From the NCBI GenBank assembly GCA_030154445.1, contig JAGUQW010000006.1, positions 1 to 64,000 on the forward strand: a stretch of DNA of 64,000 bases, in the 5' to 3' direction. This document shows positions 1 to 64,000 of this stretch, one piece after another; position 1 is the stretch's first letter, and each line of letters opens with the position of its first letter. This DNA comes from Spirochaetota bacterium. Its GTDB lineage: Bacteria > Spirochaetota > Brevinematia > Brevinematales > Brevinemataceae. Both the position numbers and the translations under genes were made by a program. Below the pieces are notes generated by a model. The model ran no database searches, was not told the DNA's origin, and saw only the letters and a list, made by a program, of their open reading frames with translations.

Positions 1-113
1 ATACTCTTTAGGGGGGAAAGTAGGTACTACCAGATTTTTATTTTTTTTATTTATTTGATATGTGAATATTGGAATATATAAAAAAAATAAAAATTTATAA
101 CTTATATGATATG

Positions 114-144
114 AAAAACCACCTGTATAAGGTGGTTTTTTTTT
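114..144 (+). terminator. Rho-independent terminator of an upstream gene
   Basis: An 11-bp perfect stem (114-124 with 130-140, loop GTATA) ends in a run of nine T. It probably closes a rightward gene whose body lies before the window. A frame open from base 2 to a TGA at 56-58 could be that gene's tail, but it is too short to identify. Confidence 0.85.
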
Positions 145-193
145 GTGCTAATATGAAAAATTGAAGACAAGCAATATTTTCTTTTGTTATGTA

Positions 194-222
194 TTGTGAA
201 TGAGATAGAAGTATGTTATACT
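194..222 (+). promoter_or_regulatory. Sigma-70 promoter upstream of the small ORF and the CDF transporter
   Basis: A -35 box TTGTGA (194-199) and a -10 box TATACT (217-222) are separated by exactly 17 bp. Transcription would start near 229, immediately before the ribosome-binding site AAAAGGAG at 231-238. The same two hexamers recur before the GH19 gene. Confidence 0.6.
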
Positions 223-243
223 TTATATTCAAAAGGAGTGCGA

Positions 244-333
244 ATGAATTATCTATATCCATTATGTTTTATTAGCATTTCTTATCTCTGCCGTGATGAT
301 TGGTATATTCTTGCCATAACTACTCTTTATTAA
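244..333 (+). CDS. Possible 29-residue leader ORF
   Basis: An ATG at 244 sits five bases after the strong Shine-Dalgarno AAAAGGAG and opens a 29-codon frame ending in TAA at 331-333. The peptide is not recognisable. The overlapping frame from 248 to 319 lacks an ATG but encodes a very hydrophobic stretch (VLLAFLISAVMIGIFLP), so a small membrane protein with a one-base shift is an alternative. It may also be only a translated leader for the transporter that starts at 415. The ribosome-binding site is real; coding status is uncertain. Confidence 0.3.
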   Translation: MNYLYPLCFISISYLCRDDWYILAITTLY

Positions 334-414
334 AAAAAATATCCTTCGCTCTCTTGTGTTCTTGGTCTGTTAACTTATTATTGTTAATAATATATAAATA
401 TTTTGGAGAATATT

Positions 415-1290
415 ATGAATATGGAAAGAATAGGTATAAGTGTTTCTATTTTAGGAGCAATAATAATGGCAATTTTTGGTTTAACAATGGCTTATTTAAC
501 CAAATCTGATGCTATTTTACTAGATGGAATGTTTAATTTATTATCGGCTTTTTTGTCTGTTGGAAGTTTAATAATTTCTATGTTTGTTACAAAAGGTTAT
601 ACAAAGCATCACCCTATGGGCTTTTATGCCTATGAATCTTTTATGATTTTTATTAAAGGACTTTTTATTTTAGGATTAGTCGTGATGTCTTTGCATAGTA
701 ATATCACCGTATTATTATCGGGAGGTAGAGATCCTAATATCGTAGGAATGATTACTTATGCTATACCTGCGTTGTTGATAAATTTGTTAACCTTAGTAGC
801 TTGTTATCTAACACATAAAAAAGCAAAAACAGAATTATTATATGCAGAGTTTTCTGCCTGGAAATTGAATGCGCTTATTACAGGAGTAATAGTTATAGCA
901 TTAGTGATAGTTTTCTTTTTAAAGAATACTTCTTTTGGATGGATAGATCGTTATATTGATCAAGTGTTAGTGATAGTTTTATGTATATTAACGATTACAG
1001 ATCCTATTAACCTTATCAAAAATTCTTTTAAAGAATTAATGTTAAGAGCTGTAAATAATACATTTACAGAAGATATTAACTTATTAATAAAACAACAATT
1101 CAAATCTGATAGTTTTAATTTGGAAGATATATCTGTATCGAAGCTTGGAAGAGGCACATGGATAAGTATAGATCTTAGTGTTTTGGATAAGACTTTATCT
1201 TTAGAAGAATACATCAACTTTCAAAATAGTATTAAAAAAATATTCTCTCAAAAATATTCTAATATTGAAGTCTTTTTTAATTTTATATAA
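415..1290 (+). CDS. CDF-like cation efflux membrane protein
   Basis: A 291-residue integral membrane protein with about six hydrophobic segments and a C-terminal soluble domain of about 75 residues, the layout of the cation diffusion facilitator family (divalent metal/proton antiport at the inner membrane). The TM2 motif is SDAILLDGMFNLL (residues 31-43); the later AEFSAWKLNALI resembles TM5 of the COG3965-type branch. The positions where CDF proteins often carry a second Asp appear to be Asn in both helices, so the metal site may be altered or the substrate unusual. ATG 415 is chosen because GGAG at 405-408 sits six bases upstream; an upstream in-frame TTG at 403 would overlap that site. No metal-responsive regulator is adjacent. 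Confidence 0.75.
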   Translation: MNMERIGISVSILGAIIMAIFGLTMAYLTKSDAILLDGMFNLLSAFLSVGSLIISMFVTKGYTKHHPMGFYAYESFMIFIKGLFILGLVVMSLHSNITVLLSGGRDPNIVGMITYAIPALLINLLTLVACYLTHKKAKTELLYAEFSAWKLNALITGVIVIALVIVFFLKNTSFGWIDRYIDQVLVIVLCILTITDPINLIKNSFKELMLRAVNNTFTEDINLLIKQQFKSDSFNLEDISVSKLGRGTWISIDLSVLDKTLSLEEYINFQNSIKKIFSQKYSNIEVFFNFI

Positions 1291-1319
1291 ACATTATAAA
1301 ATTAGAAACAGATTTATGC

Positions 1320-1347
1320 TTGTGAATTATATTATTCATGATATACT
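1320..1347 (+). promoter_or_regulatory. Sigma-70 promoter for the GH19 lipoprotein
   Basis: TTGTGA (1320-1325) and TATACT (1342-1347) are separated by 16 bp. They lie 22 bp before the start codon and just upstream of the AAGGAG ribosome-binding site. Confidence 0.6.
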
Positions 1348-1368
1348 AAAATATAAGGAGAATATATT

Positions 1369-2430
1369 ATGAAAATATTAATAATAGTAATATTGTTGTT
1401 ATCAGGTTGTGGCAAACAAAAAAATGAATTCTTAATATCAGAAAAATTGTGGAATGAAATTTTTCCACAAAGATGGGGAGTTGGTGAAGAATGGAATAAA
1501 GTATATCCAATATTAGATATTTACTATCCTGCAATGAAAGTAGATTTTTTTTCTTATAAAAATTTTATAGCAGCATTAACAGAATTAAAATCTATTAAAT
1601 TAAAAGAAATTGCTTCTAATGGAGTAGTTAAAGTTTTTAGAATAGATATGAAATCTAAAAATCTAGAATGGGAACTATTATACACTTATAGTGGCTTAGG
1701 TACTTATGAGAAAGAAATTAATTTTGATCATTTTATTAATAAACCAGGAGCTACTAAAAAGGATCGTTTAAGAGAATTAGCTGCTTTTTTAGGAAATATT
1801 TCCCACGAAACAGGTGAAGGGAAAGATACAAGTGCTATGGCTTTATTTTATAGAGAAGAGTTGTTTTTTGAAAGATTTCCAGATTGGGGTATGCCAGGGC
1901 ATAATTATCAAGATATTACCTTTACTAATTTTCCTCCATCACAAGAACCTTGTTTATATGTAGAAGGTTCTCAAAAATATGGTGAAGTGCGATTTCCTAT
2001 GAAATCATATCATGGAAGAGGTCCTATTCAATTATCTTGGAATTTTAATTATGGAGCAATGAGTGCAGCTGTTTTTGGAGATAAAATGATTTTGTTAGAC
2101 AATCCTAATAAATTATTAGAAAATGGGAAATATGCTTTTATGGCTGCTATTTGGTTTTGGATGTTTCCTCAAAATCCAAAACCTTCTGCTCATGAACTGA
2201 TGTATCAACAAACATTTATACCAACTCATTTATCACAATGGGGTTTTGGGCACACTATTATAATTATTAATGGTAATATTGAAGGAGACGCTGTTGATCA
2301 AGGTATAGAAGTGAAAGATCAAACAGTAACTCGTCGCATTATGTTTTATAAAAAATATGCTGATATTTTTGGGATAGATGTTGGTGTTAACGGTGAACAA
2401 TTAGATACTAAGGGAATGATTGCTTATTAA
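1369..2430 (+). CDS. GH19 chitinase/lysozyme-like lipoprotein
   Basis: A 353-residue predicted lipoprotein. The N-terminus MKILIIVILLLSGC is a short signal peptide with lipobox LSGC (Cys14), so the protein should be lipid-anchored outside the cytoplasm. The C-terminal two thirds matches glycoside hydrolase family 19: FLGNISHETGEG (His146-Glu147, the expected general acid), SYHGRGPIQLSWNFNYG (about 213-229) and AFMAAIWFWMFP. GH19 enzymes hydrolyse chitin or, in the phage/bacterial endolysin branch, peptidoglycan. The N-terminal 120 residues match nothing I recognise. The gene has its own promoter and a terminator, so it is monocistronic. It could act on host or food chitin, on peptidoglycan of competitors, or on the cell's own wall; the sequence does not decide. 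Confidence 0.82.
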   Translation: MKILIIVILLLSGCGKQKNEFLISEKLWNEIFPQRWGVGEEWNKVYPILDIYYPAMKVDFFSYKNFIAALTELKSIKLKEIASNGVVKVFRIDMKSKNLEWELLYTYSGLGTYEKEINFDHFINKPGATKKDRLRELAAFLGNISHETGEGKDTSAMALFYREELFFERFPDWGMPGHNYQDITFTNFPPSQEPCLYVEGSQKYGEVRFPMKSYHGRGPIQLSWNFNYGAMSAAVFGDKMILLDNPNKLLENGKYAFMAAIWFWMFPQNPKPSAHELMYQQTFIPTHLSQWGFGHTIIIINGNIEGDAVDQGIEVKDQTVTRRIMFYKKYADIFGIDVGVNGEQLDTKGMIAY

Positions 2431-2464
2431 TTTTCAAAAAGATGAAGAAATTATCTAATTATTT

Positions 2465-2496
2465 AAAGCTCTCTGGATTATTCTAGAGAGCTTTTT
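2465..2496 (+). terminator. Terminator after the GH19 gene
   Basis: A 10-bp perfect stem (2465-2474 with 2485-2494), a 10-base loop and a short T run. The next 135 bases up to fliK contain a TATAAT at 2549-2554 without a convincing -35 box. Confidence 0.8.
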
Positions 2497-2632
2497 CTAT
2501 TTTAAATTAAGATATTTTTGTGAATATGATAATAAAATTGTGTCTAGATATAATAATTTTTCAAATAATTCCGAAAATTATAAAGGGCGTTTCTAATTAT
2601 TTTAGAAAGCTTCTTTAATAAAAGAGGTAATT

Positions 2633-4039
2633 ATGATAGAAATGGTAACTTCTGTAAAAACACAAGCTTTGTCTCAAAAAAAACATCAGTCGAAACTTTC
2701 GGCTAATAATACATTTCAAGATCAATTAGATAAATCAATTTCTAATCAAAAAAATCTTTCAGAAGAATTACGAGAACAAAAAATATATGATAAAAAAAAA
2801 GAATTAGAATCTTTGAAAACAAAAATAAAAGCTTTGAAAGACGAAAAAAATGAAAGTTTGGACGCTAAAGAACATAATAAATTATTAGAAACCCTTGCTC
2901 CTTTAGAAGAATTGTTAGATTTTTTACAGAATATGATCGAAAATGTTGATTCTGTAGAAGAATCATCTGTAATTAAATCAAGTACAGAATCTGTGGATTT
3001 GTTAACATGGATAGACACTGTAACAAACTTTATAGAAATTTCTGCTGACGAGATTTCTAGTACAGGTGTTTTAAATGATACTAGTTATTTTTCGGCACAA
3101 AAATTTTCTTTTTTATTAGAAAATATAGATGATCAGCCTGATCTATTATTACAAAAAAATGATCTAACGACTATGAATACAATGATGAATATTTTTGTTG
3201 AATCAAATAATATTATTAATAGCTCTATTCAAGACGAGATACTTATGACAGCAATGCTAAATGAAATGGAAGTGATTGAGCCAAGTAAATTAGACATAAG
3301 TCTTTCTGAAGAAAATATTTTAAAAAAAGATCTTACAATGAAATCTTCAGAATTTAATATGAATAAAGATGATTCCTCTGATAGTGATCCCAATAATATA
3401 GAGCAAAAATTAGCTATTAAAGATCTAAGAACAAAAAGTGCTAATCCATTAAATGAAGCAGTAGAACAATCTTTTAGTTTAGAAAATATAGATAATGTAG
3501 TAATAGCTACAGAAGCCGAATCTACAACTAATACAGAAATACAATCTTCAAAAAATTCTATTAACAATGAACACACGACTATTGCTCAAAAATTATATAC
3601 TTCTTTGTCATCTTCCGTGTCAAGAGTTCAAGTAGAAGCTTTGATGCAAAATATGGCAGGTAGAATGTCCATCTTATTACAAGATGGTAAAAATGAGCTT
3701 AGGATGAAATTGACCCCTCCAGAACTAGGTCAAATGAAATTATCATTTATTACACAAGATAATATTATGGTAGGAAAAATAGTTGTTGAAACCTTAGAGG
3801 CGAAAATTTTTTTTGAGCAAAATTTGGATAATCTTAGAGAAAGTTTAGCACAATCTGGGGTGAAACTGGGAAATATAGATATTGATTTGGGATCGCAAAG
3901 TGATTTTTCTTCTGATATGAAAGATGAATCAGAGGGTTTTTTGCAAGCAGTTAGAACAAAATCATTAGATAATAATATAGAACAACAAACAGAACGAAAA
4001 TCAATGGTGCGTGATTTGTTAGTTGATTTCACGGCTTAA
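2633..4039 (+). CDS. fliK: Flagellar hook-length control protein FliK
   Basis: A 468-residue protein. The N-terminal 330 residues are hydrophilic, low-complexity and coiled-coil-like (rich in E, K, S, N), as expected for the ruler part. The C-terminal domain from about residue 340 contains LRMKLTPPELGQMKLSF and the following Flg_hook pattern, which switches export specificity when the hook reaches full length. There is no signal peptide, as expected for a substrate of the flagellar type III system. It is the first gene of the motility operon, 49 bp ahead of flgD; FliK and FlgD are often neighbours in spirochaetes. The ATG at 2633 follows AGAGG; an ATG three codons downstream is possible. Confidence 0.85.
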   Translation: MIEMVTSVKTQALSQKKHQSKLSANNTFQDQLDKSISNQKNLSEELREQKIYDKKKELESLKTKIKALKDEKNESLDAKEHNKLLETLAPLEELLDFLQNMIENVDSVEESSVIKSSTESVDLLTWIDTVTNFIEISADEISSTGVLNDTSYFSAQKFSFLLENIDDQPDLLLQKNDLTTMNTMMNIFVESNNIINSSIQDEILMTAMLNEMEVIEPSKLDISLSEENILKKDLTMKSSEFNMNKDDSSDSDPNNIEQKLAIKDLRTKSANPLNEAVEQSFSLENIDNVVIATEAESTTNTEIQSSKNSINNEHTTIAQKLYTSLSSSVSRVQVEALMQNMAGRMSILLQDGKNELRMKLTPPELGQMKLSFITQDNIMVGKIVVETLEAKIFFEQNLDNLRESLAQSGVKLGNIDIDLGSQSDFSSDMKDESEGFLQAVRTKSLDNNIEQQTERKSMVRDLLVDFTA

Positions 4040-4088
4040 ATAATAAAGAATCTTACTTAGGGAATTAAGAAAGAGAAAGGAGCAAAAT

Positions 4089-4682
4089 ATGATTGGTGCA
4101 GTAGCAAGTGGTTTACCAACGACTATTTCAGATATGGATAAGAGAGTCTTGGATCAAAATATAAATACTTTTAACACACAATTAAAAGAAACTCAAAAAA
4201 TAGTGAGTAAAAACTCTCTTGGAGAAGCAGATTTTCTCACCTTATTGGTAACACAATTAAAAACACAAGATCCAACCAAACCAATGGATGATAAAGCTTT
4301 TATTGGTCAAATGGCACAATTCACTTCTTTAAAACAAATGAGTTCTGTAGCTGATAATCTCAAAAATTTCACTAAAGAATTTGATTTTACAAAATCAGTA
4401 TCCTTAGTGGGTAAAGATGTTGTATGGACTGATGAAATGGGTAATATGAGTGAGGGAAAAGTTGATTCAGTTCTTATGAAAGATGGATTTAGCTATCTTA
4501 AAGTAAATAATCAAACAGTATCACTCAAAGAAATTACAGAAGTCAAAAACACAGAATCAGCTCTTATAAAAGCTACAGCAGAAAATTTACCAGAAAAAAA
4601 TAATGAAACAGTCTCTTTTAAAGAAAATATTGAAAAAGCTACAGTAGAAATTAGTGCAGAAGAAAATTTACTAGAAGATTAG
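4089..4682 (+). CDS. flgD: Flagellar hook capping protein FlgD
   Basis: A 197-residue hook-assembly scaffold that caps the growing hook and allows FlgE to polymerise. The conserved N-terminal signature is present: LGEADFLTLLVTQLKTQDP, PMDDKAFIGQMAQFTS, and a C-terminal part beginning SVSLVGKDVVW. The tail after about residue 155 is acidic and probably disordered. A strong ribosome-binding site (AAAGGAG) precedes the ATG. Its position between fliK and flgE fits the spirochaete motility operon. Confidence 0.93.
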   Translation: MIGAVASGLPTTISDMDKRVLDQNINTFNTQLKETQKIVSKNSLGEADFLTLLVTQLKTQDPTKPMDDKAFIGQMAQFTSLKQMSSVADNLKNFTKEFDFTKSVSLVGKDVVWTDEMGNMSEGKVDSVLMKDGFSYLKVNNQTVSLKEITEVKNTESALIKATAENLPEKNNETVSFKENIEKATVEISAEENLLED

Positions 4683-4747
4683 TATTCATATAAATAATAA
4701 TTTAGAAAAATAAAATATGGTAGAATAACTACCTATGGAGAAATTTA

Positions 4748-6121
4748 ATGTTAAGATCATTGTATTCAGGTGTATCAGGTCTTCAAAATCATCAAACAAG
4801 AATGGATGTTATTGGTAATAATATTTCCAATGTGAATACCACAGGTTTTAAAAAGAGTCGTGTAACTTTTCAAGATATTTTATCACAAACAACATCTGGT
4901 GCTGCTAAGCCATCAGAAACTCGTGGTGGTGTCAATGCGAAACAAGTTGGTCTTGGTATGAGTGTGGCCGCTATTGAAACACTAATGACTCAAGGTTCTA
5001 TGCAAACAACAGGTAAAAATACAGATATAGCTATTACAGGTGAAGGATTTTTTGTTGTTCAAGAAGGTGATCAAACATTCCATACAAGAAATGGTAATTT
5101 TATGCTTGATAGGGATGGAACTCTTGTAAACTCTAATGGTATGAAAGTTCAAGGTTGGACATCTGAACTTTATCCAACAGGAGAATACATGATTGATACA
5201 GCAGCCCCTGTGGGAGATTTGAAAATAGAACCGGGTCAAAAAGTAGAAGCTAAAGAAACTGCTGGTGTGAAATTTAGATCAAATTTAGATGCTAATTCTG
5301 CTATATTACCAGAAACAGCATCTGCTGCTGAAAATATGTTAGCAACGCATGGTACTTCTATTGATATCTTTGATCCTTACGGAAATAATATCAGATTATC
5401 TTCTAATTTTAAAAAAAATGAGTTGAATTCATGGCAAATGTCTTTAGCTATGACTAATGAAGATGGTACAGTATTAGAAAATGTTCAAGTTAGTATTAAT
5501 GGTGCGAAATTAGATACAAATAATGTTTTAGATCTTTCTTTTAATACTAATGGAACATTAGCTGGAGCTACAGAAGCTGCTGGAGCTGCTGGGGATACTC
5601 TACAAGAAGGGCAATTAGTAGCAACTGTTACTTACGATCATCCTGATGGAACACAACAAAGTTTCAACTTAGAGCTTGGAGAGGTAGGAAGTGTTAAAAA
5701 TTCTATTACTCAATTTGCATCACGCTTTACAACAGAAGCTTATTTCCAAGATGGAAATACTATGGGTTATATGGAAAGTTTCAATATCGATGATACAGGT
5801 GTTATTACCGGAGTAATGGATAATGGTGTTCGTCGTCCTTTAGGTCAATTAGCTATGTCATCATTTACTAATGCTGCAGGTCTTGAAAAAGTTGGTAACT
5901 CCTTATATATGAGTTCTAATAACTCTGGAGATGCTATGATAGGTGAATCTGGATTGATGGGAAGAGGTTCTTTATTTGTTGGAGCTTTAGAAATGTCTAA
6001 TGTGGATCTTGCTGAATCATTTACAGATATGATAGTAACAGAAAGAGGCTTTCAATCTAATTCAAGAGTTATTACAACAAGTGATAACATGCTTCAAGAA
6101 ATATTATCTCTCAAGCGTTAA
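4748..6121 (+). CDS. flgE: Flagellar hook protein FlgE
   Basis: A 457-residue hook subunit. The N-terminus (LRSLYSGVSGLQNHQTRMDV, then IGNNISNVNTTGFKKSR) and C-terminus (VDLAESFTDMIVTERGFQSN) are the conserved axial-protein coiled-coil segments. The length is typical of spirochaete FlgE. In Treponema denticola, hook subunits are linked by lysinoalanine between Cys178 and Lys165. Here Lys165 is present (EPGQK, 161-165), but residue 178 is Ser (codon TCA at 5279-5281, in FRSNLD), and the whole protein contains no cysteine. Asn179 is retained. The usual crosslink chemistry should therefore be absent or altered. Periplasmic flagella are inferred from the lineage. Confidence 0.96.
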   Translation: MLRSLYSGVSGLQNHQTRMDVIGNNISNVNTTGFKKSRVTFQDILSQTTSGAAKPSETRGGVNAKQVGLGMSVAAIETLMTQGSMQTTGKNTDIAITGEGFFVVQEGDQTFHTRNGNFMLDRDGTLVNSNGMKVQGWTSELYPTGEYMIDTAAPVGDLKIEPGQKVEAKETAGVKFRSNLDANSAILPETASAAENMLATHGTSIDIFDPYGNNIRLSSNFKKNELNSWQMSLAMTNEDGTVLENVQVSINGAKLDTNNVLDLSFNTNGTLAGATEAAGAAGDTLQEGQLVATVTYDHPDGTQQSFNLELGEVGSVKNSITQFASRFTTEAYFQDGNTMGYMESFNIDDTGVITGVMDNGVRRPLGQLAMSSFTNAAGLEKVGNSLYMSSNNSGDAMIGESGLMGRGSLFVGALEMSNVDLAESFTDMIVTERGFQSNSRVITTSDNMLQEILSLKR

Positions 6122-6172
6122 TAAATTTTATAGTACAATAACAAGTGTTATTTTGTAATAATAGGAATATAT

Positions 6173-6427
6173 ATGATAGAGTTAACACGATTAAATGATA
6201 CAAAAATAAGTATAAATCCTTATCAAGTAGAAATGATGGAGAATAACCCAGATACTGTTATTATAATGAACTCTGGAAAAAAATATCTAGTAAAAGAAAA
6301 ACCAATCGACATAGAAAAGAAGTTTTCAAATTTTTTAGCTGGAAGTATTTATAAGGCTATTGTTCACTCTAAAGGGATAGTCGATAAAAAAATATCTCTA
6401 TATGGTACGGAAGAGAAAGGGGAGTAA
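6173..6427 (+). CDS. flbD: Flagellar protein FlbD
   Basis: An 84-residue protein with the compact SwrD/FlbD pattern IELTRLNDTKISINPYQVE followed by NPDTVIIMNSGKKYLVKE. The family is encoded beside motA/motB in spirochaetes and Firmicutes; in Bacillus, SwrD supports stator torque. Nothing suggests it is the unrelated Caulobacter transcription factor of the same name. Only three bases separate its stop from motA, which implies translational coupling. Confidence 0.9.
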   Translation: MIELTRLNDTKISINPYQVEMMENNPDTVIIMNSGKKYLVKEKPIDIEKKFSNFLAGSIYKAIVHSKGIVDKKISLYGTEEKGE

Positions 6428-6430
6428 ACT

Positions 6431-7204
6431 ATGGAAAAAGGATCAATAATAGGCATTTCATTATGTGCTATCTTAATGTTTGGTGGAATGTTTATTTCTG
6501 CTGGATCTTTAAGCCCATATTGGGATTTGACTTCAATTTTTATTACTATTGGAGGGTCAATTGGAGCAACTTTACTTGCTAATCCATGGGGAACTTCTAT
6601 AAAAATGGGTGCATTATTTCAATTAGCAATGAAAAATCCTGAAAATGAAGTAAGATCATTGATTGATACATTATTAACTTTTGGTGAAAAAGCTCGTAAA
6701 GAAGGAGTTTTGTCATTAGAAGATGATGTTTCTGAAATTCCAGATCCATTTTTACAAAAAGCAATTCGACTTGTTGTTGATGGAACAGATCCAGAAGTTG
6801 TAAAAAGAATTATGTATAATGAATTAGACAAATTAGATACGCGTCATCAAAGCTATTCACAATTATTTGCAGATTGGGGAGCTTATGGTCCAGCTTTTGG
6901 AATGATTGGAACATTGGTAGGACTTATTGCTTTACTTGGAAATCTTTCTGATACAGCCGCGTTAGGTTCAGGTATGGCGGTAGCTTTAATTACAACAATG
7001 TATGGATCTATTCTTGCCAATTGGATTTGTATACCTATAGCATCAAAATTAAATGTTAATAATAGTGGTGAGGTGCTCATGAAAGAAATTATTCTTGAAG
7101 GGGTACTTTCTATACAAGCTGGTGATAATCCGGCTATTCTTCGTGAAAGATTGAATTCATTCTTAGGTGCTAACGAAAGACGCGGAGATAGTGTAGAAGA
7201 ATAA
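6431..7204 (+). CDS. motA: Flagellar stator protein MotA
   Basis: A 257-residue inner-membrane protein with four transmembrane segments: two near the N-terminus and two in the AYGPAFGMIGTLVGLIALLG to LITTMYGSILANWICIP region. The cytoplasmic loop between them (about 75-150) carries the charged residues that touch FliG in the family. The proline in GPAFGM matches the conserved functional proline of TM3. With MotB it forms the ion-driven stator. A GGGGAG ribosome-binding site overlaps the end of flbD. Confidence 0.95.
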   Translation: MEKGSIIGISLCAILMFGGMFISAGSLSPYWDLTSIFITIGGSIGATLLANPWGTSIKMGALFQLAMKNPENEVRSLIDTLLTFGEKARKEGVLSLEDDVSEIPDPFLQKAIRLVVDGTDPEVVKRIMYNELDKLDTRHQSYSQLFADWGAYGPAFGMIGTLVGLIALLGNLSDTAALGSGMAVALITTMYGSILANWICIPIASKLNVNNSGEVLMKEIILEGVLSIQAGDNPAILRERLNSFLGANERRGDSVEE

Positions 7205-7228
7205 GCAAAATATTAAAGAGGCATAATT

Positions 7229-7972
7229 ATGGCTGAAGGTGAAAAAAAATGTCCCAAGTGTACAATTGGTGCTCCTGCTTGGATGGCAACTTATGGAGAT
7301 ATGGTTACCTTACTTCTTACATTTTTTATTGCTCTTATGGGAACACAAGTGCCGGAAGGTCAACAAGTTCAACTTATTTTATCAGCCTTTGATGGAAGTT
7401 TAGGGAATCTTGATGGAGGAAATACTCTTTCTCAAGGAGTTCTCGCAGATATGGGTGCTAGTGTCGAGAGTTTACCTTCTTCTACACAAGGAAAAGGACT
7501 TGCTCGCCATATTTTACAAGTTTCTGATTTGTTCAAACCTGAGATTAAATCTCAAAAAGTGCGGATTGATGAAACTAGTAAAGGCTATAAAATTACTCTT
7601 GCTAGTGATTTCTTTTTTCAACCATCTTCTGCTACTATTGATTATGTAGAAGGAGTCTCATTATTAAGAAAACTTGCAGGCGCTTTACAACAAGGATCTA
7701 CCAATAGTAGATTGGAAGTAATAGGCCACACAGATGCTGGAGCAATTCCTCCTATATCAAAATTAGCCGTTCGATATCCATCAAACTGGGAATTATCTGC
7801 AGGAAGAGCAGCAACAATAGTTCGTTATTTCATAGATTTTGGTTTAGCTCCTGAAAGATTTTTTGTAGAAGGTCGAGCTGAATACGAACCTCTTGAATCT
7901 AATAATACACCTGAAGGTAGAGCTTATAATAGACGCGTAGAAATTTATGTAACTGTTGACAGAGATAGATAA
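7229..7972 (+). CDS. motB: Flagellar stator protein MotB
   Basis: A 247-residue protein with one N-terminal transmembrane helix, APAWMATYGDMVTLLLTFF, in which Asp24 is the expected ion-binding residue. A periplasmic OmpA-like peptidoglycan-binding domain follows (VIGHTDAGA near 165, NRRVEIYV near the C-terminus). The cytoplasmic tail has a CPKC pair, which I recall as common in spirochaete MotB. It is the last motility gene here; the next gene is trxB, so fliL, fliM and the export genes must lie elsewhere. Confidence 0.95.
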   Translation: MAEGEKKCPKCTIGAPAWMATYGDMVTLLLTFFIALMGTQVPEGQQVQLILSAFDGSLGNLDGGNTLSQGVLADMGASVESLPSSTQGKGLARHILQVSDLFKPEIKSQKVRIDETSKGYKITLASDFFFQPSSATIDYVEGVSLLRKLAGALQQGSTNSRLEVIGHTDAGAIPPISKLAVRYPSNWELSAGRAATIVRYFIDFGLAPERFFVEGRAEYEPLESNNTPEGRAYNRRVEIYVTVDRDR

Positions 7973-8022
7973 ATTTTAGTACAATATAAGTAAATAGAGT
8001 GCTTAAAAAGGATGAGTTCATT

Positions 8023-8949
8023 ATGAATGAAATTAAAGATTTAATTATTGTTGGTGCTGGACCAGCAGGTATGACAGCAGCTCTTTATATAGCTCGTACT
8101 GGGAAATCTGTATTACTTTTTGAAAAACTAGCAGCAGGTGGACAAGCTGCGTTAACGCATAGTATCGACAATTATCCTGGATTTGAAGAAGGGATTAATG
8201 GTATGGATTTGTCTGATAAAATGCGTCAACAAGTAGAACGATTTAATGTGATTTTTGAATATGATAGTATAGAATCTATTTCTCAAGATACTAATACTAA
8301 AATTTATACGGTTATCTCAGGAATGGGTAATTCTTTCCATGCCAAATCTGTCTTGATTACTTCTGGGACAACATCCAAACGACTTGGGGCAAAAGGAGAA
8401 GATAAATTTTTTGGAAGAGGAATAGGAACTTGTGCTGTATGTGATGGTGCTTTCTACAAAAATAAAATTGTTGCAGTAATTGGTGGTGGAAATTCTGCTC
8501 TTGAAGAATCATTGTATTTAGCTGATATAGCAACAGAAGTATATATTATTCATAGACGAAAAGAATTTAGAGCGGATCAATTCATACAAGATAGAGTCAA
8601 AAATCATCCCAAAATCAAACTCATTACAGATACAGTGGTAGAAGAATTTGTTGGTGAACAAAAACTAAATAAATGTATTGTTAAAAATATAATAACAAAT
8701 AATGTGACTGAATTAATACTTGATGGTGTTTTTTTATATGTAGGATTAGATGCGAATACAAGTTTTCTTGATTCTCAATATAAAGACAAAAGTGGATTTA
8801 TTGTTGTTGATATGGATAATAGAATAAACAAAAATGGTTTGTTTGCTGCAGGCGATTGTTGTGCAGGTACTATAAAGCAAGTTATTATAGCTTGTGGAGA
8901 TGGAGCAAAATCTTCTTATAGTATTAATAAATATCTCAGTGAAATATAA
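8023..8949 (+). CDS. trxB: Thioredoxin reductase
   Basis: A 308-residue cytosolic flavoprotein that passes electrons from NADPH to thioredoxin. Motifs in order: FAD-binding VGAGPAGMTAALY near the N-terminus, redox pair CAVC (Cys137/Cys140, close to E. coli 135/138), NADPH-binding GGGNSALEESLYLA, and the C-terminal FAD motif GLFAAGDCC. ATG 8023 is chosen because AAAAAGGATGA lies just upstream and the product then begins at the Rossmann fold; an in-frame GTG at 7999 would add eight residues. It follows motB by 50 bp and may be read through from the motility operon. Confidence 0.94.
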   Translation: MNEIKDLIIVGAGPAGMTAALYIARTGKSVLLFEKLAAGGQAALTHSIDNYPGFEEGINGMDLSDKMRQQVERFNVIFEYDSIESISQDTNTKIYTVISGMGNSFHAKSVLITSGTTSKRLGAKGEDKFFGRGIGTCAVCDGAFYKNKIVAVIGGGNSALEESLYLADIATEVYIIHRRKEFRADQFIQDRVKNHPKIKLITDTVVEEFVGEQKLNKCIVKNIITNNVTELILDGVFLYVGLDANTSFLDSQYKDKSGFIVVDMDNRINKNGLFAAGDCCAGTIKQVIIACGDGAKSSYSINKYLSEI

Positions 8950-8958
8950 AATAAATTA

Positions 8959-8997
8959 AAAAAAAGCCTTATTACTTTAGATAATAAGGCTTTTTTT
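8959..8997 (+). terminator. Terminator after trxB
   Basis: A perfect 9-bp core stem (8966-8974 with 8982-8990), lengthened by an A/T tract on both sides, with a run of seven T. It ends the motility-trxB transcription unit. Confidence 0.92.
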
Positions 8998-9001
8998 CAC
9001 C

Positions 9002-9030
9002 TTGCCATAATTATATTATTGTAGTATAAT
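9002..9030 (+). promoter_or_regulatory. Sigma-70 promoter for the lytic transglycosylase
   Basis: TTGCCA (9002-9007), a 17-bp spacer and a consensus TATAAT (9025-9030), between the trxB terminator and the next start codon. Confidence 0.7.
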
Positions 9031-9066
9031 TATAATAATAAATATAAAGATAAAAGGAAATCAACA

Positions 9067-11340
9067 ATGATACAACGGTTACAAAAATATTTTGTTCTAA
9101 TGTATTTAATGATATTTTTAAGTGCTGCTCAAGATATTTCTGATATAGCACTAGATGTAGTACAAAATGTTACAGGTACATCTAATTATATAATTTCAGA
9201 ACTAGATATTAGTAATATAGAAAGTACCCCTATAGTTACAGAAGAATTAAATAATACACCAAACAAGGATTTACTAGAAGGTGAAGTGCCCTTGATGATG
9301 AAGGAATTTCAAAATATTATGTCTCTCTATAATAAATCTCCATCTGATGTTTTACAAAAAATAGATCTTTATCGAAGACTATTAGTTCGGCTAAATAAAA
9401 TGGAAGTTAATACGGAGTTTCTTGTTGGGCAGAGAGATTTGATGAAGAGTACTCTTCGTTATCGCTTGGGTATCAAAGAGACAGCGGATAAAGATGTTCA
9501 TCGATTAGTTGTAACTTCTAAAATAGCTAGTGTTAGAGAAGATGCTATAAAAATGTTGATATCTTTTGCTTATACAGATGGAAACAAACAAAAAATAGAA
9601 TCTTTTATGAAATCTTATGGATCTTTTGTTAGTTCTGAAATAAATGCTTATGCAGATATTATTGTATTATCTCTTGAAAATAAAAATACTATAGAAGAGT
9701 CTAATTATTTGTTAGAAAATATAGTGTTAGCCCCATTATTATCTTTTGAACACGATGGTTTTAGTATACGTGTATTAAATAATATTCAAGATAATTTATC
9801 AGTTCTAGATCTTCACAAATCTATTAATTTTTCATTATATAATGAAAGGACAGACATAGCATTATATTTGATGAGAATCCTAATCAAAAAACAAAATGTT
9901 GATCACAACACTTTAGTTACATGGAGTCAAAAATTAGGTTCTTATGAAAGGGATCTTTTTGAATTTGTTAAAATTTATCAAGGTAGATCTAGTGTTTATA
10001 AAGAATATGTAGAATTTTACCAAAATCGAATAATTGCCAAAAACAGAGGAAGGCAATTCCATCGCAGATTGTATGCTTATAGAGGGGAAAGTAAAGCACC
10101 TTATAATTCATCCATGTCGCAACAAATACTTGATGAGTATGTGAAAGGTTCTGTTGAACCAGAGTATTTAGAGAAAAATGCAAAGAGATCTTTTAGAAAT
10201 TTTCTTGCTTATAAAAAATATGATATTCTTATTAGCTCAGCTCAACAAATGCGTGAAAAAATGGGTGTTGACAATATTTCTCCTTATATTAATTTTTGGG
10301 AATCGTATTCTCTTCTTAAACAAGGGTATACGAATGAAGCTATTCCATTATTAGGTGATATTTTGTCAGTTGCACCAGAATCTTATTATGGAATATTGGC
10401 TCAAAAAAAACTAAAATATATATTTTCCCTTATACCCTCAGCTTCTAATAAATATTTTTATGAATTAAAAAAACAAAGTGCTAATGACAAAAAATCTCTC
10501 TTAGCATATGCACATGTACTATATTATATAGGAAATCGAAGTGCTAGAGGATATGCTGAAAAAATTTTTTTACAAGAAGGATTGATATTTTCTAATGTAA
10601 AAAAAACACCAACATCTTCCAAAAAATATTTAATAGAAGCTTATCTTGAATTGGGACTTATTAAAAACACGAGACAAATAGCATATAATGATGATATTAA
10701 AACTATTTATGGACAAGATGTAGTGCTTTTTAACTATTATAAAAAAATGAATTATATATCAGGAATAATGGATCTGGTTACACAAAGAAGTCATATGATT
10801 TCCAAAAGAAATAGTTATACTATAGGCAAAGAAGCTTTGCAAATATATTTCCCAACCCCTTACCAAGAATATTTTTTAGAAATATCTGAAAAAAGTGAAA
10901 GAAAAATGGATAATTATTTACTTTATTCTGTCATGCGAACAGAAAGCTTTTATAAAGAAAATGCATATTCTCGAGCAGGAGCAAGAGGGTTAATGCAAAT
11001 TATGCCTGTTACTGGTAAATGGCTGGTAGATAGATATTTACCTGAATTACAAAAATATTCTTTATACACACCTTCTATTAATATTTACTTAGGTTCTGTA
11101 TATATGTATGATAACATTCAACGAATGGGATTTTTACCTGCTATAGCAGCATATAACAGTGGGCCAACATTTGTAAGAAATTTATCAAATAAATATCGTC
11201 CTCAAACAGATTTAGAATTAGTTGAGATACATCCTAAACAAGAAACTCGTAATTATGTAAAAAAAGTGATAGAAAGTTATACAAGATATTCTTATATTTA
11301 TAATAATAAAAAAACTCCACTCTATAAAAATTTATCTTAA
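9067..11340 (+). CDS. Soluble lytic murein transglycosylase (Slt-like)
   Basis: A 757-residue exported protein that should cleave peptidoglycan glycan strands with formation of 1,6-anhydromuramic ends. An N-terminal hydrophobic segment (YFVLMYLMIFLSA) is a signal peptide or anchor. A long helical-repeat region (about 80-600) resembles the superhelical part of Slt70. The C-terminal SLT domain has the catalytic motif RTESFY (Glu626), GARGLMQIMP and AAYNSGP in order. It has its own promoter and terminator and stands alone. The length is slightly above E. coli Slt70 because of an acidic N-terminal extension. Confidence 0.88.
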   Translation: MIQRLQKYFVLMYLMIFLSAAQDISDIALDVVQNVTGTSNYIISELDISNIESTPIVTEELNNTPNKDLLEGEVPLMMKEFQNIMSLYNKSPSDVLQKIDLYRRLLVRLNKMEVNTEFLVGQRDLMKSTLRYRLGIKETADKDVHRLVVTSKIASVREDAIKMLISFAYTDGNKQKIESFMKSYGSFVSSEINAYADIIVLSLENKNTIEESNYLLENIVLAPLLSFEHDGFSIRVLNNIQDNLSVLDLHKSINFSLYNERTDIALYLMRILIKKQNVDHNTLVTWSQKLGSYERDLFEFVKIYQGRSSVYKEYVEFYQNRIIAKNRGRQFHRRLYAYRGESKAPYNSSMSQQILDEYVKGSVEPEYLEKNAKRSFRNFLAYKKYDILISSAQQMREKMGVDNISPYINFWESYSLLKQGYTNEAIPLLGDILSVAPESYYGILAQKKLKYIFSLIPSASNKYFYELKKQSANDKKSLLAYAHVLYYIGNRSARGYAEKIFLQEGLIFSNVKKTPTSSKKYLIEAYLELGLIKNTRQIAYNDDIKTIYGQDVVLFNYYKKMNYISGIMDLVTQRSHMISKRNSYTIGKEALQIYFPTPYQEYFLEISEKSERKMDNYLLYSVMRTESFYKENAYSRAGARGLMQIMPVTGKWLVDRYLPELQKYSLYTPSINIYLGSVYMYDNIQRMGFLPAIAAYNSGPTFVRNLSNKYRPQTDLELVEIHPKQETRNYVKKVIESYTRYSYIYNNKKTPLYKNLS

Positions 11341-11351
11341 AATTAACTAAC

Positions 11352-11391
11352 AAAAAGTGCTTGTTATAAAATATATAATAGCACTTTTTTT
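11352..11391 (+). terminator. Terminator after the transglycosylase
   Basis: The outer stem AAAAAGTGCT (11352-11361) pairs with AGCACTTTTT (11380-11389), followed by further T. The loop is AT-rich and partly self-complementary. Confidence 0.8.
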
Positions 11392-11408
11392 ATTTTAAAA
11401 AAATAATC

Positions 11409-11437
11409 TTGATCTTTTTTATAAAAAATGGTATAAT
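11409..11437 (+). promoter_or_regulatory. Sigma-70 promoter for the helical-repeat/greA operon
   Basis: TTGATC (11409-11414), a 17-bp spacer and TATAAT (11432-11437), 37 bp before the GTG start at 11475. Confidence 0.68.
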
Positions 11438-11474
11438 ATATAATGTGCAAATCATTGATTAAGGGGCACTCTTA

Positions 11475-12491
11475 GTGTCAGATTTTTCTAAAGAAGAAAA
11501 GAACATTCTTCAACACTTAAAGGCTGGTCGCTGGACTGATGTAGAGCAAATCGCTTTTGCTATTGAAGGTGATTCAGTAAATATTGAATTACGAGATGAT
11601 GTCTTAAAAATTACAAGATTTTGGCAAAAACGCTTAGACCTTTTTATATATGATGATGAACATTCTGGGAAAAAGTTATTTGCAGAATGGGAGCATTTTG
11701 TAGATTTTTGTTGTGAATATGGTATTAGAGAGCCTGTTATTTTCTTAGCAACAAAAAGTTTTGTTCTCAAGAAAATTATTGATTTTTTAACAAAAACAAG
11801 TAGAGAGAAAAATAATACTTCAAGAGAAACATTGGTTTTTTTGGCTTACGCCTTTTATGAAGCGGAAATGATAGATAGAGCAGTGGAAACTTTAGAATTC
11901 ATTTTAGGTCGTTTCCAAGATGAAAATGATTCAAGGGTATATACTTTATTAGGTGATCTTTATGCGGAGATCTATTCTGATAATCACCCCAAAAGAGATC
12001 TGGCTGTTATTATGTTTAATGAATTATTTTTAAAATGTATTAATGATGTTGATATTAATAATATTGAATATCCTGATATTCAAAAACTTGCTCAAGGTGT
12101 TAGAGCGGATCATTTTTCAGAGGATGAAGTCAAATATTGGATTCCTATTTATGGATATCTTTATGGTGGTTTGACAGTTAGACGAAATCTTCGGTATGAA
12201 GAATATAAAAAATTACAAGATCTGATTTCTTCTTTAGAGGCAGATGTAAGAGAAAATGAAAATATAGAAATTCTTGTTCCTAAGTTATTAAATGTTTATT
12301 TTTGGGTTTTTGATTATTATATTTATCAAATGAAAACATTGGGTGGGGCAACACAAATTTGTCGTAGAGTATTGGAGTTACTTGCTATTCTATACCATGT
12401 ACCAGGATACGAAGAATCTGTATACAAATTAGGGTTACATGCTGAAAAAGTATTGGATATGCTTTTGAAAACTGCTCAAAATTATAAATAA
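11475..12491 (+). CDS. Uncharacterised helical-repeat protein upstream of the GreA-like factor
   Basis: A 338-residue soluble protein that I do not recognise. It has no signal peptide or membrane segment. It is almost entirely alpha-helical and amphipathic, with a TPR-like stretch in the middle (AFYEAEMIDRAVETLEFILG and the turn that follows). It starts at GTG 11475 after AAGGGG. The downstream gene begins 29 bp later behind its own GGAGG site, so the two are co-transcribed. The partner is a giant GreA, which suggests a link to transcription, but this is inference from position only. Confidence 0.75.
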   Translation: MSDFSKEEKNILQHLKAGRWTDVEQIAFAIEGDSVNIELRDDVLKITRFWQKRLDLFIYDDEHSGKKLFAEWEHFVDFCCEYGIREPVIFLATKSFVLKKIIDFLTKTSREKNNTSRETLVFLAYAFYEAEMIDRAVETLEFILGRFQDENDSRVYTLLGDLYAEIYSDNHPKRDLAVIMFNELFLKCINDVDINNIEYPDIQKLAQGVRADHFSEDEVKYWIPIYGYLYGGLTVRRNLRYEEYKKLQDLISSLEADVRENENIEILVPKLLNVYFWVFDYYIYQMKTLGGATQICRRVLELLAILYHVPGYEESVYKLGLHAEKVLDMLLKTAQNYK

Positions 12492-12520
12492 AAATAAATA
12501 GCCTCCGGAGGCACTACAAT

Positions 12521-15226
12521 ATGAGTAATAAATTCGCTAATAAAAAAGACGACTTTCTTTTAGATATACAAGGGAAATTGAACGAGGAAAAATGGACAAA
12601 TGTAGCTCTAGAATCTTATAGTGTGAAAAATCTTGTTGAGCTCAATTCTTTTATTGAAACGGCTGTAAATGGATCTTTTTTAGATGAGTTGCGTGTGATT
12701 TGTAGAGATCATTTGAAAGAGGCTTCTAATAGCGTGATGGCTTTATATATTGTTGGAGCTATTTCATTACAAGAATCAGCTATGGATGATTCCTATTTAC
12801 CATTACTCATTAAAAGTTTTTTAGAAATTAATAAAACTGCAGTAGTTCAATTTTTATGTGAAAAAATTCTTATTTATAGAGAACATAAATATGCACTTAG
12901 AACATTAGAACAAATTTATAAAGATACAGACGATCAAGAGTCTCTTTTCTCAATTAAAAAACGCTTAGTATTGGTTGATAGTTCAGACGCTGCCAATGCG
13001 AAATTATTAGGTGAGTTTTATGAGAAAGAAGATACTGATTTAGCGATGTTCTATTATCGTCTTGCTATAGAGAGATTTATTGCAATGCGTAATCTTCGTA
13101 TGATTGAAGCTATATGGGATAGAATTATTTTTTTATATCCAGAAGATACCAAGTTAATCATTGCTATTGCTAAAAAAATTCGTGAAGCAGCAAATGATGA
13201 ATATGTAGCTACTTTAGTGTTTAGTAATGTTGTAAAAACATTAATGAAAGCAGAAAAATTCAAATTAGTATTACCTGTTGTTAAATTTTGTGTTGGCTTA
13301 CATTCTTCTGAAAAAACATATAGAAAAGCATTGGAAGATTGTTATAGAGAAATATATAAAGACCATCAACAATTAGATCATTATCTCAAAGCTGCTGCTA
13401 TAGGACAGAGTTGGAAACCTTATCGAGAAGCAATCCGATTTTTTGAAACACATATTGCTTTTGATGAAGGATCTTTTGTTTCTCATAAAAGTTGGGGTTT
13501 AGGGCAAGTTAAAACTATTGAAAAAGAAAGAGTTGTCATCAGTTTTGAAAATAAAAAAGATCATGAAATGAGCTTGATGATAGCACTTAGATCCTTAACT
13601 GTTTTAGATGAAAATCATATTTTGTTATGGAAAACTAGAAAATCTGAAGAATTAAAAGCAATGCTTGAAACTAATCCTCTAGGTGTTATTGAATTAATTA
13701 TGCGTAGTAATGATCTTGAAGATATTAATTCAAAAGATCTTAAAGAGGCTATTGTTCCAGAATTACTTACAGATAAAGAATGGACTCGTTGGTGGTTGAG
13801 AGCTAAAAAAGTGATGGAATCATCAAATACAATAGTACCAAGTCTTCAAAAAAGAAATGTGATTGAACTTCGTGATACCGAAAGATCTGTTGTTGAAGAA
13901 TTAATCAGTAGATTTAAAAAAACTACAAACTTTGATAATAAAGTTTCTGTAGCACTTAATTTTATTGATAGAGGTGGGGATATTAATATTCCATCTGCTC
14001 AAGCTGTTGCGCAATATTTTTTAGAAATTTTAAATTCTCAAACAGAAGCTTCTGATAAAAAAGTTATTTCACTAACTATTTTAACTCTTGCTAAAAGTAC
14101 AGAAGTAGAAGAACATTTTGCTGATATTTCTTTAATTAATGGTATCAAAAATATTGTTGATTTTTACTCTGATTTAGATGTTAATCTACAAAAAATATTC
14201 TTACGCTATATTCAAAAATCAGAAGAATGGGCAAATTTCTATTCTGATATTATGTTAAAAACACCATTGGCAAAAAATCATAATTCTATGTTAATAGAAT
14301 TAGTTACGCATAATAAATGGGAAAATATTAATAGTATTTTCACATATGTTTTAACTCATTTCCAAGAAAAACCTGAATTTTTTATTTGGGTCGCACGATA
14401 TGTTTTAGATGAAATGAATGATGAGTTAGGAAAAGCAATTAGAAATGAAGAATTTGTATTAAGAATGTTAACTCTGGTTGATATTTTAAATTCTGAAATC
14501 AGTGTTAAGACATCATTAGCAAAAAATAAAAAACTACTTTCTCAAGTAGAAGAATTCTTGTTTAAAAAAGATCTTCTTGGAAAAGTTATTGAAGAATCAG
14601 ATGAAAGTACAGCTCAATCATTATTTGCTCTTCTAACATCAACGATTACTTTTGATAAAGAACATAAAGAAAGTTATTTAGAACAATTAAATGCAAAATA
14701 CCCTCAATTAAAAGTTGAAAAACCAAAAAATACTATAATTAAAACTAGACATCCTTTCTTAGTAACAAAAGGTTCTTATAATAATAAAAGGAAAGAATTG
14801 GAAAACATTGTCAATGTACAAATTCCTGAAAACTCACTTTCTATTGGTGAGGCAATGGAAAAAGGAGACCTTCGAGAGAACTCAGAATATAAAGCAGCAC
14901 TTGAAAGACAAGATCAATTAAAAGCTACTCTTATCAAATTAGAAAGTGACTTAGGGCAAGCTAAAATTATTGATAAATCAAAAATTAAAACAAATAAAGT
15001 TGATGTGGGTATAAAAGTAACCTTAGAAGAAGAACAAGATGGAATAGTGAGTTATCAAATTCTTGACCAATGGGCAGTAAACTTTGATAAAGGAATTATT
15101 TCTTATCACTCTCCATTAGGACACTCATTACTTGATAAAAAAGTTGGTGATAAAGTTCGTTTTGAATTTAATGGAGAAGTCAAAAACTTTAAAGTTATAG
15201 AAATAGAATTAGCTGATTTTGAATAA
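12521..15226 (+). CDS. greA: GreA-type transcript cleavage factor with a very long N-terminal helical extension
   Basis: A 901-residue protein whose last 160 residues are a GreA factor: the N-terminal coiled coil carries GDLRENSEYKAA, with the acidic tip residues Asp783 and Glu786 that activate RNA polymerase to cut backtracked RNA, and the C-terminal domain ends SYHSPLGHSLL...GDKVRFEFNG. Typical GreA is about 158 residues. The first 740 residues are TPR-like helices, interrupted at about 320-370 by a small beta segment (SHKSWGLGQVKTIEKERVVI) that looks like the RNA-polymerase-binding fold of CarD/TRCF; that comparison is my inference. GreA-domain proteins of this size are known in Borrelia and Treponema. 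It is followed by a strong terminator. Confidence 0.88.
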   Translation: MSNKFANKKDDFLLDIQGKLNEEKWTNVALESYSVKNLVELNSFIETAVNGSFLDELRVICRDHLKEASNSVMALYIVGAISLQESAMDDSYLPLLIKSFLEINKTAVVQFLCEKILIYREHKYALRTLEQIYKDTDDQESLFSIKKRLVLVDSSDAANAKLLGEFYEKEDTDLAMFYYRLAIERFIAMRNLRMIEAIWDRIIFLYPEDTKLIIAIAKKIREAANDEYVATLVFSNVVKTLMKAEKFKLVLPVVKFCVGLHSSEKTYRKALEDCYREIYKDHQQLDHYLKAAAIGQSWKPYREAIRFFETHIAFDEGSFVSHKSWGLGQVKTIEKERVVISFENKKDHEMSLMIALRSLTVLDENHILLWKTRKSEELKAMLETNPLGVIELIMRSNDLEDINSKDLKEAIVPELLTDKEWTRWWLRAKKVMESSNTIVPSLQKRNVIELRDTERSVVEELISRFKKTTNFDNKVSVALNFIDRGGDINIPSAQAVAQYFLEILNSQTEASDKKVISLTILTLAKSTEVEEHFADISLINGIKNIVDFYSDLDVNLQKIFLRYIQKSEEWANFYSDIMLKTPLAKNHNSMLIELVTHNKWENINSIFTYVLTHFQEKPEFFIWVARYVLDEMNDELGKAIRNEEFVLRMLTLVDILNSEISVKTSLAKNKKLLSQVEEFLFKKDLLGKVIEESDESTAQSLFALLTSTITFDKEHKESYLEQLNAKYPQLKVEKPKNTIIKTRHPFLVTKGSYNNKRKELENIVNVQIPENSLSIGEAMEKGDLRENSEYKAALERQDQLKATLIKLESDLGQAKIIDKSKIKTNKVDVGIKVTLEEEQDGIVSYQILDQWAVNFDKGIISYHSPLGHSLLDKKVGDKVRFEFNGEVKNFKVIEIELADFE

Positions 15227-15234
15227 ATGTAAAT

Positions 15235-15267
15235 AAAAAACTCCCTCATTATGAGGGAGTTTTTTTT
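15235..15267 (+). terminator. Terminator after greA
   Basis: A 13-bp stem (15235-15247 with 15253-15265), loop ATTAT, and eight T. Confidence 0.93.
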
Positions 15268-15285
15268 GATAAATATTTTTTATAC

Positions 15286-15314
15286 TTGCATTTTATCAAT
15301 AAAAACTTTATAAT
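15286..15314 (+). promoter_or_regulatory. Sigma-70 promoter for the DUF2723 operon
   Basis: TTGCAT (15286-15291), a 17-bp spacer and TATAAT (15309-15314), directly after the greA terminator. Confidence 0.7.
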
Positions 15315-15367
15315 ATGACAATTATAATTTGTATAATTATTTAAACTATATTATAAAGAGGTTCATC

Positions 15368-17050
15368 GTGTTACAATCCCAAAATCATATGATATTTGAT
15401 AAATTATATCCTCACTCTTATCGACCTTATCTATTACAAAAAATAGATCTTGTTTTTGCAAGCTTTGTTTTTTTGATTTCTTTAGCAGTGTATTTTAAAA
15501 CGCTAAATCCTTCTGTGACAGCTGGTGATTCAGGTGAATTGATTACCACAGTTTATAATATGGGTGCTAGTCATCCGCCAGGATTTCCTCTGTATGGAAT
15601 TATAGGTAAATTATTTACTTTTCTTCGTTTTTCAGATATTGGTTATAAAATGAATATTTTTTCAGGTGTTTCGGCAGCTGTTGCTGTCTTATTTACTTAT
15701 TTATCATTAGTTAAATTGTTAGGTTTTAACAAAGATGCAAAACATTTTGAATTTAGTGTTCATATACCTGCTTTAGCAGCTTCTTTATTATTTGCTTTTT
15801 CAAAAGCACATTGGTCACAAGCTATTATGGCTGAAGTTTATGCACTTAATGCTGCCTTATCTTCTATTATGTTTTTTATTATGATTATATGGTATGAAGA
15901 AGTAATGAGTCATAGAGGAGAAGTAGATGATTTGTGGTTAGCTCCGAGAATCACTTTTCTGTTAGCTTTTGTAATGGGTTTATCAATTACCAATCATCAA
16001 ATTCCTGTATGGTATATTATTTCTTGGGCATTAACGCTTATTCCTATAATGATTATTTTAATATCTTTCAAAGGTAAAGATTTCATTCTTCAATTTGAAG
16101 AAAGAAAACTACCTCTTATTTTACTTGGAATAGTATGTATAATGGCTTTATTTTTATTAGTTATATCAGCAATTAAACCTTATATGTTATTTCCAGATTT
16201 ATTATCTGGTGACTATAGATTAATCTTTAAAGAACATGTTCCCTATATTTTAGTAGCAATTTTATGCGTTCCAATATGGCTGACTTTTTATTCTATTCAA
16301 AATTATCTTTACAAATTAGAAAGATATTCTTCTATAAATAAAAATATATTAGAAATATTTCATTCTATTTTCTTTATTGTGGTTTTAGGGGTGATTGCCT
16401 ATACTTTTGTTTTTTTAGGTGGAATAAATGGAATTATTGTATGTTTACCTCTGATAATAATAGCTATATATCAACTTTCTCAAAGACAAGATTTACATAA
16501 AAGACATAGGAATAATTGGGTAGATAATTTTTTATTTATTTTAACAATTGCTATGTGGTTATTGATTTTCGCTGTTTCTATTTATCTTTATATGTGGATT
16601 AGAGCTAAAGCTATTGCTCTATTAGTAGAACCTAAACCTCTCTCATGGGGAGATACCCAAACATTAGATATTTTATTCAATCATATGCTTAGAAAACAAT
16701 ATCCTGTAGGTTCTGATGATTATAACAATTTAATAGGTCAAATAGGTGCTTTGTGGCAATATCATATAAATCAATTTGGATTAACAAATGTGATTTTAGG
16801 AATTGGTGGATTGATTTATTTTGTGAAAAGAGAGCCTGTACAAGCTGGATACTTTATACTATCGTCAATGATTTATCTGTGGACCATTGTTGAATTTATT
16901 AATTTTGAAGTAGATCCTCGTTCTATGGAAACACAAGAAGTGTTTTTTATTCAACAATTTTTAGTTTTTGCTATATTTGTTGGTTTTGCTTATCAATTTA
17001 TATTAGAAATACCTAATAGAATACAAGAGTATTCAAAGCGGAAGAAATAA
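15368..17050 (+). CDS. DUF2723 membrane glycosyltransferase-like protein
   Basis: A polytopic membrane protein of 560 residues. The signature PSVTAGDSGELITTVYNMG, then SHPPGFPLYGI, after the first transmembrane helix is that of the DUF2723 (GT117, protein O-mannosyltransferase-like) family, in which an Asp of the first outer loop is the presumed catalytic residue. About 11-12 hydrophobic segments follow. It would move a lipid-linked sugar onto a periplasmic acceptor. GTG 15368 is preferred because AAAGAGG ends six bases before it; the in-frame frame open from 15329 has no such site. The next gene overlaps its stop by one base (TAATG). Confidence 0.8.
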   Translation: MLQSQNHMIFDKLYPHSYRPYLLQKIDLVFASFVFLISLAVYFKTLNPSVTAGDSGELITTVYNMGASHPPGFPLYGIIGKLFTFLRFSDIGYKMNIFSGVSAAVAVLFTYLSLVKLLGFNKDAKHFEFSVHIPALAASLLFAFSKAHWSQAIMAEVYALNAALSSIMFFIMIIWYEEVMSHRGEVDDLWLAPRITFLLAFVMGLSITNHQIPVWYIISWALTLIPIMIILISFKGKDFILQFEERKLPLILLGIVCIMALFLLVISAIKPYMLFPDLLSGDYRLIFKEHVPYILVAILCVPIWLTFYSIQNYLYKLERYSSINKNILEIFHSIFFIVVLGVIAYTFVFLGGINGIIVCLPLIIIAIYQLSQRQDLHKRHRNNWVDNFLFILTIAMWLLIFAVSIYLYMWIRAKAIALLVEPKPLSWGDTQTLDILFNHMLRKQYPVGSDDYNNLIGQIGALWQYHINQFGLTNVILGIGGLIYFVKREPVQAGYFILSSMIYLWTIVEFINFEVDPRSMETQEVFFIQQFLVFAIFVGFAYQFILEIPNRIQEYSKRKK

Positions 17051-17376
17051 TGAATTTTGGAGCATTTTTAATATCCACATTTATACTAATACTTATTGGA
17101 ATTATTGGAAGTTATATATATATTAAATTAGATAACAAAGAATTTTTCGGTGGTATACCTATGGGAATGACCGTAGGTGTTATTGGGGGAGTTTTGGGTG
17201 GATTTATCTTTGATCTTCTATTTAAGATACCTTTGTTAAAAAATTTACAAGAGATTTCAGGAATCAAATATTTATTAGTAAATCGATTTGATATTAATTT
17301 TATTGCTTCTTTTTTAGGTGTTTGGTTATTTTTATGGATTTATAAATATGTTTCAGAACACACAGAAAAATCATAA
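17050..17376 (+). CDS. Small membrane protein coupled to the DUF2723 gene
   Basis: A 108-residue protein with three hydrophobic helices: an N-terminal one, a Gly-rich one (MTVGVIGGVLGGFIFDLLF) and a C-terminal one. I do not recognise a family. Its ATG overlaps the stop of the preceding glycosyltransferase gene, so it is translationally coupled and may be a partner or accessory of that enzyme. metG follows 24 bp later. Confidence 0.7.
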   Translation: MNFGAFLISTFILILIGIIGSYIYIKLDNKEFFGGIPMGMTVGVIGGVLGGFIFDLLFKIPLLKNLQEISGIKYLLVNRFDINFIASFLGVWLFLWIYKYVSEHTEKS

Positions 17377-17400
17377 AATTATTAATTAAGGATAAATTAA

Positions 17401-19458
17401 ATGGCACGATATTTAGTTACTTCTGCTTTACCATATGCGAATGGCCCTCTACATTTAGGACATTTGGCTGGAGCTTATTTACCTGCAGATATTTTTGTTC
17501 GTTCTCGTCGTATGAATGGTGATGATGTTGTATATATTTGTGGAACAGATGAACATGGTGTTCCTATTACAATTAGAGCAGAGCTAGAAAATGTTACTCC
17601 TAGAGATATTGTTACTCGTTTTCACCATGAAATTAAAGATTCTTTTGATAAATTTCATATAAAATTTGATAATTTTTCGGGTACAGCTCGTACTAATCAC
17701 GCAAAATTATCTCAAGAATTTTTTCTTAATTTATTAAATCATGATCATATTATGATTAAAGAAGAAGATCAATTTTATGATGAACAATCAGAGCGTTTTT
17801 TACCAGATCGTTATGTTGAGGGAACTTGTCCAAAATGTAATGATGAAAAAGCTCGTGGTGATCAGTGTGATAAATGCGGTGTATTATTAACCCCTTTTGA
17901 ACTTAAAAATCCTACTAGTGCATTATCTGGATCCAAACCTGTTGTAAAAACTGCAAAACATTGGTATTTAAAATTACAAGATTTTGAAAAAGATTTAGTT
18001 ATATGGCTTGAAAGTAAAAAAGATTGGAAAGATAATGTTACCAAATTTATTCTTGGATGGATTCGTACTGAAGGATTACATGAAAGAGCTATTACCCGTA
18101 ATATTAATTGGGGTATTTCTGTACCTCTTGATGATCCCGAAGCTCTTGGGAAAGTTCTATATGTTTGGTTTGATGCGCCTATAGGTTATATTTCTTCTAC
18201 GATAGAATGGGCTGAACGGATAGGACAGCCTGAGTTATGGAAAAAATATTGGAAAAATAATGATACAAAATTGATCCATTTTATTGGAAAAGATAATATT
18301 CCTTTTCATGCAGTGATTTGGCCATCTTTATTAATGGGGCAAAAATCAGATTGGATTATGCCTTATGATATTCCTGCTAATGAGTATCTAACTTTAGAAG
18401 GTAATAAAATATCCACCTCACAAAATTGGGCAGTATGGGCTAGTGAAGCTGCTAATGATTTTCCAGCTGATACTTTAAGATATGCCCTAGCTGCAAATGC
18501 CCCCGAGTCTAAAGATGCTGATTTCACATGGGTATTTTTTCAATCGCGTAATAATGATGAATTAGCTAATATTTATGGAAATTTAGTAAATAGAACAATG
18601 ACTTTCTTACACAAAGAGGGAGGACTTGTCCCTGAAGCTAATTATAATGATAGAGATCTGGAACATTTTACTTATTTAGAAAATAAACTCAACGAATTAT
18701 TTACAGCTTTTGAAACTTATAAAGTCCGAGAATCTTGTAAATTAATGATGGATCTTGCTCGAGAAGGTAATAGATATTTTGACGAAATGAAGCCTTGGGT
18801 GTTACGAAAAACTGATCCTGATCGATTGAATACGGTATTAAATGTATGTTTGAATACACTGCGTATTTTGTCATTTGGTTCTTATTGTATTATTCCTCAT
18901 AGCTCTGAAAAATTGTGGAAAATGCTAGGACAAAAAACTGATCTTTCTATGGAAAGAATACAGACTATTATGAAAAATTCACTTTCTATAGGACAACAAT
19001 TAAATGAAAGTGAAATTTTATTTAAAAAAATAGAAGATAGTGAAATTAAAGCTCAAATTGATAAATTAAACAAACAATCAGGACAAGTAGGGTACAAAAA
19101 ATTGGAAGAAAATACTATAAAAGAATCAAAACCAGAAATCACTATTGAAGATTTCTTGAAATTAGATCTTCGTGTAGCAGAAATTGTTGCTGCTGAAAAC
19201 TTAGAAAAATCTCGTAAATTATTAAAATTACAAGTGAAAATAGGAAACGAGAATCGCCAAATTTTGGCTGGAATTAAAGAATTTTATTCCCCCGAAGAAT
19301 TAGTTGGGCGTAAAATCGTTATTGTTTATAATTTAAAACCTGCAAAATTAGCAGGAGAGTTATCAGAGGGAATGTTATTGGCTGCCTCCAATGGAGATAA
19401 ATCACTATTATATTTAGTTGATCCTGGAGACATTTCATCTGGTTCAACTGTTGGATAA
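17401..19458 (+). CDS. metG: Methionyl-tRNA synthetase
   Basis: A 685-residue cytosolic enzyme that charges tRNA-Met. Class I motifs are present: HLGH at residues 18-21 (HIGH) and KISTS from Lys336 (KMSKS). A zinc knuckle CPKCNDEKARGDQCDKC lies in the connective peptide. A C-terminal EMAP/Arc1p-type tRNA-binding domain (DFLKLDLRVAEIVAAE onwards, about 575-685) gives the long dimeric form. The gene lies in a rightward run with ackA 50 bp downstream. Confidence 0.96.
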   Translation: MARYLVTSALPYANGPLHLGHLAGAYLPADIFVRSRRMNGDDVVYICGTDEHGVPITIRAELENVTPRDIVTRFHHEIKDSFDKFHIKFDNFSGTARTNHAKLSQEFFLNLLNHDHIMIKEEDQFYDEQSERFLPDRYVEGTCPKCNDEKARGDQCDKCGVLLTPFELKNPTSALSGSKPVVKTAKHWYLKLQDFEKDLVIWLESKKDWKDNVTKFILGWIRTEGLHERAITRNINWGISVPLDDPEALGKVLYVWFDAPIGYISSTIEWAERIGQPELWKKYWKNNDTKLIHFIGKDNIPFHAVIWPSLLMGQKSDWIMPYDIPANEYLTLEGNKISTSQNWAVWASEAANDFPADTLRYALAANAPESKDADFTWVFFQSRNNDELANIYGNLVNRTMTFLHKEGGLVPEANYNDRDLEHFTYLENKLNELFTAFETYKVRESCKLMMDLAREGNRYFDEMKPWVLRKTDPDRLNTVLNVCLNTLRILSFGSYCIIPHSSEKLWKMLGQKTDLSMERIQTIMKNSLSIGQQLNESEILFKKIEDSEIKAQIDKLNKQSGQVGYKKLEENTIKESKPEITIEDFLKLDLRVAEIVAAENLEKSRKLLKLQVKIGNENRQILAGIKEFYSPEELVGRKIVIVYNLKPAKLAGELSEGMLLAASNGDKSLLYLVDPGDISSGSTVG

Positions 19459-19508
19459 TAAATTATAAATATATATAATATTGAATATAAGCCAAAGGAG
19501 CTTTTTAT

Positions 19509-20708
19509 ATGAAAGTTTTAGTTTTAAATGCAGGAAGTTCTTCTCTCAAATATCAATTTTTGAATACAGATGATCAATCCGTAATAGCAAAAGGTGTTAT
19601 TGAAAAAATAGGAATTGGATCTTCTATCATTGGCTATACTAATGGAACTCATGATAAAGTTTCTTTTGAAAAATCACTGAAAAATCATGATGAAGCATTG
19701 CAAGTTGTTTTTGACTCTCTTATAAAAGGTAATCAAGCAATTTTATCTAGTTTGGATGAAATCCATGCTGTCGGGCATCGTGTTGTTCATGGTGGTGATA
19801 TTTATCAAAATTCAGTAGTAGTAGATGAGACAGTATTACAAAATTTAGAAAAATTATGTGAACTTGCACCATTACATAATCCAGCAAATATCATGGGAAT
19901 AAAAGCTTGTCAAAAAATTGTGCCACAAACACCTCAAGTAGTTGTATTTGATACATCTTTTCATCAAACAATGGAACCAACAGCTTTTATGTATCCGATT
20001 CCATTTAAATATTATGAACAATACAAAATTCGTCGTTATGGATTTCACGGAACATCTTATGCTTATGTTACTCCAAAAGCGTGTGAATTATTAAAGAAAG
20101 ATGTCAAAGATACTAATTTAATTGTTTGTCATATAGGTAATGGAGCTAGTGTTGCTGCAATTCGTGGTGGAAAATGTATTGATACTTCTATGGGTTTTAC
20201 GCCTTTAGATGGTCTTATGATGGGAACACGTTGTGGTAGTATTGATCCAGCTATTATACCATTTTTAATGGAAAAAGAAAATCTTACTCCTAGTGCTATG
20301 GCTGATATTCTTAATAAAGAAAGTGGACTTAAAGGGATTTCTGAAGTGTCTAGTGATATGAGAGATGTCGAAAATGCAGCAACTGTAGGTAATAAAAACG
20401 CTCAATTAGCAATAGAAATGTTAGCACATACTATTCGTAAAACAATAGGCTCTTACATAGTTGAACTTGGTGGTAAAGTTGATGCTATCGTATTTACTGC
20501 CGGAATGGGTGAATTCGATACCAATTTAAGAGCTTTAGTAACAAAAGATTTAACAGCTTTAGGTATTGAAATTGATAGTAACAAAAATAAAGCGTGTCGT
20601 TCAAAATTAGAAGATATTGCTACTACTGATGCAAAAATAAGAATATTAGTTGTTCCTACAAATGAAGAATTAATGATAGCTCGTGAAACAGAACAATTAA
20701 TAAAGTAA
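19509..20708 (+). CDS. ackA: Acetate kinase
   Basis: A 399-residue enzyme of normal family length that interconverts acetyl phosphate and acetate with ATP formation. Motifs: the N-terminal MKVLVLNAGSSSLKYQF, GHRVVHGG, FDTSFHQTM, RRYGFHGTSYAYV, CHIGNGASVAAI and GFTPLDGLMMGTRCGSIDP. A strong AAAGGAG precedes the ATG. No phosphotransacetylase gene is adjacent. It suggests fermentative acetate production. Confidence 0.96.
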   Translation: MKVLVLNAGSSSLKYQFLNTDDQSVIAKGVIEKIGIGSSIIGYTNGTHDKVSFEKSLKNHDEALQVVFDSLIKGNQAILSSLDEIHAVGHRVVHGGDIYQNSVVVDETVLQNLEKLCELAPLHNPANIMGIKACQKIVPQTPQVVVFDTSFHQTMEPTAFMYPIPFKYYEQYKIRRYGFHGTSYAYVTPKACELLKKDVKDTNLIVCHIGNGASVAAIRGGKCIDTSMGFTPLDGLMMGTRCGSIDPAIIPFLMEKENLTPSAMADILNKESGLKGISEVSSDMRDVENAATVGNKNAQLAIEMLAHTIRKTIGSYIVELGGKVDAIVFTAGMGEFDTNLRALVTKDLTALGIEIDSNKNKACRSKLEDIATTDAKIRILVVPTNEELMIARETEQLIK

Positions 20709-20785
20709 ATGATATATATTAAGAAAATAAAAAGATATTTTAAAAGATAATCTGAGTATTTTCATATATTTAAAGGGCATAAAAT

Positions 20786-21514
20786 ATGGTAGTGTATGGA
20801 AGGAATTCTATTGAAGAGGCGTTATTAGAATCTCTTCAATTAAGTCAAGTTTGGATAGATATGGAAAAGGGTGATAAATACCCTGGACTTAAACGAATGC
20901 TAAGGGAAAAAAATATTCCTGTGAAATTTGTTGTGGACAGAGAATTAGATAAAATTTCTGGAACACAAAAACATCAAGGTATTGCAGCAGAAATGATTCT
21001 TCCAGATAATATTATTACAGAAGATAAAGAATATAATGCTGATTATAGTGTTATTAATAAAGTGTTATTACTAGATGGTATTACTGATACTGGTAATTTA
21101 GGTGCAATCTTGAGATCTGCTTTATTATTAGGAGCTGATCTTGTTTTGTTACCCAAAGATAATGCTGCTCGTATCACACCTCAAACTATCAAAGCATCTG
21201 CAGGAGCGATTTATAAAACGCCTTTAGCTTATGTAGATAATCTTAAAACAGAAATTGATAATATGAAAGCAGAAGGTTTTGAAATTTTAGCATTAACTGG
21301 TGAATCTAAAGATTCTGTATATACTTTTCAACCACAAGGTCAAAAAATAGCAATTATTATAGGTTCAGAAAGAGAAGGTATTCGAAAAGGAATAAAATCT
21401 TTATGTACTCATAAAGTAGTATTACCTTCTACAAAAAAACTAGATTCTTTTAATGTGTCTGTAGCTGCGGCATTAGCAATGAATTCTTTGTGGCAAGATT
21501 CTTTAAAAATATAA
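20786..21514 (+). CDS. rlmB: SpoU-family 23S rRNA 2'-O-methyltransferase (RlmB-like)
   Basis: A 242-residue protein with an N-terminal substrate-binding domain (VVYGRNSIEEAL, then GTQKHQGIAAEM) and a C-terminal SPOUT knot fold: LLDGITDTGNLGAILRSA, IIIGSEREGIRKGI and LDSFNVSVAAALAMN, the three SpoU motifs. RlmB methylates G2251 of 23S rRNA; assignment to that exact nucleotide is by family resemblance, and other TrmH-group targets are possible. It is followed 17 bp later by rseP. Confidence 0.87.
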   Translation: MVVYGRNSIEEALLESLQLSQVWIDMEKGDKYPGLKRMLREKNIPVKFVVDRELDKISGTQKHQGIAAEMILPDNIITEDKEYNADYSVINKVLLLDGITDTGNLGAILRSALLLGADLVLLPKDNAARITPQTIKASAGAIYKTPLAYVDNLKTEIDNMKAEGFEILALTGESKDSVYTFQPQGQKIAIIIGSEREGIRKGIKSLCTHKVVLPSTKKLDSFNVSVAAALAMNSLWQDSLKI

Positions 21515-21530
21515 CAATAAGGAAGAAACA

Positions 21531-22916
21531 ATGTTTGGTACAGATTTTTTAATGAATATTTTTGGTATTGTAGTTGCAGTATTAGTATTAAGTATTCTTG
21601 TTGCTGTTCATGAAGCAGGACATCTTTTGATGGCTAAATGGTCAGGAATAAGAGTTGATGTGTTTTCTATAGGGATGGGAAAACCAATTTGGGGCTTTCA
21701 ATATGGAGAAACATATTATCAAATTGGTAGATTACCTTTTGGTGGATTTTGTGCTTTTGGTGATGAAGAAAATGGAAATAAAGATGATCCAGATCCTAGA
21801 GCTTTAATGAATAGTCCTTTATGGGCTCGTTTACTAACTGTTATTGGTGGAAGTCTTTTTAATATTATTTTTGCTTATTTAGTAATACTTGCTATGTTTA
21901 GTATTGGCTTCAAAGAATATCATCTTTCTAATCAAGTTGCTGTTTCTCAAACAATAACTTTACCTGCTGATAACATTGAAATTGATTCTCCTGCCTATAA
22001 GGCTGGATTAAGAAATGGTGATACTATTATTGCTATTGATGGAAAAAAAATAGAACATTTTATACAGATTCCTTTAACACTTTCTCTCTCAAATTCTGCT
22101 ACCAAAAATATTTTATATGTTAGAAATAATCGTACTAATAATATTAATGTAGTTACTGTAGCTGATAAATCTACAGGATTAGATTTATTAGGTGTTCAAC
22201 CCATATCTCCAGCTATTGTTAGTGATGTACTATCAAATTCTCCAGCAGAACAAATAGGAATTAAAGCTCAGGATCAAATTTTGGCTATTAATGGGAGTTC
22301 TATAAAGTTCTTTTATCAATTAGTAGATATAGTTCGTTTAGGACAGCCTTTATCGATGACGGTACTTCAAAATAATAAAACAAATAATATAACGGTTAGC
22401 CCAACTAAAATTGATGGAGTATGGAATTTGGGTATCCGTTCTGTGTATCCTAACAAAATCGAAGTCCTTCAAAAATCTAGTAATATTTTCACAGCTTTTG
22501 AAATGGCATCTGACAATATATCAAGTACTTTATCTCAAATAGGCTCATCTTTAGTAAAATTATTTTCTGGTAAAGTGAATGTAAAAGAAAATCTTTCTGG
22601 GCCTGTTCGTATTGTTTCTATTACTGGTGATATTGCAAAAACTTTTGATTTTGCATTATTAATGAAATTTATGGTAATGTTAAGTCTTGCTCTAGCAACA
22701 TTCAATATGCTTCCTTTTCCAGGATTGGATGGTGGGGCTCTTATTCTTCAAACTGCTCGTAGTATTTTTAAAAAGAATAATAGAGCAGAAAAAATTATTT
22801 CTGGTATTGAACAATTTGGTATTATTTTACTTCTTACAATAGCAGTATTTGTATTATTTAATGATGTGAAAACTCTTGTAACTAAAAAATCTTCTGTGGA
22901 ACAAATAGAAGATTAA
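21531..22916 (+). CDS. rseP: Site-2 intramembrane metalloprotease RseP
   Basis: A 461-residue inner-membrane zinc protease. The first helix carries HEAGH (His27, Glu28, His31); the second zinc-site motif is NMLPFPGLDGGALI near the C-terminus. Two PDZ domains lie between (about 130-210 and 215-290), as in E. coli RseP. The family cuts anti-sigma factors and leftover signal peptides; no anti-sigma gene is seen nearby. The ATG follows AAGGAAG. A terminator shared with the convergent gene closes the operon. Confidence 0.92.
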   Translation: MFGTDFLMNIFGIVVAVLVLSILVAVHEAGHLLMAKWSGIRVDVFSIGMGKPIWGFQYGETYYQIGRLPFGGFCAFGDEENGNKDDPDPRALMNSPLWARLLTVIGGSLFNIIFAYLVILAMFSIGFKEYHLSNQVAVSQTITLPADNIEIDSPAYKAGLRNGDTIIAIDGKKIEHFIQIPLTLSLSNSATKNILYVRNNRTNNINVVTVADKSTGLDLLGVQPISPAIVSDVLSNSPAEQIGIKAQDQILAINGSSIKFFYQLVDIVRLGQPLSMTVLQNNKTNNITVSPTKIDGVWNLGIRSVYPNKIEVLQKSSNIFTAFEMASDNISSTLSQIGSSLVKLFSGKVNVKENLSGPVRIVSITGDIAKTFDFALLMKFMVMLSLALATFNMLPFPGLDGGALILQTARSIFKKNNRAEKIISGIEQFGIILLLTIAVFVLFNDVKTLVTKKSSVEQIED

Positions 22917-22976
22917 TACTCATAGAATTTTGACTTAGTTAATTGAAATAATAATCAAAAGAAATAAATATAAAAT

Positions 22977-23009
22977 AAAACACCCTTACAAAAAGTGAGG
23001 GTGTTTTTT
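22977..23009. terminator. Bidirectional terminator between rseP and the FAD oxidoreductase
   Basis: A 13-bp stem with one G-T pair (22977-22989 with 22995-23007), loop AAAAA, with T runs on both strands. It separates two convergent genes. Confidence 0.9.
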
Positions 23010-23030
23010 AATGATGTTAATAAATATAAC

Positions 23031-24581
23031 TTAGTGAATATGATTACCAGCTAGGTACCCTGAACAAATAGCTCCAGTGAATCCTCCACCAGGCCATCCC
23101 CAAGCACCAGTGTAATGTAAATTTTGAATAGATTGAGAATGTCTAGGAGCTCGTCTTTGTTGAAACCCTCGAAGACCTTTTCTATTCCAAAAAAATCCTG
23201 TTTGTAAATATCCATAAACACTTCCATGAGGGGTTTTAATATAACGTTGTATAGTTTTGGGCGTTGAGACTTCATAATATTCAATATGTTTTCTAAAATC
23301 AGGATAATATTGTTCTATACGCTCAAATAATTTTTGAGCTAGTTCTTCTTTTTTAGCTTTGTACTCTTCTTTTGATAAATTATCCCACTCTGCTAAAAAT
23401 GATGAACCACAAAATACAGCACAAGTTCTAGGATCTCCTTCAGGTACTAATCCAGAATCAATACTACCATAGTTAGTAAAAGAAAATTTGCGTGATCCAA
23501 TACATGGATTGTGTAAAGCTTCTTCTATTTCAATTAATTCTGAAGTGTAGGCTTTATCATTATCAAAAAATGAAGTATAAGACATGTCAGGATAGATATC
23601 AGTAAGATTTTTATTGGTAATCATATAAACTGAAAATATTGATCTTGAATTAGTTTTCAATCCTTTTACAGATTGATCTTCTAATTCTGCAGGAATCATT
23701 TTATTAATACTATTAGGAGACGCATTTGAAACAATATGAGTTCCATATACTGTAACATTTTCTTTAGTTTTACGATCGGTGTAAGTAACGCCAACAGCTT
23801 TGTTTCCTTCTAATTCTATTTTATGAACATCCTTTAGATAACGAATCTCGCCATTATTTTCTAAGACAACATCTAATAGTAAATTTGATAAAGTTTGCCC
23901 ACCACCTTTAATATATTTAGAGGAGTTATAATAAGCATACTGTCCTGCACAATGATAAAACCATGAAAGATTATAAGGGTCATCAGCGTAGTACCCATTA
24001 TTAGCTAATAGTACAGCTTTGATTTCATTTGATTTAAAATAAAAATCTAATTTATCACCTGTATTTTCTTGTACTAATAAATTTTTTATCATAGATCTTA
24101 ATTCTTTGAAAGGAAAACATAAAAATTCCCAAAAATTCATATCAGAGGCTGTTTTATGTGCTAATAAAGCAGTAAACTGCATATCTTTAAAATAAGCATC
24201 TATTCCTTTTTCTTCTTTTGGAAAATTATTTTTTAGGAACTCTTTTACATTTTCACGGCCATGAGGTATAGTATAAGAATGAGTTGGTGTTTTATAACTC
24301 CAACATTCGTTAATAGATACGAAAGGGATTTTTTCATAGATTCCTAATTTTTTGAAAATACGAATTTTTAGATTTTCATTATCGCTACCCCAATCTAATT
24401 CATGTAAGCCAACATCTATAGTAACACCTAAACGGGGATAACAAGTAGCGCAACCTCCAGGAATATTGTGTTGTTCTAAAATAAGAACTTTTTTACCTTT
24501 TTTAGCTAAAATACCAGCGGTAGTAAGTCCGCCTAAACCTGCACCAATAATGATAGCATCGTATTGTGTTGTGTTTTTCAT
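23031..24581 (-). CDS. FAD-dependent phytoene desaturase/retinol saturase-like oxidoreductase
   Basis: A 516-residue flavoprotein. The N-terminal dinucleotide-binding motif is IIIGAGLGGLTTAGILAKKG followed by VLILEQHNIPGGCA; the C-terminal family motif is LHYTGAWGWPGGGFTGAICSG. This is the CrtI/all-trans-retinol 13,14-reductase group, which desaturates or saturates isoprenoid chains. No phytoene synthase or other carotenoid gene is in the window, so the substrate is unknown. The start is supported by AGGAA eight bases upstream. The upstream neighbours are on the same strand but 44 bp away. Confidence 0.75.
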   Translation of the reverse strand: MKNTTQYDAIIIGAGLGGLTTAGILAKKGKKVLILEQHNIPGGCATCYPRLGVTIDVGLHELDWGSDNENLKIRIFKKLGIYEKIPFVSINECWSYKTPTHSYTIPHGRENVKEFLKNNFPKEEKGIDAYFKDMQFTALLAHKTASDMNFWEFLCFPFKELRSMIKNLLVQENTGDKLDFYFKSNEIKAVLLANNGYYADDPYNLSWFYHCAGQYAYYNSSKYIKGGGQTLSNLLLDVVLENNGEIRYLKDVHKIELEGNKAVGVTYTDRKTKENVTVYGTHIVSNASPNSINKMIPAELEDQSVKGLKTNSRSIFSVYMITNKNLTDIYPDMSYTSFFDNDKAYTSELIEIEEALHNPCIGSRKFSFTNYGSIDSGLVPEGDPRTCAVFCGSSFLAEWDNLSKEEYKAKKEELAQKLFERIEQYYPDFRKHIEYYEVSTPKTIQRYIKTPHGSVYGYLQTGFFWNRKGLRGFQQRRAPRHSQSIQNLHYTGAWGWPGGGFTGAICSGYLAGNHIH

Positions 24582-24625
24582 TTTAATGTTCCTGATCTTT
24601 TTTTTAATTTATTTAAAACAATATA

Positions 24626-25219
24626 CTATAATGAATAAGGAAAAAATTGATAAATATAATAATAAGCGTGAGGAGTTTGTGATTTTGAAATAGTAAGTAT
24701 CCACTGTTCATCTTGACGAGTAATCATTATATTTTCTTTTCTATGACCAATTTGAAAAGCTAGCAGGGCATCAGATATTTTTAATCCTAACACTTTTTCT
24801 GACAATAATTCTCGTCCAATATTATTCATATATAATATCGTTTTAAATTGATTGAGTATAATAATAGGATTTTCATAATAAGTAAAAATTTCTTGTAGAG
24901 AAAGTCTTGTAGTGAAATCCAAAGGAAAAAATTCAGAAACAAATTCATCATATAATAAAGCTCCTAAAATATCCCCTTTACAATTAATATATGGGATTTT
25001 CATTTTGATAGAAGGAGGGTCGTTAAAAATAATGTCTTCTAAATTTTCTAATGGAATTTTTATAATATGATTTAAAATAGAATTATTAGTATCAGATAAT
25101 TTTCTTTCTAAATCTTTTTTTAACAAAACTCCTTGAAATATTTGATCTTCAAAAACTAAGCATGCATTCATATATGGATATTCTAAGAATATCTGATAAA
25201 TTTTATGTAATTTTTTCAT
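24626..25219 (-). CDS. Putative CBS/PAS-like sensor protein
   Basis: A 197-residue soluble protein that I do not recognise with certainty. The C-terminal half reads like a PAS domain (NPIIILNQFKTILYMNNIGR, then GLKISDALLAF and the strand WILTISK). The N-terminal half has a CBS-like rhythm (ACLVFEDQIFQGVLLKKDL; PYINCKGDILGALL). There is no output domain, so it would be a single-protein sensor acting by contact. It starts two bases after the stop of the DUF4340 gene with no clear ribosome-binding site, so translation is probably coupled to that gene. Confidence 0.6.
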   Translation of the reverse strand: MKKLHKIYQIFLEYPYMNACLVFEDQIFQGVLLKKDLERKLSDTNNSILNHIIKIPLENLEDIIFNDPPSIKMKIPYINCKGDILGALLYDEFVSEFFPLDFTTRLSLQEIFTYYENPIIILNQFKTILYMNNIGRELLSEKVLGLKISDALLAFQIGHRKENIMITRQDEQWILTISKSQTPHAYYYIYQFFPYSL

Positions 25220-25221
25220 TA

Positions 25222-26181
25222 TTATTTGTGAGTAATCAAATCTTTTGTAGATACACCAAAAATATTTTGTATCATTAAAAGATCAATATAAGCAATCATA
25301 TTATTTTTAGAGATATAAATAGGATAGGTATTGTTAGTAGTTTTACTACCTATATAAAGATCAGAATATTCTCCATTATTAAATAATAATGATATCATAA
25401 GAGAGGAGTTTTTGTCAATACCTAAGTTTTTTAAAATAGTATTATCAACATCAAAACTAAAAGAATCTGTATTAAAAGTAAGATCTTTTAGACTTAATAA
25501 AAATTTCTTAGTTCCCCAGTCTACATTAGGATTTTCTTCTGGAAATTTTTGTATCCAAAAAGTATTTTCATTTGTTAATTCTATAGTTTCTTGATGCATA
25601 TTTTTGAATTTAATCGCTAAAATATCATCAGTTGATTGAGTAAGAAATTTGTTATTAATAATAGAAGAAATTCCTTGAATAAATGGTTCTATAACATGAG
25701 AATCAATAAGATAGACAGTATTAGAATTATTTATGTCTTTAATATAAAATTGATTCCCTATAGTAGTTTTTTGACCTACAAAAAATCCATAAATAGCATT
25801 GTCAAAAAATCCTGTAATTTTCAATTGAGGAGAATTAAGTCCATAAGTATTTAATTCTGTATCATTGATATTTGTTAACATTTGAGATGGAGTAAGTGTA
25901 AGTAGGCCATTGACTAATAAAGCTGCTTTTTCTGGTAAAATGGAAATATTAATAGGTTCTGTAAGAATCCAAGAGCCTTGATTTTTAGTAATAGTGTAAT
26001 AAACATTGGTGTTATTTTTGTATATTGTGGTAGTAAGTGATAAAAATTTATCTTTTCTGATATTAGACCAAGATAATTTGATAATATTTTCTTTTGAATG
26101 AACTTGTTTTCGATTAATAAAAGTAAAAATTCCCCAACCTATAAATAATATAATACCAGATATTAACAATTGTTTTTTCAT
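25222..26181 (-). CDS. DUF4340 domain protein
   Basis: A 319-residue protein with one N-terminal membrane anchor (QLLISGIILFIGWGIFTF) and a periplasmic part built of DUF4340-type repeats (GSWILTEPINISILPEKAAL, then YGLNSPQLKITGFF). In other bacteria such proteins sit beside GldG/GldF-type ABC transporter subunits; none is present here. The ATG is preceded by GGAG. It is co-transcribed with the sensor-like gene downstream. Confidence 0.7.
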   Translation of the reverse strand: MKKQLLISGIILFIGWGIFTFINRKQVHSKENIIKLSWSNIRKDKFLSLTTTIYKNNTNVYYTITKNQGSWILTEPINISILPEKAALLVNGLLTLTPSQMLTNINDTELNTYGLNSPQLKITGFFDNAIYGFFVGQKTTIGNQFYIKDINNSNTVYLIDSHVIEPFIQGISSIINNKFLTQSTDDILAIKFKNMHQETIELTNENTFWIQKFPEENPNVDWGTKKFLLSLKDLTFNTDSFSFDVDNTILKNLGIDKNSSLMISLLFNNGEYSDLYIGSKTTNNTYPIYISKNNMIAYIDLLMIQNIFGVSTKDLITHK

Positions 26182-26377
26182 TGTTTCTCCATATATGTTT
26201 ATTTATTATTGTAATATGTAATGATTAATTCGTCAATTTTATGACTTTTATATAATGTAGCTTGCTTATTTTTTAAAATATGTGTAGTATAATAATAATA
26301 TTTATAATTTGATTAATAATAATAGAGTAAGAGTGAATTTTAAAATAGATGATTGTTTGGAAGGGTTTGAAATTAAA

Positions 26378-26526
26378 ATTACGTAAGGCGTTTGTGTGGG
26401 TCCTTAAAAATAACAATAAGTTTCTCACCATAACTCACGTTTCTTAAATAATTAAGAATCATCTTCATTATAGATATTGTCCCTTCATAATAAGGTGTAG
26501 ACCCCACATATTTTGCCTTACGTAAT
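26378..26526. ncRNA. Candidate structured RNA (149-nt dyad) in a 355-bp intergenic gap
   Basis: Nested complementarity is visible: a closing stem of 12 perfect pairs (26378-26389 with 26515-26526), an internal loop, 8 pairs with one bulged base (26395-26402 with 26500-26508), a large bubble whose right side can fold into its own hairpin (26482-26485 with 26492-26495), 6 pairs (26413-26418 with 26475-26480), and an apical hairpin TTCTTAA/TTAAGAA (26441-26458). The overall plan, with a central bubble and a small side hairpin, resembles 6S RNA, but I see no decisive promoter or T-run on either strand. A MITE-like inverted-repeat insertion is the alternative. The flanking bases 26182-26377 are AT-rich and otherwise featureless. 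Confidence 0.45.
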
Positions 26527-26536
26527 ATTATTTGAA

Positions 26537-26998
26537 TTACATATTTGGAAAATTCCAAAAAAATTGGATAGGAAGTGTTAGTATTGATATAATATGATCA
26601 TATTTTTGCAGTACTGGAATATTTTTATAAAATATTAAATTTATAAAAAATAATATAAAAGAGATAAATAACCAACATTGTAAAATACCTACACATGCTC
26701 CATATATACGGGATTTTTTAGATACTTTTCTATAACGATCAGATGTGACTTTTGTAATAATAGGTGCTAAAACAAGATAAAAAAGAATCATTCCAATACC
26801 TGTAATATAATAACTAATATTAATAGAATCTGGTAATAAAATTCTTCCTATTCTAATTGCTGTGCCTGATAAGATAATAGGTACTAATAAACTTAGTAAA
26901 TTTTTAATGGATTTTTCAAATCCTAAATAATAAGAATTTTTAATAAATAATAATAATAATATTATAATAATACCAGTAATCAATATAAAACTGTTCAT
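26537..26998 (-). CDS. CvpA-like membrane protein
   Basis: A 153-residue protein with four hydrophobic helices and a short basic loop (KVTSDRYRKVSKKSRIYGAC) before the fourth, ending GILQCWLFISFILF. The pattern resembles the CvpA family (colicin V production; envelope function poorly defined). The start follows GGAGAG. The window's best RNA-like dyad begins about 10 bp after its stop. Confidence 0.6.
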   Translation of the reverse strand: MNSFILITGIIIILLLLFIKNSYYLGFEKSIKNLLSLLVPIILSGTAIRIGRILLPDSINISYYITGIGMILFYLVLAPIITKVTSDRYRKVSKKSRIYGACVGILQCWLFISFILFFINLIFYKNIPVLQKYDHIISILTLPIQFFWNFPNM

Positions 26999-27108
26999 GT
27001 TGCTACTCTCCTTTCTAAAATATTATAATCTATCTTTAATATCGGAATAAAATCTAATTATATAATAAAAATAAAAAATATTTAATGAAATAATTGAAGG
27101 AGGATAGT

Positions 27109-27384
27109 ATGCTTAAAAAATTCATAAATATTAATAATAAATATGGTATTCATGCGCGTCCATCATCACATATTTCTGAAATTGTAAATCAATATAAGAG
27201 TAAAGTTATTTTAAAATATAATGATAACGAAGCAGATGCTTCTAGTGTTATGAGTTTAATTTTACTTTGTGTAGAACCAAAAACAAAAATTGAATTAATC
27301 GTAGATGGAGTAGATGAACAAGAGGTTTTTATAAAACTTGTTAACTATTTAGAAGATGAATTAATCGTAGCAGATTCTCAGTAG
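27109..27384 (+). CDS. ptsH: Phosphocarrier protein HPr
   Basis: A 91-residue protein of normal HPr length. His15 in YGIHARPSS is the phosphorylation site used by PTS enzyme I; Ser46 in ASSVMSLILLC is at the regulatory position used by HPr kinase. ATG 27109 is chosen over an in-frame TTG at 27094 because GAAGGAGGA lies just before it. It is a single gene, with no enzyme I or HPr kinase beside it, and its neighbours are on the opposite strand. Confidence 0.93.
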   Translation: MLKKFININNKYGIHARPSSHISEIVNQYKSKVILKYNDNEADASSVMSLILLCVEPKTKIELIVDGVDEQEVFIKLVNYLEDELIVADSQ

Positions 27385-27390
27385 AATATT

Positions 27391-27439
27391 TTTAAAATAA
27401 AAAATGAAAAGTTTTATACTTTTCATTTTTTATTTTAAA
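27391..27439. terminator. Bidirectional terminator between ptsH and hpf
   Basis: A 22-bp perfect stem (27391-27412 with 27418-27439) and a 5-base loop, A-rich on one side and T-rich on the other, so it can work for both convergent genes. Confidence 0.9.
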
Positions 27440-27454
27440 TAGTTGCTTTAAGAA

Positions 27455-27748
27455 TTATTTATGAGTAAAATTTTTATCATATTTTTTTTTAATTTCAGTA
27501 AGTATTTTTGTTAAAGTATGTTCTACAGCGATTTCTAAATTTTCATTTGTAGCAGATGCAAAAAATTCTCTAAAATCACTAGTAATAGTACATTCTACTT
27601 GTGTATAAATAAACTCTTTCGTAACTACTATTGTAACATTATGTAGACGAGATTCAAATTTTTGTAATTTACTATGTGTTTTTTCAGTAATAAATATTCT
27701 ATGTTGATGTGTTAATTCAAAGCGGTGACCAGTAATAATTAAATTCAT
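27455..27748 (-). CDS. hpf: Short-form ribosome hibernation promoting factor
   Basis: A 97-residue protein of the HPF/YfiA family (MNLIITGHRFELTHQHRIFI; later FFASATNENLEIAVEHTLTK). Family members bind the 30S decoding centre and stall ribosomes in stationary phase. The long-form C-terminal dimerisation domain is absent. A GGAGG ribosome-binding site precedes the ATG. It is monocistronic, between the shared terminator and the sigma-factor terminator. Confidence 0.85.
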   Translation of the reverse strand: MNLIITGHRFELTHQHRIFITEKTHSKLQKFESRLHNVTIVVTKEFIYTQVECTITSDFREFFASATNENLEIAVEHTLTKILTEIKKKYDKNFTHK

Positions 27749-27842
27749 TATTTCCTCCTAGTTTTCAATAAGAAAACTCTATCTTTGTTTAATTTACTTC
27801 GTTTTTATTAAGAAGTCAACAGGAATAATATGAGTATATAAT

Positions 27843-27875
27843 AAAAAAAGGCAGTTGTATTTACAACGACCTTTT
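27843..27875 (-). terminator. Terminator after the WhiG/FliA sigma gene
   Basis: Read leftward: AAAAGG, two mismatched positions, then GTTGTA pairing with TACAAC, closing with CCTTTT and a run of seven T. Confidence 0.75.
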
Positions 27876-27898
27876 GAAGATAAAAATAAGAGATAATT

Positions 27899-28696
27899 TT
27901 AATTAAAATTCTTTTTGATTTGATCTAATCGACCTCTAAGTCTCATGATTGCTTTTGTGTGTAATTGAGAAACACGAGACTCTGTAACAGCTAAAATGCT
28001 ACCTATTTCTTTTAGTGTTAATTCTTCGTAATAATAAAGAATTAGCACTTGTTTTTCTCTATCAGGTAAATCTGAAATAGCTTGAGATATCATTTTTTTT
28101 AATTCAGTTCGCTCTGCAGCATTATTTGGACTGAGTATTTTTTTATTTTCTAAAGTTTCTTCAAATGACATTGGTGAGTTATCATTTCCGTCATTCATAA
28201 ACCAATTATCATCCATAGAAATCAAAGAATTTGTTCCAACTCTTAATAAAAGTTGATGGAAAGTTTCAATAGTCAATCCCATTGCTTCAGCAATTTCACT
28301 ATCTGTAGTTGCTCTGCCAAGTTTGACTTCTAAAGATGATATAGTACGCTCAATTTCTTTTGCTTTTTGTCTTACTGATCGTGGTAACCAATCTAAATTA
28401 CGAAGTTCATCAAAAATAGCTCCACGAATTCTTGTAACTGCATAAGTTTTAAATTTGATATCTCGGCTAAGATCAAATTTATCTATAGCATCGATTAATC
28501 CTAGTACACCAAAGCTAACTAGATCTTGAAAATCAACAGAAGACGGAACATTAGCTATAACACGACCAGCGACATATTTAACGAGAGGAGCATATTTTTC
28601 GATAAAATAATTGCGAATACTACGATCTTTTTCATCGGTGTATTGAGCCCAAAGTTGTTCTTCTGAAAACCCTTCTAAATGTTCGTAACCTTTCAA
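27899..28696 (-). CDS. fliA: Flagellar/WhiG-type sigma factor (sigma-28)
   Basis: A 265-residue sigma-70 family factor lacking region 1. Region 2 contains VDFQDLVSFGVLGLIDAIDKF, then KFKTYAVTRIRGAIFDELR; LDWLPRSVRQKAKEIE begins region 3; region 4 has LPDREKQVLILYYYEELTLK and the helix-turn-helix EIGSILAVTESRVSQLHTKA. This is the FliA/WhiG branch, which directs late flagellar genes. Translation starts at TTG: AGAGG lies five bases upstream and no ATG is better placed. A -35/-10 pair and a 19-bp near-palindrome (28718-28736) lie in the 88-bp leader. Confidence 0.93.
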   Translation of the reverse strand: MKGYEHLEGFSEEQLWAQYTDEKDRSIRNYFIEKYAPLVKYVAGRVIANVPSSVDFQDLVSFGVLGLIDAIDKFDLSRDIKFKTYAVTRIRGAIFDELRNLDWLPRSVRQKAKEIERTISSLEVKLGRATTDSEIAEAMGLTIETFHQLLLRVGTNSLISMDDNWFMNDGNDNSPMSFEETLENKKILSPNNAAERTELKKMISQAISDLPDREKQVLILYYYEELTLKEIGSILAVTESRVSQLHTKAIMRLRGRLDQIKKNFN

Positions 28697-28743
28697 GATA
28701 GCCTCTAAAAATTTTCTACTTATATATTATATAAGTTTTTTAT

Positions 28744-28772
28744 ATTATATACTATATTATTATTTTTCGCAA
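28744..28772 (-). promoter_or_regulatory. Sigma-70 promoter for the sigma-28 gene
   Basis: Read leftward: TTGCGA (28772-28767), a 17-bp spacer and TATAAT (28749-28744). A palindrome ACTTATATA-T-TATATAAGT follows at 28736-28718, between the promoter and the start codon. Confidence 0.65.
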
Positions 28773-28784
28773 ATTTCAACAATA

Positions 28785-29348
28785 TTAATCGTTTGGTGAA
28801 TCATGTAATACTTTCTTAATAGCTTTAGCTCCATCTTCTGGACTTGCTTTCAATGTTTTACCATTTACTGTTAGATTAAAATTGCCATTTGCGTCTAATT
28901 TACCATTAGTAGATACGGTAGGTGGTGTGCTTTCATGGATATCTATGTTGTCTTCTAAGTCTATTAATGAATTGGATGAATTTTCATCATCTGTTGCTAC
29001 ATTATTTGTTATATAAGGAGAAGAAAAAGAAGAGTCACTATCTTCTGGGGAATTATATAGATCATTGAGTGTTAACGCATCGTCATCATCATACTCATTA
29101 AATACATCTACTTTCCCTGGTGGTAAAGGAATTCTAAATAAGTCAGATAATTCTGATTCAGAGAATAAAATCGTAAGTAATTTAATACAAAATCCCCAGA
29201 TCCCACAAAAACTAACTCCACCAATAAAAGCAATCCAAAAAGTATTTAGAATAGGAAATTTTTGAATAATCATAATTAAAAAAGTGAAAAAATATCCACT
29301 TGTAAATATATATAGTGTAAATTGTTGTGAAAAAATCTTTAAAAGCAT
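28785..29348 (-). CDS. Membrane protein with an acidic cytoplasmic tail, upstream of sigma-28
   Basis: A 187-residue protein with two adjacent transmembrane helices (first 60 residues), then a long Asp/Ser/Glu-rich tail and a C-terminal block (NGKLDANGNFNLTVNGKTLK, then a helix EDGAKAIKKVL). I cannot name a family. Spirochaete sigma-28 genes are often preceded by short conserved hypothetical genes of the flagellar cluster, so a motility link is possible but unproven. It is not tightly coupled to the sigma gene, which has its own promoter. Confidence 0.65.
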   Translation of the reverse strand: MLLKIFSQQFTLYIFTSGYFFTFLIMIIQKFPILNTFWIAFIGGVSFCGIWGFCIKLLTILFSESELSDLFRIPLPPGKVDVFNEYDDDDALTLNDLYNSPEDSDSSFSSPYITNNVATDDENSSNSLIDLEDNIDIHESTPPTVSTNGKLDANGNFNLTVNGKTLKASPEDGAKAIKKVLHDSPND

Positions 29349-29450
29349 AATTTCCTCGTTTAATATATTATGATGAACATACCGATATATTTATTATCTA
29401 TTTTGTTATCATTTTTTCGTTTAGATAAATAATTATTTTTTAGGATCATA

Positions 29451-30374
29451 ATGAAAAAAAAAATAATAATAATTAGCTTGTGGTTTGTTTTTTCTGTTTG
29501 TTATATTTTTTTAGATCTATATCGTATTGATTTTATTTCATTGCGTCTTAATATATGGATACAAATGACTATTACAGCTTTTGTGTTGGCATCAACAGGG
29601 GCTATCCTTCAAAGTATACTTCAAAATCCTATTGCAGATCCTTGGTTGTTAGGAGTGTCAGGAGCATCAAATCTTGGCACAGTAATAGTGTCTTTATTAC
29701 AACTTACTCCGATATTATTTTGGAGAACTACAGGATCGTTGATAGGATCTATAATAGCAATATCTTTTTTATTTGTTGTTGCTAAAAGATCTTTTAATTT
29801 CAATGTTAGTCGTTTTATTCTTATAGGAATAGGTGTAAATTCTTTTTGTACTTCGTTAATTATGTTTTTACAAAGTTTTATAGCGCCCAATGATTTTTTT
29901 ACGACTTTAGTAAGAACTTCAGGATATTTTGTACAACGATCATTTGTAGAATTAACAATTTTATTTGCTGTCTTACTACTCTTAACAGGATATCTTTATT
30001 TAAGAAACAAAGAATTAAATATTCTTAGTGTGGGAGATGAATTAGCTGCATCTGTAGGTGTTCCTATTCAACAAATAAAATTAGAAGTAATAATAGTGTG
30101 TACAATTGCGTTGGCAATAGTAGTAAGTATTTCTGGTAGTATAGGTTTTATAGGACTTGCTACACCACATATTGTTAGATTAATATTTGGAGAAAAAGAA
30201 GTATTATCTATGGAGATTTTATTTTCTGTTTCTGGTATTCTCATAATAAGTGCTGCATTTTTAGTGCGTTTGTTACCAGATGGTACTTTTGTGCCTATAG
30301 GTTCTGCAATGTCTCTTTTGGGAGCTCCAATGTTTATTTATATTTTAACAAGAAATACCCGTTTATCCAATTAA
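29451..30374 (+). CDS. FecCD-family iron-siderophore/B12 ABC permease
   Basis: A 307-residue polytopic permease with the family blocks TGAILQSILQNPIADPWLLG, then GVSGASNLG, GIGFIGLATPHIVRL-type (here SIGFIGLATPHIVRL) and RLLPDGTFVPIG. It would form the membrane channel of an importer for chelated iron, haem or cobalamin. Neither the ATPase nor the binding protein is adjacent, so it is an orphan here. Its last 12 bases overlap the end of the convergent tldD gene, leaving no room for a terminator between them. Confidence 0.87.
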   Translation: MKKKIIIISLWFVFSVCYIFLDLYRIDFISLRLNIWIQMTITAFVLASTGAILQSILQNPIADPWLLGVSGASNLGTVIVSLLQLTPILFWRTTGSLIGSIIAISFLFVVAKRSFNFNVSRFILIGIGVNSFCTSLIMFLQSFIAPNDFFTTLVRTSGYFVQRSFVELTILFAVLLLLTGYLYLRNKELNILSVGDELAASVGVPIQQIKLEVIIVCTIALAIVVSISGSIGFIGLATPHIVRLIFGEKEVLSMEILFSVSGILIISAAFLVRLLPDGTFVPIGSAMSLLGAPMFIYILTRNTRLSN

Positions 30375-31712
30375 CACATTATCTATTAATAAATGTGGAC
30401 TACCTGTTGATACAGGCAATCCATTTTGTCCTGCTTTGCCACAACCACCTAATCCACCATGATGCTGAAGATCATTACCAATACCGATGATATTATTCAT
30501 GGTTTCAAATAATGTTCCAGACAAAACAACATCTCTCACAAGACCAATGATCTTACCTTTTTCTACTTTATAAGCATAAGCAGAAGAAAAAGTGAAAGTT
30601 TCGAGATTAGTCATTCCACCTATCATATCACAGGCATAAATACCATCCCATAATTCTTCTAATAAGGCTTCAAAAGATTTTGATCCATTCTCTATATAAG
30701 TATTGGTCATTCTTGGGATAGGTGCATAAAAAGGATTCAAAGAGCGTCCATTACCTGTCGGAGGCATATGCATATCATAAGCTGTGAGTCGAGATTGTAA
30801 ATAACAGGCAATTTCACCATTTTTGATAAGTTCTCGTTTCATAGCTGGAACACCTTCATCATCGTAAGGACACCAACCACACAATGTTGAATCTCGCCCA
30901 TCATCCGTAATAGAAAGATCTTCAGCACCTATTTTACTACCGAGGGCAATTTTTTTTAATAAATCTGGATTTTCTGCAAGAAAGTCAGCTTCACTCATAT
31001 GTCCAAAAGCTTCATGAGCAAATACTCCTGCTAAATTTGGATTGAGAAGTACTTTGTAAGATCCTGAATCTACTTTGGGTGCTTTGATGAGATCTTTTAC
31101 TCGCTTTTTGATAATATCTATTTTTTCTTCATAACCATCTAAGTTTTCCATACCACCATAAGTACCATCAGAAAAATAAGCTTGTTGTAGTGTGTTGTTA
31201 TCTTTAATGGCAACTGCTACAGACATCCCTGTAAAATGTTTTTGTTGTTGAATCTCTGATCCGTTAGAAGATAGGTAAAGCATGTTTCTTGTTGAATTTT
31301 TAAACTCTACATTGGTAGAATTTAAGGAAGGATCTTCTAATAAAGAATGGATTTTTTTAACAAATTCAAATTTTTCTTCCAAAGATAATAGTTGAGGATT
31401 CTTGATTACTGTATTAGAAATAGAATCTTTGATTGTTAAGGTATCTGCTAATTTACGATTTACATCACCGACTACAAGAGCACTTTCTAAAGATTTGTGA
31501 CACGCTTGTTCAAAGTTGTTATCGTTAAAAGAGCAAAATCCAATCCCCCCTTTGTGCAAACTACGGACAGAACCAGCAGAACCTTGTGAATTGAGACAGC
31601 GTTCTACTTCGCCTTTGGAAATACGAATAGAAGATCCTGTACTTTCTGAATGTGTTAATTCTGTAAAATCAGCTTGTGATTTGGATAGAGCATTTTTTAA
31701 TATATTTATCAT
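30363..31712 (-). CDS. tldD: Metalloprotease TldD/PmbA family
   Basis: A 449-residue protein. The zinc motif HEAFGH in VFAHEAFGHMSEADF identifies the TldD subunit rather than the TldE/PmbA partner, which lacks it. The C-terminal family blocks are GGMTNLETFTFSSAYAYKVE and GNDLQHHGG. TldD/TldE act on peptides such as microcin B17 precursor and the CcdA antitoxin in E. coli. A tldE partner is not seen in this window. It starts nine bases after the miaB stop with AAAGG between, so the two are one operon. Confidence 0.9.
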   Translation of the reverse strand: MINILKNALSKSQADFTELTHSESTGSSIRISKGEVERCLNSQGSAGSVRSLHKGGIGFCSFNDNNFEQACHKSLESALVVGDVNRKLADTLTIKDSISNTVIKNPQLLSLEEKFEFVKKIHSLLEDPSLNSTNVEFKNSTRNMLYLSSNGSEIQQQKHFTGMSVAVAIKDNNTLQQAYFSDGTYGGMENLDGYEEKIDIIKKRVKDLIKAPKVDSGSYKVLLNPNLAGVFAHEAFGHMSEADFLAENPDLLKKIALGSKIGAEDLSITDDGRDSTLCGWCPYDDEGVPAMKRELIKNGEIACYLQSRLTAYDMHMPPTGNGRSLNPFYAPIPRMTNTYIENGSKSFEALLEELWDGIYACDMIGGMTNLETFTFSSAYAYKVEKGKIIGLVRDVVLSGTLFETMNNIIGIGNDLQHHGGLGGCGKAGQNGLPVSTGSPHLLIDNVLIG

Positions 31713-31721
31713 AAATAACCT

Positions 31722-33047
31722 TTAAATTAGTTTTGCTTTCATAACTGCATTTAATGAATCGTACAATTCTACAGGGACAATATTTCCACGAAGATCTATA
31801 GAAGAATCCAAAATACAAACAGTGTTATTGAGGGTTCGGCCTAAATATTGTTTTTGCCCTGTTTCTTTAAATACTTTATCACTATATTTGGATTCTCTAT
31901 CAAATAGAGCTGTAGTTTGAGAGCCAATTTGACCAGCAAGCAATTCAGACATAATACCTCTATGTGTTTTTACTAAGATATCCAATCGTCTTAATTTGTC
32001 TTCTTCAGGAATTTGTTCAGTAAATTTTTCAGCTGGAGTATTAGGTCTTGTATTGTAACGATACATAAATGCTTCGTTATAGCGAACTTTTTTAAGAGTC
32101 TCAACCGTATCTTCAAATTCTTTTTCAGTTTCTGATGGAAATCCAACTATAATATCTGTAGAAAGAATAATATTAGGACGAATCTTTCTAATATTTTCAA
32201 CTTTTTCTAAATATTGTTCTATGGTATAATTTCGTTTCATTTCTTTAAGAATACGAGAATTTCCTGATTGAAAAGGTAAATGTAAGAAAGGCATAATGTT
32301 AGAATAAGTATTCATTAGCTCAATGGTTTCATAGAGAAATTCTTTTGGGTGTGAAGTTAAAAAAGTAATACGCTCCGCACCAGATTGACGAGCAATAGTT
32401 TCTAAAATATCTGGTAGTCTTTTGTTTTCATATTTGTAGGTATCTATGGTTTGCCCAAGAAGACAAATTTCTTTTACGCCTTCATCAACGAGTTGCTTGG
32501 CATTATCGATAACATCTTGAAAATCTCTATTTTTTTCTAATCCACGCACTTTTGGTACGATACAATAACTACAATGTTTGTTACAACCATGAGAAATAGG
32601 TAGATATGCTTTGAAGAAATATTCTTTGGAAGCTGTTGCTGGCATAAAAGAATAGGCAGCACCAAACCCTAAAGATTCTTGTTTAACTTCAAAATCTTCA
32701 ATATAATCTAAAAATAGATCTTTATTATAAGTACCCCATAAAATAGAAACAATATCAGAAAACTGTTTTTTTACTTCTAATCCTATGTTTTCACTCATAC
32801 AACCCATCAAGATAATTTTGAGATCTCTATCAAGTCTTTCTTTGTTTAACATTCTATAATAGCCTAATCGTCCTATTACATGACTTTCTGCTGTAAGACG
32901 CACAGAACATGTGTTAATAATAATAACATCTGCATCTTCAGGGCGTTCTGTTATACTATGCCCTCTTTGTATAGATTTTGGAATCAGAGAATCTGCTTCA
33001 GCATGATTCATCTGGCATCCATAAGTTTCAAAAAAAAGTTTTGCCAT
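31722..33047 (-). CDS. miaB: tRNA-2-methylthio-N6-isopentenyladenosine synthase MiaB
   Basis: A 441-residue radical-SAM methylthiotransferase that modifies A37 of tRNAs reading UNN codons. The N-terminal cluster domain has ETYGCQMN, NTCSVR and LMGCMSEN (three Cys); the radical SAM motif is SHGCNKHCSYCIVPKVRG; a TRAM domain ends the protein. ATG 33047 is chosen: AAAGGA lies eight bases upstream and the product then starts at the MAKLFFETYGC core; an in-frame TTG at 33077 has no site. Confidence 0.93.
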   Translation of the reverse strand: MAKLFFETYGCQMNHAEADSLIPKSIQRGHSITERPEDADVIIINTCSVRLTAESHVIGRLGYYRMLNKERLDRDLKIILMGCMSENIGLEVKKQFSDIVSILWGTYNKDLFLDYIEDFEVKQESLGFGAAYSFMPATASKEYFFKAYLPISHGCNKHCSYCIVPKVRGLEKNRDFQDVIDNAKQLVDEGVKEICLLGQTIDTYKYENKRLPDILETIARQSGAERITFLTSHPKEFLYETIELMNTYSNIMPFLHLPFQSGNSRILKEMKRNYTIEQYLEKVENIRKIRPNIILSTDIIVGFPSETEKEFEDTVETLKKVRYNEAFMYRYNTRPNTPAEKFTEQIPEEDKLRRLDILVKTHRGIMSELLAGQIGSQTTALFDRESKYSDKVFKETGQKQYLGRTLNNTVCILDSSIDLRGNIVPVELYDSLNAVMKAKLI

Positions 33048-33108
33048 AGAGTGTATCCTTTGTTTTAAAGTATTCAATTTTATTAGTGATGCTTAGTACT
33101 ATATTATT

Positions 33109-34245
33109 TTAATAAGGAATAATTTTTTGCCCTTTAATAATAACACGATTATCTTTACTTATACCCAAAATTGGTCCAATAACAGTAATTTTATCACCAT
33201 TATTTAGCTCTTGAAATCCTTCTGTTTCTATAGCTGCAAGTCCTTCTACTTGTCCATTACCGAGAAAATTAACTAAAAGGTCAAAGCTTGTTGTTGAGCG
33301 TCCTTGATGATGGATATTAGCTATAGTACCTTGCCAACGAAGCATCACCCCTTGATAAATAGCCGGAGCTACTGCGATTTCAGCATATGTTGGCACATAG
33401 TCAATATTATCTGTACTAGGGTCAATAATAAAACTTTCTAATATTGATATTCTCTCTTTCACTGCTAGACTAGCATTAGATGCTAATAATTCGTTAACTA
33501 GTATTTTTGCTTTGTTGTGATGTTGTTCAGAAATAGCTGTTTTTAATTGTTCAAATTTTCTAATGATTACTTTTTCATCGAGAATAATTCTAAAATTTTC
33601 TCTAGCGTTTATAATATCTTTAATCCCTTTGATACTTACTTCTGTTGCAGGAGATATCTCTCCTCTATTTCTAATATTTAATGATGTTGACCAGTTACGA
33701 AGTTGAGGATACACAAGATATAAAAAAGAAAAAAGAATTACTAAGAAAATTAAAACTTTAAATCGTTTGACAAATTGTATCAAGGGAGCAAATATTTTGT
33801 TTGATATTAATGTTGTACGGGGGAGTGTTAGTTGAATCAACGAAATTAAAGGCATATTTTTTGCATGAGTTGGATCTTTTAATTGTTTGATAGCATTTAG
33901 CGTTTTATTCAGTAAAGGATGTGTTTGCAATTCTTGAGCGTCTAAAATTACTTCAATAGCCTGTTGAACATTACCATTACTCAAATGAATCAAGGCTAAT
34001 AAATTAGTGATTTCAGGATCAGTAGCAGCATAGGAAGAAGCTTCTTCAAGATAAGACAAAGCTTCTCGTGTTTTATTATCGATAAACAAACAACATGCTA
34101 AAGCTTTGAGAGCAAGAGTATCGTCATTTTTGATTTCAATTATCTTAGCCCAAATAGAGCTAGCATCTTTGTAGTTACCTTTTTGAAAAAAAATGATAGC
34201 CTGAACGTGATCTTTTTTTGCTAGACCACTGCTGATAATTTTCAT
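33109..34245 (-). CDS. TPR protein with a single transmembrane helix
   Basis: A 378-residue protein. The N-terminal 130 residues are TPR-like (AIIFFQKGNYKDASSIWAKI; later ALIHLSNGNVQQAIEVILDA). One membrane helix (VLIFLVILFSFLYLVYP) follows, then a soluble domain ending in a small beta fold (GVMLRWQGTIANIHHQG to VIIKGQKIIPY). I do not recognise the whole. ATG 34245 is chosen because GAGGA lies just upstream; an in-frame TTG at 34263 overlaps that region. It has its own promoter, facing away from the BatD-like gene. Confidence 0.7.
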   Translation of the reverse strand: MKIISSGLAKKDHVQAIIFFQKGNYKDASSIWAKIIEIKNDDTLALKALACCLFIDNKTREALSYLEEASSYAATDPEITNLLALIHLSNGNVQQAIEVILDAQELQTHPLLNKTLNAIKQLKDPTHAKNMPLISLIQLTLPRTTLISNKIFAPLIQFVKRFKVLIFLVILFSFLYLVYPQLRNWSTSLNIRNRGEISPATEVSIKGIKDIINARENFRIILDEKVIIRKFEQLKTAISEQHHNKAKILVNELLASNASLAVKERISILESFIIDPSTDNIDYVPTYAEIAVAPAIYQGVMLRWQGTIANIHHQGRSTTSFDLLVNFLGNGQVEGLAAIETEGFQELNNGDKITVIGPILGISKDNRVIIKGQKIIPY

Positions 34246-34277
34246 GATTTCCTCATTATACAATAATGTTTATTACA

Positions 34278-34306
34278 AGTATAACAGATTTTATATATAA
34301 ATTCAA
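34278..34306 (-). promoter_or_regulatory. Sigma-70 promoter for the TPR gene
   Basis: Read leftward: TTGAAT (34306-34301), a 17-bp spacer and TATACT (34283-34278), 33 bp before the start codon. Confidence 0.68.
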
Positions 34307-34328
34307 ACAATTATACGATACTTTCTGT

Positions 34329-34357
34329 TTGACAAGATATTAAATTTAAGTTATTAT
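34329..34357 (+). promoter_or_regulatory. Sigma-70 promoter for the BatD-like/BatA operon
   Basis: A consensus TTGACA (34329-34334), a 17-bp spacer and TATTAT (34352-34357), 40 bp before the start codon. It is divergent from the TPR-gene promoter. Confidence 0.75.
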
Positions 34358-34397
34358 GTATATAAGATTAGTTTAGATATAAATTGGAGAATAATGT

Positions 34398-35336
34398 ATG
34401 AGAGTACCTTTTTTAGTTTTGCTTGTTCTTGTAGTAACAAGCATTGTTTACCCTCAACAAAGTAATGCTAATATTGTATTAGTTGCCCCTACAAATATGA
34501 ATATCTCTTATAAGGTTAATTTGTCCAATATTCAGATAGGAAAACCCTTTCTTGTAGTTTATAAAATGCCAGAAACTATTATGCAAATTATAGAAATAGA
34601 TTCTAATATTCAAGCTCAAGGGGACACTGATATTGCCATAACGAATCTTAGTACCAAGCAGTTAGATTTGTCGGTGACAAGTTATGGAGTACAGCCATAT
34701 CCTATGCCTTCTGTTTTAATTACGGCTTTGGATCAACAAAGTAACACCAATCAATTTTATACCCCAAGTTTTATAATACCTGTTTCGAATAATATTATTT
34801 CTAATACCAACTTGATACTAGAAGATATAGAGCCTATTTATTTTGTTTGGGATCATCTTTGGACTATTATGATTATTTTATTTTTATTGTTTATGTTAGG
34901 CGTTATTTTTATTCCTATGATGATAACTCCTAGAGAAAAAAAAGCACCTGTGATCGTGATAGACCCCTTTGAACAGGTTTCAACAAAACTTAAAAATTTA
35001 AAACAGAGAAGTTTAGAATTAACAGAAGAGACATACAAAGATTTTTTTGTAGAGCTATCAGAGACTATTAGAGAATTCATGTCTGAAACGATAATCACTT
35101 TAGCTTTGGAGTTACCAACAAGTGAATTGATAGTAATGATGAAAAAAATGAAATTTGAAGAAGAGTTACAAGAAATTATCACCACTATCTTAAAAAATAC
35201 AGATAGAGCAAAATATGCAAAACAAATTTTCGCTCAAGAGCGTGTTGCTGAAGTACTCGCAGATAGTATTAAAATGGTTAAATTTGTAAAACGCAAAAAA
35301 GATCTGGAGAAAAATAATGAACTTCGAAAATCCTAG
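34398..35336 (+). CDS. BatD-like membrane protein upstream of BatA
   Basis: A 312-residue protein with a signal peptide (VPFLVLLVLVVTSIVYPQQS), a periplasmic beta-rich domain (about 25-145), one transmembrane helix (LWTIMIILFLLFMLGVIFIP) and a cytoplasmic helical domain (EETYKDFFVELSETIREFM onwards). This layout matches the proteins that precede VWA genes in Bat/MoxR operons. The next gene overlaps its end by 20 bases. The function in the family is linked to envelope stress or assembly but is not well established. Confidence 0.7.
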   Translation: MRVPFLVLLVLVVTSIVYPQQSNANIVLVAPTNMNISYKVNLSNIQIGKPFLVVYKMPETIMQIIEIDSNIQAQGDTDIAITNLSTKQLDLSVTSYGVQPYPMPSVLITALDQQSNTNQFYTPSFIIPVSNNIISNTNLILEDIEPIYFVWDHLWTIMIILFLLFMLGVIFIPMMITPREKKAPVIVIDPFEQVSTKLKNLKQRSLELTEETYKDFFVELSETIREFMSETIITLALELPTSELIVMMKKMKFEEELQEIITTILKNTDRAKYAKQIFAQERVAEVLADSIKMVKFVKRKKDLEKNNELRKS

Positions 35337-36372
35337 ATATTTATGGTTATTATTGTTGATTCCTGTGTATGTATTATGTAAATATACTAAGTTAGGCAAA
35401 GGTATTTGGAATAATCCAAGTTTTCCTTTTTCTTGGCTACGATTATTAGAATCTCAAAAAAAAGATTATTTAGCTTACGGTATTACTTTAGCCAAAGATA
35501 TTCTATTATTATTGTTATTAGTAGTTATGGTTGTTGCTTTGGCAAGACCGAGAGGTGGTTCTGCTGTTGTTACTAATAACAATCTTGGGGTGGATATTAT
35601 ATTGATATTAGATCTTTCTGGAAGTATGACTTTTGTCGATGAGCCGCCTGCAAATGCTCGTCGTGGGAGTTTTTTTGGGACAGAGACATTAGTGGATTCT
35701 AATGGTGATATGTTTTATCAAACTCGTTTAGAAGTTGCAAAAAGAGTTATTAAAAATTATATAGACAAGCAAAATTTTAATAGAATAGGTTTGGTAACTT
35801 TTGTGAGTTTTGCTCTTACCAAGGCTCCATTAAGTTTAGATAAAGAACTTTTAAAAAGCTTAGTTGATGAGATTGATTATTTAGATGATGGTGCGACAGC
35901 GATAGGTTCTGGTATTTTAACAGGATTAAATCGTATCAAAAACTCTAAAGCCAAAAGTAAAGTAATGATCCTTTTAACAGATGGTATTAATAATGCAGGT
36001 ATTGTTGAGCCTATTTCAGCAGCTAATGTAGCTAGGGAATTAGGGGTAAAAATATATACTATTGGTTTGGGTAATACAGAAGGTTCGTGGCAACAGATAC
36101 AACAAGGTACTTTTGCATACAAACCTGGTGGTGAATTTGATCCTGTTACTTTACAAGAAATTGCTGACATAACAGGTGGTAAGTATTTTGAAGCATCTAG
36201 TGAAACAGCTCTCCAAGATGTATATAGTGAAATTGACAATTTAGAAAAAAGTGAAATAGAGATCAAAAGAAGAGTTTTGTATGAAGAACAATTTAAATCA
36301 TGGCTTGTAGGAGCAATGATATTATGGGTATTATGGCTTCTCTTGAATGCTATGGTGATTAGAATACCTTAA
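35317..36372 (+). CDS. BatA-type von Willebrand factor A membrane protein
   Basis: A 351-residue protein with two N-terminal hydrophobic segments, a VWA domain and a C-terminal membrane helix (WLVGAMILWVLWLLLNAMVI). The metal-binding MIDAS residues are intact: DLSGSM for DxSxS, then GLVTFVSFAL and LLTDGINNAG. Its start is preceded by GGAG inside the upstream gene. Usual partners MoxR ATPase, DUF58 protein and BatB are absent on either side, so this is a minimal version of the operon. A terminator follows. Confidence 0.87.
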   Translation: MNFENPRYLWLLLLIPVYVLCKYTKLGKGIWNNPSFPFSWLRLLESQKKDYLAYGITLAKDILLLLLLVVMVVALARPRGGSAVVTNNNLGVDIILILDLSGSMTFVDEPPANARRGSFFGTETLVDSNGDMFYQTRLEVAKRVIKNYIDKQNFNRIGLVTFVSFALTKAPLSLDKELLKSLVDEIDYLDDGATAIGSGILTGLNRIKNSKAKSKVMILLTDGINNAGIVEPISAANVARELGVKIYTIGLGNTEGSWQQIQQGTFAYKPGGEFDPVTLQEIADITGGKYFEASSETALQDVYSEIDNLEKSEIEIKRRVLYEEQFKSWLVGAMILWVLWLLLNAMVIRIP

Positions 36373-36398
36373 CACTATTTTTATTAAATATATAAAGT

Positions 36399-36431
36399 AA
36401 AAACACCCTTCAAATTTGAAGGGTGTTTTTT
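36399..36431 (+). terminator. Terminator after batA
   Basis: A stem AACACCCTTC/GAAGGGTGTT (36402-36411 with 36418-36427) with a symmetric AT loop and six T. Confidence 0.9.
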
Positions 36432-36433
36432 GA

Positions 36434-36629
36434 TTGTTGTGAAAATTCTTGGAAAAAAAGAATATATTTTTAGGTAAATTAAGAGAATTTGTAGAATCTT
36501 TTTTAATTGGATCGCCAAAAAAACAATTTGTGAAAATTGCATTGCTAGAGCTATTTTATGTCCTTCTTCGATTAATTGAGAGCCTATTCCTTATGATTGT
36601 AATATTTATCATCTTGTAAAGAACTCGCT
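36434..36629 (-). pseudogene. Decayed GNAT-family acetyltransferase
   Basis: Read leftward, three short stretches in shifting frames join into a GNAT core: DDKYYNHK (36613-36590), then after a one-base loss GIGSQLIEEGHKIALAMQ to SQIVF (36590-36510), then in a second frame shift GDPIKKDSTNSLNL. The order and motif (GIG acyl-CoA loop, then GDP strand) fit an N-acetyltransferase. The N-terminal half is missing. There is no start codon or continuous frame. Boundaries are approximate. It lies between the batA terminator and the ankyrin gene. Confidence 0.6.
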
Positions 36630-36630
36630 C

Positions 36631-36942
36631 TTAATAGTCTTGGTCATACGATGTTTTTGCTCCATTAGATACAAGTATTTTGGCAATTTCTGTATTACCT
36701 TTGGCTGCTGCAACCATTAAAGGAGAAATATCAGTTTCTGTTTTTTGATTAGGATCAGCACCTTGAGCTAATAAAAATTCTACAATGTCCTTGTTTCCTT
36801 CTTGGGTGGCTACCATTAAGGCAGTTGCTCCCATTTCAAAGCGTTGATTAGGGTCTACACCTTCTTGAATTAAGCTTTGAACTAATTTGAAATCATTTTG
36901 GATACAAGCATTTAGCAAATTTCTTTCTTCACAATTTAACAT
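36631..36942 (-). CDS. Small ankyrin-repeat protein
   Basis: A 103-residue protein made of about three ankyrin repeats: the DPNQRFEMGATALMVATQEG and DPNQKTETDISPLMVAAAKG units are near copies of each other. There is no signal peptide or membrane helix, so it is a cytosolic protein-binding module. ATG 36942 is preferred, with AGAGG nine bases upstream; the in-frame GTG at 36948 is too close to that site. The partner is unknown. Confidence 0.82.
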   Translation of the reverse strand: MLNCEERNLLNACIQNDFKLVQSLIQEGVDPNQRFEMGATALMVATQEGNKDIVEFLLAQGADPNQKTETDISPLMVAAAKGNTEIAKILVSNGAKTSYDQDY

Positions 36943-36980
36943 AATCACAAACCTCTTTTTTAGATTGATTGATAAGTATC

Positions 36981-37667
36981 TTAAGAACCAAAGAAAATCA
37001 TATATAATAAACTAATAAAAATAGAAGGGAGAGAATTTAGCGTGCGTATTTTGGTAATTCCCAAAATATTCATTCCTGTAATTAGAACAAGGATACCACC
37101 AATAATATTCAATTCTGTAAAGGTAGCTGTAGTCATAAAAGGTTCTATATATTGAGCTAACATATAGATAGTTCCTTGCCAAATAAACAAAAAAACAGCA
37201 GATAGTGCTATTCCAAATCCATAGCTAGCACCAAAAATAATGCAAGTGATTCCATCTAAAAGAGCATTGGTATAAAGAAGAGAATAGTCTTGAGTCAATG
37301 CCGCATTGATAGGGCCTAAGATAGAAAAGGTTCCTAAACAAAATAATAATACGGCTGTGGTTAGTCCTTGAATAATATTATGAGAGTCGTTTTCTTTTTG
37401 ATATTTGTATTGAAGTTTTTCTATTTGTTGATCAATTTGTAAAATTTCTCCAAACAAAGTCCCCACAATTAAGCTTATAATAAATAATAAAGGTTTGGTA
37501 CTATTGGGGATATTTGTAGTAATCCATGTTATTCCAAGTGAAAGTGCTACGATTCCCATACATTGTATAGCAACTTGTCCATAGTGTTGATTTAATTTTT
37601 TTCCAAGAAGGCTTCCAATGAAACTTCCTAGGAGTATAGACAATACATTAATGAGAGTTCCTTGCAT
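36981..37667 (-). CDS. DUF554 family membrane protein
   Basis: A 228-residue polytopic protein with the DUF554 hallmarks: N-terminal GTLINVLSILLGSFIGSLLG, then a central VGTLFGEILQID and a C-terminal GGILVLITGMNILGI. The family is widespread; its role is not established, though a transport function is assumed. It follows the preceding gene by three bases with AAGGA before the ATG. Confidence 0.82.
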   Translation of the reverse strand: MQGTLINVLSILLGSFIGSLLGKKLNQHYGQVAIQCMGIVALSLGITWITTNIPNSTKPLLFIISLIVGTLFGEILQIDQQIEKLQYKYQKENDSHNIIQGLTTAVLLFCLGTFSILGPINAALTQDYSLLYTNALLDGITCIIFGASYGFGIALSAVFLFIWQGTIYMLAQYIEPFMTTATFTELNIIGGILVLITGMNILGITKIRTLNSLPSIFISLLYMIFFGS

Positions 37668-37670
37668 AAA

Positions 37671-38021
37671 TTATCCTTGAAGATTTGATATATAATTTTG
37701 TAATTTTAATACAATAGAAAGAAAGGTATCTTTGGGCAAAGATAGAGTCAATGCTTGGTATTCGTTTATTTTTCTGAGAGCATTTTCTATGTTATTGAGT
37801 AATTTTTTTTCTTCTGCAGTACAAGTAATATTGAGAATATCCATTATTTCAACACTACTATGATAAGAAAGATTATTATTATTAAAGCGGTGAAGATCTC
37901 GAATAGTTTTGGCTAACAATTCAGGTAATAAAAAAGCATGTGTTGTGAAATCTTCTGAGAGTTTTAACAAAGTTTCAATTCTATGGAGAGATGTTTCGTG
38001 CAAATGAATTTTATTTGTCAT
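37671..38021 (-). CDS. Small helical protein between ymdB and DUF554
   Basis: A 116-residue soluble, mostly helical protein that I do not recognise. It contains a Leu-rich N-terminal half (IETLLKLSEDF) and a short Asn run (NNNN). Its start overlaps the end of ymdB by 11 bases, so it is translationally coupled. No function can be proposed from the sequence. Confidence 0.65.
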   Translation of the reverse strand: MTNKIHLHETSLHRIETLLKLSEDFTTHAFLLPELLAKTIRDLHRFNNNNLSYHSSVEIMDILNITCTAEEKKLLNNIENALRKINEYQALTLSLPKDTFLSIVLKLQNYISNLQG

Positions 38022-38898
38022 CTTGTTCCTCGCTGGTATAATTAGAAGTTTTGTTAGGGTCTTCTATAAGATCTTCAATGGCCTCAAAGCGTTCTTTAAA
38101 ACGAGTGATAAATACTGTTTTACCTGTTACAGGATCAATATCAGCTATTAATCCTGTAGTGATACGAGGGCCTTTGTTCTCAACTTGATTACGAAATGGT
38201 TCTCCATAGATTGTTTTTTTTAATGCGGCATTAATTTCGAAGCCTATGATAGAGTTTTCAGCACCTGTCATTCCCAAATCTGTGAGATACCCCGTTCCCT
38301 TAGGTAGTATGACTTCATCGGCAGTCTGTACATGAGTATGTGTTCCCCAAACGATACTAACTTTTCCGTCCAGGAATCGTCCCATAATAAGCTTTTCAGC
38401 AGTGGCTTCTGCATGAAGATCAATAGCTATCATTTTGATATTATGTTTTTGTTTGAGTTCTTTTATTTTGTCATAAATAAGATGATAAGGACAATCACTA
38501 GGATTCATAAACAAACGCCCTAAAGCATTAATAATGGCAAAAGTACCAAATTTGGTTTCTATAGTAGCCACCCCAGATCCAGGAGCTTCTTTAGGCATAT
38601 TGATAGGTCTAGCTACAAAAGGAAAAGAATTAATTTTGTGTCTTAAGACATGTTTGTCCCAAGTGTGATTTCCTAAAGTCATCAAGTCAAGTCCATAAGA
38701 ATGAAGTTCTTTAATGTGTTTTGGCGTAATCCCAAAACCATGAGATGCATTTTCACCATTAGCAATAATAAGATCGGCGTCCCATTTTTCTTTGGCGATA
38801 ACAAAAGCCTCTTTCACAGTTTCTCTACCTGCTACTCCTGTTATATCTCCAAAAACAGCAATTCTTAGATGCTGTGATTTTTTTGTTGGTAAGAGCAT
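38011..38898 (-). CDS. ymdB: YmdB-type metallophosphoesterase
   Basis: A 295-residue member of the TIGR00282 family. Metal-binding motifs in order: FGDITGVAGR, ANGENASHGFG, LGNHTWDKH, DLHAEAT and GTHTHVQTAD. Bacillus YmdB cleaves 2',3'-cyclic nucleotides and affects biofilm and RNA levels. ATG 38898 is chosen because AAGGA lies six bases upstream and the next residues lead straight into the catalytic core; starts further upstream (to 38955) lack a site. It is transcribed from the left-facing half of a symmetric divergent promoter. Confidence 0.9.
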   Translation of the reverse strand: MLLPTKKSQHLRIAVFGDITGVAGRETVKEAFVIAKEKWDADLIIANGENASHGFGITPKHIKELHSYGLDLMTLGNHTWDKHVLRHKINSFPFVARPINMPKEAPGSGVATIETKFGTFAIINALGRLFMNPSDCPYHLIYDKIKELKQKHNIKMIAIDLHAEATAEKLIMGRFLDGKVSIVWGTHTHVQTADEVILPKGTGYLTDLGMTGAENSIIGFEINAALKKTIYGEPFRNQVENKGPRITTGLIADIDPVTGKTVFITRFKERFEAIEDLIEDPNKTSNYTSEEQDDK

Positions 38899-38953
38899 GT
38901 GTAATCCTTGTAATATTAAAAATAAGCTTGAATAAATGTTTATCATATTGTAC

Positions 38954-38998
38954 AATAAATATTATACAATATTTTTATAAATTTGTATAATATTTATT
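38954..38998. promoter_or_regulatory. Perfectly symmetric divergent promoter
   Basis: Two 16-bp inverted arms (38954-38969 and 38983-38998) with a 13-bp spacer. Each arm contains a TATAAT: 38986-38991 rightward, 38966-38961 leftward. With a 17-bp spacer, the -35 of each (TATACA) lies on the -10 region of the other. The rightward unit is the glycosyltransferase, the leftward one ymdB. Only one polymerase could occupy the site at a time. Confidence 0.65.
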
Positions 38999-39015
38999 AT
39001 TCATAAGGAAATTAT

Positions 39016-40143
39016 ATGAAAGTTGCTTTAGTTCATGATTGGCTTGTTACTATGGGTGGTGCTGAAACAGTATTAGAAGAGTTTTTCAATCTTTATCCGA
39101 CTGCAGATATTTACACTTTATTTAGTGAAAAAAAGAATCTTGAAAATACTAATTTATATAATGCTCCTATTTATAACAGCTCCTTACAAAAATTACCTAT
39201 GATTAAAAATATATACAGAAAATTGCCAAATCTTTTTCCTCAGGCAATAGAAGAATTTGATTTGGGAAATTATGATTTGGTTATATCTTCTTCTCATGCT
39301 GTAGCAAAAGGTGTTTTGACTGATGCGAAGACTTGTCATATTTCTTATTTACATACACCAATGCGTTACATATGGGATTTAAGCTTTGATTATCTTAAAA
39401 GAGCAAATTTTTCTTTTCCTATAGAATGGTATACGAGAAATGTTTTTCATCAATTACGATCATGGGATATTATTTCATCTGTAAGACCTGATTATTTAGT
39501 AGCAAATTCAAATTTTATTAAGCAAAGAATTCAAAAAGTTTATAGAAGAGATGCCAAGGTGATTTATCCCCCTGTGAGTCTTAGCGATAAGGTATATACA
39601 GACAAAGAGGATTTTTTTGTCACAGCATCACGGCATGTCCCTTACAAAAATATTCCATTAATCGCAGAAGCATTTGCCAGGATGCCAACAAAAAAATTAG
39701 TGATTTTAGGAGATGGTCCAGATAGTAAAAAAGTAAAAAAAATCTGTGCCTTGGCTAAAAATATAGAATATATAGGCCACCAAAACAAACAAGTTTTGAT
39801 GGATACTATAGGAAGAGCGAAAGCTTTTATTTTTGCAGCAGAAGAAGATTTTGGTATTCTTCCTGTAGAAGCACAAAGTCTAGGAACACCTGTGATTGCT
39901 TATGGAGTAGGTGGTGTAACAGAAACTGTTATTGCCAATAAAACAGGAATTTTTTTCCCCACACAATCAATAGATAGTATTAAAGAAGCCGTGTTGCTCT
40001 TTGAAAATAAAGAGGATTCTTTTGATCCAACTCATATTGCAACACATAGTAAATTTTTTTCTCAAGAACGCTTTAAAGAAGAGTTTAATAATTATGCACA
40101 AGAGTGTTATACAAATTTTAATAATAATAAGTTAGGGGTATAG
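39016..40143 (+). CDS. Family 4 glycosyltransferase
   Basis: A 375-residue GT-B fold enzyme. The N-terminal domain begins MKVALVHDWLVTMGGAETVL; the C-terminal GT4 part has DYFVTASRHVPYKN-like (DFFVTASRHVPYKN), VILGDGPDSKKV-like (LVILGDGPDSKKV) and the nucleotide-sugar motif FAAEEDFGILPVEAQSLGTP (Glu-x7-Glu). It resembles mannosyl/rhamnosyl transferases of surface glycan synthesis. The ATG follows AAGGA. The mrp gene begins two bases after its stop. Confidence 0.87.
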   Translation: MKVALVHDWLVTMGGAETVLEEFFNLYPTADIYTLFSEKKNLENTNLYNAPIYNSSLQKLPMIKNIYRKLPNLFPQAIEEFDLGNYDLVISSSHAVAKGVLTDAKTCHISYLHTPMRYIWDLSFDYLKRANFSFPIEWYTRNVFHQLRSWDIISSVRPDYLVANSNFIKQRIQKVYRRDAKVIYPPVSLSDKVYTDKEDFFVTASRHVPYKNIPLIAEAFARMPTKKLVILGDGPDSKKVKKICALAKNIEYIGHQNKQVLMDTIGRAKAFIFAAEEDFGILPVEAQSLGTPVIAYGVGGVTETVIANKTGIFFPTQSIDSIKEAVLLFENKEDSFDPTHIATHSKFFSQERFKEEFNNYAQECYTNFNNNKLGV

Positions 40144-40145
40144 TA

Positions 40146-41216
40146 GTGAGAGAACAAGAAATATTAGAGATATTAAGTACTATAGAATATCAACAAACTC
40201 AACAAAAACTTTCCGAAATAGCAACAGTAGAAGGTATTTCTGAATCTGGTAATTTATTAAAAATTAGAATTTTAATAAAAGCTTTGCCTATAGAAGAAAA
40301 AAAAAGTATTCGTATAATGATAGAAGATGCTTTTTCTAAACAAGGTAAAGACGCTTTAATTAGTATTATCACAGAAAAGCCTACAGCACCAAAAGTTGCT
40401 CCAGTAATTCCAACCTCTCAAATAAAAACTTTTCTTCAAGATGATATTGTAAAAAAATTCAAAAAGATAATAGCTATTTATTCAACGAAAGGTGGTGTGG
40501 GCAAATCTACTGTAGCAGCAATGCTGGCTAGAGAATTGTCTATAAAGGGTTTTAAAATTGCACTGATAGATTTAGATATCTATGGTCCTAGTATTCCAAG
40601 AATTTTGGGAATAAAAGGTTCTTTAAAAACTCAAGGTCAGAAATTTGTCCCTGCAAAAGTTGATGGGATAGATATGATGAGCGTGGGTTCTTTAATTCCT
40701 AATATTGATTCTCCACTAATTTGGAGAGCACCTCTTGCCAACGGCGTTATTTCGCAAATATTTCATGATACTCTTTGGGCAGATGAATATGATGTGCTTA
40801 TTTTGGATATGCCTCCAGGAACAGGGGATATTCCTATTTTGGTAGGTCAAAGTATTCCTTTAGATGGATTACTAGTTGTGAGTACTCCACAGGCGGTTGC
40901 CTTAGAAGATACTATTAAAGGTATTTCTATGTTCAAAAAATTTAACACTCCTATTGTGGGATTGGTTTACAATATGGGTTCAGTCTTATGCTCTGATTGT
41001 AATAAATTGATTTCTATTTTTCCAAAAAATCAAGAATTTGATGATTTGTTAGTAAGTTATGAACTTAATATTATTACTGAATTACCATTAGATCCAAAAG
41101 TAGCAATTGCTGCTGACAAAGGGTCTTTGGAAAACATAGATTTATCTGGAATTTGGAAAAAAGAATTCAATAAGATTACAGATAAGGTACTAACAAAATT
41201 AAACTTAATTAAATAA
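40146..41216 (+). CDS. mrp: Mrp/NBP35-type Fe-S carrier ATPase
   Basis: A 356-residue P-loop NTPase. The N-terminal 100 residues include a MIP18/DUF59-like domain (about 1-80). The deviant Walker A is STKGGVGKSTVAAMLA, with switch motifs DLDIYGPSIPRILG and LDMPPGTGDIPI. The CxxC pair CSDC (in VLCSDCNKL) is the site of the bridging 4Fe-4S cluster in ApbC/Mrp. It acts as an Fe-S scaffold or carrier in the cytosol. It starts at GTG 40146, with AGGGG upstream. Confidence 0.9.
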   Translation: MREQEILEILSTIEYQQTQQKLSEIATVEGISESGNLLKIRILIKALPIEEKKSIRIMIEDAFSKQGKDALISIITEKPTAPKVAPVIPTSQIKTFLQDDIVKKFKKIIAIYSTKGGVGKSTVAAMLARELSIKGFKIALIDLDIYGPSIPRILGIKGSLKTQGQKFVPAKVDGIDMMSVGSLIPNIDSPLIWRAPLANGVISQIFHDTLWADEYDVLILDMPPGTGDIPILVGQSIPLDGLLVVSTPQAVALEDTIKGISMFKKFNTPIVGLVYNMGSVLCSDCNKLISIFPKNQEFDDLLVSYELNIITELPLDPKVAIAADKGSLENIDLSGIWKKEFNKITDKVLTKLNLIK

Positions 41217-41239
41217 TAAAAAATAAATAAAAAAACATA

Positions 41240-41268
41240 TTGACAAACAAAAACAAATCATGTATAAT
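41240..41268 (+). promoter_or_regulatory. Full-consensus sigma-70 promoter for tRNA-Phe/rpmH
   Basis: TTGACA (41240-41245), a 17-bp spacer and TATAAT (41263-41268): exact consensus in both boxes, as expected for a stable RNA. It lies 31 bp before the tRNA. Confidence 0.88.
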
Positions 41269-41299
41269 ATTATCTATTAAGATAGCTTGCTTTCTTATT

Positions 41300-41372
41300 G
41301 CCGAAATAGCTCAGTAGGTAGAGCAGAGGACTGAAAATCCTCGTGTCGGCGGTTCAATTCCGCCTTTCGGCA
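41300..41372 (+). tRNA. tRNA-Phe (anticodon GAA)
   Basis: A 73-base cloverleaf: acceptor GCCGAAA pairs with TTTCGGC, the D-loop is AGCTCAGTAGGTAGAGC, the anticodon loop CTGAAAA gives GAA, and the T arm has GGTTCAATTCC. The discriminator is A. The CCA end is not encoded, so it must be added after transcription. Confidence 0.97.
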
Positions 41373-41416
41373 AGACTAAAGATAAACACTCCTTAAAGAG
41401 TGTTATGGAGAAAATA

Positions 41417-41551
41417 ATGAAACGTACTTGGCAACCCTCTAAAATCAAACGTGCTCGTAAACACGGTTTCCGTCATAGAATGTCAGATCGTCATGGAAGA
41501 AAAGTCCTTGCGCGTCGTCGTGCTAAGGGTCGAACTCGTTTAGCAGTATAA
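41417..41551 (+). CDS. rpmH: 50S ribosomal protein L34
   Basis: A 44-residue basic protein: [20 protein letters not shown], then [19 protein letters not shown]. This is the full L34 with its conserved start and middle. GGAG lies six bases before the ATG. It sits between tRNA-Phe and the RnpA-YidD gene, the usual rpmH-rnpA-yidD order, but dnaA is not the neighbour here. It is probably read from the tRNA promoter. Confidence 0.97.
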
Positions 41552-41561
41552 AACTCGTTTA

Positions 41562-42212
41562 ATGAAAGAGAATTTCTCATTTCATTCTTCGCAGCATATT
41601 AGGCATAAAAAAGAATTTCAATATCTTTTTCAGAAGAGTTTTCGTATTTACGGAGGCTCTTTTATTTATAGATTTGTTTTTTCTAAAAATGATTATACAA
41701 AACTTGGTGCTGTTAGTTCTAAAAAATTTGGAAATGCTGTCTATAGAAATCGAATTAAAAGAATAATTCGTGAAGAATTTAGGCATCATGATTTTCCATA
41801 TCCTTTAATATTGTTAATTAATCAATCAAAACCTATTTTTGATATCAAACAAGTAAGAAAAGAATTAAAAAAAGTATTTCAATTACTTTCTGATCGTTAT
41901 TTTTTATTACAAAATTCTGTAGAATCTATCGCTTTTAAAACGGCACAGTTTTCACAAAAAATGTCTGTGTTTTCAAAAGGAGCTTTTTATTTTGTGTTAT
42001 TTTATAAAAAATATTTAGCAGGCTTTTTAAGTAAATCTTGTCGTTTTAATCCTTCATGCTCTGTTTATTCTTTAGAATCATTTCGGGTACATGGATTTTT
42101 AAAAGGATCTTTTCTAACTATTAAAAGACTTTTATCTTGTCATCCTTATGGTAGAGAAGGTTATGATCCTGTTCCTAGAAAAATTTATTCAAAAAAAAAA
42201 TCATTATTATAA
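41562..42212 (+). CDS. rnpA-yidD: Fused RNase P protein (RnpA) and YidD
   Basis: One 216-residue frame covers two normally separate proteins. Residues 1-115 are RnpA, the protein subunit of RNase P (FGNAVYRNRIKRIIREEFR is the RNR signature). From about 138, FYFVLFYKKYLAGFLSKSCR, then FNPSCSVYSLESFRVHGF and GREGYDPVP are YidD, the membrane-insertion factor associated with YidC. The linker is about 25 residues. There is no frame shift or internal stop. The ATG lies 10 bp after rpmH without a clear Shine-Dalgarno, so translation is likely coupled. yidC does not follow. Confidence 0.88.
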   Translation: MKENFSFHSSQHIRHKKEFQYLFQKSFRIYGGSFIYRFVFSKNDYTKLGAVSSKKFGNAVYRNRIKRIIREEFRHHDFPYPLILLINQSKPIFDIKQVRKELKKVFQLLSDRYFLLQNSVESIAFKTAQFSQKMSVFSKGAFYFVLFYKKYLAGFLSKSCRFNPSCSVYSLESFRVHGFLKGSFLTIKRLLSCHPYGREGYDPVPRKIYSKKKSLL

Positions 42213-42221
42213 ATCAATAAT

Positions 42222-42256
42222 AAAAAAACAACCTCATTTTAAAGGTTGTTTTTTTT
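42222..42256. terminator. Bidirectional terminator between rnpA-yidD and cdsA
   Basis: A stem AAAAAAACAACCT (42222-42234) pairing with AGGTTGTTTTTTT (42243-42255), loop of eight, T/A runs on both sides. The convergent genes end on either side. Confidence 0.9.
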
Positions 42257-42269
42257 GTTTTAATATTTA

Positions 42270-43112
42270 TTAAAAATTAAAGAATAACAGAGCAATAGGG
42301 ATACAATATAAGGGACTATCAATAGTATCGAAAAATCCTCCCATACCAGGTAGTAAATTACCTGAATCTTTTTTATTTGCCCAGCGTTTGATTAATGATT
42401 CTAATAAATCGCCAAAATTAGATCCAAGACTCATTGTAAAACCAAACAAAGTCCATTTGAGTAAACTCCATTGGAATGGAAGGTGTAACAAGCCCTGTAG
42501 GTAATATAATAAAATACCTAGTATAGTAGTTAAAATTAATGATCCTAAATATCCTTCTAAAGTTTTTGATTTACTTGGAAGCATGTTTAATTTGTGCTTA
42601 CCAAATAACATTCCTATGAACAATCCAAATGCATCACTACTCCAACAAAAAATGAATAATAATATGACTCCTAATGCATTTGGTTGCATGAATTTAATAA
42701 TGATAAATTGAGGATATAGTAGTATTAATGTAATATATACAATAAAATAAAATCCAATATTTTCAATATTTTTAGAATAATTATGACTGTTTAATATTTC
42801 TCTAATAAAAGAATAGTAGAAAAAAATGAGAAGAAAAATGGATTGACTTAGTACAAGAGTCGAGAATGTAATAATTTTCATTCCAAATAAATAAGAAAAT
42901 AAAATAGATAAAGAAGTTAAAATACCTATTAAAAAGAAAGGATAATGGATTTCTTTTTTCTCTTTAACAAGATGCATTATTTCAAAATTGAGAATTATAC
43001 CAACAACAGTTATTAAAATAAAAATTGGAAATTCGTTTAACATAGAAGAGAGTATAAATATTGTCATCAAAATAGGAATTCCAATTAATGTTGTTATTAT
43101 TCGTTTTATCAT
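42270..43112 (-). CDS. cdsA: Phosphatidate cytidylyltransferase CdsA
   Basis: A 280-residue membrane protein with about seven helices. The C-terminal signature is GDLLESLIKRWANKKDSGN followed by LLPGMGGFFDTIDS; the enzyme makes CDP-diacylglycerol for phospholipid synthesis. The classic signature ends PGHGG-x-x-DR; here His is Met and Arg is Thr. Some CdsA branches lack the same residues, so I regard it as functional. AAAGGA precedes the ATG. It lies 14 bp after uppS in a frr-uppS-cdsA operon, the common bacterial order. Confidence 0.88.
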   Translation of the reverse strand: MIKRIITTLIGIPILMTIFILSSMLNEFPIFILITVVGIILNFEIMHLVKEKKEIHYPFFLIGILTSLSILFSYLFGMKIITFSTLVLSQSIFLLIFFYYSFIREILNSHNYSKNIENIGFYFIVYITLILLYPQFIIIKFMQPNALGVILLFIFCWSSDAFGLFIGMLFGKHKLNMLPSKSKTLEGYLGSLILTTILGILLYYLQGLLHLPFQWSLLKWTLFGFTMSLGSNFGDLLESLIKRWANKKDSGNLLPGMGGFFDTIDSPLYCIPIALLFFNF

Positions 43113-43126
43113 ATTTGTTCCTTTTA

Positions 43127-43825
43127 TTAAGTACCGTAACGACGATGGCGTTTTTGAAATTCTTCTAATGCTATATCAAAATCAGCTGTAGTAAAATCAG
43201 GCCATAATTTACTAGAAAAATAAAATTCTGCATAAGCACATTGCCATAACATAAAATTACTAATTCTATATTCATCAGAGGTACGGATAAGTAGATCTAC
43301 AGGTGGTAAATCACCATTCCAAAGAAGAGAATTTATATAGTCTTTGGTTATATCTGCTTCTTGTATTTCCCCTACTTGACTTTGTTTTACAATAATTTTT
43401 CCAATATTAATAAGTTCTTCTTGAGATCCATAGTTAAAACAAATATTAAGAATAAAATCTCCTGAAGAACATAAAGTTGTCGCTTGCTTGAATTTTTTTA
43501 ATAATGTTTGAGATAAATTTTTTTGCGAACCAGAAATACGAAGTTGAATATTGTTTTCTTTTAATTCTTGTGAAAATTTGTCTAACACATTTTCTAAAAG
43601 AGAAAAAAGTTGCTTGATTTCAAGTTTTGATCTATTAAAATTCTCTGTAGAAAAAGCATAAAAACTTAATATTTTAGGTCCAGAGTCTTTACATTCTTTT
43701 AATATTTTTCTTAATACTTCAAATCCAGCTTCATGACCTTTTGATATTAGCAAATTATTTTTTTTTGCCCAACGTCTATTTCCATCAGGAATGATAGCAA
43801 CATGGTTGATTATTTTGGCATCCAT
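43127..43825 (-). CDS. uppS: Undecaprenyl diphosphate synthase
   Basis: A 232-residue cis-prenyltransferase that builds the C55 lipid carrier for peptidoglycan. Motifs: HVAIIPDGNRRWAKK (catalytic Asp14), FYAFSTENFNRSKLE, and LLIRTSDEYRISNFMLWQCA with the closing EFYFSSKLWPDF. It starts six bases after the frr stop, with no separate site, so it is coupled to frr. Confidence 0.95.
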   Translation of the reverse strand: MDAKIINHVAIIPDGNRRWAKKNNLLISKGHEAGFEVLRKILKECKDSGPKILSFYAFSTENFNRSKLEIKQLFSLLENVLDKFSQELKENNIQLRISGSQKNLSQTLLKKFKQATTLCSSGDFILNICFNYGSQEELINIGKIIVKQSQVGEIQEADITKDYINSLLWNGDLPPVDLLIRTSDEYRISNFMLWQCAYAEFYFSSKLWPDFTTADFDIALEEFQKRHRRYGT

Positions 43826-43831
43826 AATAAT

Positions 43832-44392
43832 TTATACTTCCATAATATCAGTTTCTTTATTTTTTATAAGCGTTTCGATAATATTGATATAGGAATCCGT
43901 TTCTTTTTGTATAAAATCAAGTTCTTTTCTAAGAGTATCTTCCCCAAGTTCTTTAGTCAATTCTTTTAATTTGTTATTAATATCTCGACGAACATTACGA
44001 ATAGCAACTTTTGAATCTTCTGCTATTCCTTTGGCATATTTTACGAGTTCTTTTTTACGCTGTTCTGTTAATGCAGGAACATTAATGCGTAATACTTGAC
44101 CATCATTAACAACAGAAAAATCAAGGCCAGTATTATGTATACCTTTTTCCATATCTTTTAATAAAGATTTGTCCCAAGGTTCGATAACAATTTGATGAGG
44201 ATCTGGTACAGAAAGAGCAGAAGAATGTTTGATAGTTGTTGTTTGACCATAAGCTTCAAAAACAATATCTTCAACCATTACAATACTTGCTCGACCTGCT
44301 TTTAACCGATTAAATTCATCTTTCAAAAATTGTATTGCTTTATCCATACTTGCTTGGGCTTCCGTCTTATAAGCCTCATACTCTAGATTCAT
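43832..44392 (-). CDS. frr: Ribosome recycling factor
   Basis: A 186-residue factor of normal length that releases ribosomes after termination, with EF-G. Conserved blocks: FNRLKAGRASIVMVEDI, LRINVPALTEQRKKELVK and the helical C-terminus ending ETLIKNKETDIMEV. A strong AGGAGG lies before the ATG. It is the first gene of the frr-uppS-cdsA operon. Confidence 0.97.
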   Translation of the reverse strand: MNLEYEAYKTEAQASMDKAIQFLKDEFNRLKAGRASIVMVEDIVFEAYGQTTTIKHSSALSVPDPHQIVIEPWDKSLLKDMEKGIHNTGLDFSVVNDGQVLRINVPALTEQRKKELVKYAKGIAEDSKVAIRNVRRDINNKLKELTKELGEDTLRKELDFIQKETDSYINIIETLIKNKETDIMEV

Positions 44393-44467
44393 AGAATCCT
44401 CCTAATAGATTCGAAATGGTTATGTACTATTTTACAGTGTATTAGGAAAATAGTCAAGAATAATCAT

Positions 44468-44493
44468 AAAAACTCCCTGATATGGGAGTTTTT
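44468..44493 (-). terminator. Terminator after the RpoS-like sigma gene
   Basis: A 10-bp perfect stem (44468-44477 with 44484-44493), loop of six, with a T run when read leftward. It ends the sigma-factor gene before frr. Confidence 0.88.
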
Positions 44494-44506
44494 ATGCTAG
44501 TTATTT

Positions 44507-45421
44507 TTAACAAAAATATAAAAGCATTTCTTTTTCTTTTGCAATATTTCTAATATGTTCTAAAGATTGTTTTTCTAGTTGTCTAATTCGTTCTTTAGTT
44601 AATCCTAATAAAATACCAATTTTAGACAATGATAAAGATTCATTATCGTTCAACCCAAATCTATGAATTAAAATAAAACGCTCTCTTTCAGTAAGGTATT
44701 GCAGTAATTCTTCTATATTATGGGACAATGATTGTGATATAACATCTTGTTCGGGGGTGAATTTGTGATCGGGGATTTCGTAGGCATTTGAATCGTTGGA
44801 ATCGTTCATGGTGATTTCTTCCAGAGAAGTGTGTCCGTTTGCTAGGTCGAGAATTCTTTTAATTTCTTGTTTGTTGATACCAAGATGAGATTCGATTTCT
44901 GTTTCTGTAGGTTTTTTATTATGTATTTTGGTATATTCATCTATAAATTTAGCTATTTTGAATAATTCATTAGTTCTATTCATAGGTAGTCGAATCATTC
45001 TAGATTTTTCGGATATGGCTTTCATAATAGCTTGTTTTATCCACCATACTGCATAAGAAATAAAATGATATCCTAAGGAATGATCAAATTTATCGACAGC
45101 GGTTAATAATCCAACATTACCTTCATTAATGAGATCTGAAAGAGCTATATTATTACCTTGATATTTTTTGGCTACAGAAACAACAAAACGAAGATTTGAA
45201 GTGATTAATTTATGTTTAATAGATTCACATTTAGAACATAATTTATGAGAAGAATCTTCTTTTTTGAAAGGTTGACAACACTCACCATAATTAGTCGTAA
45301 GCTCCTCTTCCTCTTCTCTCTTTAATAAAGGAATTCTATCAATCTCTTTCAAATATGAGGACATACTATTGATAGATTGCAATTGATGAGTGGTATTTTT
45401 TGTATTAGAGGTATGATTCAT
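44507..45421 (-). CDS. Group 2 (RpoS-like) sigma factor with a cysteine cluster
   Basis: A 304-residue sigma-70 factor lacking region 1.1 and the large non-conserved insert of RpoD, so it is an alternative rather than housekeeping factor. Region 2 is complete (LITSNLRFVVSVAKKYQG, then GNVGLLTAVDKF and YAVWWIKQAIMKAI), as are region 3 and region 4 (SKIGILLGLTKERIRQLEKQ). Between regions 1.2 and 2.1, where the family has a short spacer, lies GECCQPFKKEDSSHKLCSKC (Cys48, Cys49, Cys62, Cys65), which could bind zinc or sense redox. The start follows AGGAG. It is monocistronic. Confidence 0.85.
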   Translation of the reverse strand: MNHTSNTKNTTHQLQSINSMSSYLKEIDRIPLLKREEEEELTTNYGECCQPFKKEDSSHKLCSKCESIKHKLITSNLRFVVSVAKKYQGNNIALSDLINEGNVGLLTAVDKFDHSLGYHFISYAVWWIKQAIMKAISEKSRMIRLPMNRTNELFKIAKFIDEYTKIHNKKPTETEIESHLGINKQEIKRILDLANGHTSLEEITMNDSNDSNAYEIPDHKFTPEQDVISQSLSHNIEELLQYLTERERFILIHRFGLNDNESLSLSKIGILLGLTKERIRQLEKQSLEHIRNIAKEKEMLLYFC

Positions 45422-45477
45422 TTTCTAACTCCTAAAATTTAAATATATAAATTAATATTAATTTGTTATAGTAAATA

Positions 45478-45506
45478 AATATGAATATAAATTCTCTACA
45501 TGTCAA
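45478..45506 (-). promoter_or_regulatory. Promoter for the RpoS-like sigma gene
   Basis: Read leftward: TTGACA (45506-45501), a 17-bp spacer and CATATT (45483-45478), 57 bp before the start. Confidence 0.6.
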
Positions 45507-45566
45507 GTATATCGTCATATTTATTTAAATATTAAGTATTATTTAATAATACTCACAAATTATTAT

Positions 45567-45595
45567 TTGACATATAATGATTTGTATCTTAACAT
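45567..45595 (+). promoter_or_regulatory. Promoter for acpS
   Basis: TTGACA (45567-45572), a 17-bp spacer and TAACAT (45590-45595). The -35 is consensus; the -10 is weaker. Confidence 0.5.
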
Positions 45596-45620
45596 AATAG
45601 TATAAAGGTTGGTTTTATAT

Positions 45621-45971
45621 ATGCTAGGTGTAGATCTTATAGAAGTTTGTCGAATTAAAAAATTTATTGATTCAAAAACAAAACAACAATTATTGAGAAT
45701 ATTTACTCAAAGAGAAATTGACTATGCCTTTGCCTCTAATAATAAATACCAGCGTTTTGCAGCTCGTTTTGCAGCTAAAGAAGCTTTTTATAAAGCTTTT
45801 GGATCTGGTAATTTGTATGAAATAGAACTATCACATGATAATAACAAACCTATTATAAAACTTTATGGTGTAACTAAAGAATTGTGGAATATTAAATCTT
45901 ATACTTGTATTTTGGTAAGTGTTTCTCATACAAAAAATTATGCAACAGCAACAGTACTAATAAATAAATAA
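45621..45971 (+). CDS. acpS: Holo-[acyl-carrier-protein] synthase
   Basis: A 116-residue enzyme that transfers 4'-phosphopantetheine from CoA to ACP. Motifs: LGVDLIEVCRI with the metal-binding Asp5, and RFAAKEAFYKAFG with the second metal ligand Glu; the C-terminal SVSHTKNYATATV is conserved. ATG 45621 is preferred because it begins at the family core; an in-frame TTG at 45609 directly abuts the AAAGG site. It is followed by a terminator shared with gph. Confidence 0.93.
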   Translation: MLGVDLIEVCRIKKFIDSKTKQQLLRIFTQREIDYAFASNNKYQRFAARFAAKEAFYKAFGSGNLYEIELSHDNNKPIIKLYGVTKELWNIKSYTCILVSVSHTKNYATATVLINK

Positions 45972-45986
45972 AACTATATTCAAAGA

Positions 45987-46012
45987 AAAAAACCAGCATA
46001 TGCTGGTTTTTT
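45987..46012. terminator. Bidirectional terminator between acpS and gph
   Basis: A 12-base palindromic arm pair AAAAAACCAGCA/TGCTGGTTTTTT (45987-45998 with 46001-46012), effective on either strand. Confidence 0.88.
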
Positions 46013-46025
46013 GTTGCTTTAAAAT

Positions 46026-46679
46026 CTATATATATTCTAATAGTTCCAGAGGGTTATTGATAAATGTTTTTGCACCAACTTGAGTTAGTTCTTCGACTGA
46101 TCTTAATCCCCAAGTTACAGCGATAGGATGAATCCCAGCTCCAAGAGCTGTTTTTATATCTGTATCTCCGTCTCCTACAAAGGCAATAGCATGATCGTCG
46201 ATATTGAGTTTTTTGATAATTTCTAAGGTAGATTGAGGATTTGGTTTGAGAGGTACAGTGGTACGAGCTCCCATAATAGTAACAAATTCCCATTTACTTA
46301 TTAAAAATTTCACAATTTCTTGTACAAAAGGATCTGGCTTGTTAGATAAAATAGCCATAGGTATTTTATTGATCATTAATTGATCTAATAAATCAGCAAT
46401 GTTAGGATAAAGACAAGTATTTTTGTGCCATGATTGACTATATTTTTGTGCCATTAATTCTAAAGTACGCGCAATAACTTTGTTGTTATTTTTGTATTTT
46501 TGTGGTAAAGCATCGATAACTAGTTTATTAATACCGTTACCTATTTTTTTTCTTGCTTCTTTCACAGTAAGCGTGTCAAAATTTTGGCTGGATAAAGAAA
46601 AATTAATAGATTCTGTAATATCTTGTTCTGAATTAACTAATGTGCCATCTAAATCAAAAATAAATGCTTTGAATGTCAT
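46026..46679 (-). CDS. gph: HAD-superfamily phosphatase (phosphoglycolate phosphatase-like)
   Basis: A 217-residue HAD hydrolase. Motif I is FDLDGTLVNS (nucleophile Asp and acid Asp), motif II MAILSNKPDP, motif III around PLKPNPQS and motif IV FVGDGDTDIKTALGAG. The helical cap between motifs I and II is of the Gph/PGMB type. It acts on a small phosphorylated substrate, perhaps 2-phosphoglycolate from DNA repair; this is by family only. Confidence 0.82.
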   Translation of the reverse strand: MTFKAFIFDLDGTLVNSEQDITESINFSLSSQNFDTLTVKEARKKIGNGINKLVIDALPQKYKNNNKVIARTLELMAQKYSQSWHKNTCLYPNIADLLDQLMINKIPMAILSNKPDPFVQEIVKFLISKWEFVTIMGARTTVPLKPNPQSTLEIIKKLNIDDHAIAFVGDGDTDIKTALGAGIHPIAVTWGLRSVEELTQVGAKTFINNPLELLEYI

Positions 46680-46703
46680 TATTATGTCCTATCTTTTTAT
46701 TTG

Positions 46704-48356
46704 TTAGCTATATTTTCTATGAAAATCTTTTAATGCTGGATGATTAGGAGTCAATAGTTTGCTTTCTTGTACCAATTTAAGTGCTTGAGTTTTGTTATTT
46801 GATGATAAATAATAGGAAATAGTTTTTTCATATAAAATTCCTAAATTATTAATAACATTTCTATCATCTTTAAAATTAAGGGCATATTTATAAAACTGTA
46901 TAGCTTTGAGATATTCTTTGTTATCAATAAAATATTGCGCAGAATTTACAGAATGTACAAATCCATTTTGTTTGATTAGCCGAGTATTACCTATTTTTTG
47001 TTTGCCATCTATCATGATTTGAACAGCATTATCAAATTTTTTTTTATTAAAATTATTTTTTGCTAATCCGGAATAATAACATCCCAGCGATTCTTGTACA
47101 AGATTTTTAGGAAATTCGGTGAGAGAATTTACAATTTCGGGATTTTCTTGTAAGTTTTTTGGATTATTAATACTATCTAAAACAATATTATAGCTGAATT
47201 CTTGGATTAATACTTCTGTATTTTTATCCGTTTTGTTTTGTTCCCATAAAGTTTTAATATTTTTTTTTGCTTCTATGAAATTATTATTAGTGCGTAAATA
47301 ATGAATAGAAGAACGGATATAGCGAATTTTTTGTAATTTCTCAAAATCTTTAGGGTCAATAAATGTCTTAGAGCTAGAGACAAAATAATCAATATCTGCT
47401 GTGGTAGCTTGAGATGAAATCATTTTGTCTAATATAATATCCACCCCTTTTAGATAATTCCCTTTTAGATTTTTATAATCTGGAAAACGAGAAATACCTT
47501 CTTCAAGAATAGAAAGAGTTTTCAGATATTCTTGTATAGGAGCTTGTGGTTTTTTGTATGTATAGTAAGAATAATTCAAATATCCAGCAATAAGATTTCG
47601 TTGTTCACTAGATGTTTGTGCTAAAAAAACTTGAGCTTTGAGCATATTTTGAAATGCTTGACTATATTCTTTTTTTTTGGTATTGAAATATGATCTGTTA
47701 GAATATAAAAGTCCTACCGTTTCTTCCGAACTAATAACTACTTTTTGTTGTTTAGTGCTTTCATAATTAAAACCTGTAAGTTTGTTAAATCGTTCTTGTG
47801 CATTTTTATCATTTGAGATAGACAATCCTTCTCTAATTGTATTTTCAATTTCAACAGGTCTATTGTCTAATGTTGCAAATGTATATACATGGGTAGGTAA
47901 AACAATAGATTTTGTTTCTATACCAAAAGATCCAAGAAGAATATTCATTAATATAGTTCCAGAAAGACAATTAAAATAGCCTGTTTCAAAAATCTCTTTA
48001 AGGGTTGTTGATGATAGTTTGTACGCAGTATAAACATTATCATGTAAATAATAACCAATTGCTTGAGCTAATTGATGTTGCGTATAGTTATTCGGGAGAC
48101 TTTCTTCGATTTCTTTTTTCCAACGCTGGATTTCTGATGCGTAGAATGAATAATTTTGAGGTTCTACTCCACTAGCAATTAAGGCACTAAGAATGTCTGT
48201 AGAGTTATTTATATTTTTTAACAATTCTTCTTCATATTTGTGTACAGGAATAATAAATTGAGAATAAAAACCAAAAACAGGAGTAGACAAAGAAATAGAA
48301 AAATTGAATACTAAAAAAAGAGCGAGAAATTTATTTTTTTGTGAGTGGGATAACAT
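46704..48356 (-). CDS. Exported transglutaminase-like protein with TPR tail
   Basis: A 550-residue protein with an N-terminal signal peptide (FLALFLVFNFSISLSTPVFG). Residues 80-190 look like a SirB1/transglutaminase-fold domain: GYFNCLSGTILMN (Cys), then LPTHVYTFATLDNRPVEIEN (His and the acidic third residue). The rest is TPR-like helices up to the C-terminus (AIQFYKYALNF, ALKLVQESKLLTPNHPALKD). It may be a periplasmic peptidase or thiol-dependent transferase; the substrate is unknown. It overlaps the upstream membrane gene by 26 bases, so the two are coupled. Confidence 0.72.
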   Translation of the reverse strand: MLSHSQKNKFLALFLVFNFSISLSTPVFGFYSQFIIPVHKYEEELLKNINNSTDILSALIASGVEPQNYSFYASEIQRWKKEIEESLPNNYTQHQLAQAIGYYLHDNVYTAYKLSSTTLKEIFETGYFNCLSGTILMNILLGSFGIETKSIVLPTHVYTFATLDNRPVEIENTIREGLSISNDKNAQERFNKLTGFNYESTKQQKVVISSEETVGLLYSNRSYFNTKKKEYSQAFQNMLKAQVFLAQTSSEQRNLIAGYLNYSYYTYKKPQAPIQEYLKTLSILEEGISRFPDYKNLKGNYLKGVDIILDKMISSQATTADIDYFVSSSKTFIDPKDFEKLQKIRYIRSSIHYLRTNNNFIEAKKNIKTLWEQNKTDKNTEVLIQEFSYNIVLDSINNPKNLQENPEIVNSLTEFPKNLVQESLGCYYSGLAKNNFNKKKFDNAVQIMIDGKQKIGNTRLIKQNGFVHSVNSAQYFIDNKEYLKAIQFYKYALNFKDDRNVINNLGILYEKTISYYLSSNNKTQALKLVQESKLLTPNHPALKDFHRKYS

Positions 48357-48879
48357 ATTCTTGCTCCTGAATAAGATTGTTGGAACTTTGTAAAGGAATT
48401 AATGTATCAATAGTCGTACTATATTCCGATTTTTGAGGATTGATAACTAAATCTAGCTGTTTATGGTTGTTTTTTTTGTGATTAACTATCATGATTATCC
48501 CTAATAATAATGAATTGATTATTGGAAGAATGGGCATTTTTAATGTAAATATCAATGTGAAAAAGCTCAGTATAATACCTAAAAATATTAATAAAGGAAT
48601 AATCGTAAATTTGGAAGATATATAAATAATCATATAGTTATAAATCATAAATAAGGCTAATCCTATTTGATAGCTTATTGGCTTTTGGATAAAAATACAT
48701 AAAGAACAAAACCCCCATAATAACAAATCAACGACAGGAGGATATCCTTTATAAGAAAATAATCTTACTATAGAATACAAAGTAAGTCCTAAATAAGAAT
48801 AAGGAAAATAGCTATACTCTGTCATTACCGTAATCGGAGAGCTAATTAACAAAATACCTATCAATTTATAAATAAACAC
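48331..48879 (-). CDS. Polytopic membrane protein coupled to the transglutaminase-like gene
   Basis: A 182-residue protein with about five hydrophobic helices in the first 135 residues and a short hydrophilic C-terminal tail (KSEYSTTIDTLIPLQS). I do not recognise a family; the layout is loosely MreD-like. Its 3' end overlaps the next gene by 26 bases in another frame, which suggests that the exported partner is made together with it. Confidence 0.65.
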   Translation of the reverse strand: MFIYKLIGILLISSPITVMTEYSYFPYSYLGLTLYSIVRLFSYKGYPPVVDLLLWGFCSLCIFIQKPISYQIGLALFMIYNYMIIYISSKFTIIPLLIFLGIILSFFTLIFTLKMPILPIINSLLLGIIMIVNHKKNNHKQLDLVINPQKSEYSTTIDTLIPLQSSNNLIQEQEYVIPLTKK

Positions 48880-48985
48880 AAAATACTTCCTTAAGGATAT
48901 ACTAATAATATAACATATTTATAAATTATTTTGAAGTGTTTAGCTATATTTTTGTTTTTCATGAAGTTGTAAAAATGACAGGTGA

Positions 48986-49150
48986 GAATCAACGTCAACA
49001 AAGCATGTTAGAAAACATAGGAAATTAAAATCGTTACAATGTAACACTGATGTAACAAAATGTAACACAGAGAAAGAGAAAGAGAAAGATATATATAATA
49101 CAATTATTAATTCTTTTAATTCTATAAATGGATTGAGTAGAAAAATCTAA
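48986..49150 (+). pseudogene. Remnant of a phage/mobile-element replication protein
   Basis: An open frame without a start codon reads HVRKHRKLKSLQCNTDVTK followed by CNTEKEKEKDIYNTIINSFN. The charged stretch with repeated NVT/CNT and an EKEKEK run before a short helix is typical of the hinge in phage-type replisome-organiser/DnaD-like proteins. Both the N-terminal DNA-binding part and the C-terminal domain are missing, with stops on either side. I read it as a fossil of an integrated element, not a functional gene. Confidence 0.5.
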
Positions 49151-49173
49151 TATACAATCAATTACAAATATTT

Positions 49174-49350
49174 ATGAACTTATGGAATAAAAAAAAAGAT
49201 AATGATTTTGATTTATTTTTTACAAAAGTAAAGATAAATTATGAATCAATAAGTGAATATTTTCATAGATTTACTACTGTGTTAGATACAATAGCATTAA
49301 AATTTGAAAAAACATTAACTATTTTAAAAAAAATCCGTATATCCGTATAA
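49174..49350 (+). CDS. 58-residue ORF of unknown status
   Basis: ATG 49174 opens a 58-codon frame (MNLWNKKKDNDFDLFF, then a helical, Lys-rich C-terminus LKKIRISV). No convincing ribosome-binding site lies upstream. It follows directly on the replication-protein remnant and may belong to the same decayed element. Not recognised; it may not be expressed. Confidence 0.25.
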   Translation: MNLWNKKKDNDFDLFFTKVKINYESISEYFHRFTTVLDTIALKFEKTLTILKKIRISV

Positions 49351-49377
49351 TGTTATAAAAATATAGAGGTTGTAAAA

Positions 49378-50022
49378 ATGAATATAGAACTTATTTATAT
49401 TTCTCCTGATGCTGAAGGAACATGTGAAACAGGTGCTAGAGTGTGTTATGATTCTAATGATAAAATGACAGAAAAAAGTAGAGAAAGTATTCTACCTACT
49501 CTTCTTAGATCTGGGCATATTTCTATTTTTGAACACAGTTCTGCTAGTTTTAAGATAGACGGTATTAGTCGTACGGCATCTCATCAAATCGTACGACATA
49601 GAATGAGTTCTTTTTCTCAGCGTTCTCAGCGTTATGTTAATGAGGGTGATTTCTCATTTGTAACCCCTCCCTCTATAGAACAAAATCTAGAAGCTAACTC
49701 ATGTTATCAGCAAATAATGAAAACACTCAATGAACAATATATAAAATTAATCAAACTTGGTATTAAAAAAGAAGACGCTCGTTTTATTCTTCCAAATGCT
49801 ACTAGTACTACCTTGGTCATGACAACTAATTTTAGAGAATGGTTGCATGTTATTGATATGAGAGTTTCAAAACCAGCACAATGGGAAATCAGAGAGTTAT
49901 TAATTCTTATCTGGAAGGAACTCTACCAACATGCTCCTAATGTATTTTGTATGCATTATTTTAATGCTTGGAGCAAAGATGCTGATTATAAAAACACAAT
50001 CTTTAATGAGCGTATTAAATAG
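49378..50022 (+). CDS. thyX: Flavin-dependent thymidylate synthase
   Basis: A 214-residue enzyme that makes dTMP with FAD and NADPH. The ThyX signature RHR-x7-S is present as RHRMSSFSQRS (Arg73-Ser83), followed by QRYVNEGDFSFVTPP. Other conserved blocks are SHQIVRHR and FREWLHVIDMRVSKPAQWEI. AGAGG precedes the ATG. The stop abuts the ATG of rarA with no gap, so the two genes form an operon. Confidence 0.95.
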   Translation: MNIELIYISPDAEGTCETGARVCYDSNDKMTEKSRESILPTLLRSGHISIFEHSSASFKIDGISRTASHQIVRHRMSSFSQRSQRYVNEGDFSFVTPPSIEQNLEANSCYQQIMKTLNEQYIKLIKLGIKKEDARFILPNATSTTLVMTTNFREWLHVIDMRVSKPAQWEIRELLILIWKELYQHAPNVFCMHYFNAWSKDADYKNTIFNERIK

Positions 50023-51300
50023 ATGAGCCTTTTTGAGGATTCTATGCATATTCCTTTGGCAAGAAGGTGTGCTCCTCGGGATTTCTCTCAATACGAAGGT
50101 CAAACACATCTTGTGGGATCTAACAAACCTATATCAATGATGGCTGAAAAAAAAATTGTTCAATCAATGATTTTTTTTGGCCCTCCAGCATCTGGTAAAA
50201 CAGGGCTGGTAAGAATTATTACTGAGATGATAGATGCAGAATGTATTTCTGTCAATGCTTTAACCCTGAATAGCGATGATATTAAACAAATCACCCAAAA
50301 AGCTCATAGTAATATGAATATTTCTAAAAAAACTGTTTTATTTATTGATGAAATACATCGATTGACAAGACCCAAACAAGATATTTTTCTCAATGCTATA
50401 GAATCTGGATTGATTATTCTTATTGGTGCTACAACAGAAAATCCTTATTTTTCTTTACAACCAGCATTGCGTTCTCGTATTCTTATACTTGAATTATTTC
50501 CTCTGTCTAAAGATAATCTCAAAACTATCTTAAAACGAGCTATTACAGAAGATTCTCTGTTACAAGAATTGAAAATATCTATAGAAGAAGAAGCTGCAGA
50601 AACTTTAGTTCAATTTGCCTCTGATCCTCGTAATATGCTTACTATTTTGGAGACAGTGGTACTTGCAAAGAGTGTAGGGGATCATCGTATTACTAAAGAT
50701 AATATTATTGATATTATTCAAAAAAAAGATGCCGTGTATGATAATGAAAGTGGGCATTACGATGTCGTTTCTGCTTTTATAAAAAGTATCAGAGGAAGTG
50801 ATCCTGATGCTTCTTTGTATTATTTGAGCTTGATGATAGATTCAGGAGAAGATCCTCGATTTATTTTTAGAAGATTGTTAATATCTGCTGTTGAAGATGT
50901 AGGTTTAGCATACCCAGAAGCTATATCTGTAGTACAATCTTGTGCAGAATCTTTTGAAAGAGTAGGCTTCCCTGAAGGTACTTTATTTTTATCTCATGCT
51001 ACTTTATTATTAGCAGGTCTTCCCAAAAGCAACTCTGTATTGTCTATAAATGCAGCGATTTCTAGTATTAGATCAGGTAATATCTATTCCATTCCTCCAG
51101 CAATCAAAGATAATCATTATAATGGAGCTAAAGAATTAGGAAGAGGAATCGATTACAAATATCCTCACGATTATCCAGAAAATTTTGTGGTACAAGATTA
51201 TACTTCTACCCCTGTTTCTTTTTATACCCCTCAAGATAGTGGCTTTGAAAAAAAAATTAAAGAGCGTTTACACAAACTATGGACAAAAAGATATTCTTAA
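50023..51300 (+). CDS. rarA: Replication-associated recombination protein RarA (MgsA)
   Basis: A 425-residue AAA+ ATPase of the RarA/WRNIP1 family, which acts at stalled forks. Walker A is FFGPPASGKTGLVRII, Walker B LFIDEIHRL, sensor 1 GATTENPYFSLQPALRSR; the C-terminal tetramerisation domain contains SAVEDVGLAYPEAI and ATLLLAGLPKS. The ATG immediately follows the thyX stop (TAGATG). Linking dTMP synthesis to fork repair is functionally sensible but inferred from position. Confidence 0.93.
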   Translation: MSLFEDSMHIPLARRCAPRDFSQYEGQTHLVGSNKPISMMAEKKIVQSMIFFGPPASGKTGLVRIITEMIDAECISVNALTLNSDDIKQITQKAHSNMNISKKTVLFIDEIHRLTRPKQDIFLNAIESGLIILIGATTENPYFSLQPALRSRILILELFPLSKDNLKTILKRAITEDSLLQELKISIEEEAAETLVQFASDPRNMLTILETVVLAKSVGDHRITKDNIIDIIQKKDAVYDNESGHYDVVSAFIKSIRGSDPDASLYYLSLMIDSGEDPRFIFRRLLISAVEDVGLAYPEAISVVQSCAESFERVGFPEGTLFLSHATLLLAGLPKSNSVLSINAAISSIRSGNIYSIPPAIKDNHYNGAKELGRGIDYKYPHDYPENFVVQDYTSTPVSFYTPQDSGFEKKIKERLHKLWTKRYS

Positions 51301-51364
51301 GAAACTAATATTTTATTTATTTATTCCGATGTGTATTTATAGATCATATAGGGGGAATAATATA

Positions 51365-51643
51365 ATGAAATTATTATTTGTATTTATAATACTGAGTTTG
51401 TCAAATTGTGGACCATCCCCTATGGCTATATGGTTGGAAGAATATCAAGCATTATTAAAACAAGGTATCCATTTTTTTGCAACAGATCCTTATTCTGTAG
51501 AGATGCAACAAGTACAATCACAAATATCAGAAAAAGAAGCAGAAGTGGATGGCTTGTTAAGAAGTTCTTCCATGCAAGAACAAATGAACTTCTTATCAAA
51601 GTATTATGATATGCGTGTTAATTTTTATTATTCTGTACAATAA
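51365..51643 (+). CDS. Small lipoprotein
   Basis: A 92-residue predicted lipoprotein: MKLLFVFIILSLSNCG contains the lipobox LSNC. The mature part is short, helical and charged, with no family that I recognise. ATG 51365 is supported by AGGGGG nine bases upstream; earlier in-frame codons belong to a shadow of rarA. It may share the thyX-rarA message, 64 bp after rarA, and is followed by a strong terminator. Confidence 0.72.
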   Translation: MKLLFVFIILSLSNCGPSPMAIWLEEYQALLKQGIHFFATDPYSVEMQQVQSQISEKEAEVDGLLRSSSMQEQMNFLSKYYDMRVNFYYSVQ

Positions 51644-51662
51644 ACCCAATATATTGAATTTG

Positions 51663-51700
51663 AAAACTATTCTTAAGATATTTTAAGAATAGTTTTTTTT
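51663..51700 (+). terminator. Terminator after the small lipoprotein gene
   Basis: A 14-bp perfect stem (51663-51676 with 51683-51696), loop GATATT, and a T run to 51700. Confidence 0.93.
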
Positions 51701-51810
51701 ATGTAAATCGAATCTCTTTTTTTTTAATAGACTTATATATAATAAACGTATTAAATATTAATCTATGCGCAAGATTTTTATTTAATATTTATAAAATAAG
51801 AGGTATCATT

Positions 51811-51960
51811 ATGAAATTTTTAGCACTATTAGCATTTTTAGCTATAAACACAGGAACATTTGCAAGTACAGAGAAAAAAGGTACAGAAGAACATATGACT
51901 AATGAAAAAAAAGAAAATATTTGTAAATTTCAAGCTAGATTTGGAAGTAATTTTAGATAA
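51811..51960 (+). CDS. 49-residue secreted peptide
   Basis: A small ORF with a clear signal peptide (MKFLALLAFLAINTGTFAS) and a 30-residue charged mature part with one Cys. The ribosome-binding site (AAGAGG) is 6-7 bases upstream, in a leader (ATAAGAGGTA) repeated before the next gene. It is too short for a family assignment. The two genes probably form one operon and perhaps derive from a common leader. Confidence 0.5.
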   Translation: MKFLALLAFLAINTGTFASTEKKGTEEHMTNEKKENICKFQARFGSNFR

Positions 51961-51999
51961 TCAATATAGTAATAATTTATATAAAGATAAGAGGTAAAA

Positions 52000-52494
52000 A
52001 TGAATAAACTAATCTTAATGGCTATGTTAATACTAACAAGTGTATCAGTTTCTTTTGCTGGCTCATCAAGCTCAAAACACGATATGAATAATAAAAGAGA
52101 TCGTTCACACTCAAAACACGGCATGAATGATAGAAAAGAGTATTCTCAAAAACATAAAGACACTAAGAGATCGGAGATGCCTATAGAGATTCAAACACAG
52201 ATTCAATCTATAGAAAAAGAATATGAAAAACAAAAAACAGCTGTAAAACAAAAATATGATGGACAAAAAATATCTATCAAAGATCAGTATAGACAACTCA
52301 AAAATCAAATAAATTCTATAAATAACAATATTATAGATATAGAAAAAGCTGAACTAATGCTTCAAATGGAAGAATTAAAAATTCAAAAAAAGAATCTGAA
52401 AAACGATAAGAGTTCTGAGATAAAAATACTCAAAGATAAAAAATTTACCGATATTAGTACGATAACCAAAACATGGCTCCAATCTATAAAATAA
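52000..52494 (+). CDS. Secreted coiled-coil protein
   Basis: A 164-residue protein with a signal peptide (LILMAMLILTSVSVSFAG) and a hydrophilic mature part. After a His/Ser/Lys-rich segment with a repeated SKHDMN/SKHGMND unit, residues 65-160 form a continuous charged coiled coil. No family is recognised; periplasmic chaperones such as Skp or CpxP/Spy-like proteins have similar size and composition, but I see no decisive motif. It is followed by an inverted repeat without a T run. Confidence 0.6.
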   Translation: MNKLILMAMLILTSVSVSFAGSSSSKHDMNNKRDRSHSKHGMNDRKEYSQKHKDTKRSEMPIEIQTQIQSIEKEYEKQKTAVKQKYDGQKISIKDQYRQLKNQINSINNNIIDIEKAELMLQMEELKIQKKNLKNDKSSEIKILKDKKFTDISTITKTWLQSIK

Positions 52495-52522
52495 TTATTA
52501 TAAAATATTATTTTAATATCAA

Positions 52523-52571
52523 TTAATTACCCCCCTACTAAATATCGTAGGGGGGTAATTAAGGGGGGGGG
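52523..52571. repeat. 16-bp inverted repeat and G9 tract downstream of glgP
   Basis: The arms TTAATTACCCCCCTAC (52523-52538) and its complement (52547-52562) form a GC-rich hairpin with an 8-base loop. Directly after it, nine G (52563-52571) precede TTAATTAA, a second potential partner for the left arm. Neither strand has a T run, so a simple intrinsic terminator is doubtful. It separates the convergent coiled-coil and glgP genes; the G run touches the glgP stop codon. Confidence 0.75.
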
Positions 52572-55028
52572 TTAATTAATTTCTTTTATATTCCAGATCT
52601 CTTTTGCATATTCTCTTATTGTTCTATCTGAAGAGAATTTGCCACATTGAGCAATATTAGCAAGCATCATTTTTGACCAAACTTCTTTATTTTTGTATAA
52701 TTGATTTATTTTTTCTTGAGCTTGTCTATAAGGTTCGAAATCTTTTAGTACAAAATAAGTATCAGGATTGTTACCATCAGATCCATATAAGAGAGAATCA
52801 TATAATTCTTGAAACAAAGAAGATTCTTCTCCAATAGTAAATGTTCCATTAATAAGACTGTCTAATGTTTGTTTGAGAAGAGGGTTTTTATGATAATATT
52901 CTTGCGGGTGATAGGTATTATTGTGGATGGCTTCGTTAATTTCTTCTGTAGTAGCTCCAAAAATAATACAATTTTCATTACCAACCTCTTCTAATATTTC
53001 TATATTTGCTCCATCTAATGTACCTAAGGTTATAGCTCCATTTGCCATGAATTTCATATTTCCAGTACCAGATGCTTCTTTACCTGCCGTAGAAATTTGT
53101 TCACTAATATCAGCAGCAGGAAATATATGTTCTGCAATAGATACACAATAGTTAGGAATAAATACTACTTTTATTTTGTTATTAATCACTGCATCGTTAT
53201 TAATAATATTAGCAACATTATTAATTAATTTGATAATAGATTTGGCTTTCCAATATCCTGGAGCGGCTTTTGCACCAAAGATAAAAGATCGTGGATGTAT
53301 ATCTATATTGGGATTATCTTTGAGTTGTAGATATAGAGAGATAATATGTAAAACATTTAGTAGCTGTCTTTTGTATTCATGAAGTCTTTTTATTTGTACA
53401 TCAAAAATAGAATTAGGATCTAAAGTAATATTTGTCCAATTTTCGATAGATTTTACTAATAATAATTTGTTCTGTTGTTTGATATCCCATAATTTGTTCA
53501 AAGTGTCTGTAGAATTTTTAAATTCTAAAAGTTTTTTTAATTGTGATAGATCTGTATGCCACTCTATGCCTATTTTTTCATTTAATAATTTAGTTAACAG
53601 TGGATTGGCTTTGATAATCCAGCGTCTTGGAGTAATACCGTTAGTTTTGTTAGTGAATTTTTCTGGATATACTTCATACCATTCTTTTAGAACATCATTT
53701 TTTAAAATTTTGGTATGAAGTTCTGCAACTCCATTCACTTTAAAAGATCCTATAATAGCAAGATGTGCCATTTTTATATATCCATGATCCAAAATAGACA
53801 TACGCGATTGTTTCTGATAATCATTAGGGAATTTTTTTTGTAAATCATTCAAAAATCGTTTATTAATTTCATCTATAATTTGATAAATACGAGGAACTGT
53901 AGATCTAAACATATTAACTTCCCATTTTTCGAGAGCTTCTGATAGTACAGTATGATTAGTATAAGCGAATGTCTTGGTAGTAATATCCCAAGCTGTGTCC
54001 CAGTCCAGCATCTTCCAATCCATTAATAAACGCATTAATTCAGGAATTGCAATAACAGGATGAGTATCGTTTAATTGAATAACATTTTTAGTTGCAAAAA
54101 TATTCCACTGATCGTCTCCATATATATCAGTAAAATAATGAATAATATCTTGAAGAGACGCAGAGGTAAAAAAATATTGTTGTCTTAGTCTTAATTCTTT
54201 TCCGCGAGTATTGTTATCATTGGGATAAAGTACACGAGAAATATTTTCTGCAGCATTTTGATTTTTTACCGCACTTTCATAATTACCATTATTGAATTCT
54301 GTCAAATTAAATGGCTCTGGAGCTTGAGCTTGCCATAGTCTTAAAGTGAGTATATGATTGTTATTATATCCAATAACAGGCATATCATAAGGAATAGCGA
54401 TAACTGTCTCTGCGTGATTTCTACGAAATCCTATACGCCCAGAGGATTCAACTATATTGTCAACATCACCACCAAATTTTACATAAACACAACAAGATTG
54501 TCGTTTTATTTCCCAAGCATCTCCTTTTTCTAACCAATTATCAGGACTTTCTATTTGATAACCATTTTCAATTTTTTGTTCAAACATACCATATTTGTAT
54601 CGAATTCCATAACCCATGGCTGGATATTTTAAAGTTGCTAAGGAATCTAAAAAACAAGCAGCCAAACGACCTAACCCACCATTACCAAGTCCTGGATCAG
54701 GTTCTTGATCTTCAAGCATATTTATGTCTAGTCCGATTTCTTCAATAGTCTCTAAAATATTATTATAAAGTCCAAAATTAATAAGATTATTACCCAAAGA
54801 TCTTCCCATTAAAAATTCAGCAGAAAAGTAATATACTTGTTTCGCTTCTTGTTCTCGTATTTGATCTCTAGTATCAGACCACGATTGGGTGATATATGCC
54901 ATAATAGTTTTACTTAAGGCTTTGTATAAGTCATTAATATTAGCTTCTTTGTTTGTTTTTCCAGTGTGTTCTTTGATATTTGATAATACATCATGTTTGA
55001 AACTTTCTTTATTAAATGGTTGATTCAT
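52572..55028 (-). CDS. glgP: Glycogen phosphorylase
   Basis: An 818-residue enzyme of normal length that releases glucose-1-phosphate from glycogen or maltodextrin. Conserved blocks: YYFSAEFLMGRSLGNNLINF near the N-terminus, GLGNGGLGRLAACFLDS, and the PLP-lysine motif EASGTGNMKFMANGA with TLDGANIEI. AAGGA precedes the ATG. It is monocistronic. Together with ackA it points to storage and fermentation of sugars. Confidence 0.96.
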   Translation of the reverse strand: MNQPFNKESFKHDVLSNIKEHTGKTNKEANINDLYKALSKTIMAYITQSWSDTRDQIREQEAKQVYYFSAEFLMGRSLGNNLINFGLYNNILETIEEIGLDINMLEDQEPDPGLGNGGLGRLAACFLDSLATLKYPAMGYGIRYKYGMFEQKIENGYQIESPDNWLEKGDAWEIKRQSCCVYVKFGGDVDNIVESSGRIGFRRNHAETVIAIPYDMPVIGYNNNHILTLRLWQAQAPEPFNLTEFNNGNYESAVKNQNAAENISRVLYPNDNNTRGKELRLRQQYFFTSASLQDIIHYFTDIYGDDQWNIFATKNVIQLNDTHPVIAIPELMRLLMDWKMLDWDTAWDITTKTFAYTNHTVLSEALEKWEVNMFRSTVPRIYQIIDEINKRFLNDLQKKFPNDYQKQSRMSILDHGYIKMAHLAIIGSFKVNGVAELHTKILKNDVLKEWYEVYPEKFTNKTNGITPRRWIIKANPLLTKLLNEKIGIEWHTDLSQLKKLLEFKNSTDTLNKLWDIKQQNKLLLVKSIENWTNITLDPNSIFDVQIKRLHEYKRQLLNVLHIISLYLQLKDNPNIDIHPRSFIFGAKAAPGYWKAKSIIKLINNVANIINNDAVINNKIKVVFIPNYCVSIAEHIFPAADISEQISTAGKEASGTGNMKFMANGAITLGTLDGANIEILEEVGNENCIIFGATTEEINEAIHNNTYHPQEYYHKNPLLKQTLDSLINGTFTIGEESSLFQELYDSLLYGSDGNNPDTYFVLKDFEPYRQAQEKINQLYKNKEVWSKMMLANIAQCGKFSSDRTIREYAKEIWNIKEIN

Positions 55029-55230
55029 AGTATATCCTTAATATATATTATTTATTGAATAATAGTTATATTTATTAAATAAAGCAATAAATATAATATA
55101 AATATAGACTTTTAGAATATCAATTATTAATATTATACAAATAATCGTCGATAATTAAGATAAGGATTATTGCATATAATCTAAAAACAATCTAAAAATT
55201 ATTTATTAAAGAATATAAAATGAGGCAAAT

Positions 55231-57381
55231 GTGAGAATTAATCAAATTGTTATCAAGAACAGTGGTCCTTTAAAAAATATTAATACAAAATTATCTCAAG
55301 TGACATTAATAATTGGTGATAACGAAAGAGGAAAAACACATTTTCTTAATTGGATATCAAAGGGATTATTTGAAAACTCAGAACAATTCAAAGACGAATC
55401 GTGGACAACAACAATTGGCGGTAAGGCTAATGTTCAAATGTCAGTAGATCCTTTATACCTCTATTATGATGGTGAAAGAATGAGAAATTTATTATTTGTC
55501 AAAGAAAATGATCTACTTTTTAAGCATAAAACACAAGAAGAATTACAAAAACATGAATATTGGAATAATGAAATTAATAAAATTCTATATGGACAAGATG
55601 AAATTTCTGAAAATTTGCAAAAAAGCTTTCTAAAAGCAATGGGTGTCAGTAAAACTGCAAAAACTTCTTGGTTGGTACAATTACATGATGGGATTTTCAA
55701 TCTCAAACAAACGCTTGAAGATCTACTTCCTGAATTTGAAAAAATCAATAGTAAAGAATATGGTTTGTATCAACTTAACGATTCTATAGGTGCTATATCA
55801 GAAGTTGAAAATCAGTTTGAATCAACACAACATTTGTATTTTTTAATGGACAAAATAAAAAAGGCTCAACACTATTTTGATTGTTTGGATAAGAAACAAG
55901 ACCTAAAAGAGCTTGATCAAGAAATAGAAAATTCAATTCAAGAGCATGAAAATCTCAAAATAATTCTTAAAAAACAAGACGATCATATTTTGGATACAGA
56001 AGATAGTATAGATGAATTATTATTAGATATAGTGAAATTGCAAAAAACAGAAGAAGAAGTTTTGAATGCACCGTATACAAATCATAATAGTTCTTTGGGA
56101 GAATCTATTCTAGGTTTTTTGATAGGTTTATTTATGGTGATTGCGAGTATTTCGTTAGCTTATCAATCAATGGGTATTACCTCTTTCACAAAGGTAAAAG
56201 GTCTCGCTTTAGTTTGTTTTGTAATAGGTGTTTTTTTCTTATTAAAAACATTGTTTCATAGTATATATGTCCAGAGTTTGTCAGATAGCACAAAAGATAA
56301 TCCTAATTTTTTTCATAAATTTTTGATAGATAAAGCTCAAAAAAACTTCACAAGATCAAATGATAAATTAGATCATCAAAAGAATTTGTTGAACAAATCA
56401 AAAGAAGATGTTTTGGAATTAAGAAAAACAATAAAATCACTTTTTTTAAAAATAGAAACACTCAAAACACAACAAAGAAAAATGTACAATAATGATCTTG
56501 AATTAGAAAAAATAGAACAGATTGTTTTCCCTTTGTATGAAACAGAAGATCCTGCTCTTATTTATAAAAAAATGCAGGATTGGTATGCATTGATAGATCA
56601 AGAAGATCCTGTTTTTGATTATGATGGATTTCAAGAAGTCAAGTCGCAAAAATATGAATTGATGAATCAAAGAAGCAATATTTCTCACGAATATGAACAT
56701 TCTAAATCACATATAACTCATACGATTAGAGGACTAATTGAAGAGTTAAAAAATATAGATCATAAAGAAACAATAGAATATTTTTATCCTGAATTGTATC
56801 GATTGCAAATTAACAGTAAAGATCTTGGAGGGTATTATGAATTATTGGAAGCTGTTGACCTATTAGTGGATCAAATTGGTAAAGATAGATACAAATCAGA
56901 AAAGATTATGAATATTTATCATAATATGGAATCAAATAGTGAAACATTACTGACCAAAACATTGAATTCTTCGTTTTTTGAATATTTAGTACAGAACTTT
57001 TTTGGAGGTAAGTACAAATCTTTTGTTGCCGAGCATGTTTCTCAACAAGGGATAAAAATATTTGCAGAAAATGGTTATGGAGAAAGATTTCCTTTAGAAA
57101 CTCTTGGACATTCTGTATATTCTCAATTTTGGTTTTTACTTCGATTATCCTTGGCAAAAACAATTTTAAATAAGCAGCCTGGAATTATTTTGCTTGATGA
57201 TCCTTTTGGTAATTTTGATTCTATTAGAAAACAAAATTTTATAGATGTAATTAATGCCTTAGTATATGAAGGATGGCAGGTTATTTTGACAATAACAAAT
57301 GATGAAATGATCTATAGCAATTTTGTATCTTTATTCAAATCAACATTGACAATTATAGATTTAAATAAAGATTATGAATAA
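55231..57381 (+). CDS. Membrane-spanning SMC-like ATPase (YhaN-type)
   Basis: A 716-residue protein. The N-terminal ATPase half has Walker A GDNERGKTHF; the C-terminal half has the signature region YSQFWFLLRLSLAKTIL and Walker B IILLDDPFGNFDS. Between them lie coiled coils interrupted by two transmembrane helices (about residues 290-340: LGFLIGLFMVIASISLAYQ and LALVCFVIGVFFLLKTLF). This resembles YhaN-like relatives of SbcC/Rad50. No SbcD-type nuclease is adjacent. The start is GTG 55231, with GAGG six bases upstream. Confidence 0.75.
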   Translation: MRINQIVIKNSGPLKNINTKLSQVTLIIGDNERGKTHFLNWISKGLFENSEQFKDESWTTTIGGKANVQMSVDPLYLYYDGERMRNLLFVKENDLLFKHKTQEELQKHEYWNNEINKILYGQDEISENLQKSFLKAMGVSKTAKTSWLVQLHDGIFNLKQTLEDLLPEFEKINSKEYGLYQLNDSIGAISEVENQFESTQHLYFLMDKIKKAQHYFDCLDKKQDLKELDQEIENSIQEHENLKIILKKQDDHILDTEDSIDELLLDIVKLQKTEEEVLNAPYTNHNSSLGESILGFLIGLFMVIASISLAYQSMGITSFTKVKGLALVCFVIGVFFLLKTLFHSIYVQSLSDSTKDNPNFFHKFLIDKAQKNFTRSNDKLDHQKNLLNKSKEDVLELRKTIKSLFLKIETLKTQQRKMYNNDLELEKIEQIVFPLYETEDPALIYKKMQDWYALIDQEDPVFDYDGFQEVKSQKYELMNQRSNISHEYEHSKSHITHTIRGLIEELKNIDHKETIEYFYPELYRLQINSKDLGGYYELLEAVDLLVDQIGKDRYKSEKIMNIYHNMESNSETLLTKTLNSSFFEYLVQNFFGGKYKSFVAEHVSQQGIKIFAENGYGERFPLETLGHSVYSQFWFLLRLSLAKTILNKQPGIILLDDPFGNFDSIRKQNFIDVINALVYEGWQVILTITNDEMIYSNFVSLFKSTLTIIDLNKDYE

Positions 57382-57444
57382 ATGCGAAATTAAATTAATC
57401 AAGTAATTGAAGAAGCTATATAAAAATAATAGTAAGGATAAAAG

Positions 57445-59319
57445 ATGAAAAAAATTATATTTATTTTATTAGTGTTTGTAGCATCTTTGAATCATGCACA
57501 ATTAACTATCAAATCTAATGAAGTTGAAACTTTCTATACGCAAGCAATTGATGCTCGTTTTTCAGGAGATTTTTCAAAATCAAGACATATATTAGAAAAT
57601 CTCAAAGAAAATAATTTTACTAATGAATATGTAATGAGTTTATTAATAGAAGTTTATAGCGAATATGTTGCAGATTTAATTCAACGACAAGATACCAATT
57701 TATTAAAAACAGCTTACCCAGGTATCAGAGACAATATTGCTAAAATATGGGATCTGTTTCCAGATTCTTCCACTATCCAAGACAATAGCTTGAAAATAGC
57801 ATGGATGGTAGGTGATAAAGAAATGGGGATGGTGATGTCTGACCTCGTTTTAAAACAAGATATTTCCAATCTAATGGCTAATTACTTTGCAGGCTTATAT
57901 CGTTTTACTGCTTCAACATATGCTCATTCAATTGCTTATTTCAAAAGAGCTGCTTATGCTCCGTTGGAACAGGGGAAGGAACAATTTTCCTTTCAAAGCA
58001 GAGTATATTTAGGTGATATTTATTTGGAACAACAATCAAAAGTAAAAGCTTTAGAATATTATCACAAAGCTTTGGAGCTGACTTCTACTCCTGAATTAAT
58101 AGCGAAATTGGCAGTTTTGGAAACATATCGTATGAATTATGTTGACGCTATTTCTTTTTTTCAAAATATTCCTGTAGCTATTATGACCCCAGAATTATTC
58201 AATACCTATATTCTAGCATTGTGGGAAGAGGGTTCTCCAGAATCAATAACTATAATGAATTATTTTTTATCTCAAAATAACATTAATCCCAAATTTGCTC
58301 AAGCTATTATTCAAATACAATTAGGAAGAACACAGCGTGCTTTGCGTCTTTTGGATGAAGATAAATTTGTTAAAAAAGAGCTACCACTGAATTATAATCT
58401 TATCAAATTAGCGTGGCTAAAACGAGTAGGACAAACAGAAGAACAATATCAAGTGAAAGCAAATATTGGTAAAGCAGCTTATGATGCTAACAAATACTCT
58501 TTAGCAAAAGAATATTTACTACCACTTTCTCGTAAATTTGATACAAATGGAGATATAGCTTATATTTTAGCAAGAATATCTAGAGAAAATATCAACAGTA
58601 AACAAACAATTAAATATTATGAAGAATCATTATCTAAAAATAAAACCTTATATACATATTCGGAACTAATAGAAGAAAATCTTTTATTGAAAAATTTTGA
58701 TAGAGTAACGACTCTCATGCAAGAAGTTCAACAAAATGTTACAATAGATACAAATTGGTTGCTTTTTATGGATGCCTATATAGATTTTATGAAAGAAGAT
58801 TATACTTCTGCAGAACAAAAAACTATAACAATGTCAAAAATTTTATCTCAAAATAATTTAGTAAATAATTTGTTAGCAAGTATTTACAACAAACAAGAAA
58901 AATATGATGAGATGGAAGAATTGTTAACAAATCAACTAAAGTATGATCCTTCTGATATTATTACTAAAAACCATCTTGCATATCATTATGCTACGGTAAA
59001 TAAAAATACAGATCAAGCTTTACAATTAGCCTTAGCTGTTGTGGAAGAGAAACCTGAAGAGCTTGTATACCTAGATACTTTAGCGTGGGTTTATACAATA
59101 AAAAATGATTTGAAATCAGCACAACAAATTTTTTCTACTATAGAGAAAAAATTAAATCCTGAAGATTCTTCACCAAGTATTTTAGATATATATATTCATT
59201 TAGGATATTTTTATAGAAAAATAGAAAATTTACAAAAATCAGAATTATATTTTGACAAAGCATTTAAAATAAACAAAGAAGATAAGTATCTTAATAAAAT
59301 ATATAATAAAAATTTATAA
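57445..59319 (+). CDS. Exported TPR protein upstream of tamB
   Basis: A 624-residue protein with a signal peptide (MKKIIFILLVFVASLNHAQ) and tandem TPR-like repeats over its whole length (for example VYLGDIYLEQQSKVKALEYY, then TLAWVYTIKNDLKSAQQIF). It is periplasmic or outer-membrane associated; there is no lipobox. It lies 48 bp before tamB and 63 bp after the ATPase, so it could be an accessory of the TamB/BamA outer-membrane assembly system. The ATG follows AAGGA. Confidence 0.78.
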   Translation: MKKIIFILLVFVASLNHAQLTIKSNEVETFYTQAIDARFSGDFSKSRHILENLKENNFTNEYVMSLLIEVYSEYVADLIQRQDTNLLKTAYPGIRDNIAKIWDLFPDSSTIQDNSLKIAWMVGDKEMGMVMSDLVLKQDISNLMANYFAGLYRFTASTYAHSIAYFKRAAYAPLEQGKEQFSFQSRVYLGDIYLEQQSKVKALEYYHKALELTSTPELIAKLAVLETYRMNYVDAISFFQNIPVAIMTPELFNTYILALWEEGSPESITIMNYFLSQNNINPKFAQAIIQIQLGRTQRALRLLDEDKFVKKELPLNYNLIKLAWLKRVGQTEEQYQVKANIGKAAYDANKYSLAKEYLLPLSRKFDTNGDIAYILARISRENINSKQTIKYYEESLSKNKTLYTYSELIEENLLLKNFDRVTTLMQEVQQNVTIDTNWLLFMDAYIDFMKEDYTSAEQKTITMSKILSQNNLVNNLLASIYNKQEKYDEMEELLTNQLKYDPSDIITKNHLAYHYATVNKNTDQALQLALAVVEEKPEELVYLDTLAWVYTIKNDLKSAQQIFSTIEKKLNPEDSSPSILDIYIHLGYFYRKIENLQKSELYFDKAFKINKEDKYLNKIYNKNL

Positions 59320-59367
59320 ATAGATACGAGATTTTAATGGTTAACATATTTCATTTTTGGATGCACT

Positions 59368-62300
59368 TTGAAAAGATCTAGAAAAGAATTTTTCCCGCGA
59401 TTAATTTTCAGCTTGTTTTTTGTCTATATGATACTTCTAGGTTTTTTTAATATTCTTATTGTTTTGAATAAAAATTCTATAGAAGTATTTGTGGCGGATT
59501 TATTAGAAGCAGAAAAAGTTTCTATAGGTAGTGTGTCAAATTTGCCTTTAGTTTTTATTAGTGGCGCAGAATTTGAAATCAAAGTTAACGATGAGCTTTC
59601 TTTAAGAGTAGAAGGAATATATATTCATTATCGTTTTTTTAAAATTTTTACTCGAAATTTTGAAGAAATTCTTAAAGAAGTTCAAATAGAAAATATTGTT
59701 GTTAGAGGACATAAATTTGATATTCAAGATTATCAAAAAAAGTTACAAACAAAATTTGCTGAAAAAGCTAAAAATACTACTCCTGTTAACACACAAGAGT
59801 TATTAGAACAATTACAATTTGAAGTCAATATCAAAAATATTTCTTTTACCCTTAATGTTATGACGCAATTTTGGTATAAACTTGATGTTAAAGGAATGAA
59901 TCTTGCTATGAAGAGTGGAGAAGTATCGTGGAAAGCTCTTGTTAATGTTAATGGACAGTGGAGTAATACACTCTTATTGGCAGATACACAACTAACTACG
60001 GAAGGAATGTTTAATGATTTACAATCGTTAACTGGTTTTGCAAATATTAATATCAAACATTTAAATCTTGGTGGCTTACCAATTATTCGATCTAATGTAA
60101 TTATAAATAGTATCTTTTCTAATAGTGTTCCTACTTTTACTCTTAATGATCTTTATAAAACAAATGATATTGTATTAATCAATAAAAAAGATTTCTTCTT
60201 TTCTTTGCACAGAACTTTTGATATTAAGTATGCTGATTTTGAAGAAAGTACTCTCTTAGATTATGTATTCAAACCAGGTACTTGGAATTTTAATTTTTCT
60301 GCAGAAAGAAAAAAAGAGTGGATATTCAATTTAAATTTCAGTTCACCTCAACATCCTAGTTATGGTTTGTCAGTATTTATTGATTCTGTGAAAAATCATA
60401 AATTATATGCGGCTATAGTGAATTTACAAACTCATTATTTTGGTTCTATAAAAGCCGATTTACTAATTCCTATTAGAAAAGGTTTGTATCCTTTACCTAG
60501 GGGGAAATTAGAATTAGATAATGTTCGTTTTATTTTGAGTGGATTGATTTTCTCAGGAAATGGCATAGCAGAGCTTGTCCCTAATAGAAATGAAATAGAC
60601 TTGACTGCTTTTGATATCAAAATGAACGGCGGATTAATAGGTAATACAGCCGTAAAGTTTGAATTTACTCCAGAAGGGGTATTTAATATTCACCCCAAAT
60701 ATTTGGCTAATAATGCTTTAGAAGTGAGTGCCTCTATTAGTAGACAGACAGTCGTCAATTTAAAAATATTAGATGTAGATGGTGATTTTGTTGCACAAAA
60801 TATTAAAATACCTATCTTTGGTATCAAAGATTCTCGATACAAGGGTTCTATCGATATGTTTAAAAAGGATAGACTTTCACCATTTTTTCTTAATGGATAT
60901 ATCAAAGGATTTTTAGATAATATAGAACAGATAGATGCTATTATTGCTATAGAAGATGAAAAAATAAATATTCCACGATTTCATATTATTAATCCTGATA
61001 TTTTACTAGATGGTAATATTCTCGTTGCTGCTACTCGTTCCAATACAGTAGTTACTATTATGGCAAATGGTAGTTTTGATAGTAATGACAATATTCCTAT
61101 AGAAATAGGCGTAAATATACAACAAAATAATGCTATTGTATCAGGATTAGTAGATAAACAAATTAAAATAAAAACAATAACAAAAGATTTGAATACTGAT
61201 TTTACAGTATTATTTGATAAATATCCCTTAAACAAATTAGGTATAAATGGATTCTTAGATGCGTATTTAGTAATGGAATTTGATACGAGCTCTATTACTA
61301 GATTTTCTATACAAGAAGGAATGTGGACTATTAACAATAGAAAAATTACCTTAGATTTTGATTCGCGACAAAACACTAATACAGGTTTGTTAGATACAAG
61401 TTATTTAACAATAGGTTTGGACAAAGATAATATGGATGCATATGGATACTTTTCTTTCTTAGATTCTATCTTTTCAGGGGCATTTCGTTTTGATAGAGGG
61501 GGTAGTTTTCAATTTCAATTAGGACGCTATGTAATTAAATCACAGATAAATATTAAAGATTTGATAGTAGAGAATATGTTGGATTTTGATATTTTTGATA
61601 GAATATCTTTTTTAAAAACAGAAGAAACAGAAACAGTCCTACTTGATTTAGACACTACTATTGAGGGTGTATGGTCAGATTTGTTATATAAAGGTTCTGT
61701 TAATATAGAAGGAGAATATAGTGATGCTTTTCGTGTTGCAATAGCTAACTTTGTTGTATCGAATACAGGAGTATCATTGACTGATTTCAGATTAAGACAT
61801 TCTCGTATGAATTTGGATTCAGATGTATCTTTAAATTATCAGAATGATAACCTGAGTTCACATTTAACAGGTTCAATAACTCTAGATAATATTTTAAAAA
61901 CTGATTTTGAATTTGATTATGCAGTGCTATCAAATCAAGGTCAGTTGAATTATAACATTCCGAATCTCTATTTTTTATCTAAAAAACCAATGCAGTTAAG
62001 TGGTCAGATATTTCATGATACAAAAGAGTTTTTATTAATTTCTGATAATATACACAAAGGTTTGATGGGTATAGTAATTACTGATAACAAAAAGCCATCA
62101 TGGGATATTTCTTTTATCAGTGATAGTATGAAATTTGTTAGTGAAGGAGCTTTGATACAAAATAATATACAAGCCACACTAAACTGGGATGTTCTTCTAA
62201 ACAAATTAACCTTAAGCGGTGATGTACGTAAAGTGAAAGGTGATATAGGACTGTATACGACTATTAGTGGAGCTTTAAATAATCCAATAGTTAATGGTGA

Positions 62301-63639
62301 ATTAGTAGGTGAAGATATTAATATCACTTTAAAATCTTTACGCAATACATTAAAGATCACTAACAAACAAATAATGTATATTTCAAACAATCAGATTAAC
62401 ATTCCAGATATTACTATTAATGCAACAGGTGGGGGTACTTTTGGTTTGGATGGGTTTATTTCTATTCAAAATCAAACAATAGGAACAACAGATATTCGTT
62501 TTTATAGTAAAGAAGTTAATGCTAGAGATAAAATATCCTTTTTAAATTGGAATTTAGAAGTACCCTATCTTTTTATAAAAGGAAAAACATATATTAATAA
62601 TATTAATTTAAGTGGTACTATTGATGATTTAGATTTAGTTGCAGATATTAGTACTGAAAATTTGAATTTGGGCTTAGAGTTACAAGATACTTTAAAAACA
62701 ACAAGTTCAGTACCAGAAAAAAATCCATTACTAGGTTTAGTAAGCATATTAAACCTAGATATTAATATTGATTTAAAGAATAAATCCCGATTTCTAAATC
62801 AATTGTTTGATCTAGAATTTGAACAACAAAATCCAATTACTGTTGAAGGTAATATTGGTGATGGTACCGTTGTGTTTACAGGTGATTTTAATATTGAAAA
62901 AGGTAGGGTATCGTATTTAAGTACTGATTTAAATGTTAGTTCAGGAGTGATGCAGTTCTCTGGAGATCAAGGAGATCCTTTCCCTTATATTTCATTAAAT
63001 ACAGAAACCCATCGAAATTCAAAAAATGAATTGATAGATATTTTTGTTAGTTTTTCAGGAAAATTACCTGATTTTGAATTATCTCAAATTTCTTCAGCTC
63101 CTGCCAAATCAAGATCTGAATTATTAAATTTATTAGGCTTTGGTAGTATTGAAGATTCTAGAACATCATCATCATCATCTGCTCAAGACTTGATTGCTAG
63201 CGGAGTTGAAGTAGCTGAAAACGCTTTATTTACAACGCCTTTAGCACGGCGTATTCAACGCTTGATACCTATAGATACTTTTCAAATAAAAACAGATGTA
63301 TTAGGGAATCTTACTCGTTCTGTAAATAATGGCTCAGGAAACGCTGTAACAGGATTAAGTATTCTTCATGGTTCAGAGCTAGAGATGGGTCAATATTTAC
63401 CAAGAATTGCAGGTTTACAATTCAAATATAATTTGAAATTAGAATCTCCAGATAACTCTAGTTTAGATTCTGGTAGTTTAAATCAAATACATAAAGCAGG
63501 TCTTGAATGGTCTAGTATATTACCTTATAATTGGCAAGGTGGGGTTGGAGTTAGTGTATTAGGCGAAGTAAAACCAAGTGCTCAAAATTCTTTTGAACCA
63601 GGAATCATATTGGAAGGTTCTCTCAAAAAAAGATTTTGA
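59368..63639 (+). CDS. tamB: TamB-family translocation/assembly protein
   Basis: A 1423-residue protein with an N-terminal membrane anchor (LIFSLFFVYMILLGFFNI) and a very long beta-rich periplasmic body, the AsmA/TamB architecture that bridges the two membranes. The C-terminal 300 residues match the DUF490 (TamB) domain: GDGTVVFTGDFNIEKGRVSY to a final EPGIILEGSLKKRF. The TTG start at 59368 follows GGA; no in-frame ATG is available before the anchor. In Borrelia, tamB is also adjacent to bamA and the proteins interact; the same pairing occurs here. Confidence 0.88.
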   Translation: MKRSRKEFFPRLIFSLFFVYMILLGFFNILIVLNKNSIEVFVADLLEAEKVSIGSVSNLPLVFISGAEFEIKVNDELSLRVEGIYIHYRFFKIFTRNFEEILKEVQIENIVVRGHKFDIQDYQKKLQTKFAEKAKNTTPVNTQELLEQLQFEVNIKNISFTLNVMTQFWYKLDVKGMNLAMKSGEVSWKALVNVNGQWSNTLLLADTQLTTEGMFNDLQSLTGFANINIKHLNLGGLPIIRSNVIINSIFSNSVPTFTLNDLYKTNDIVLINKKDFFFSLHRTFDIKYADFEESTLLDYVFKPGTWNFNFSAERKKEWIFNLNFSSPQHPSYGLSVFIDSVKNHKLYAAIVNLQTHYFGSIKADLLIPIRKGLYPLPRGKLELDNVRFILSGLIFSGNGIAELVPNRNEIDLTAFDIKMNGGLIGNTAVKFEFTPEGVFNIHPKYLANNALEVSASISRQTVVNLKILDVDGDFVAQNIKIPIFGIKDSRYKGSIDMFKKDRLSPFFLNGYIKGFLDNIEQIDAIIAIEDEKINIPRFHIINPDILLDGNILVAATRSNTVVTIMANGSFDSNDNIPIEIGVNIQQNNAIVSGLVDKQIKIKTITKDLNTDFTVLFDKYPLNKLGINGFLDAYLVMEFDTSSITRFSIQEGMWTINNRKITLDFDSRQNTNTGLLDTSYLTIGLDKDNMDAYGYFSFLDSIFSGAFRFDRGGSFQFQLGRYVIKSQINIKDLIVENMLDFDIFDRISFLKTEETETVLLDLDTTIEGVWSDLLYKGSVNIEGEYSDAFRVAIANFVVSNTGVSLTDFRLRHSRMNLDSDVSLNYQNDNLSSHLTGSITLDNILKTDFEFDYAVLSNQGQLNYNIPNLYFLSKKPMQLSGQIFHDTKEFLLISDNIHKGLMGIVITDNKKPSWDISFISDSMKFVSEGALIQNNIQATLNWDVLLNKLTLSGDVRKVKGDIGLYTTISGALNNPIVNGELVGEDINITLKSLRNTLKITNKQIMYISNNQINIPDITINATGGGTFGLDGFISIQNQTIGTTDIRFYSKEVNARDKISFLNWNLEVPYLFIKGKTYINNINLSGTIDDLDLVADISTENLNLGLELQDTLKTTSSVPEKNPLLGLVSILNLDINIDLKNKSRFLNQLFDLEFEQQNPITVEGNIGDGTVVFTGDFNIEKGRVSYLSTDLNVSSGVMQFSGDQGDPFPYISLNTETHRNSKNELIDIFVSFSGKLPDFELSQISSAPAKSRSELLNLLGFGSIEDSRTSSSSSAQDLIASGVEVAENALFTTPLARRIQRLIPIDTFQIKTDVLGNLTRSVNNGSGNAVTGLSILHGSELEMGQYLPRIAGLQFKYNLKLESPDNSSLDSGSLNQIHKAGLEWSSILPYNWQGGVGVSVLGEVKPSAQNSFEPGIILEGSLKKRF

Positions 63640-63779
63640 TACTTATCATATAAATGCTACGCTTGATTTATTTTAATAAAAATAGTATACTAACTTATTA
63701 AACTATTGCTCATATTTATTGCTCTAATAATATGTATTATATTTTAGTTTCAATTATAAATATAATTTGGAGTTACCCA

Positions 63780-64000
63780 TTGAAATTTTTTATAAGATTT
63801 TTTTTAGTTATAAGTTGTTTCGTCACACCTTATATATACTCACAAGATATATCAAAAATTATAGCAGAAATTAAGTTCCAAGGACTTAAATCAACAAGTG
63901 AAAGCGATGTTCTAAATGCTATTCAATTACGACCTGGAGATATATTCACTGCAGAAAAATTAAACTTTGCACTAAAAGATTTATATGCTATGCAGCGATT
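63780..64000 (+). CDS. bamA: BamA outer-membrane assembly factor (5' part)
   Basis: The first 73 codons of a gene that continues beyond the window. A TTG start at 63780 follows GGAG seven bases upstream. The signal peptide (FFLVISCFVTPYIYSQ) is followed by the first POTRA domain (IIAEIKFQGLKSTSESDVLN, then LRPGDIFTAEKLNFALKDLY). Position after tamB and the POTRA pattern make BamA the best call; a TamA-like Omp85 protein is the alternative. Confidence 0.85.
   Translation, partial: MKFFIRFFLVISCFVTPYIYSQDISKIIAEIKFQGLKSTSESDVLNAIQLRPGDIFTAEKLNFALKDLYAMQR

Follow-up and report, generated by a model that had tools for sequence, protein, structure and literature searches.

Spirochaetes tested so far need the lysinoalanine link between subunits of the flagellar hook protein FlgE in order to be motile, and this link has been put forward as a drug target. 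In Treponema denticola FlgE (Cys178/Lys165; PDB 6ndt–6ndx) the link is formed from a cysteine, and T. denticola and Bb cells without it are non-motile (Lynch et al., 2023, PMC10691653). In Leptospira FlgE, serine replaces this cysteine; in L. interrogans, Ser179 becomes joined to Lys166 as lysinoalanine in both the recombinant protein and native flagella, with Ser179 also linking to Lys145 and Lys148, and the C178S mutant of T. denticola FlgE likewise yields lysinoalanine (PMC10691653). Serine is the poorer leaving group, and Leptospira FlgE requires pH 10–11 in vitro and reacts less than T. denticola FlgE; unknown cellular factors were suggested by the authors for the serine reaction, although recombinant Leptospira FlgE reacts alone (PMC10691653). 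Furthermore, the FlgE of Brevinema andersonii (A0A1I1E638) is listed as K165/S178/T328, with Thr328 given as a conserved catalytic/regulatory residue (PMC10691653). Both Ser178 in Brevinema FlgE and a hook crosslinked by serine-derived lysinoalanine are thus already in print and are not new.

In this study, the flgE gene of a Brevinemataceae genome (GCA_030154445.1) was analyzed within a window of 64,000 nucleotides, which is the whole stretch of DNA considered (contig JAGUQW010000006.1, positions 1 to 64,000). The gene lies in an ordinary flagellar operon with the order fliK–flgD–flgE–flbD–motA–motB, the members of which, together with the codons of interest in flgE, are as follows.

2633–4039, + strand: fliK, hook-length control (Pfam PF02120, 7.8e-16)
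4089–4682, + strand: flgD, hook cap (Pfam PF03963, 8.5e-19)
4748–6121, + strand: flgE, flagellar hook protein, 457 amino acids, no Cys (open reading frame, Pfam and T. denticola match)
5240–5242, + strand: Lys165 codon AAA, proposed Michael donor for lysinoalanine (invariant in 162/162 spirochaete FlgE)
5258–5260, + strand: Thr171 codon (invariant across the spirochaete alignment)
5279–5281, + strand: Ser178 codon TCA, at the dehydroalanine-forming position (a Cys/Ser-only column phylum-wide)
5282–5284, + strand: Asn179 codon AAT (invariant; a structural residue required for T. denticola crosslinking, PMC10691653)
5729–5731, + strand: Thr328 codon (Thr or Ser in every alignment row at this column)
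6173–6427, + strand: flbD (Pfam PF06289, 7.3e-19)
6431–7204, + strand: motA (Pfam PF01618, 3.2e-30)
7229–7972, + strand: motB (Pfam PF13677 and PF00691)

Two further genes on the + strand flank this group: a glycoside hydrolase family 19 (chitinase class I) gene just 5' of fliK (1369–2430; Pfam 1.5e-29), and a gene for a thioredoxin reductase-like pyridine nucleotide-disulphide oxidoreductase with a CAVCDG motif immediately after motB (7999–8949).

Four Pfam domains score above the cut-off in the window FlgE (FlgE_D2, Flg_bbr_C, FlgE/F/G D1 and Flg_bb_rod), giving it the FlgE/F/G rod-hook architecture with FlgE_D2 by which FlgE is recognized. A preliminary description of the DNA had reported Lys165, Ser178 (TCA), Asn179 and a complete lack of cysteine, in a numbering identical to that of T. 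denticola. The translation of the open reading frame confirmed these residues, with the EPGQK motif starting at 5228, and the numbering was verified by alignment with PDB entries 6ndx and 6ndw, in which GQK...RSNLD of the window protein lies opposite GQK...YA[A/C]NLD of the T. denticola chains. The window protein resembles T. denticola FlgE in being the same protein with the same domain architecture, in Lys165 and Asn179, and in its similarity over the crystallized part (match to 6ndx, 2.7e-71), but has Ser178 where T. denticola has Cys178. It thus carries all three sequence features of crosslinked spirochaete FlgE (Lys165, Cys or Ser at 178, and Asn179) and stands outside the Cys-type FlgE of Treponema, Borrelia and Brachyspira. 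Among the T. denticola chains, 6ndt_B has Ser and 6ndx_B Ala at position 178; these are presumably engineered variants.

With Leptospira FlgE the window protein has in common, at the site itself, serine at the dehydroalanine position, the canonical lysine 13 residues earlier, asparagine as the next residue and no cysteine, with Lys166/Ser179 of L. borgpetersenii FlgE aligning with Lys165/Ser178 of the window. The named L. borgpetersenii protein has serine encoded by TCG; one L. borgpetersenii record that carries flgD and flgE (L242; NZ_CP012031.1, 27720–29966) was deposited as plasmid lbp1. However, Leptospira FlgE, in which the crosslink has been demonstrated, also uses Lys145/Lys148, whereas the window FlgE has Thr144 and Tyr147 at the equivalents of these second acceptor lysines. 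Leptospira-style alternative acceptors are therefore absent from the window FlgE, and only the canonical Lys165 partner would be available at these places. B. andersonii FlgE has K165/S178/T328 at exactly the positions of the window protein (PMC10691653), the nearest relatives of which are from uncultured Brevinema MAGs (89% and 79% FlgE identity), so that the window belongs to Brevinema. The shared K165/S178/T328 numbering suggests that it may come from B. andersonii or from a very close relative.

The reading that we consider very probable is that the window protein is a Ser-type spirochaete FlgE whose hook makes an ordinary Ser178–Lys165 lysinoalanine; the poorer leaving group and the lack of the second acceptor lysines weigh against it. 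Once the hook is assembled, Ser178 would eliminate water (β-elimination) to give dehydroalanine, to which the ε-amine of Lys165 from the adjacent subunit would add. The product would be the same crosslink as that formed from Cys178 in Treponema, with water instead of H2S as the leaving group. The residues and their strict conservation were seen here, and the serine reaction is known from Leptospira and from T. denticola C178S; its occurrence in Brevinema is what we infer from them. Of the two options raised in the preliminary description, no covalent hook or dehydroalanine formed from serine, the latter is much the better supported; its characterization as new chemistry does not stand, since the Leptospira and C178S reactions have been published (PMC10691653).

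Ser178 could in principle be an artefact of sequencing, or be accompanied by another flgE with Cys elsewhere in a genome whose assembly is 95.5% complete and in 18 contigs. Converting TCA to TGT or TGC takes two substitutions, which excludes a single base-call error as its source. Furthermore, Ser178 is present in 18/18 genomes of the window's class, encoded by TCA and TCT in congeners and by TCC in a sister genus, and this class-wide occurrence rules out base-calling error. A search for FlgE_D2 in this 95.5% complete, 18-contig assembly gave one gene and no second, Cys-bearing flgE. An error or a second copy is thus hardly credible.

The distribution of the two residues was surveyed using the window FlgE as a query against 393 spirochaete genomes, 350 of which matched; FlgE genes were picked to cover family-level groups, with named relatives added. 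All 241 loci of a first set, which included duplicates, had Lys165 and Asn179, with only Cys or Ser at 178. The set used for the alignment and tree comprised 162 rows (161 distinct) from 56 family-level groups. The preliminary description had proposed asking how often position 178 is serine among spirochaetes: in this alignment it is Ser in 72/162 and Cys in 90/162, with no other residue, while Lys165 and Asn179 are each present in 162/162. By family-level group, 29 have only Ser, 25 only Cys and two are mixed (f14 and f38). Wider sampling of f14 gave Cys everywhere but in one genome (G043), and genus g41 of this family contains a congener pair, with Ser (TCA) in L088/L277 from G043 and Cys (TGT) in L091/L278 from G051, that is a natural pair for comparing the two chemistries. 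Ser178 was also found in some of the MAGs that carry the label Spirochaetia, Sediminispirochaeta or Spirochaetaceae (L172, L175 and L213). Ser178 is therefore about as common as Cys178 across the sampled phylum, and it is this distribution that the present analysis adds. Because roughly half of the family-level groups sampled have serine, the Cys form of FlgE is less universal than usual descriptions say.

Conservation at the two positions bears on whether the covalent hook has been lost, with Ser178 as a non-reactive stand-in for Cys and ordinary contacts holding the hook together. The weaker leaving group (PMC10691653) is in keeping with such a loss; however, if the crosslink had been abandoned Lys165 and Ser178 would be expected to drift, and no drift is seen. 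Lys165 and Asn179 are retained in 72/72 Ser rows, although most of the domain around them varies freely: of the 193 columns between 138 and 330, no more than 12 are invariant in these rows, including 165, 171, 178 and 179, and the top residue of a column has a mean frequency of 0.50. In ten FlgE proteins from outside the spirochaetes (Actinomycetota, Bacillota and Pseudomonadota), by comparison, M, A, T, V, Q, L, I or a gap stands at position 165 and one of G, A, F, T and I at position 178, with Asn179 mostly retained. Since none of the ten has Lys165 or a Cys/Ser178, the Lys165 and Cys/Ser178 pair is a spirochaete trait, for which Asn179 alone is undiagnostic; unlike in these proteins, position 178 is never Ala, Gly or Thr in the spirochaetes sampled. 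In addition, Leptospira forms the link in vivo from serine, and T. denticola and Bb cells without the link are non-motile (PMC10691653). Loss of the covalent hook is thus improbable, and Ser178 appears from these alignments to be a conserved functional alternative, although conservation at 165 and 178 marks constraint and not the chemical product.

A maximum-likelihood FlgE tree was built with column 178 removed; on this single-gene, unrooted tree, nine Cys/Ser changes are needed, at least six of them forced by well-supported branches, compared with ∼53 for shuffled labels. When serine is split by codon family (48 TCN and 24 AGY among the 72 Ser rows), the number of changes rises to 15. Both families occur inside the window's class, which is entirely Ser, and within single Ser clades, so that residue 178 has been retained while its codon changed. 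Since passing between TCN and AGY requires two substitutions, possibly via Cys (TGY) or Thr, position 178 is under selection for Cys or Ser. Residue 178 has therefore switched between Cys and Ser at least 6–9 times, with nothing else tolerated.

That Leptospira FlgE reacts slowly in vitro, at pH 10–11, and that unknown cellular factors were suggested by the authors (PMC10691653) are reasons to consider that a dedicated dehydratase or another cellular factor activates Ser178 in Ser-type spirochaetes. Nevertheless, the flgE neighborhood holds no candidate enzyme, and recombinant Leptospira FlgE reacts by itself (PMC10691653). The window's genome has no match to the lantibiotic dehydratase N-terminal, LanM-type DUF4135 or LanC-like families; the first two are weak negatives, as they were also without a match in any control genome. 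Such a helper is highly improbable. Within FlgE itself, the largest Ser/Cys frequency differences among the columns listed are at, for example, 80, 99, 201, 319, 352 and 364, and no residue among those columns tracked Ser versus Cys in a consistent direction over three to six independent pairs, a comparison of low power. It is rather doubtful, if conceivable, that Ser-type spirochaetes including Brevinema use an unrecognized factor or local environment to dehydrate Ser178 at neutral pH, with the Cys/Ser switches following that factor. An ordinary lysinoalanine between Ser178 and Lys165 is the preferred reading.

Ser178 is thus no oddity of Leptospira, being about as frequent as Cys and reached by repeated switches. 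Because of this frequency, inhibitors or assays based on the Cys/H2S reaction may be a poor match for much of the phylum.

Follow-up and report, generated by a model that had tools for sequence, protein, structure and literature searches.

A probable compact, divergent 6S RNA directly behind a cvpA-like gene in a Brevinemataceae spirochete

6S RNA is a well-known small RNA that restrains RNA polymerase by mimicking an opened promoter, and the question raised by the present locus is whether a 149-nt dyad in a Brevinemataceae spirochete encodes such an RNA. This dyad, hereafter the element, lies in the window (the whole 64,000-nt stretch of DNA that was analysed) between a DUF4340 gene and a cvpA-like gene, and the intergenic placement given by a previous sequence-only reading was borne out. 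That reading had recognized a 6S-like plan and had kept an inverted-repeat element as the other possibility. It was verified here that the element is a structured RNA, conserved and present once in the genome, and that its position, strand and structure make it an orthologue of the 6S RNAs in the rest of the order. Since position, strand, structure and reciprocal profile matches agree, the element is considered, with a probability of about 0.93, the 6S RNA (ssrS) of this family, with its gene on the minus strand immediately after the cvpA-like gene, and it is a compact, shortened and fast-evolving copy.

Fold, coding strand and conservation in the family

When both strands were folded, as had been proposed from the sequence, the plus strand reached −39.7 kcal/mol versus −19.5 kcal/mol for dinucleotide shuffles (z −6.4) and the minus strand −46.0 versus −24.2 kcal/mol (z −6.2), an advantage of about 20 kcal/mol on either strand that none of 200 shuffles equalled in either case. 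Folds and covariation reveal a rod-like plan, with a closing arm, a central bubble and a loop-capped apical arm, in an AT-rich element (GC content of about 29%) whose 149 nt between the outer pairs make it shorter than a typical 6S RNA, which is near 200 nt. The parts described earlier were recovered (Table 1), including the 12 perfect closing pairs, the two arms of which are separated by 125 nt, the 8-bp inner stem, now seen to carry one bulged base, the large bubble with its side hairpin and the apical hairpin. The further stem, previously described as 6 bp long, was also present, although it comprises 7 bp (26428-26434 with 26467-26473).

The sequence-only reading, right about 6S, had left the strand unstated. 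The RNA-coding strand is the minus strand, because the closing and apical stems, in the window or in the relatives, hold G-U pairs that are broken on the opposite strand. The CTATAAT/GTTATGG stem has two G-U pairs in the window, both of which would break on the other strand, and is entirely Watson-Crick in the relative G002. The mature RNA would have its 5′ end approximately near 26526 and its 3′ end near 26378 or a few nucleotides beyond.

In the DNA search, the copy count that had been suggested as a check gave one copy in the genome containing the window (a 1.5 Mb draft, 95% complete), and convincing matches among 60 relatives were confined to three species, two of them congeneric and the third from the same family (E 3.5e-64, 9e-30 and 1e-15). 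Weak matches in other families (E about 0.0006-0.1) were discarded as short AT-rich matches. In the three family relatives, the element and the cvpA-like gene share a strand, with the element coming immediately after the gene, and the gene on the far side of the element varies across the family, being a DUF4340 gene, a PhoH-type gene (so named from reading its sequence) or an unnamed ORF.

Compensatory changes were indeed seen in several stems among these three relatives. In the four-species minus-strand alignment, 94% of the cells pair and seven pairs change on both sides, versus 36-52% paired cells and 0-2 two-sided changes when the partners were slid by 1-3 columns, and a mean of 3.2 two-sided changes in shuffles. 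In G002, the closing stem differs in sequence (CCAAACGTAAAG/CTTTGCGTTTGG), and 12 of 12 positions are still paired in a register chosen by eye and by hand. Taken alone, the covariation among four sequences would constitute moderate evidence. Additionally, conservation is strong in the apical arm, in P2 and in both bubble strands. The 5′ bubble strand and P2 are two of the most conserved segments, which is what would be expected of a pRNA template; the GGGGTCTACA of the P2 5′ arm is common to the element and the 6S RNA of G005.

Table 1. Features of the element and its flanking genes (positions in the window)
Feature	Position	Strand	Remarks
Probable divergent, compact 6S RNA (ssrS)	26378..26526	-	Fold z −6.2; covariation in three family relatives; match to model R2; slot of RF00013 6S RNAs in order relatives
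P1 closing stem, 5′ arm ATTACGTAAGGC	26515..26526	-	12/12 pairs in the window, G001 and G002; sequence changed in G001 and G002
P1 closing stem, 3′ arm GCCTTACGTAAT	26378..26389	-	Pairs with 26515-26526
P2 inner stem, 5′ arm TGTGGGGTC	26500..26508	-	Nearly invariant in the family; 8 bp plus one bulged base
P2 inner stem, 3′ arm GACCCACA	26395..26402	-	Pairs with 26500-26508
Central bubble, 5′ strand, with 4-bp side hairpin	26474..26499	-	Nearly invariant in three of four species
Central bubble, 3′ strand TGAGAAACTTATTGTTATTTTTAAG	26403..26427	-	Small 3′-bubble hairpin possible in relatives
Apical arm: CTATAAT/GTTATGG stem, then hairpin 26441-26458	26428..26473	-	Every cell of the proximal stem pairs across four species; compensatory and G-U changes occur
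cvpA-like (Colicin V production family) membrane-protein gene	26537..26998	-	Pfam PF02674 at E 2e-5, below the curated cut-off; alignment A4 and its search
DUF4340 gene	25222-26181	-	Other flank of the element in the window

The slot behind the cvpA-like gene and the profile searches

When the class was searched with RF00013, eight further species of the order gave matches, at 59.6 to 27.5 bits. Four of these matches scored 56-60 bits and four 27-39 bits, the gathering cut-off being 46.4 bits, which means that the same-slot 6S RNAs of some sister families are also found under the cut-off. Each RF00013 match examined shares its strand with a cvpA-like gene and lies no more than a few nucleotides away from the stop codon of that gene. 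A covariance model built from these eight 6S RNAs of other families, with the window's family left out (R2), identified a ninth 6S RNA in G009 (L112:1501-1689, minus strand), which was missed by RF00013, scored 100 bits and occupies the same slot, closing another 6S gap. In total, 6S RNA is found directly 3′ of the cvpA-like gene and on the same strand in 9 of 9 other species of the order that were compared; when coordinates were compared using protein profile A4, 6S RNA or the element lay within about 15 nt behind the gene in all 13 genomes carrying it. In the window, the minus-strand RNA is co-directional with the cvpA-like gene and directly downstream of it, about 10 nt past the stop codon. 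The earlier 6S-like reading gains its support from this orthology and from the reciprocal covariance models.

Regarding the covariance-model check, a direct match was not obtained, RF00013 having none on the element when E values up to 10 were allowed, and the search with all Rfam models at a relaxed threshold gave only chance matches on the element, e.g., to microRNA families, none of them at cut-off. With E-values that are rough for both of our models owing to a shortened calibration, the direct R2 search matched the element at 23.6 bits (E 0.001), on the minus strand only, and its three homologues at 29.6, 28.5 and 20.0 bits, on the expected strand. Over the four family members, E ranged from 4.2e-5 to 6.4e-3 (73 kb searched), and the next best match reached 6.2 bits. 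In the genome-wide R2 search, the element was not listed, having been missed at the first-look filter. In the reverse direction, a covariance model trained on the window's family (R1) matched the 6S RNAs of G007 (30.5 bits, E 4e-6) and G010 (20.5 bits, E 0.002) and, of the nine 6S RNAs in the order's other families, missed the remaining seven. As RNAs of this kind are nearly palindromic, both models also give scores to their own members on the antisense strand.

Smith-Waterman comparisons with the 6S RNAs of other families gave mostly moderate z values (up to 4.8, many below 2.5). Since this pairwise similarity is modest, homology is argued here from profiles and synteny. When all 6S RNAs were aligned with MAFFT, the closing stem was misregistered, and this alignment was therefore excluded from the pair counts. 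RF00013 and R2 searches of the window's genome (95% complete) yielded no second 6S candidate, in agreement with the earlier remark that no other 6S gene was apparent in the window. In a sister family of the same class (f5, G013-G017), no 6S RNA was found by RF00013, R1 or R2, nor was any convincing cvpA-like homologue, and this family has either truly lost its 6S RNA or carries a still more divergent one.

As to the neighbourhood, HPr, an S30EA-family protein and a flagellar-type sigma factor are encoded around the element, and a short inverted repeat, TTTGGAAAATTCCAAA, was observed at 26548-26563, where the cvpA-like gene approaches its 3′ end; this repeat is probably due at least in part to the conserved FWxFP coding sequence. 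Additionally, in the order's other families (L021, L022, L025, L026, L028 and L112), the next gene immediately after the 6S RNA is a small conserved one of about 95 aa (MDPSALAKMYVDAV...); it is absent from the slot in the window's family, where the cvpA-like gene is retained.

Alternative readings of the element

The close spacing to the cvpA-like gene, with the element starting about 10 nt past its stop codon, would also be compatible with a structure devoid of 6S function (a 3′-UTR or something like a terminator) that belongs to the cvpA-like mRNA or to convergent genes, as would the opposite-strand gene that converges on the element in G002 and G003 and the lack of an outstanding promoter upstream of the element on the minus strand. 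However, the search gave no terminator-like site, the loop and bubble sequences are highly conserved although a terminator would not need them, and relatives carry an RF00013 6S RNA in the same slot, which makes this reading very improbable. It is just as improbable that the element is a 6S-derived RNA with a changed partner or function, such as the binding of core polymerase by actinobacterial Ms1, a documented 6S-like RNA with another partner (PMC9130861). Such a change would suit an element that is shorter and divergent enough for RF00013 to fail, but it is at odds with the strong conservation of bubble strands, P2 and apical arm, and no sign of a different partner was found. A non-autonomous inverted-repeat (MITE-like) element with 12-bp terminal repeats, the alternative raised by the sequence-only reading, deserves almost no credence and was rejected, since, despite inverted ends that are perfect over 12 bp and flanks that diverge sharply just outside them, there is a single genomic copy and no dispersed copies sharing the terminal repeats, which are not enriched elsewhere in the window, the position is orthologous in all four family species, with an RNA occupying this slot throughout the order, and the stem varies by compensation instead of having fixed ends.

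Proposed action, significance and known systems

6S RNA forms a rod whose central bubble mimics the open promoter; its apical arm holds a −35-like region and its 3′ bubble strand a −10-like one. With the 5′ bubble strand and P2 as template, the polymerase makes short pRNAs, and the resulting refolding releases the 6S RNA (PMC8876501). By analogy, as a 6S RNA, the element would imitate a melted promoter through its rod and open central bubble, and would occupy RNA polymerase carrying the housekeeping sigma factor in slow growth or starvation. A −35-like contact region is expected in the apical arm (26428..26473), and the −10-like contact would fall in the 3′ bubble strand (26403..26427; PMC8876501). 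In copying the 5′ bubble strand and running on into P2, the polymerase would then make a short product RNA and so release the element. On the basis of 6S biochemistry (PMC8876501), this pRNA is predicted to start at the 5′ end of the 5′ bubble strand, near 26499, and to begin about AGACCCCACAU, and the P2 5′ arm may represent the downstream duplex together with part of the pRNA template. A rise in the stringent response, as in Borrelia 6S, is plausible. It was also demonstrated that strongly truncated B. subtilis 6S-1 variants are still functional in vitro (PMC8876501). The further idea that the Brevinemataceae 6S RNA is minimised, its shorter closing arm and remodelled bubble hairpins altering polymerase binding or release and giving it a release mechanism or partner of its own, appears unlikely.

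What is new is a compact, divergent 6S RNA that is missed by the Rfam model and was identified via synteny and sister-family profiles, which fills an apparent 6S gap in the family Brevinemataceae; a literature search found no paper naming 6S RNA together with Brevinema. This is a useful annotation and not a surprise, and it illustrates that a missing RF00013 match does not mean a missing 6S RNA. In Spirochaetota, 6S RNA is common: among 296 sampled genomes, RF00013 matches were obtained in 96, about two thirds being without a match at E 0.01 under strict filters, and part of this gap may consist of undetected divergent 6S RNAs like the element. Moreover, the synteny rule, directly 3′ of the cvpA-like gene, locates 6S RNA across the whole order, and a naturally compact 6S RNA would be well suited to testing how much of the fold is required.

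Among known systems, Bacillus subtilis 6S-1 shares with the element a central bubble between two arms and a possible small hairpin in the 3′ bubble strand (PMC8876501), but it is longer, and its pRNA start is known experimentally, whereas here it is predicted. The Borrelia burgdorferi 6S RNA (Bb6S), which is upregulated by the stringent response (PMC6041397), is likewise a spirochete 6S RNA, although of another order. Actinobacterial Ms1 resembles the element in having a 6S-like fold and in having been found partly via gene synteny (PMC9130861), but it binds core polymerase and belongs to another phylum. The closest comparison is with the order's other 6S RNAs (G004-G012), which share with the element the slot, the strand, the rod with closing arm, P2, central bubble and apical arm, and motifs such as GGGGTCTACA and GCTTCT...GAAAC.TGA; compared with their 167-200 nt, the 149-nt element is AT-rich, has a shorter P1-P2 segment and falls below RF00013 detection.
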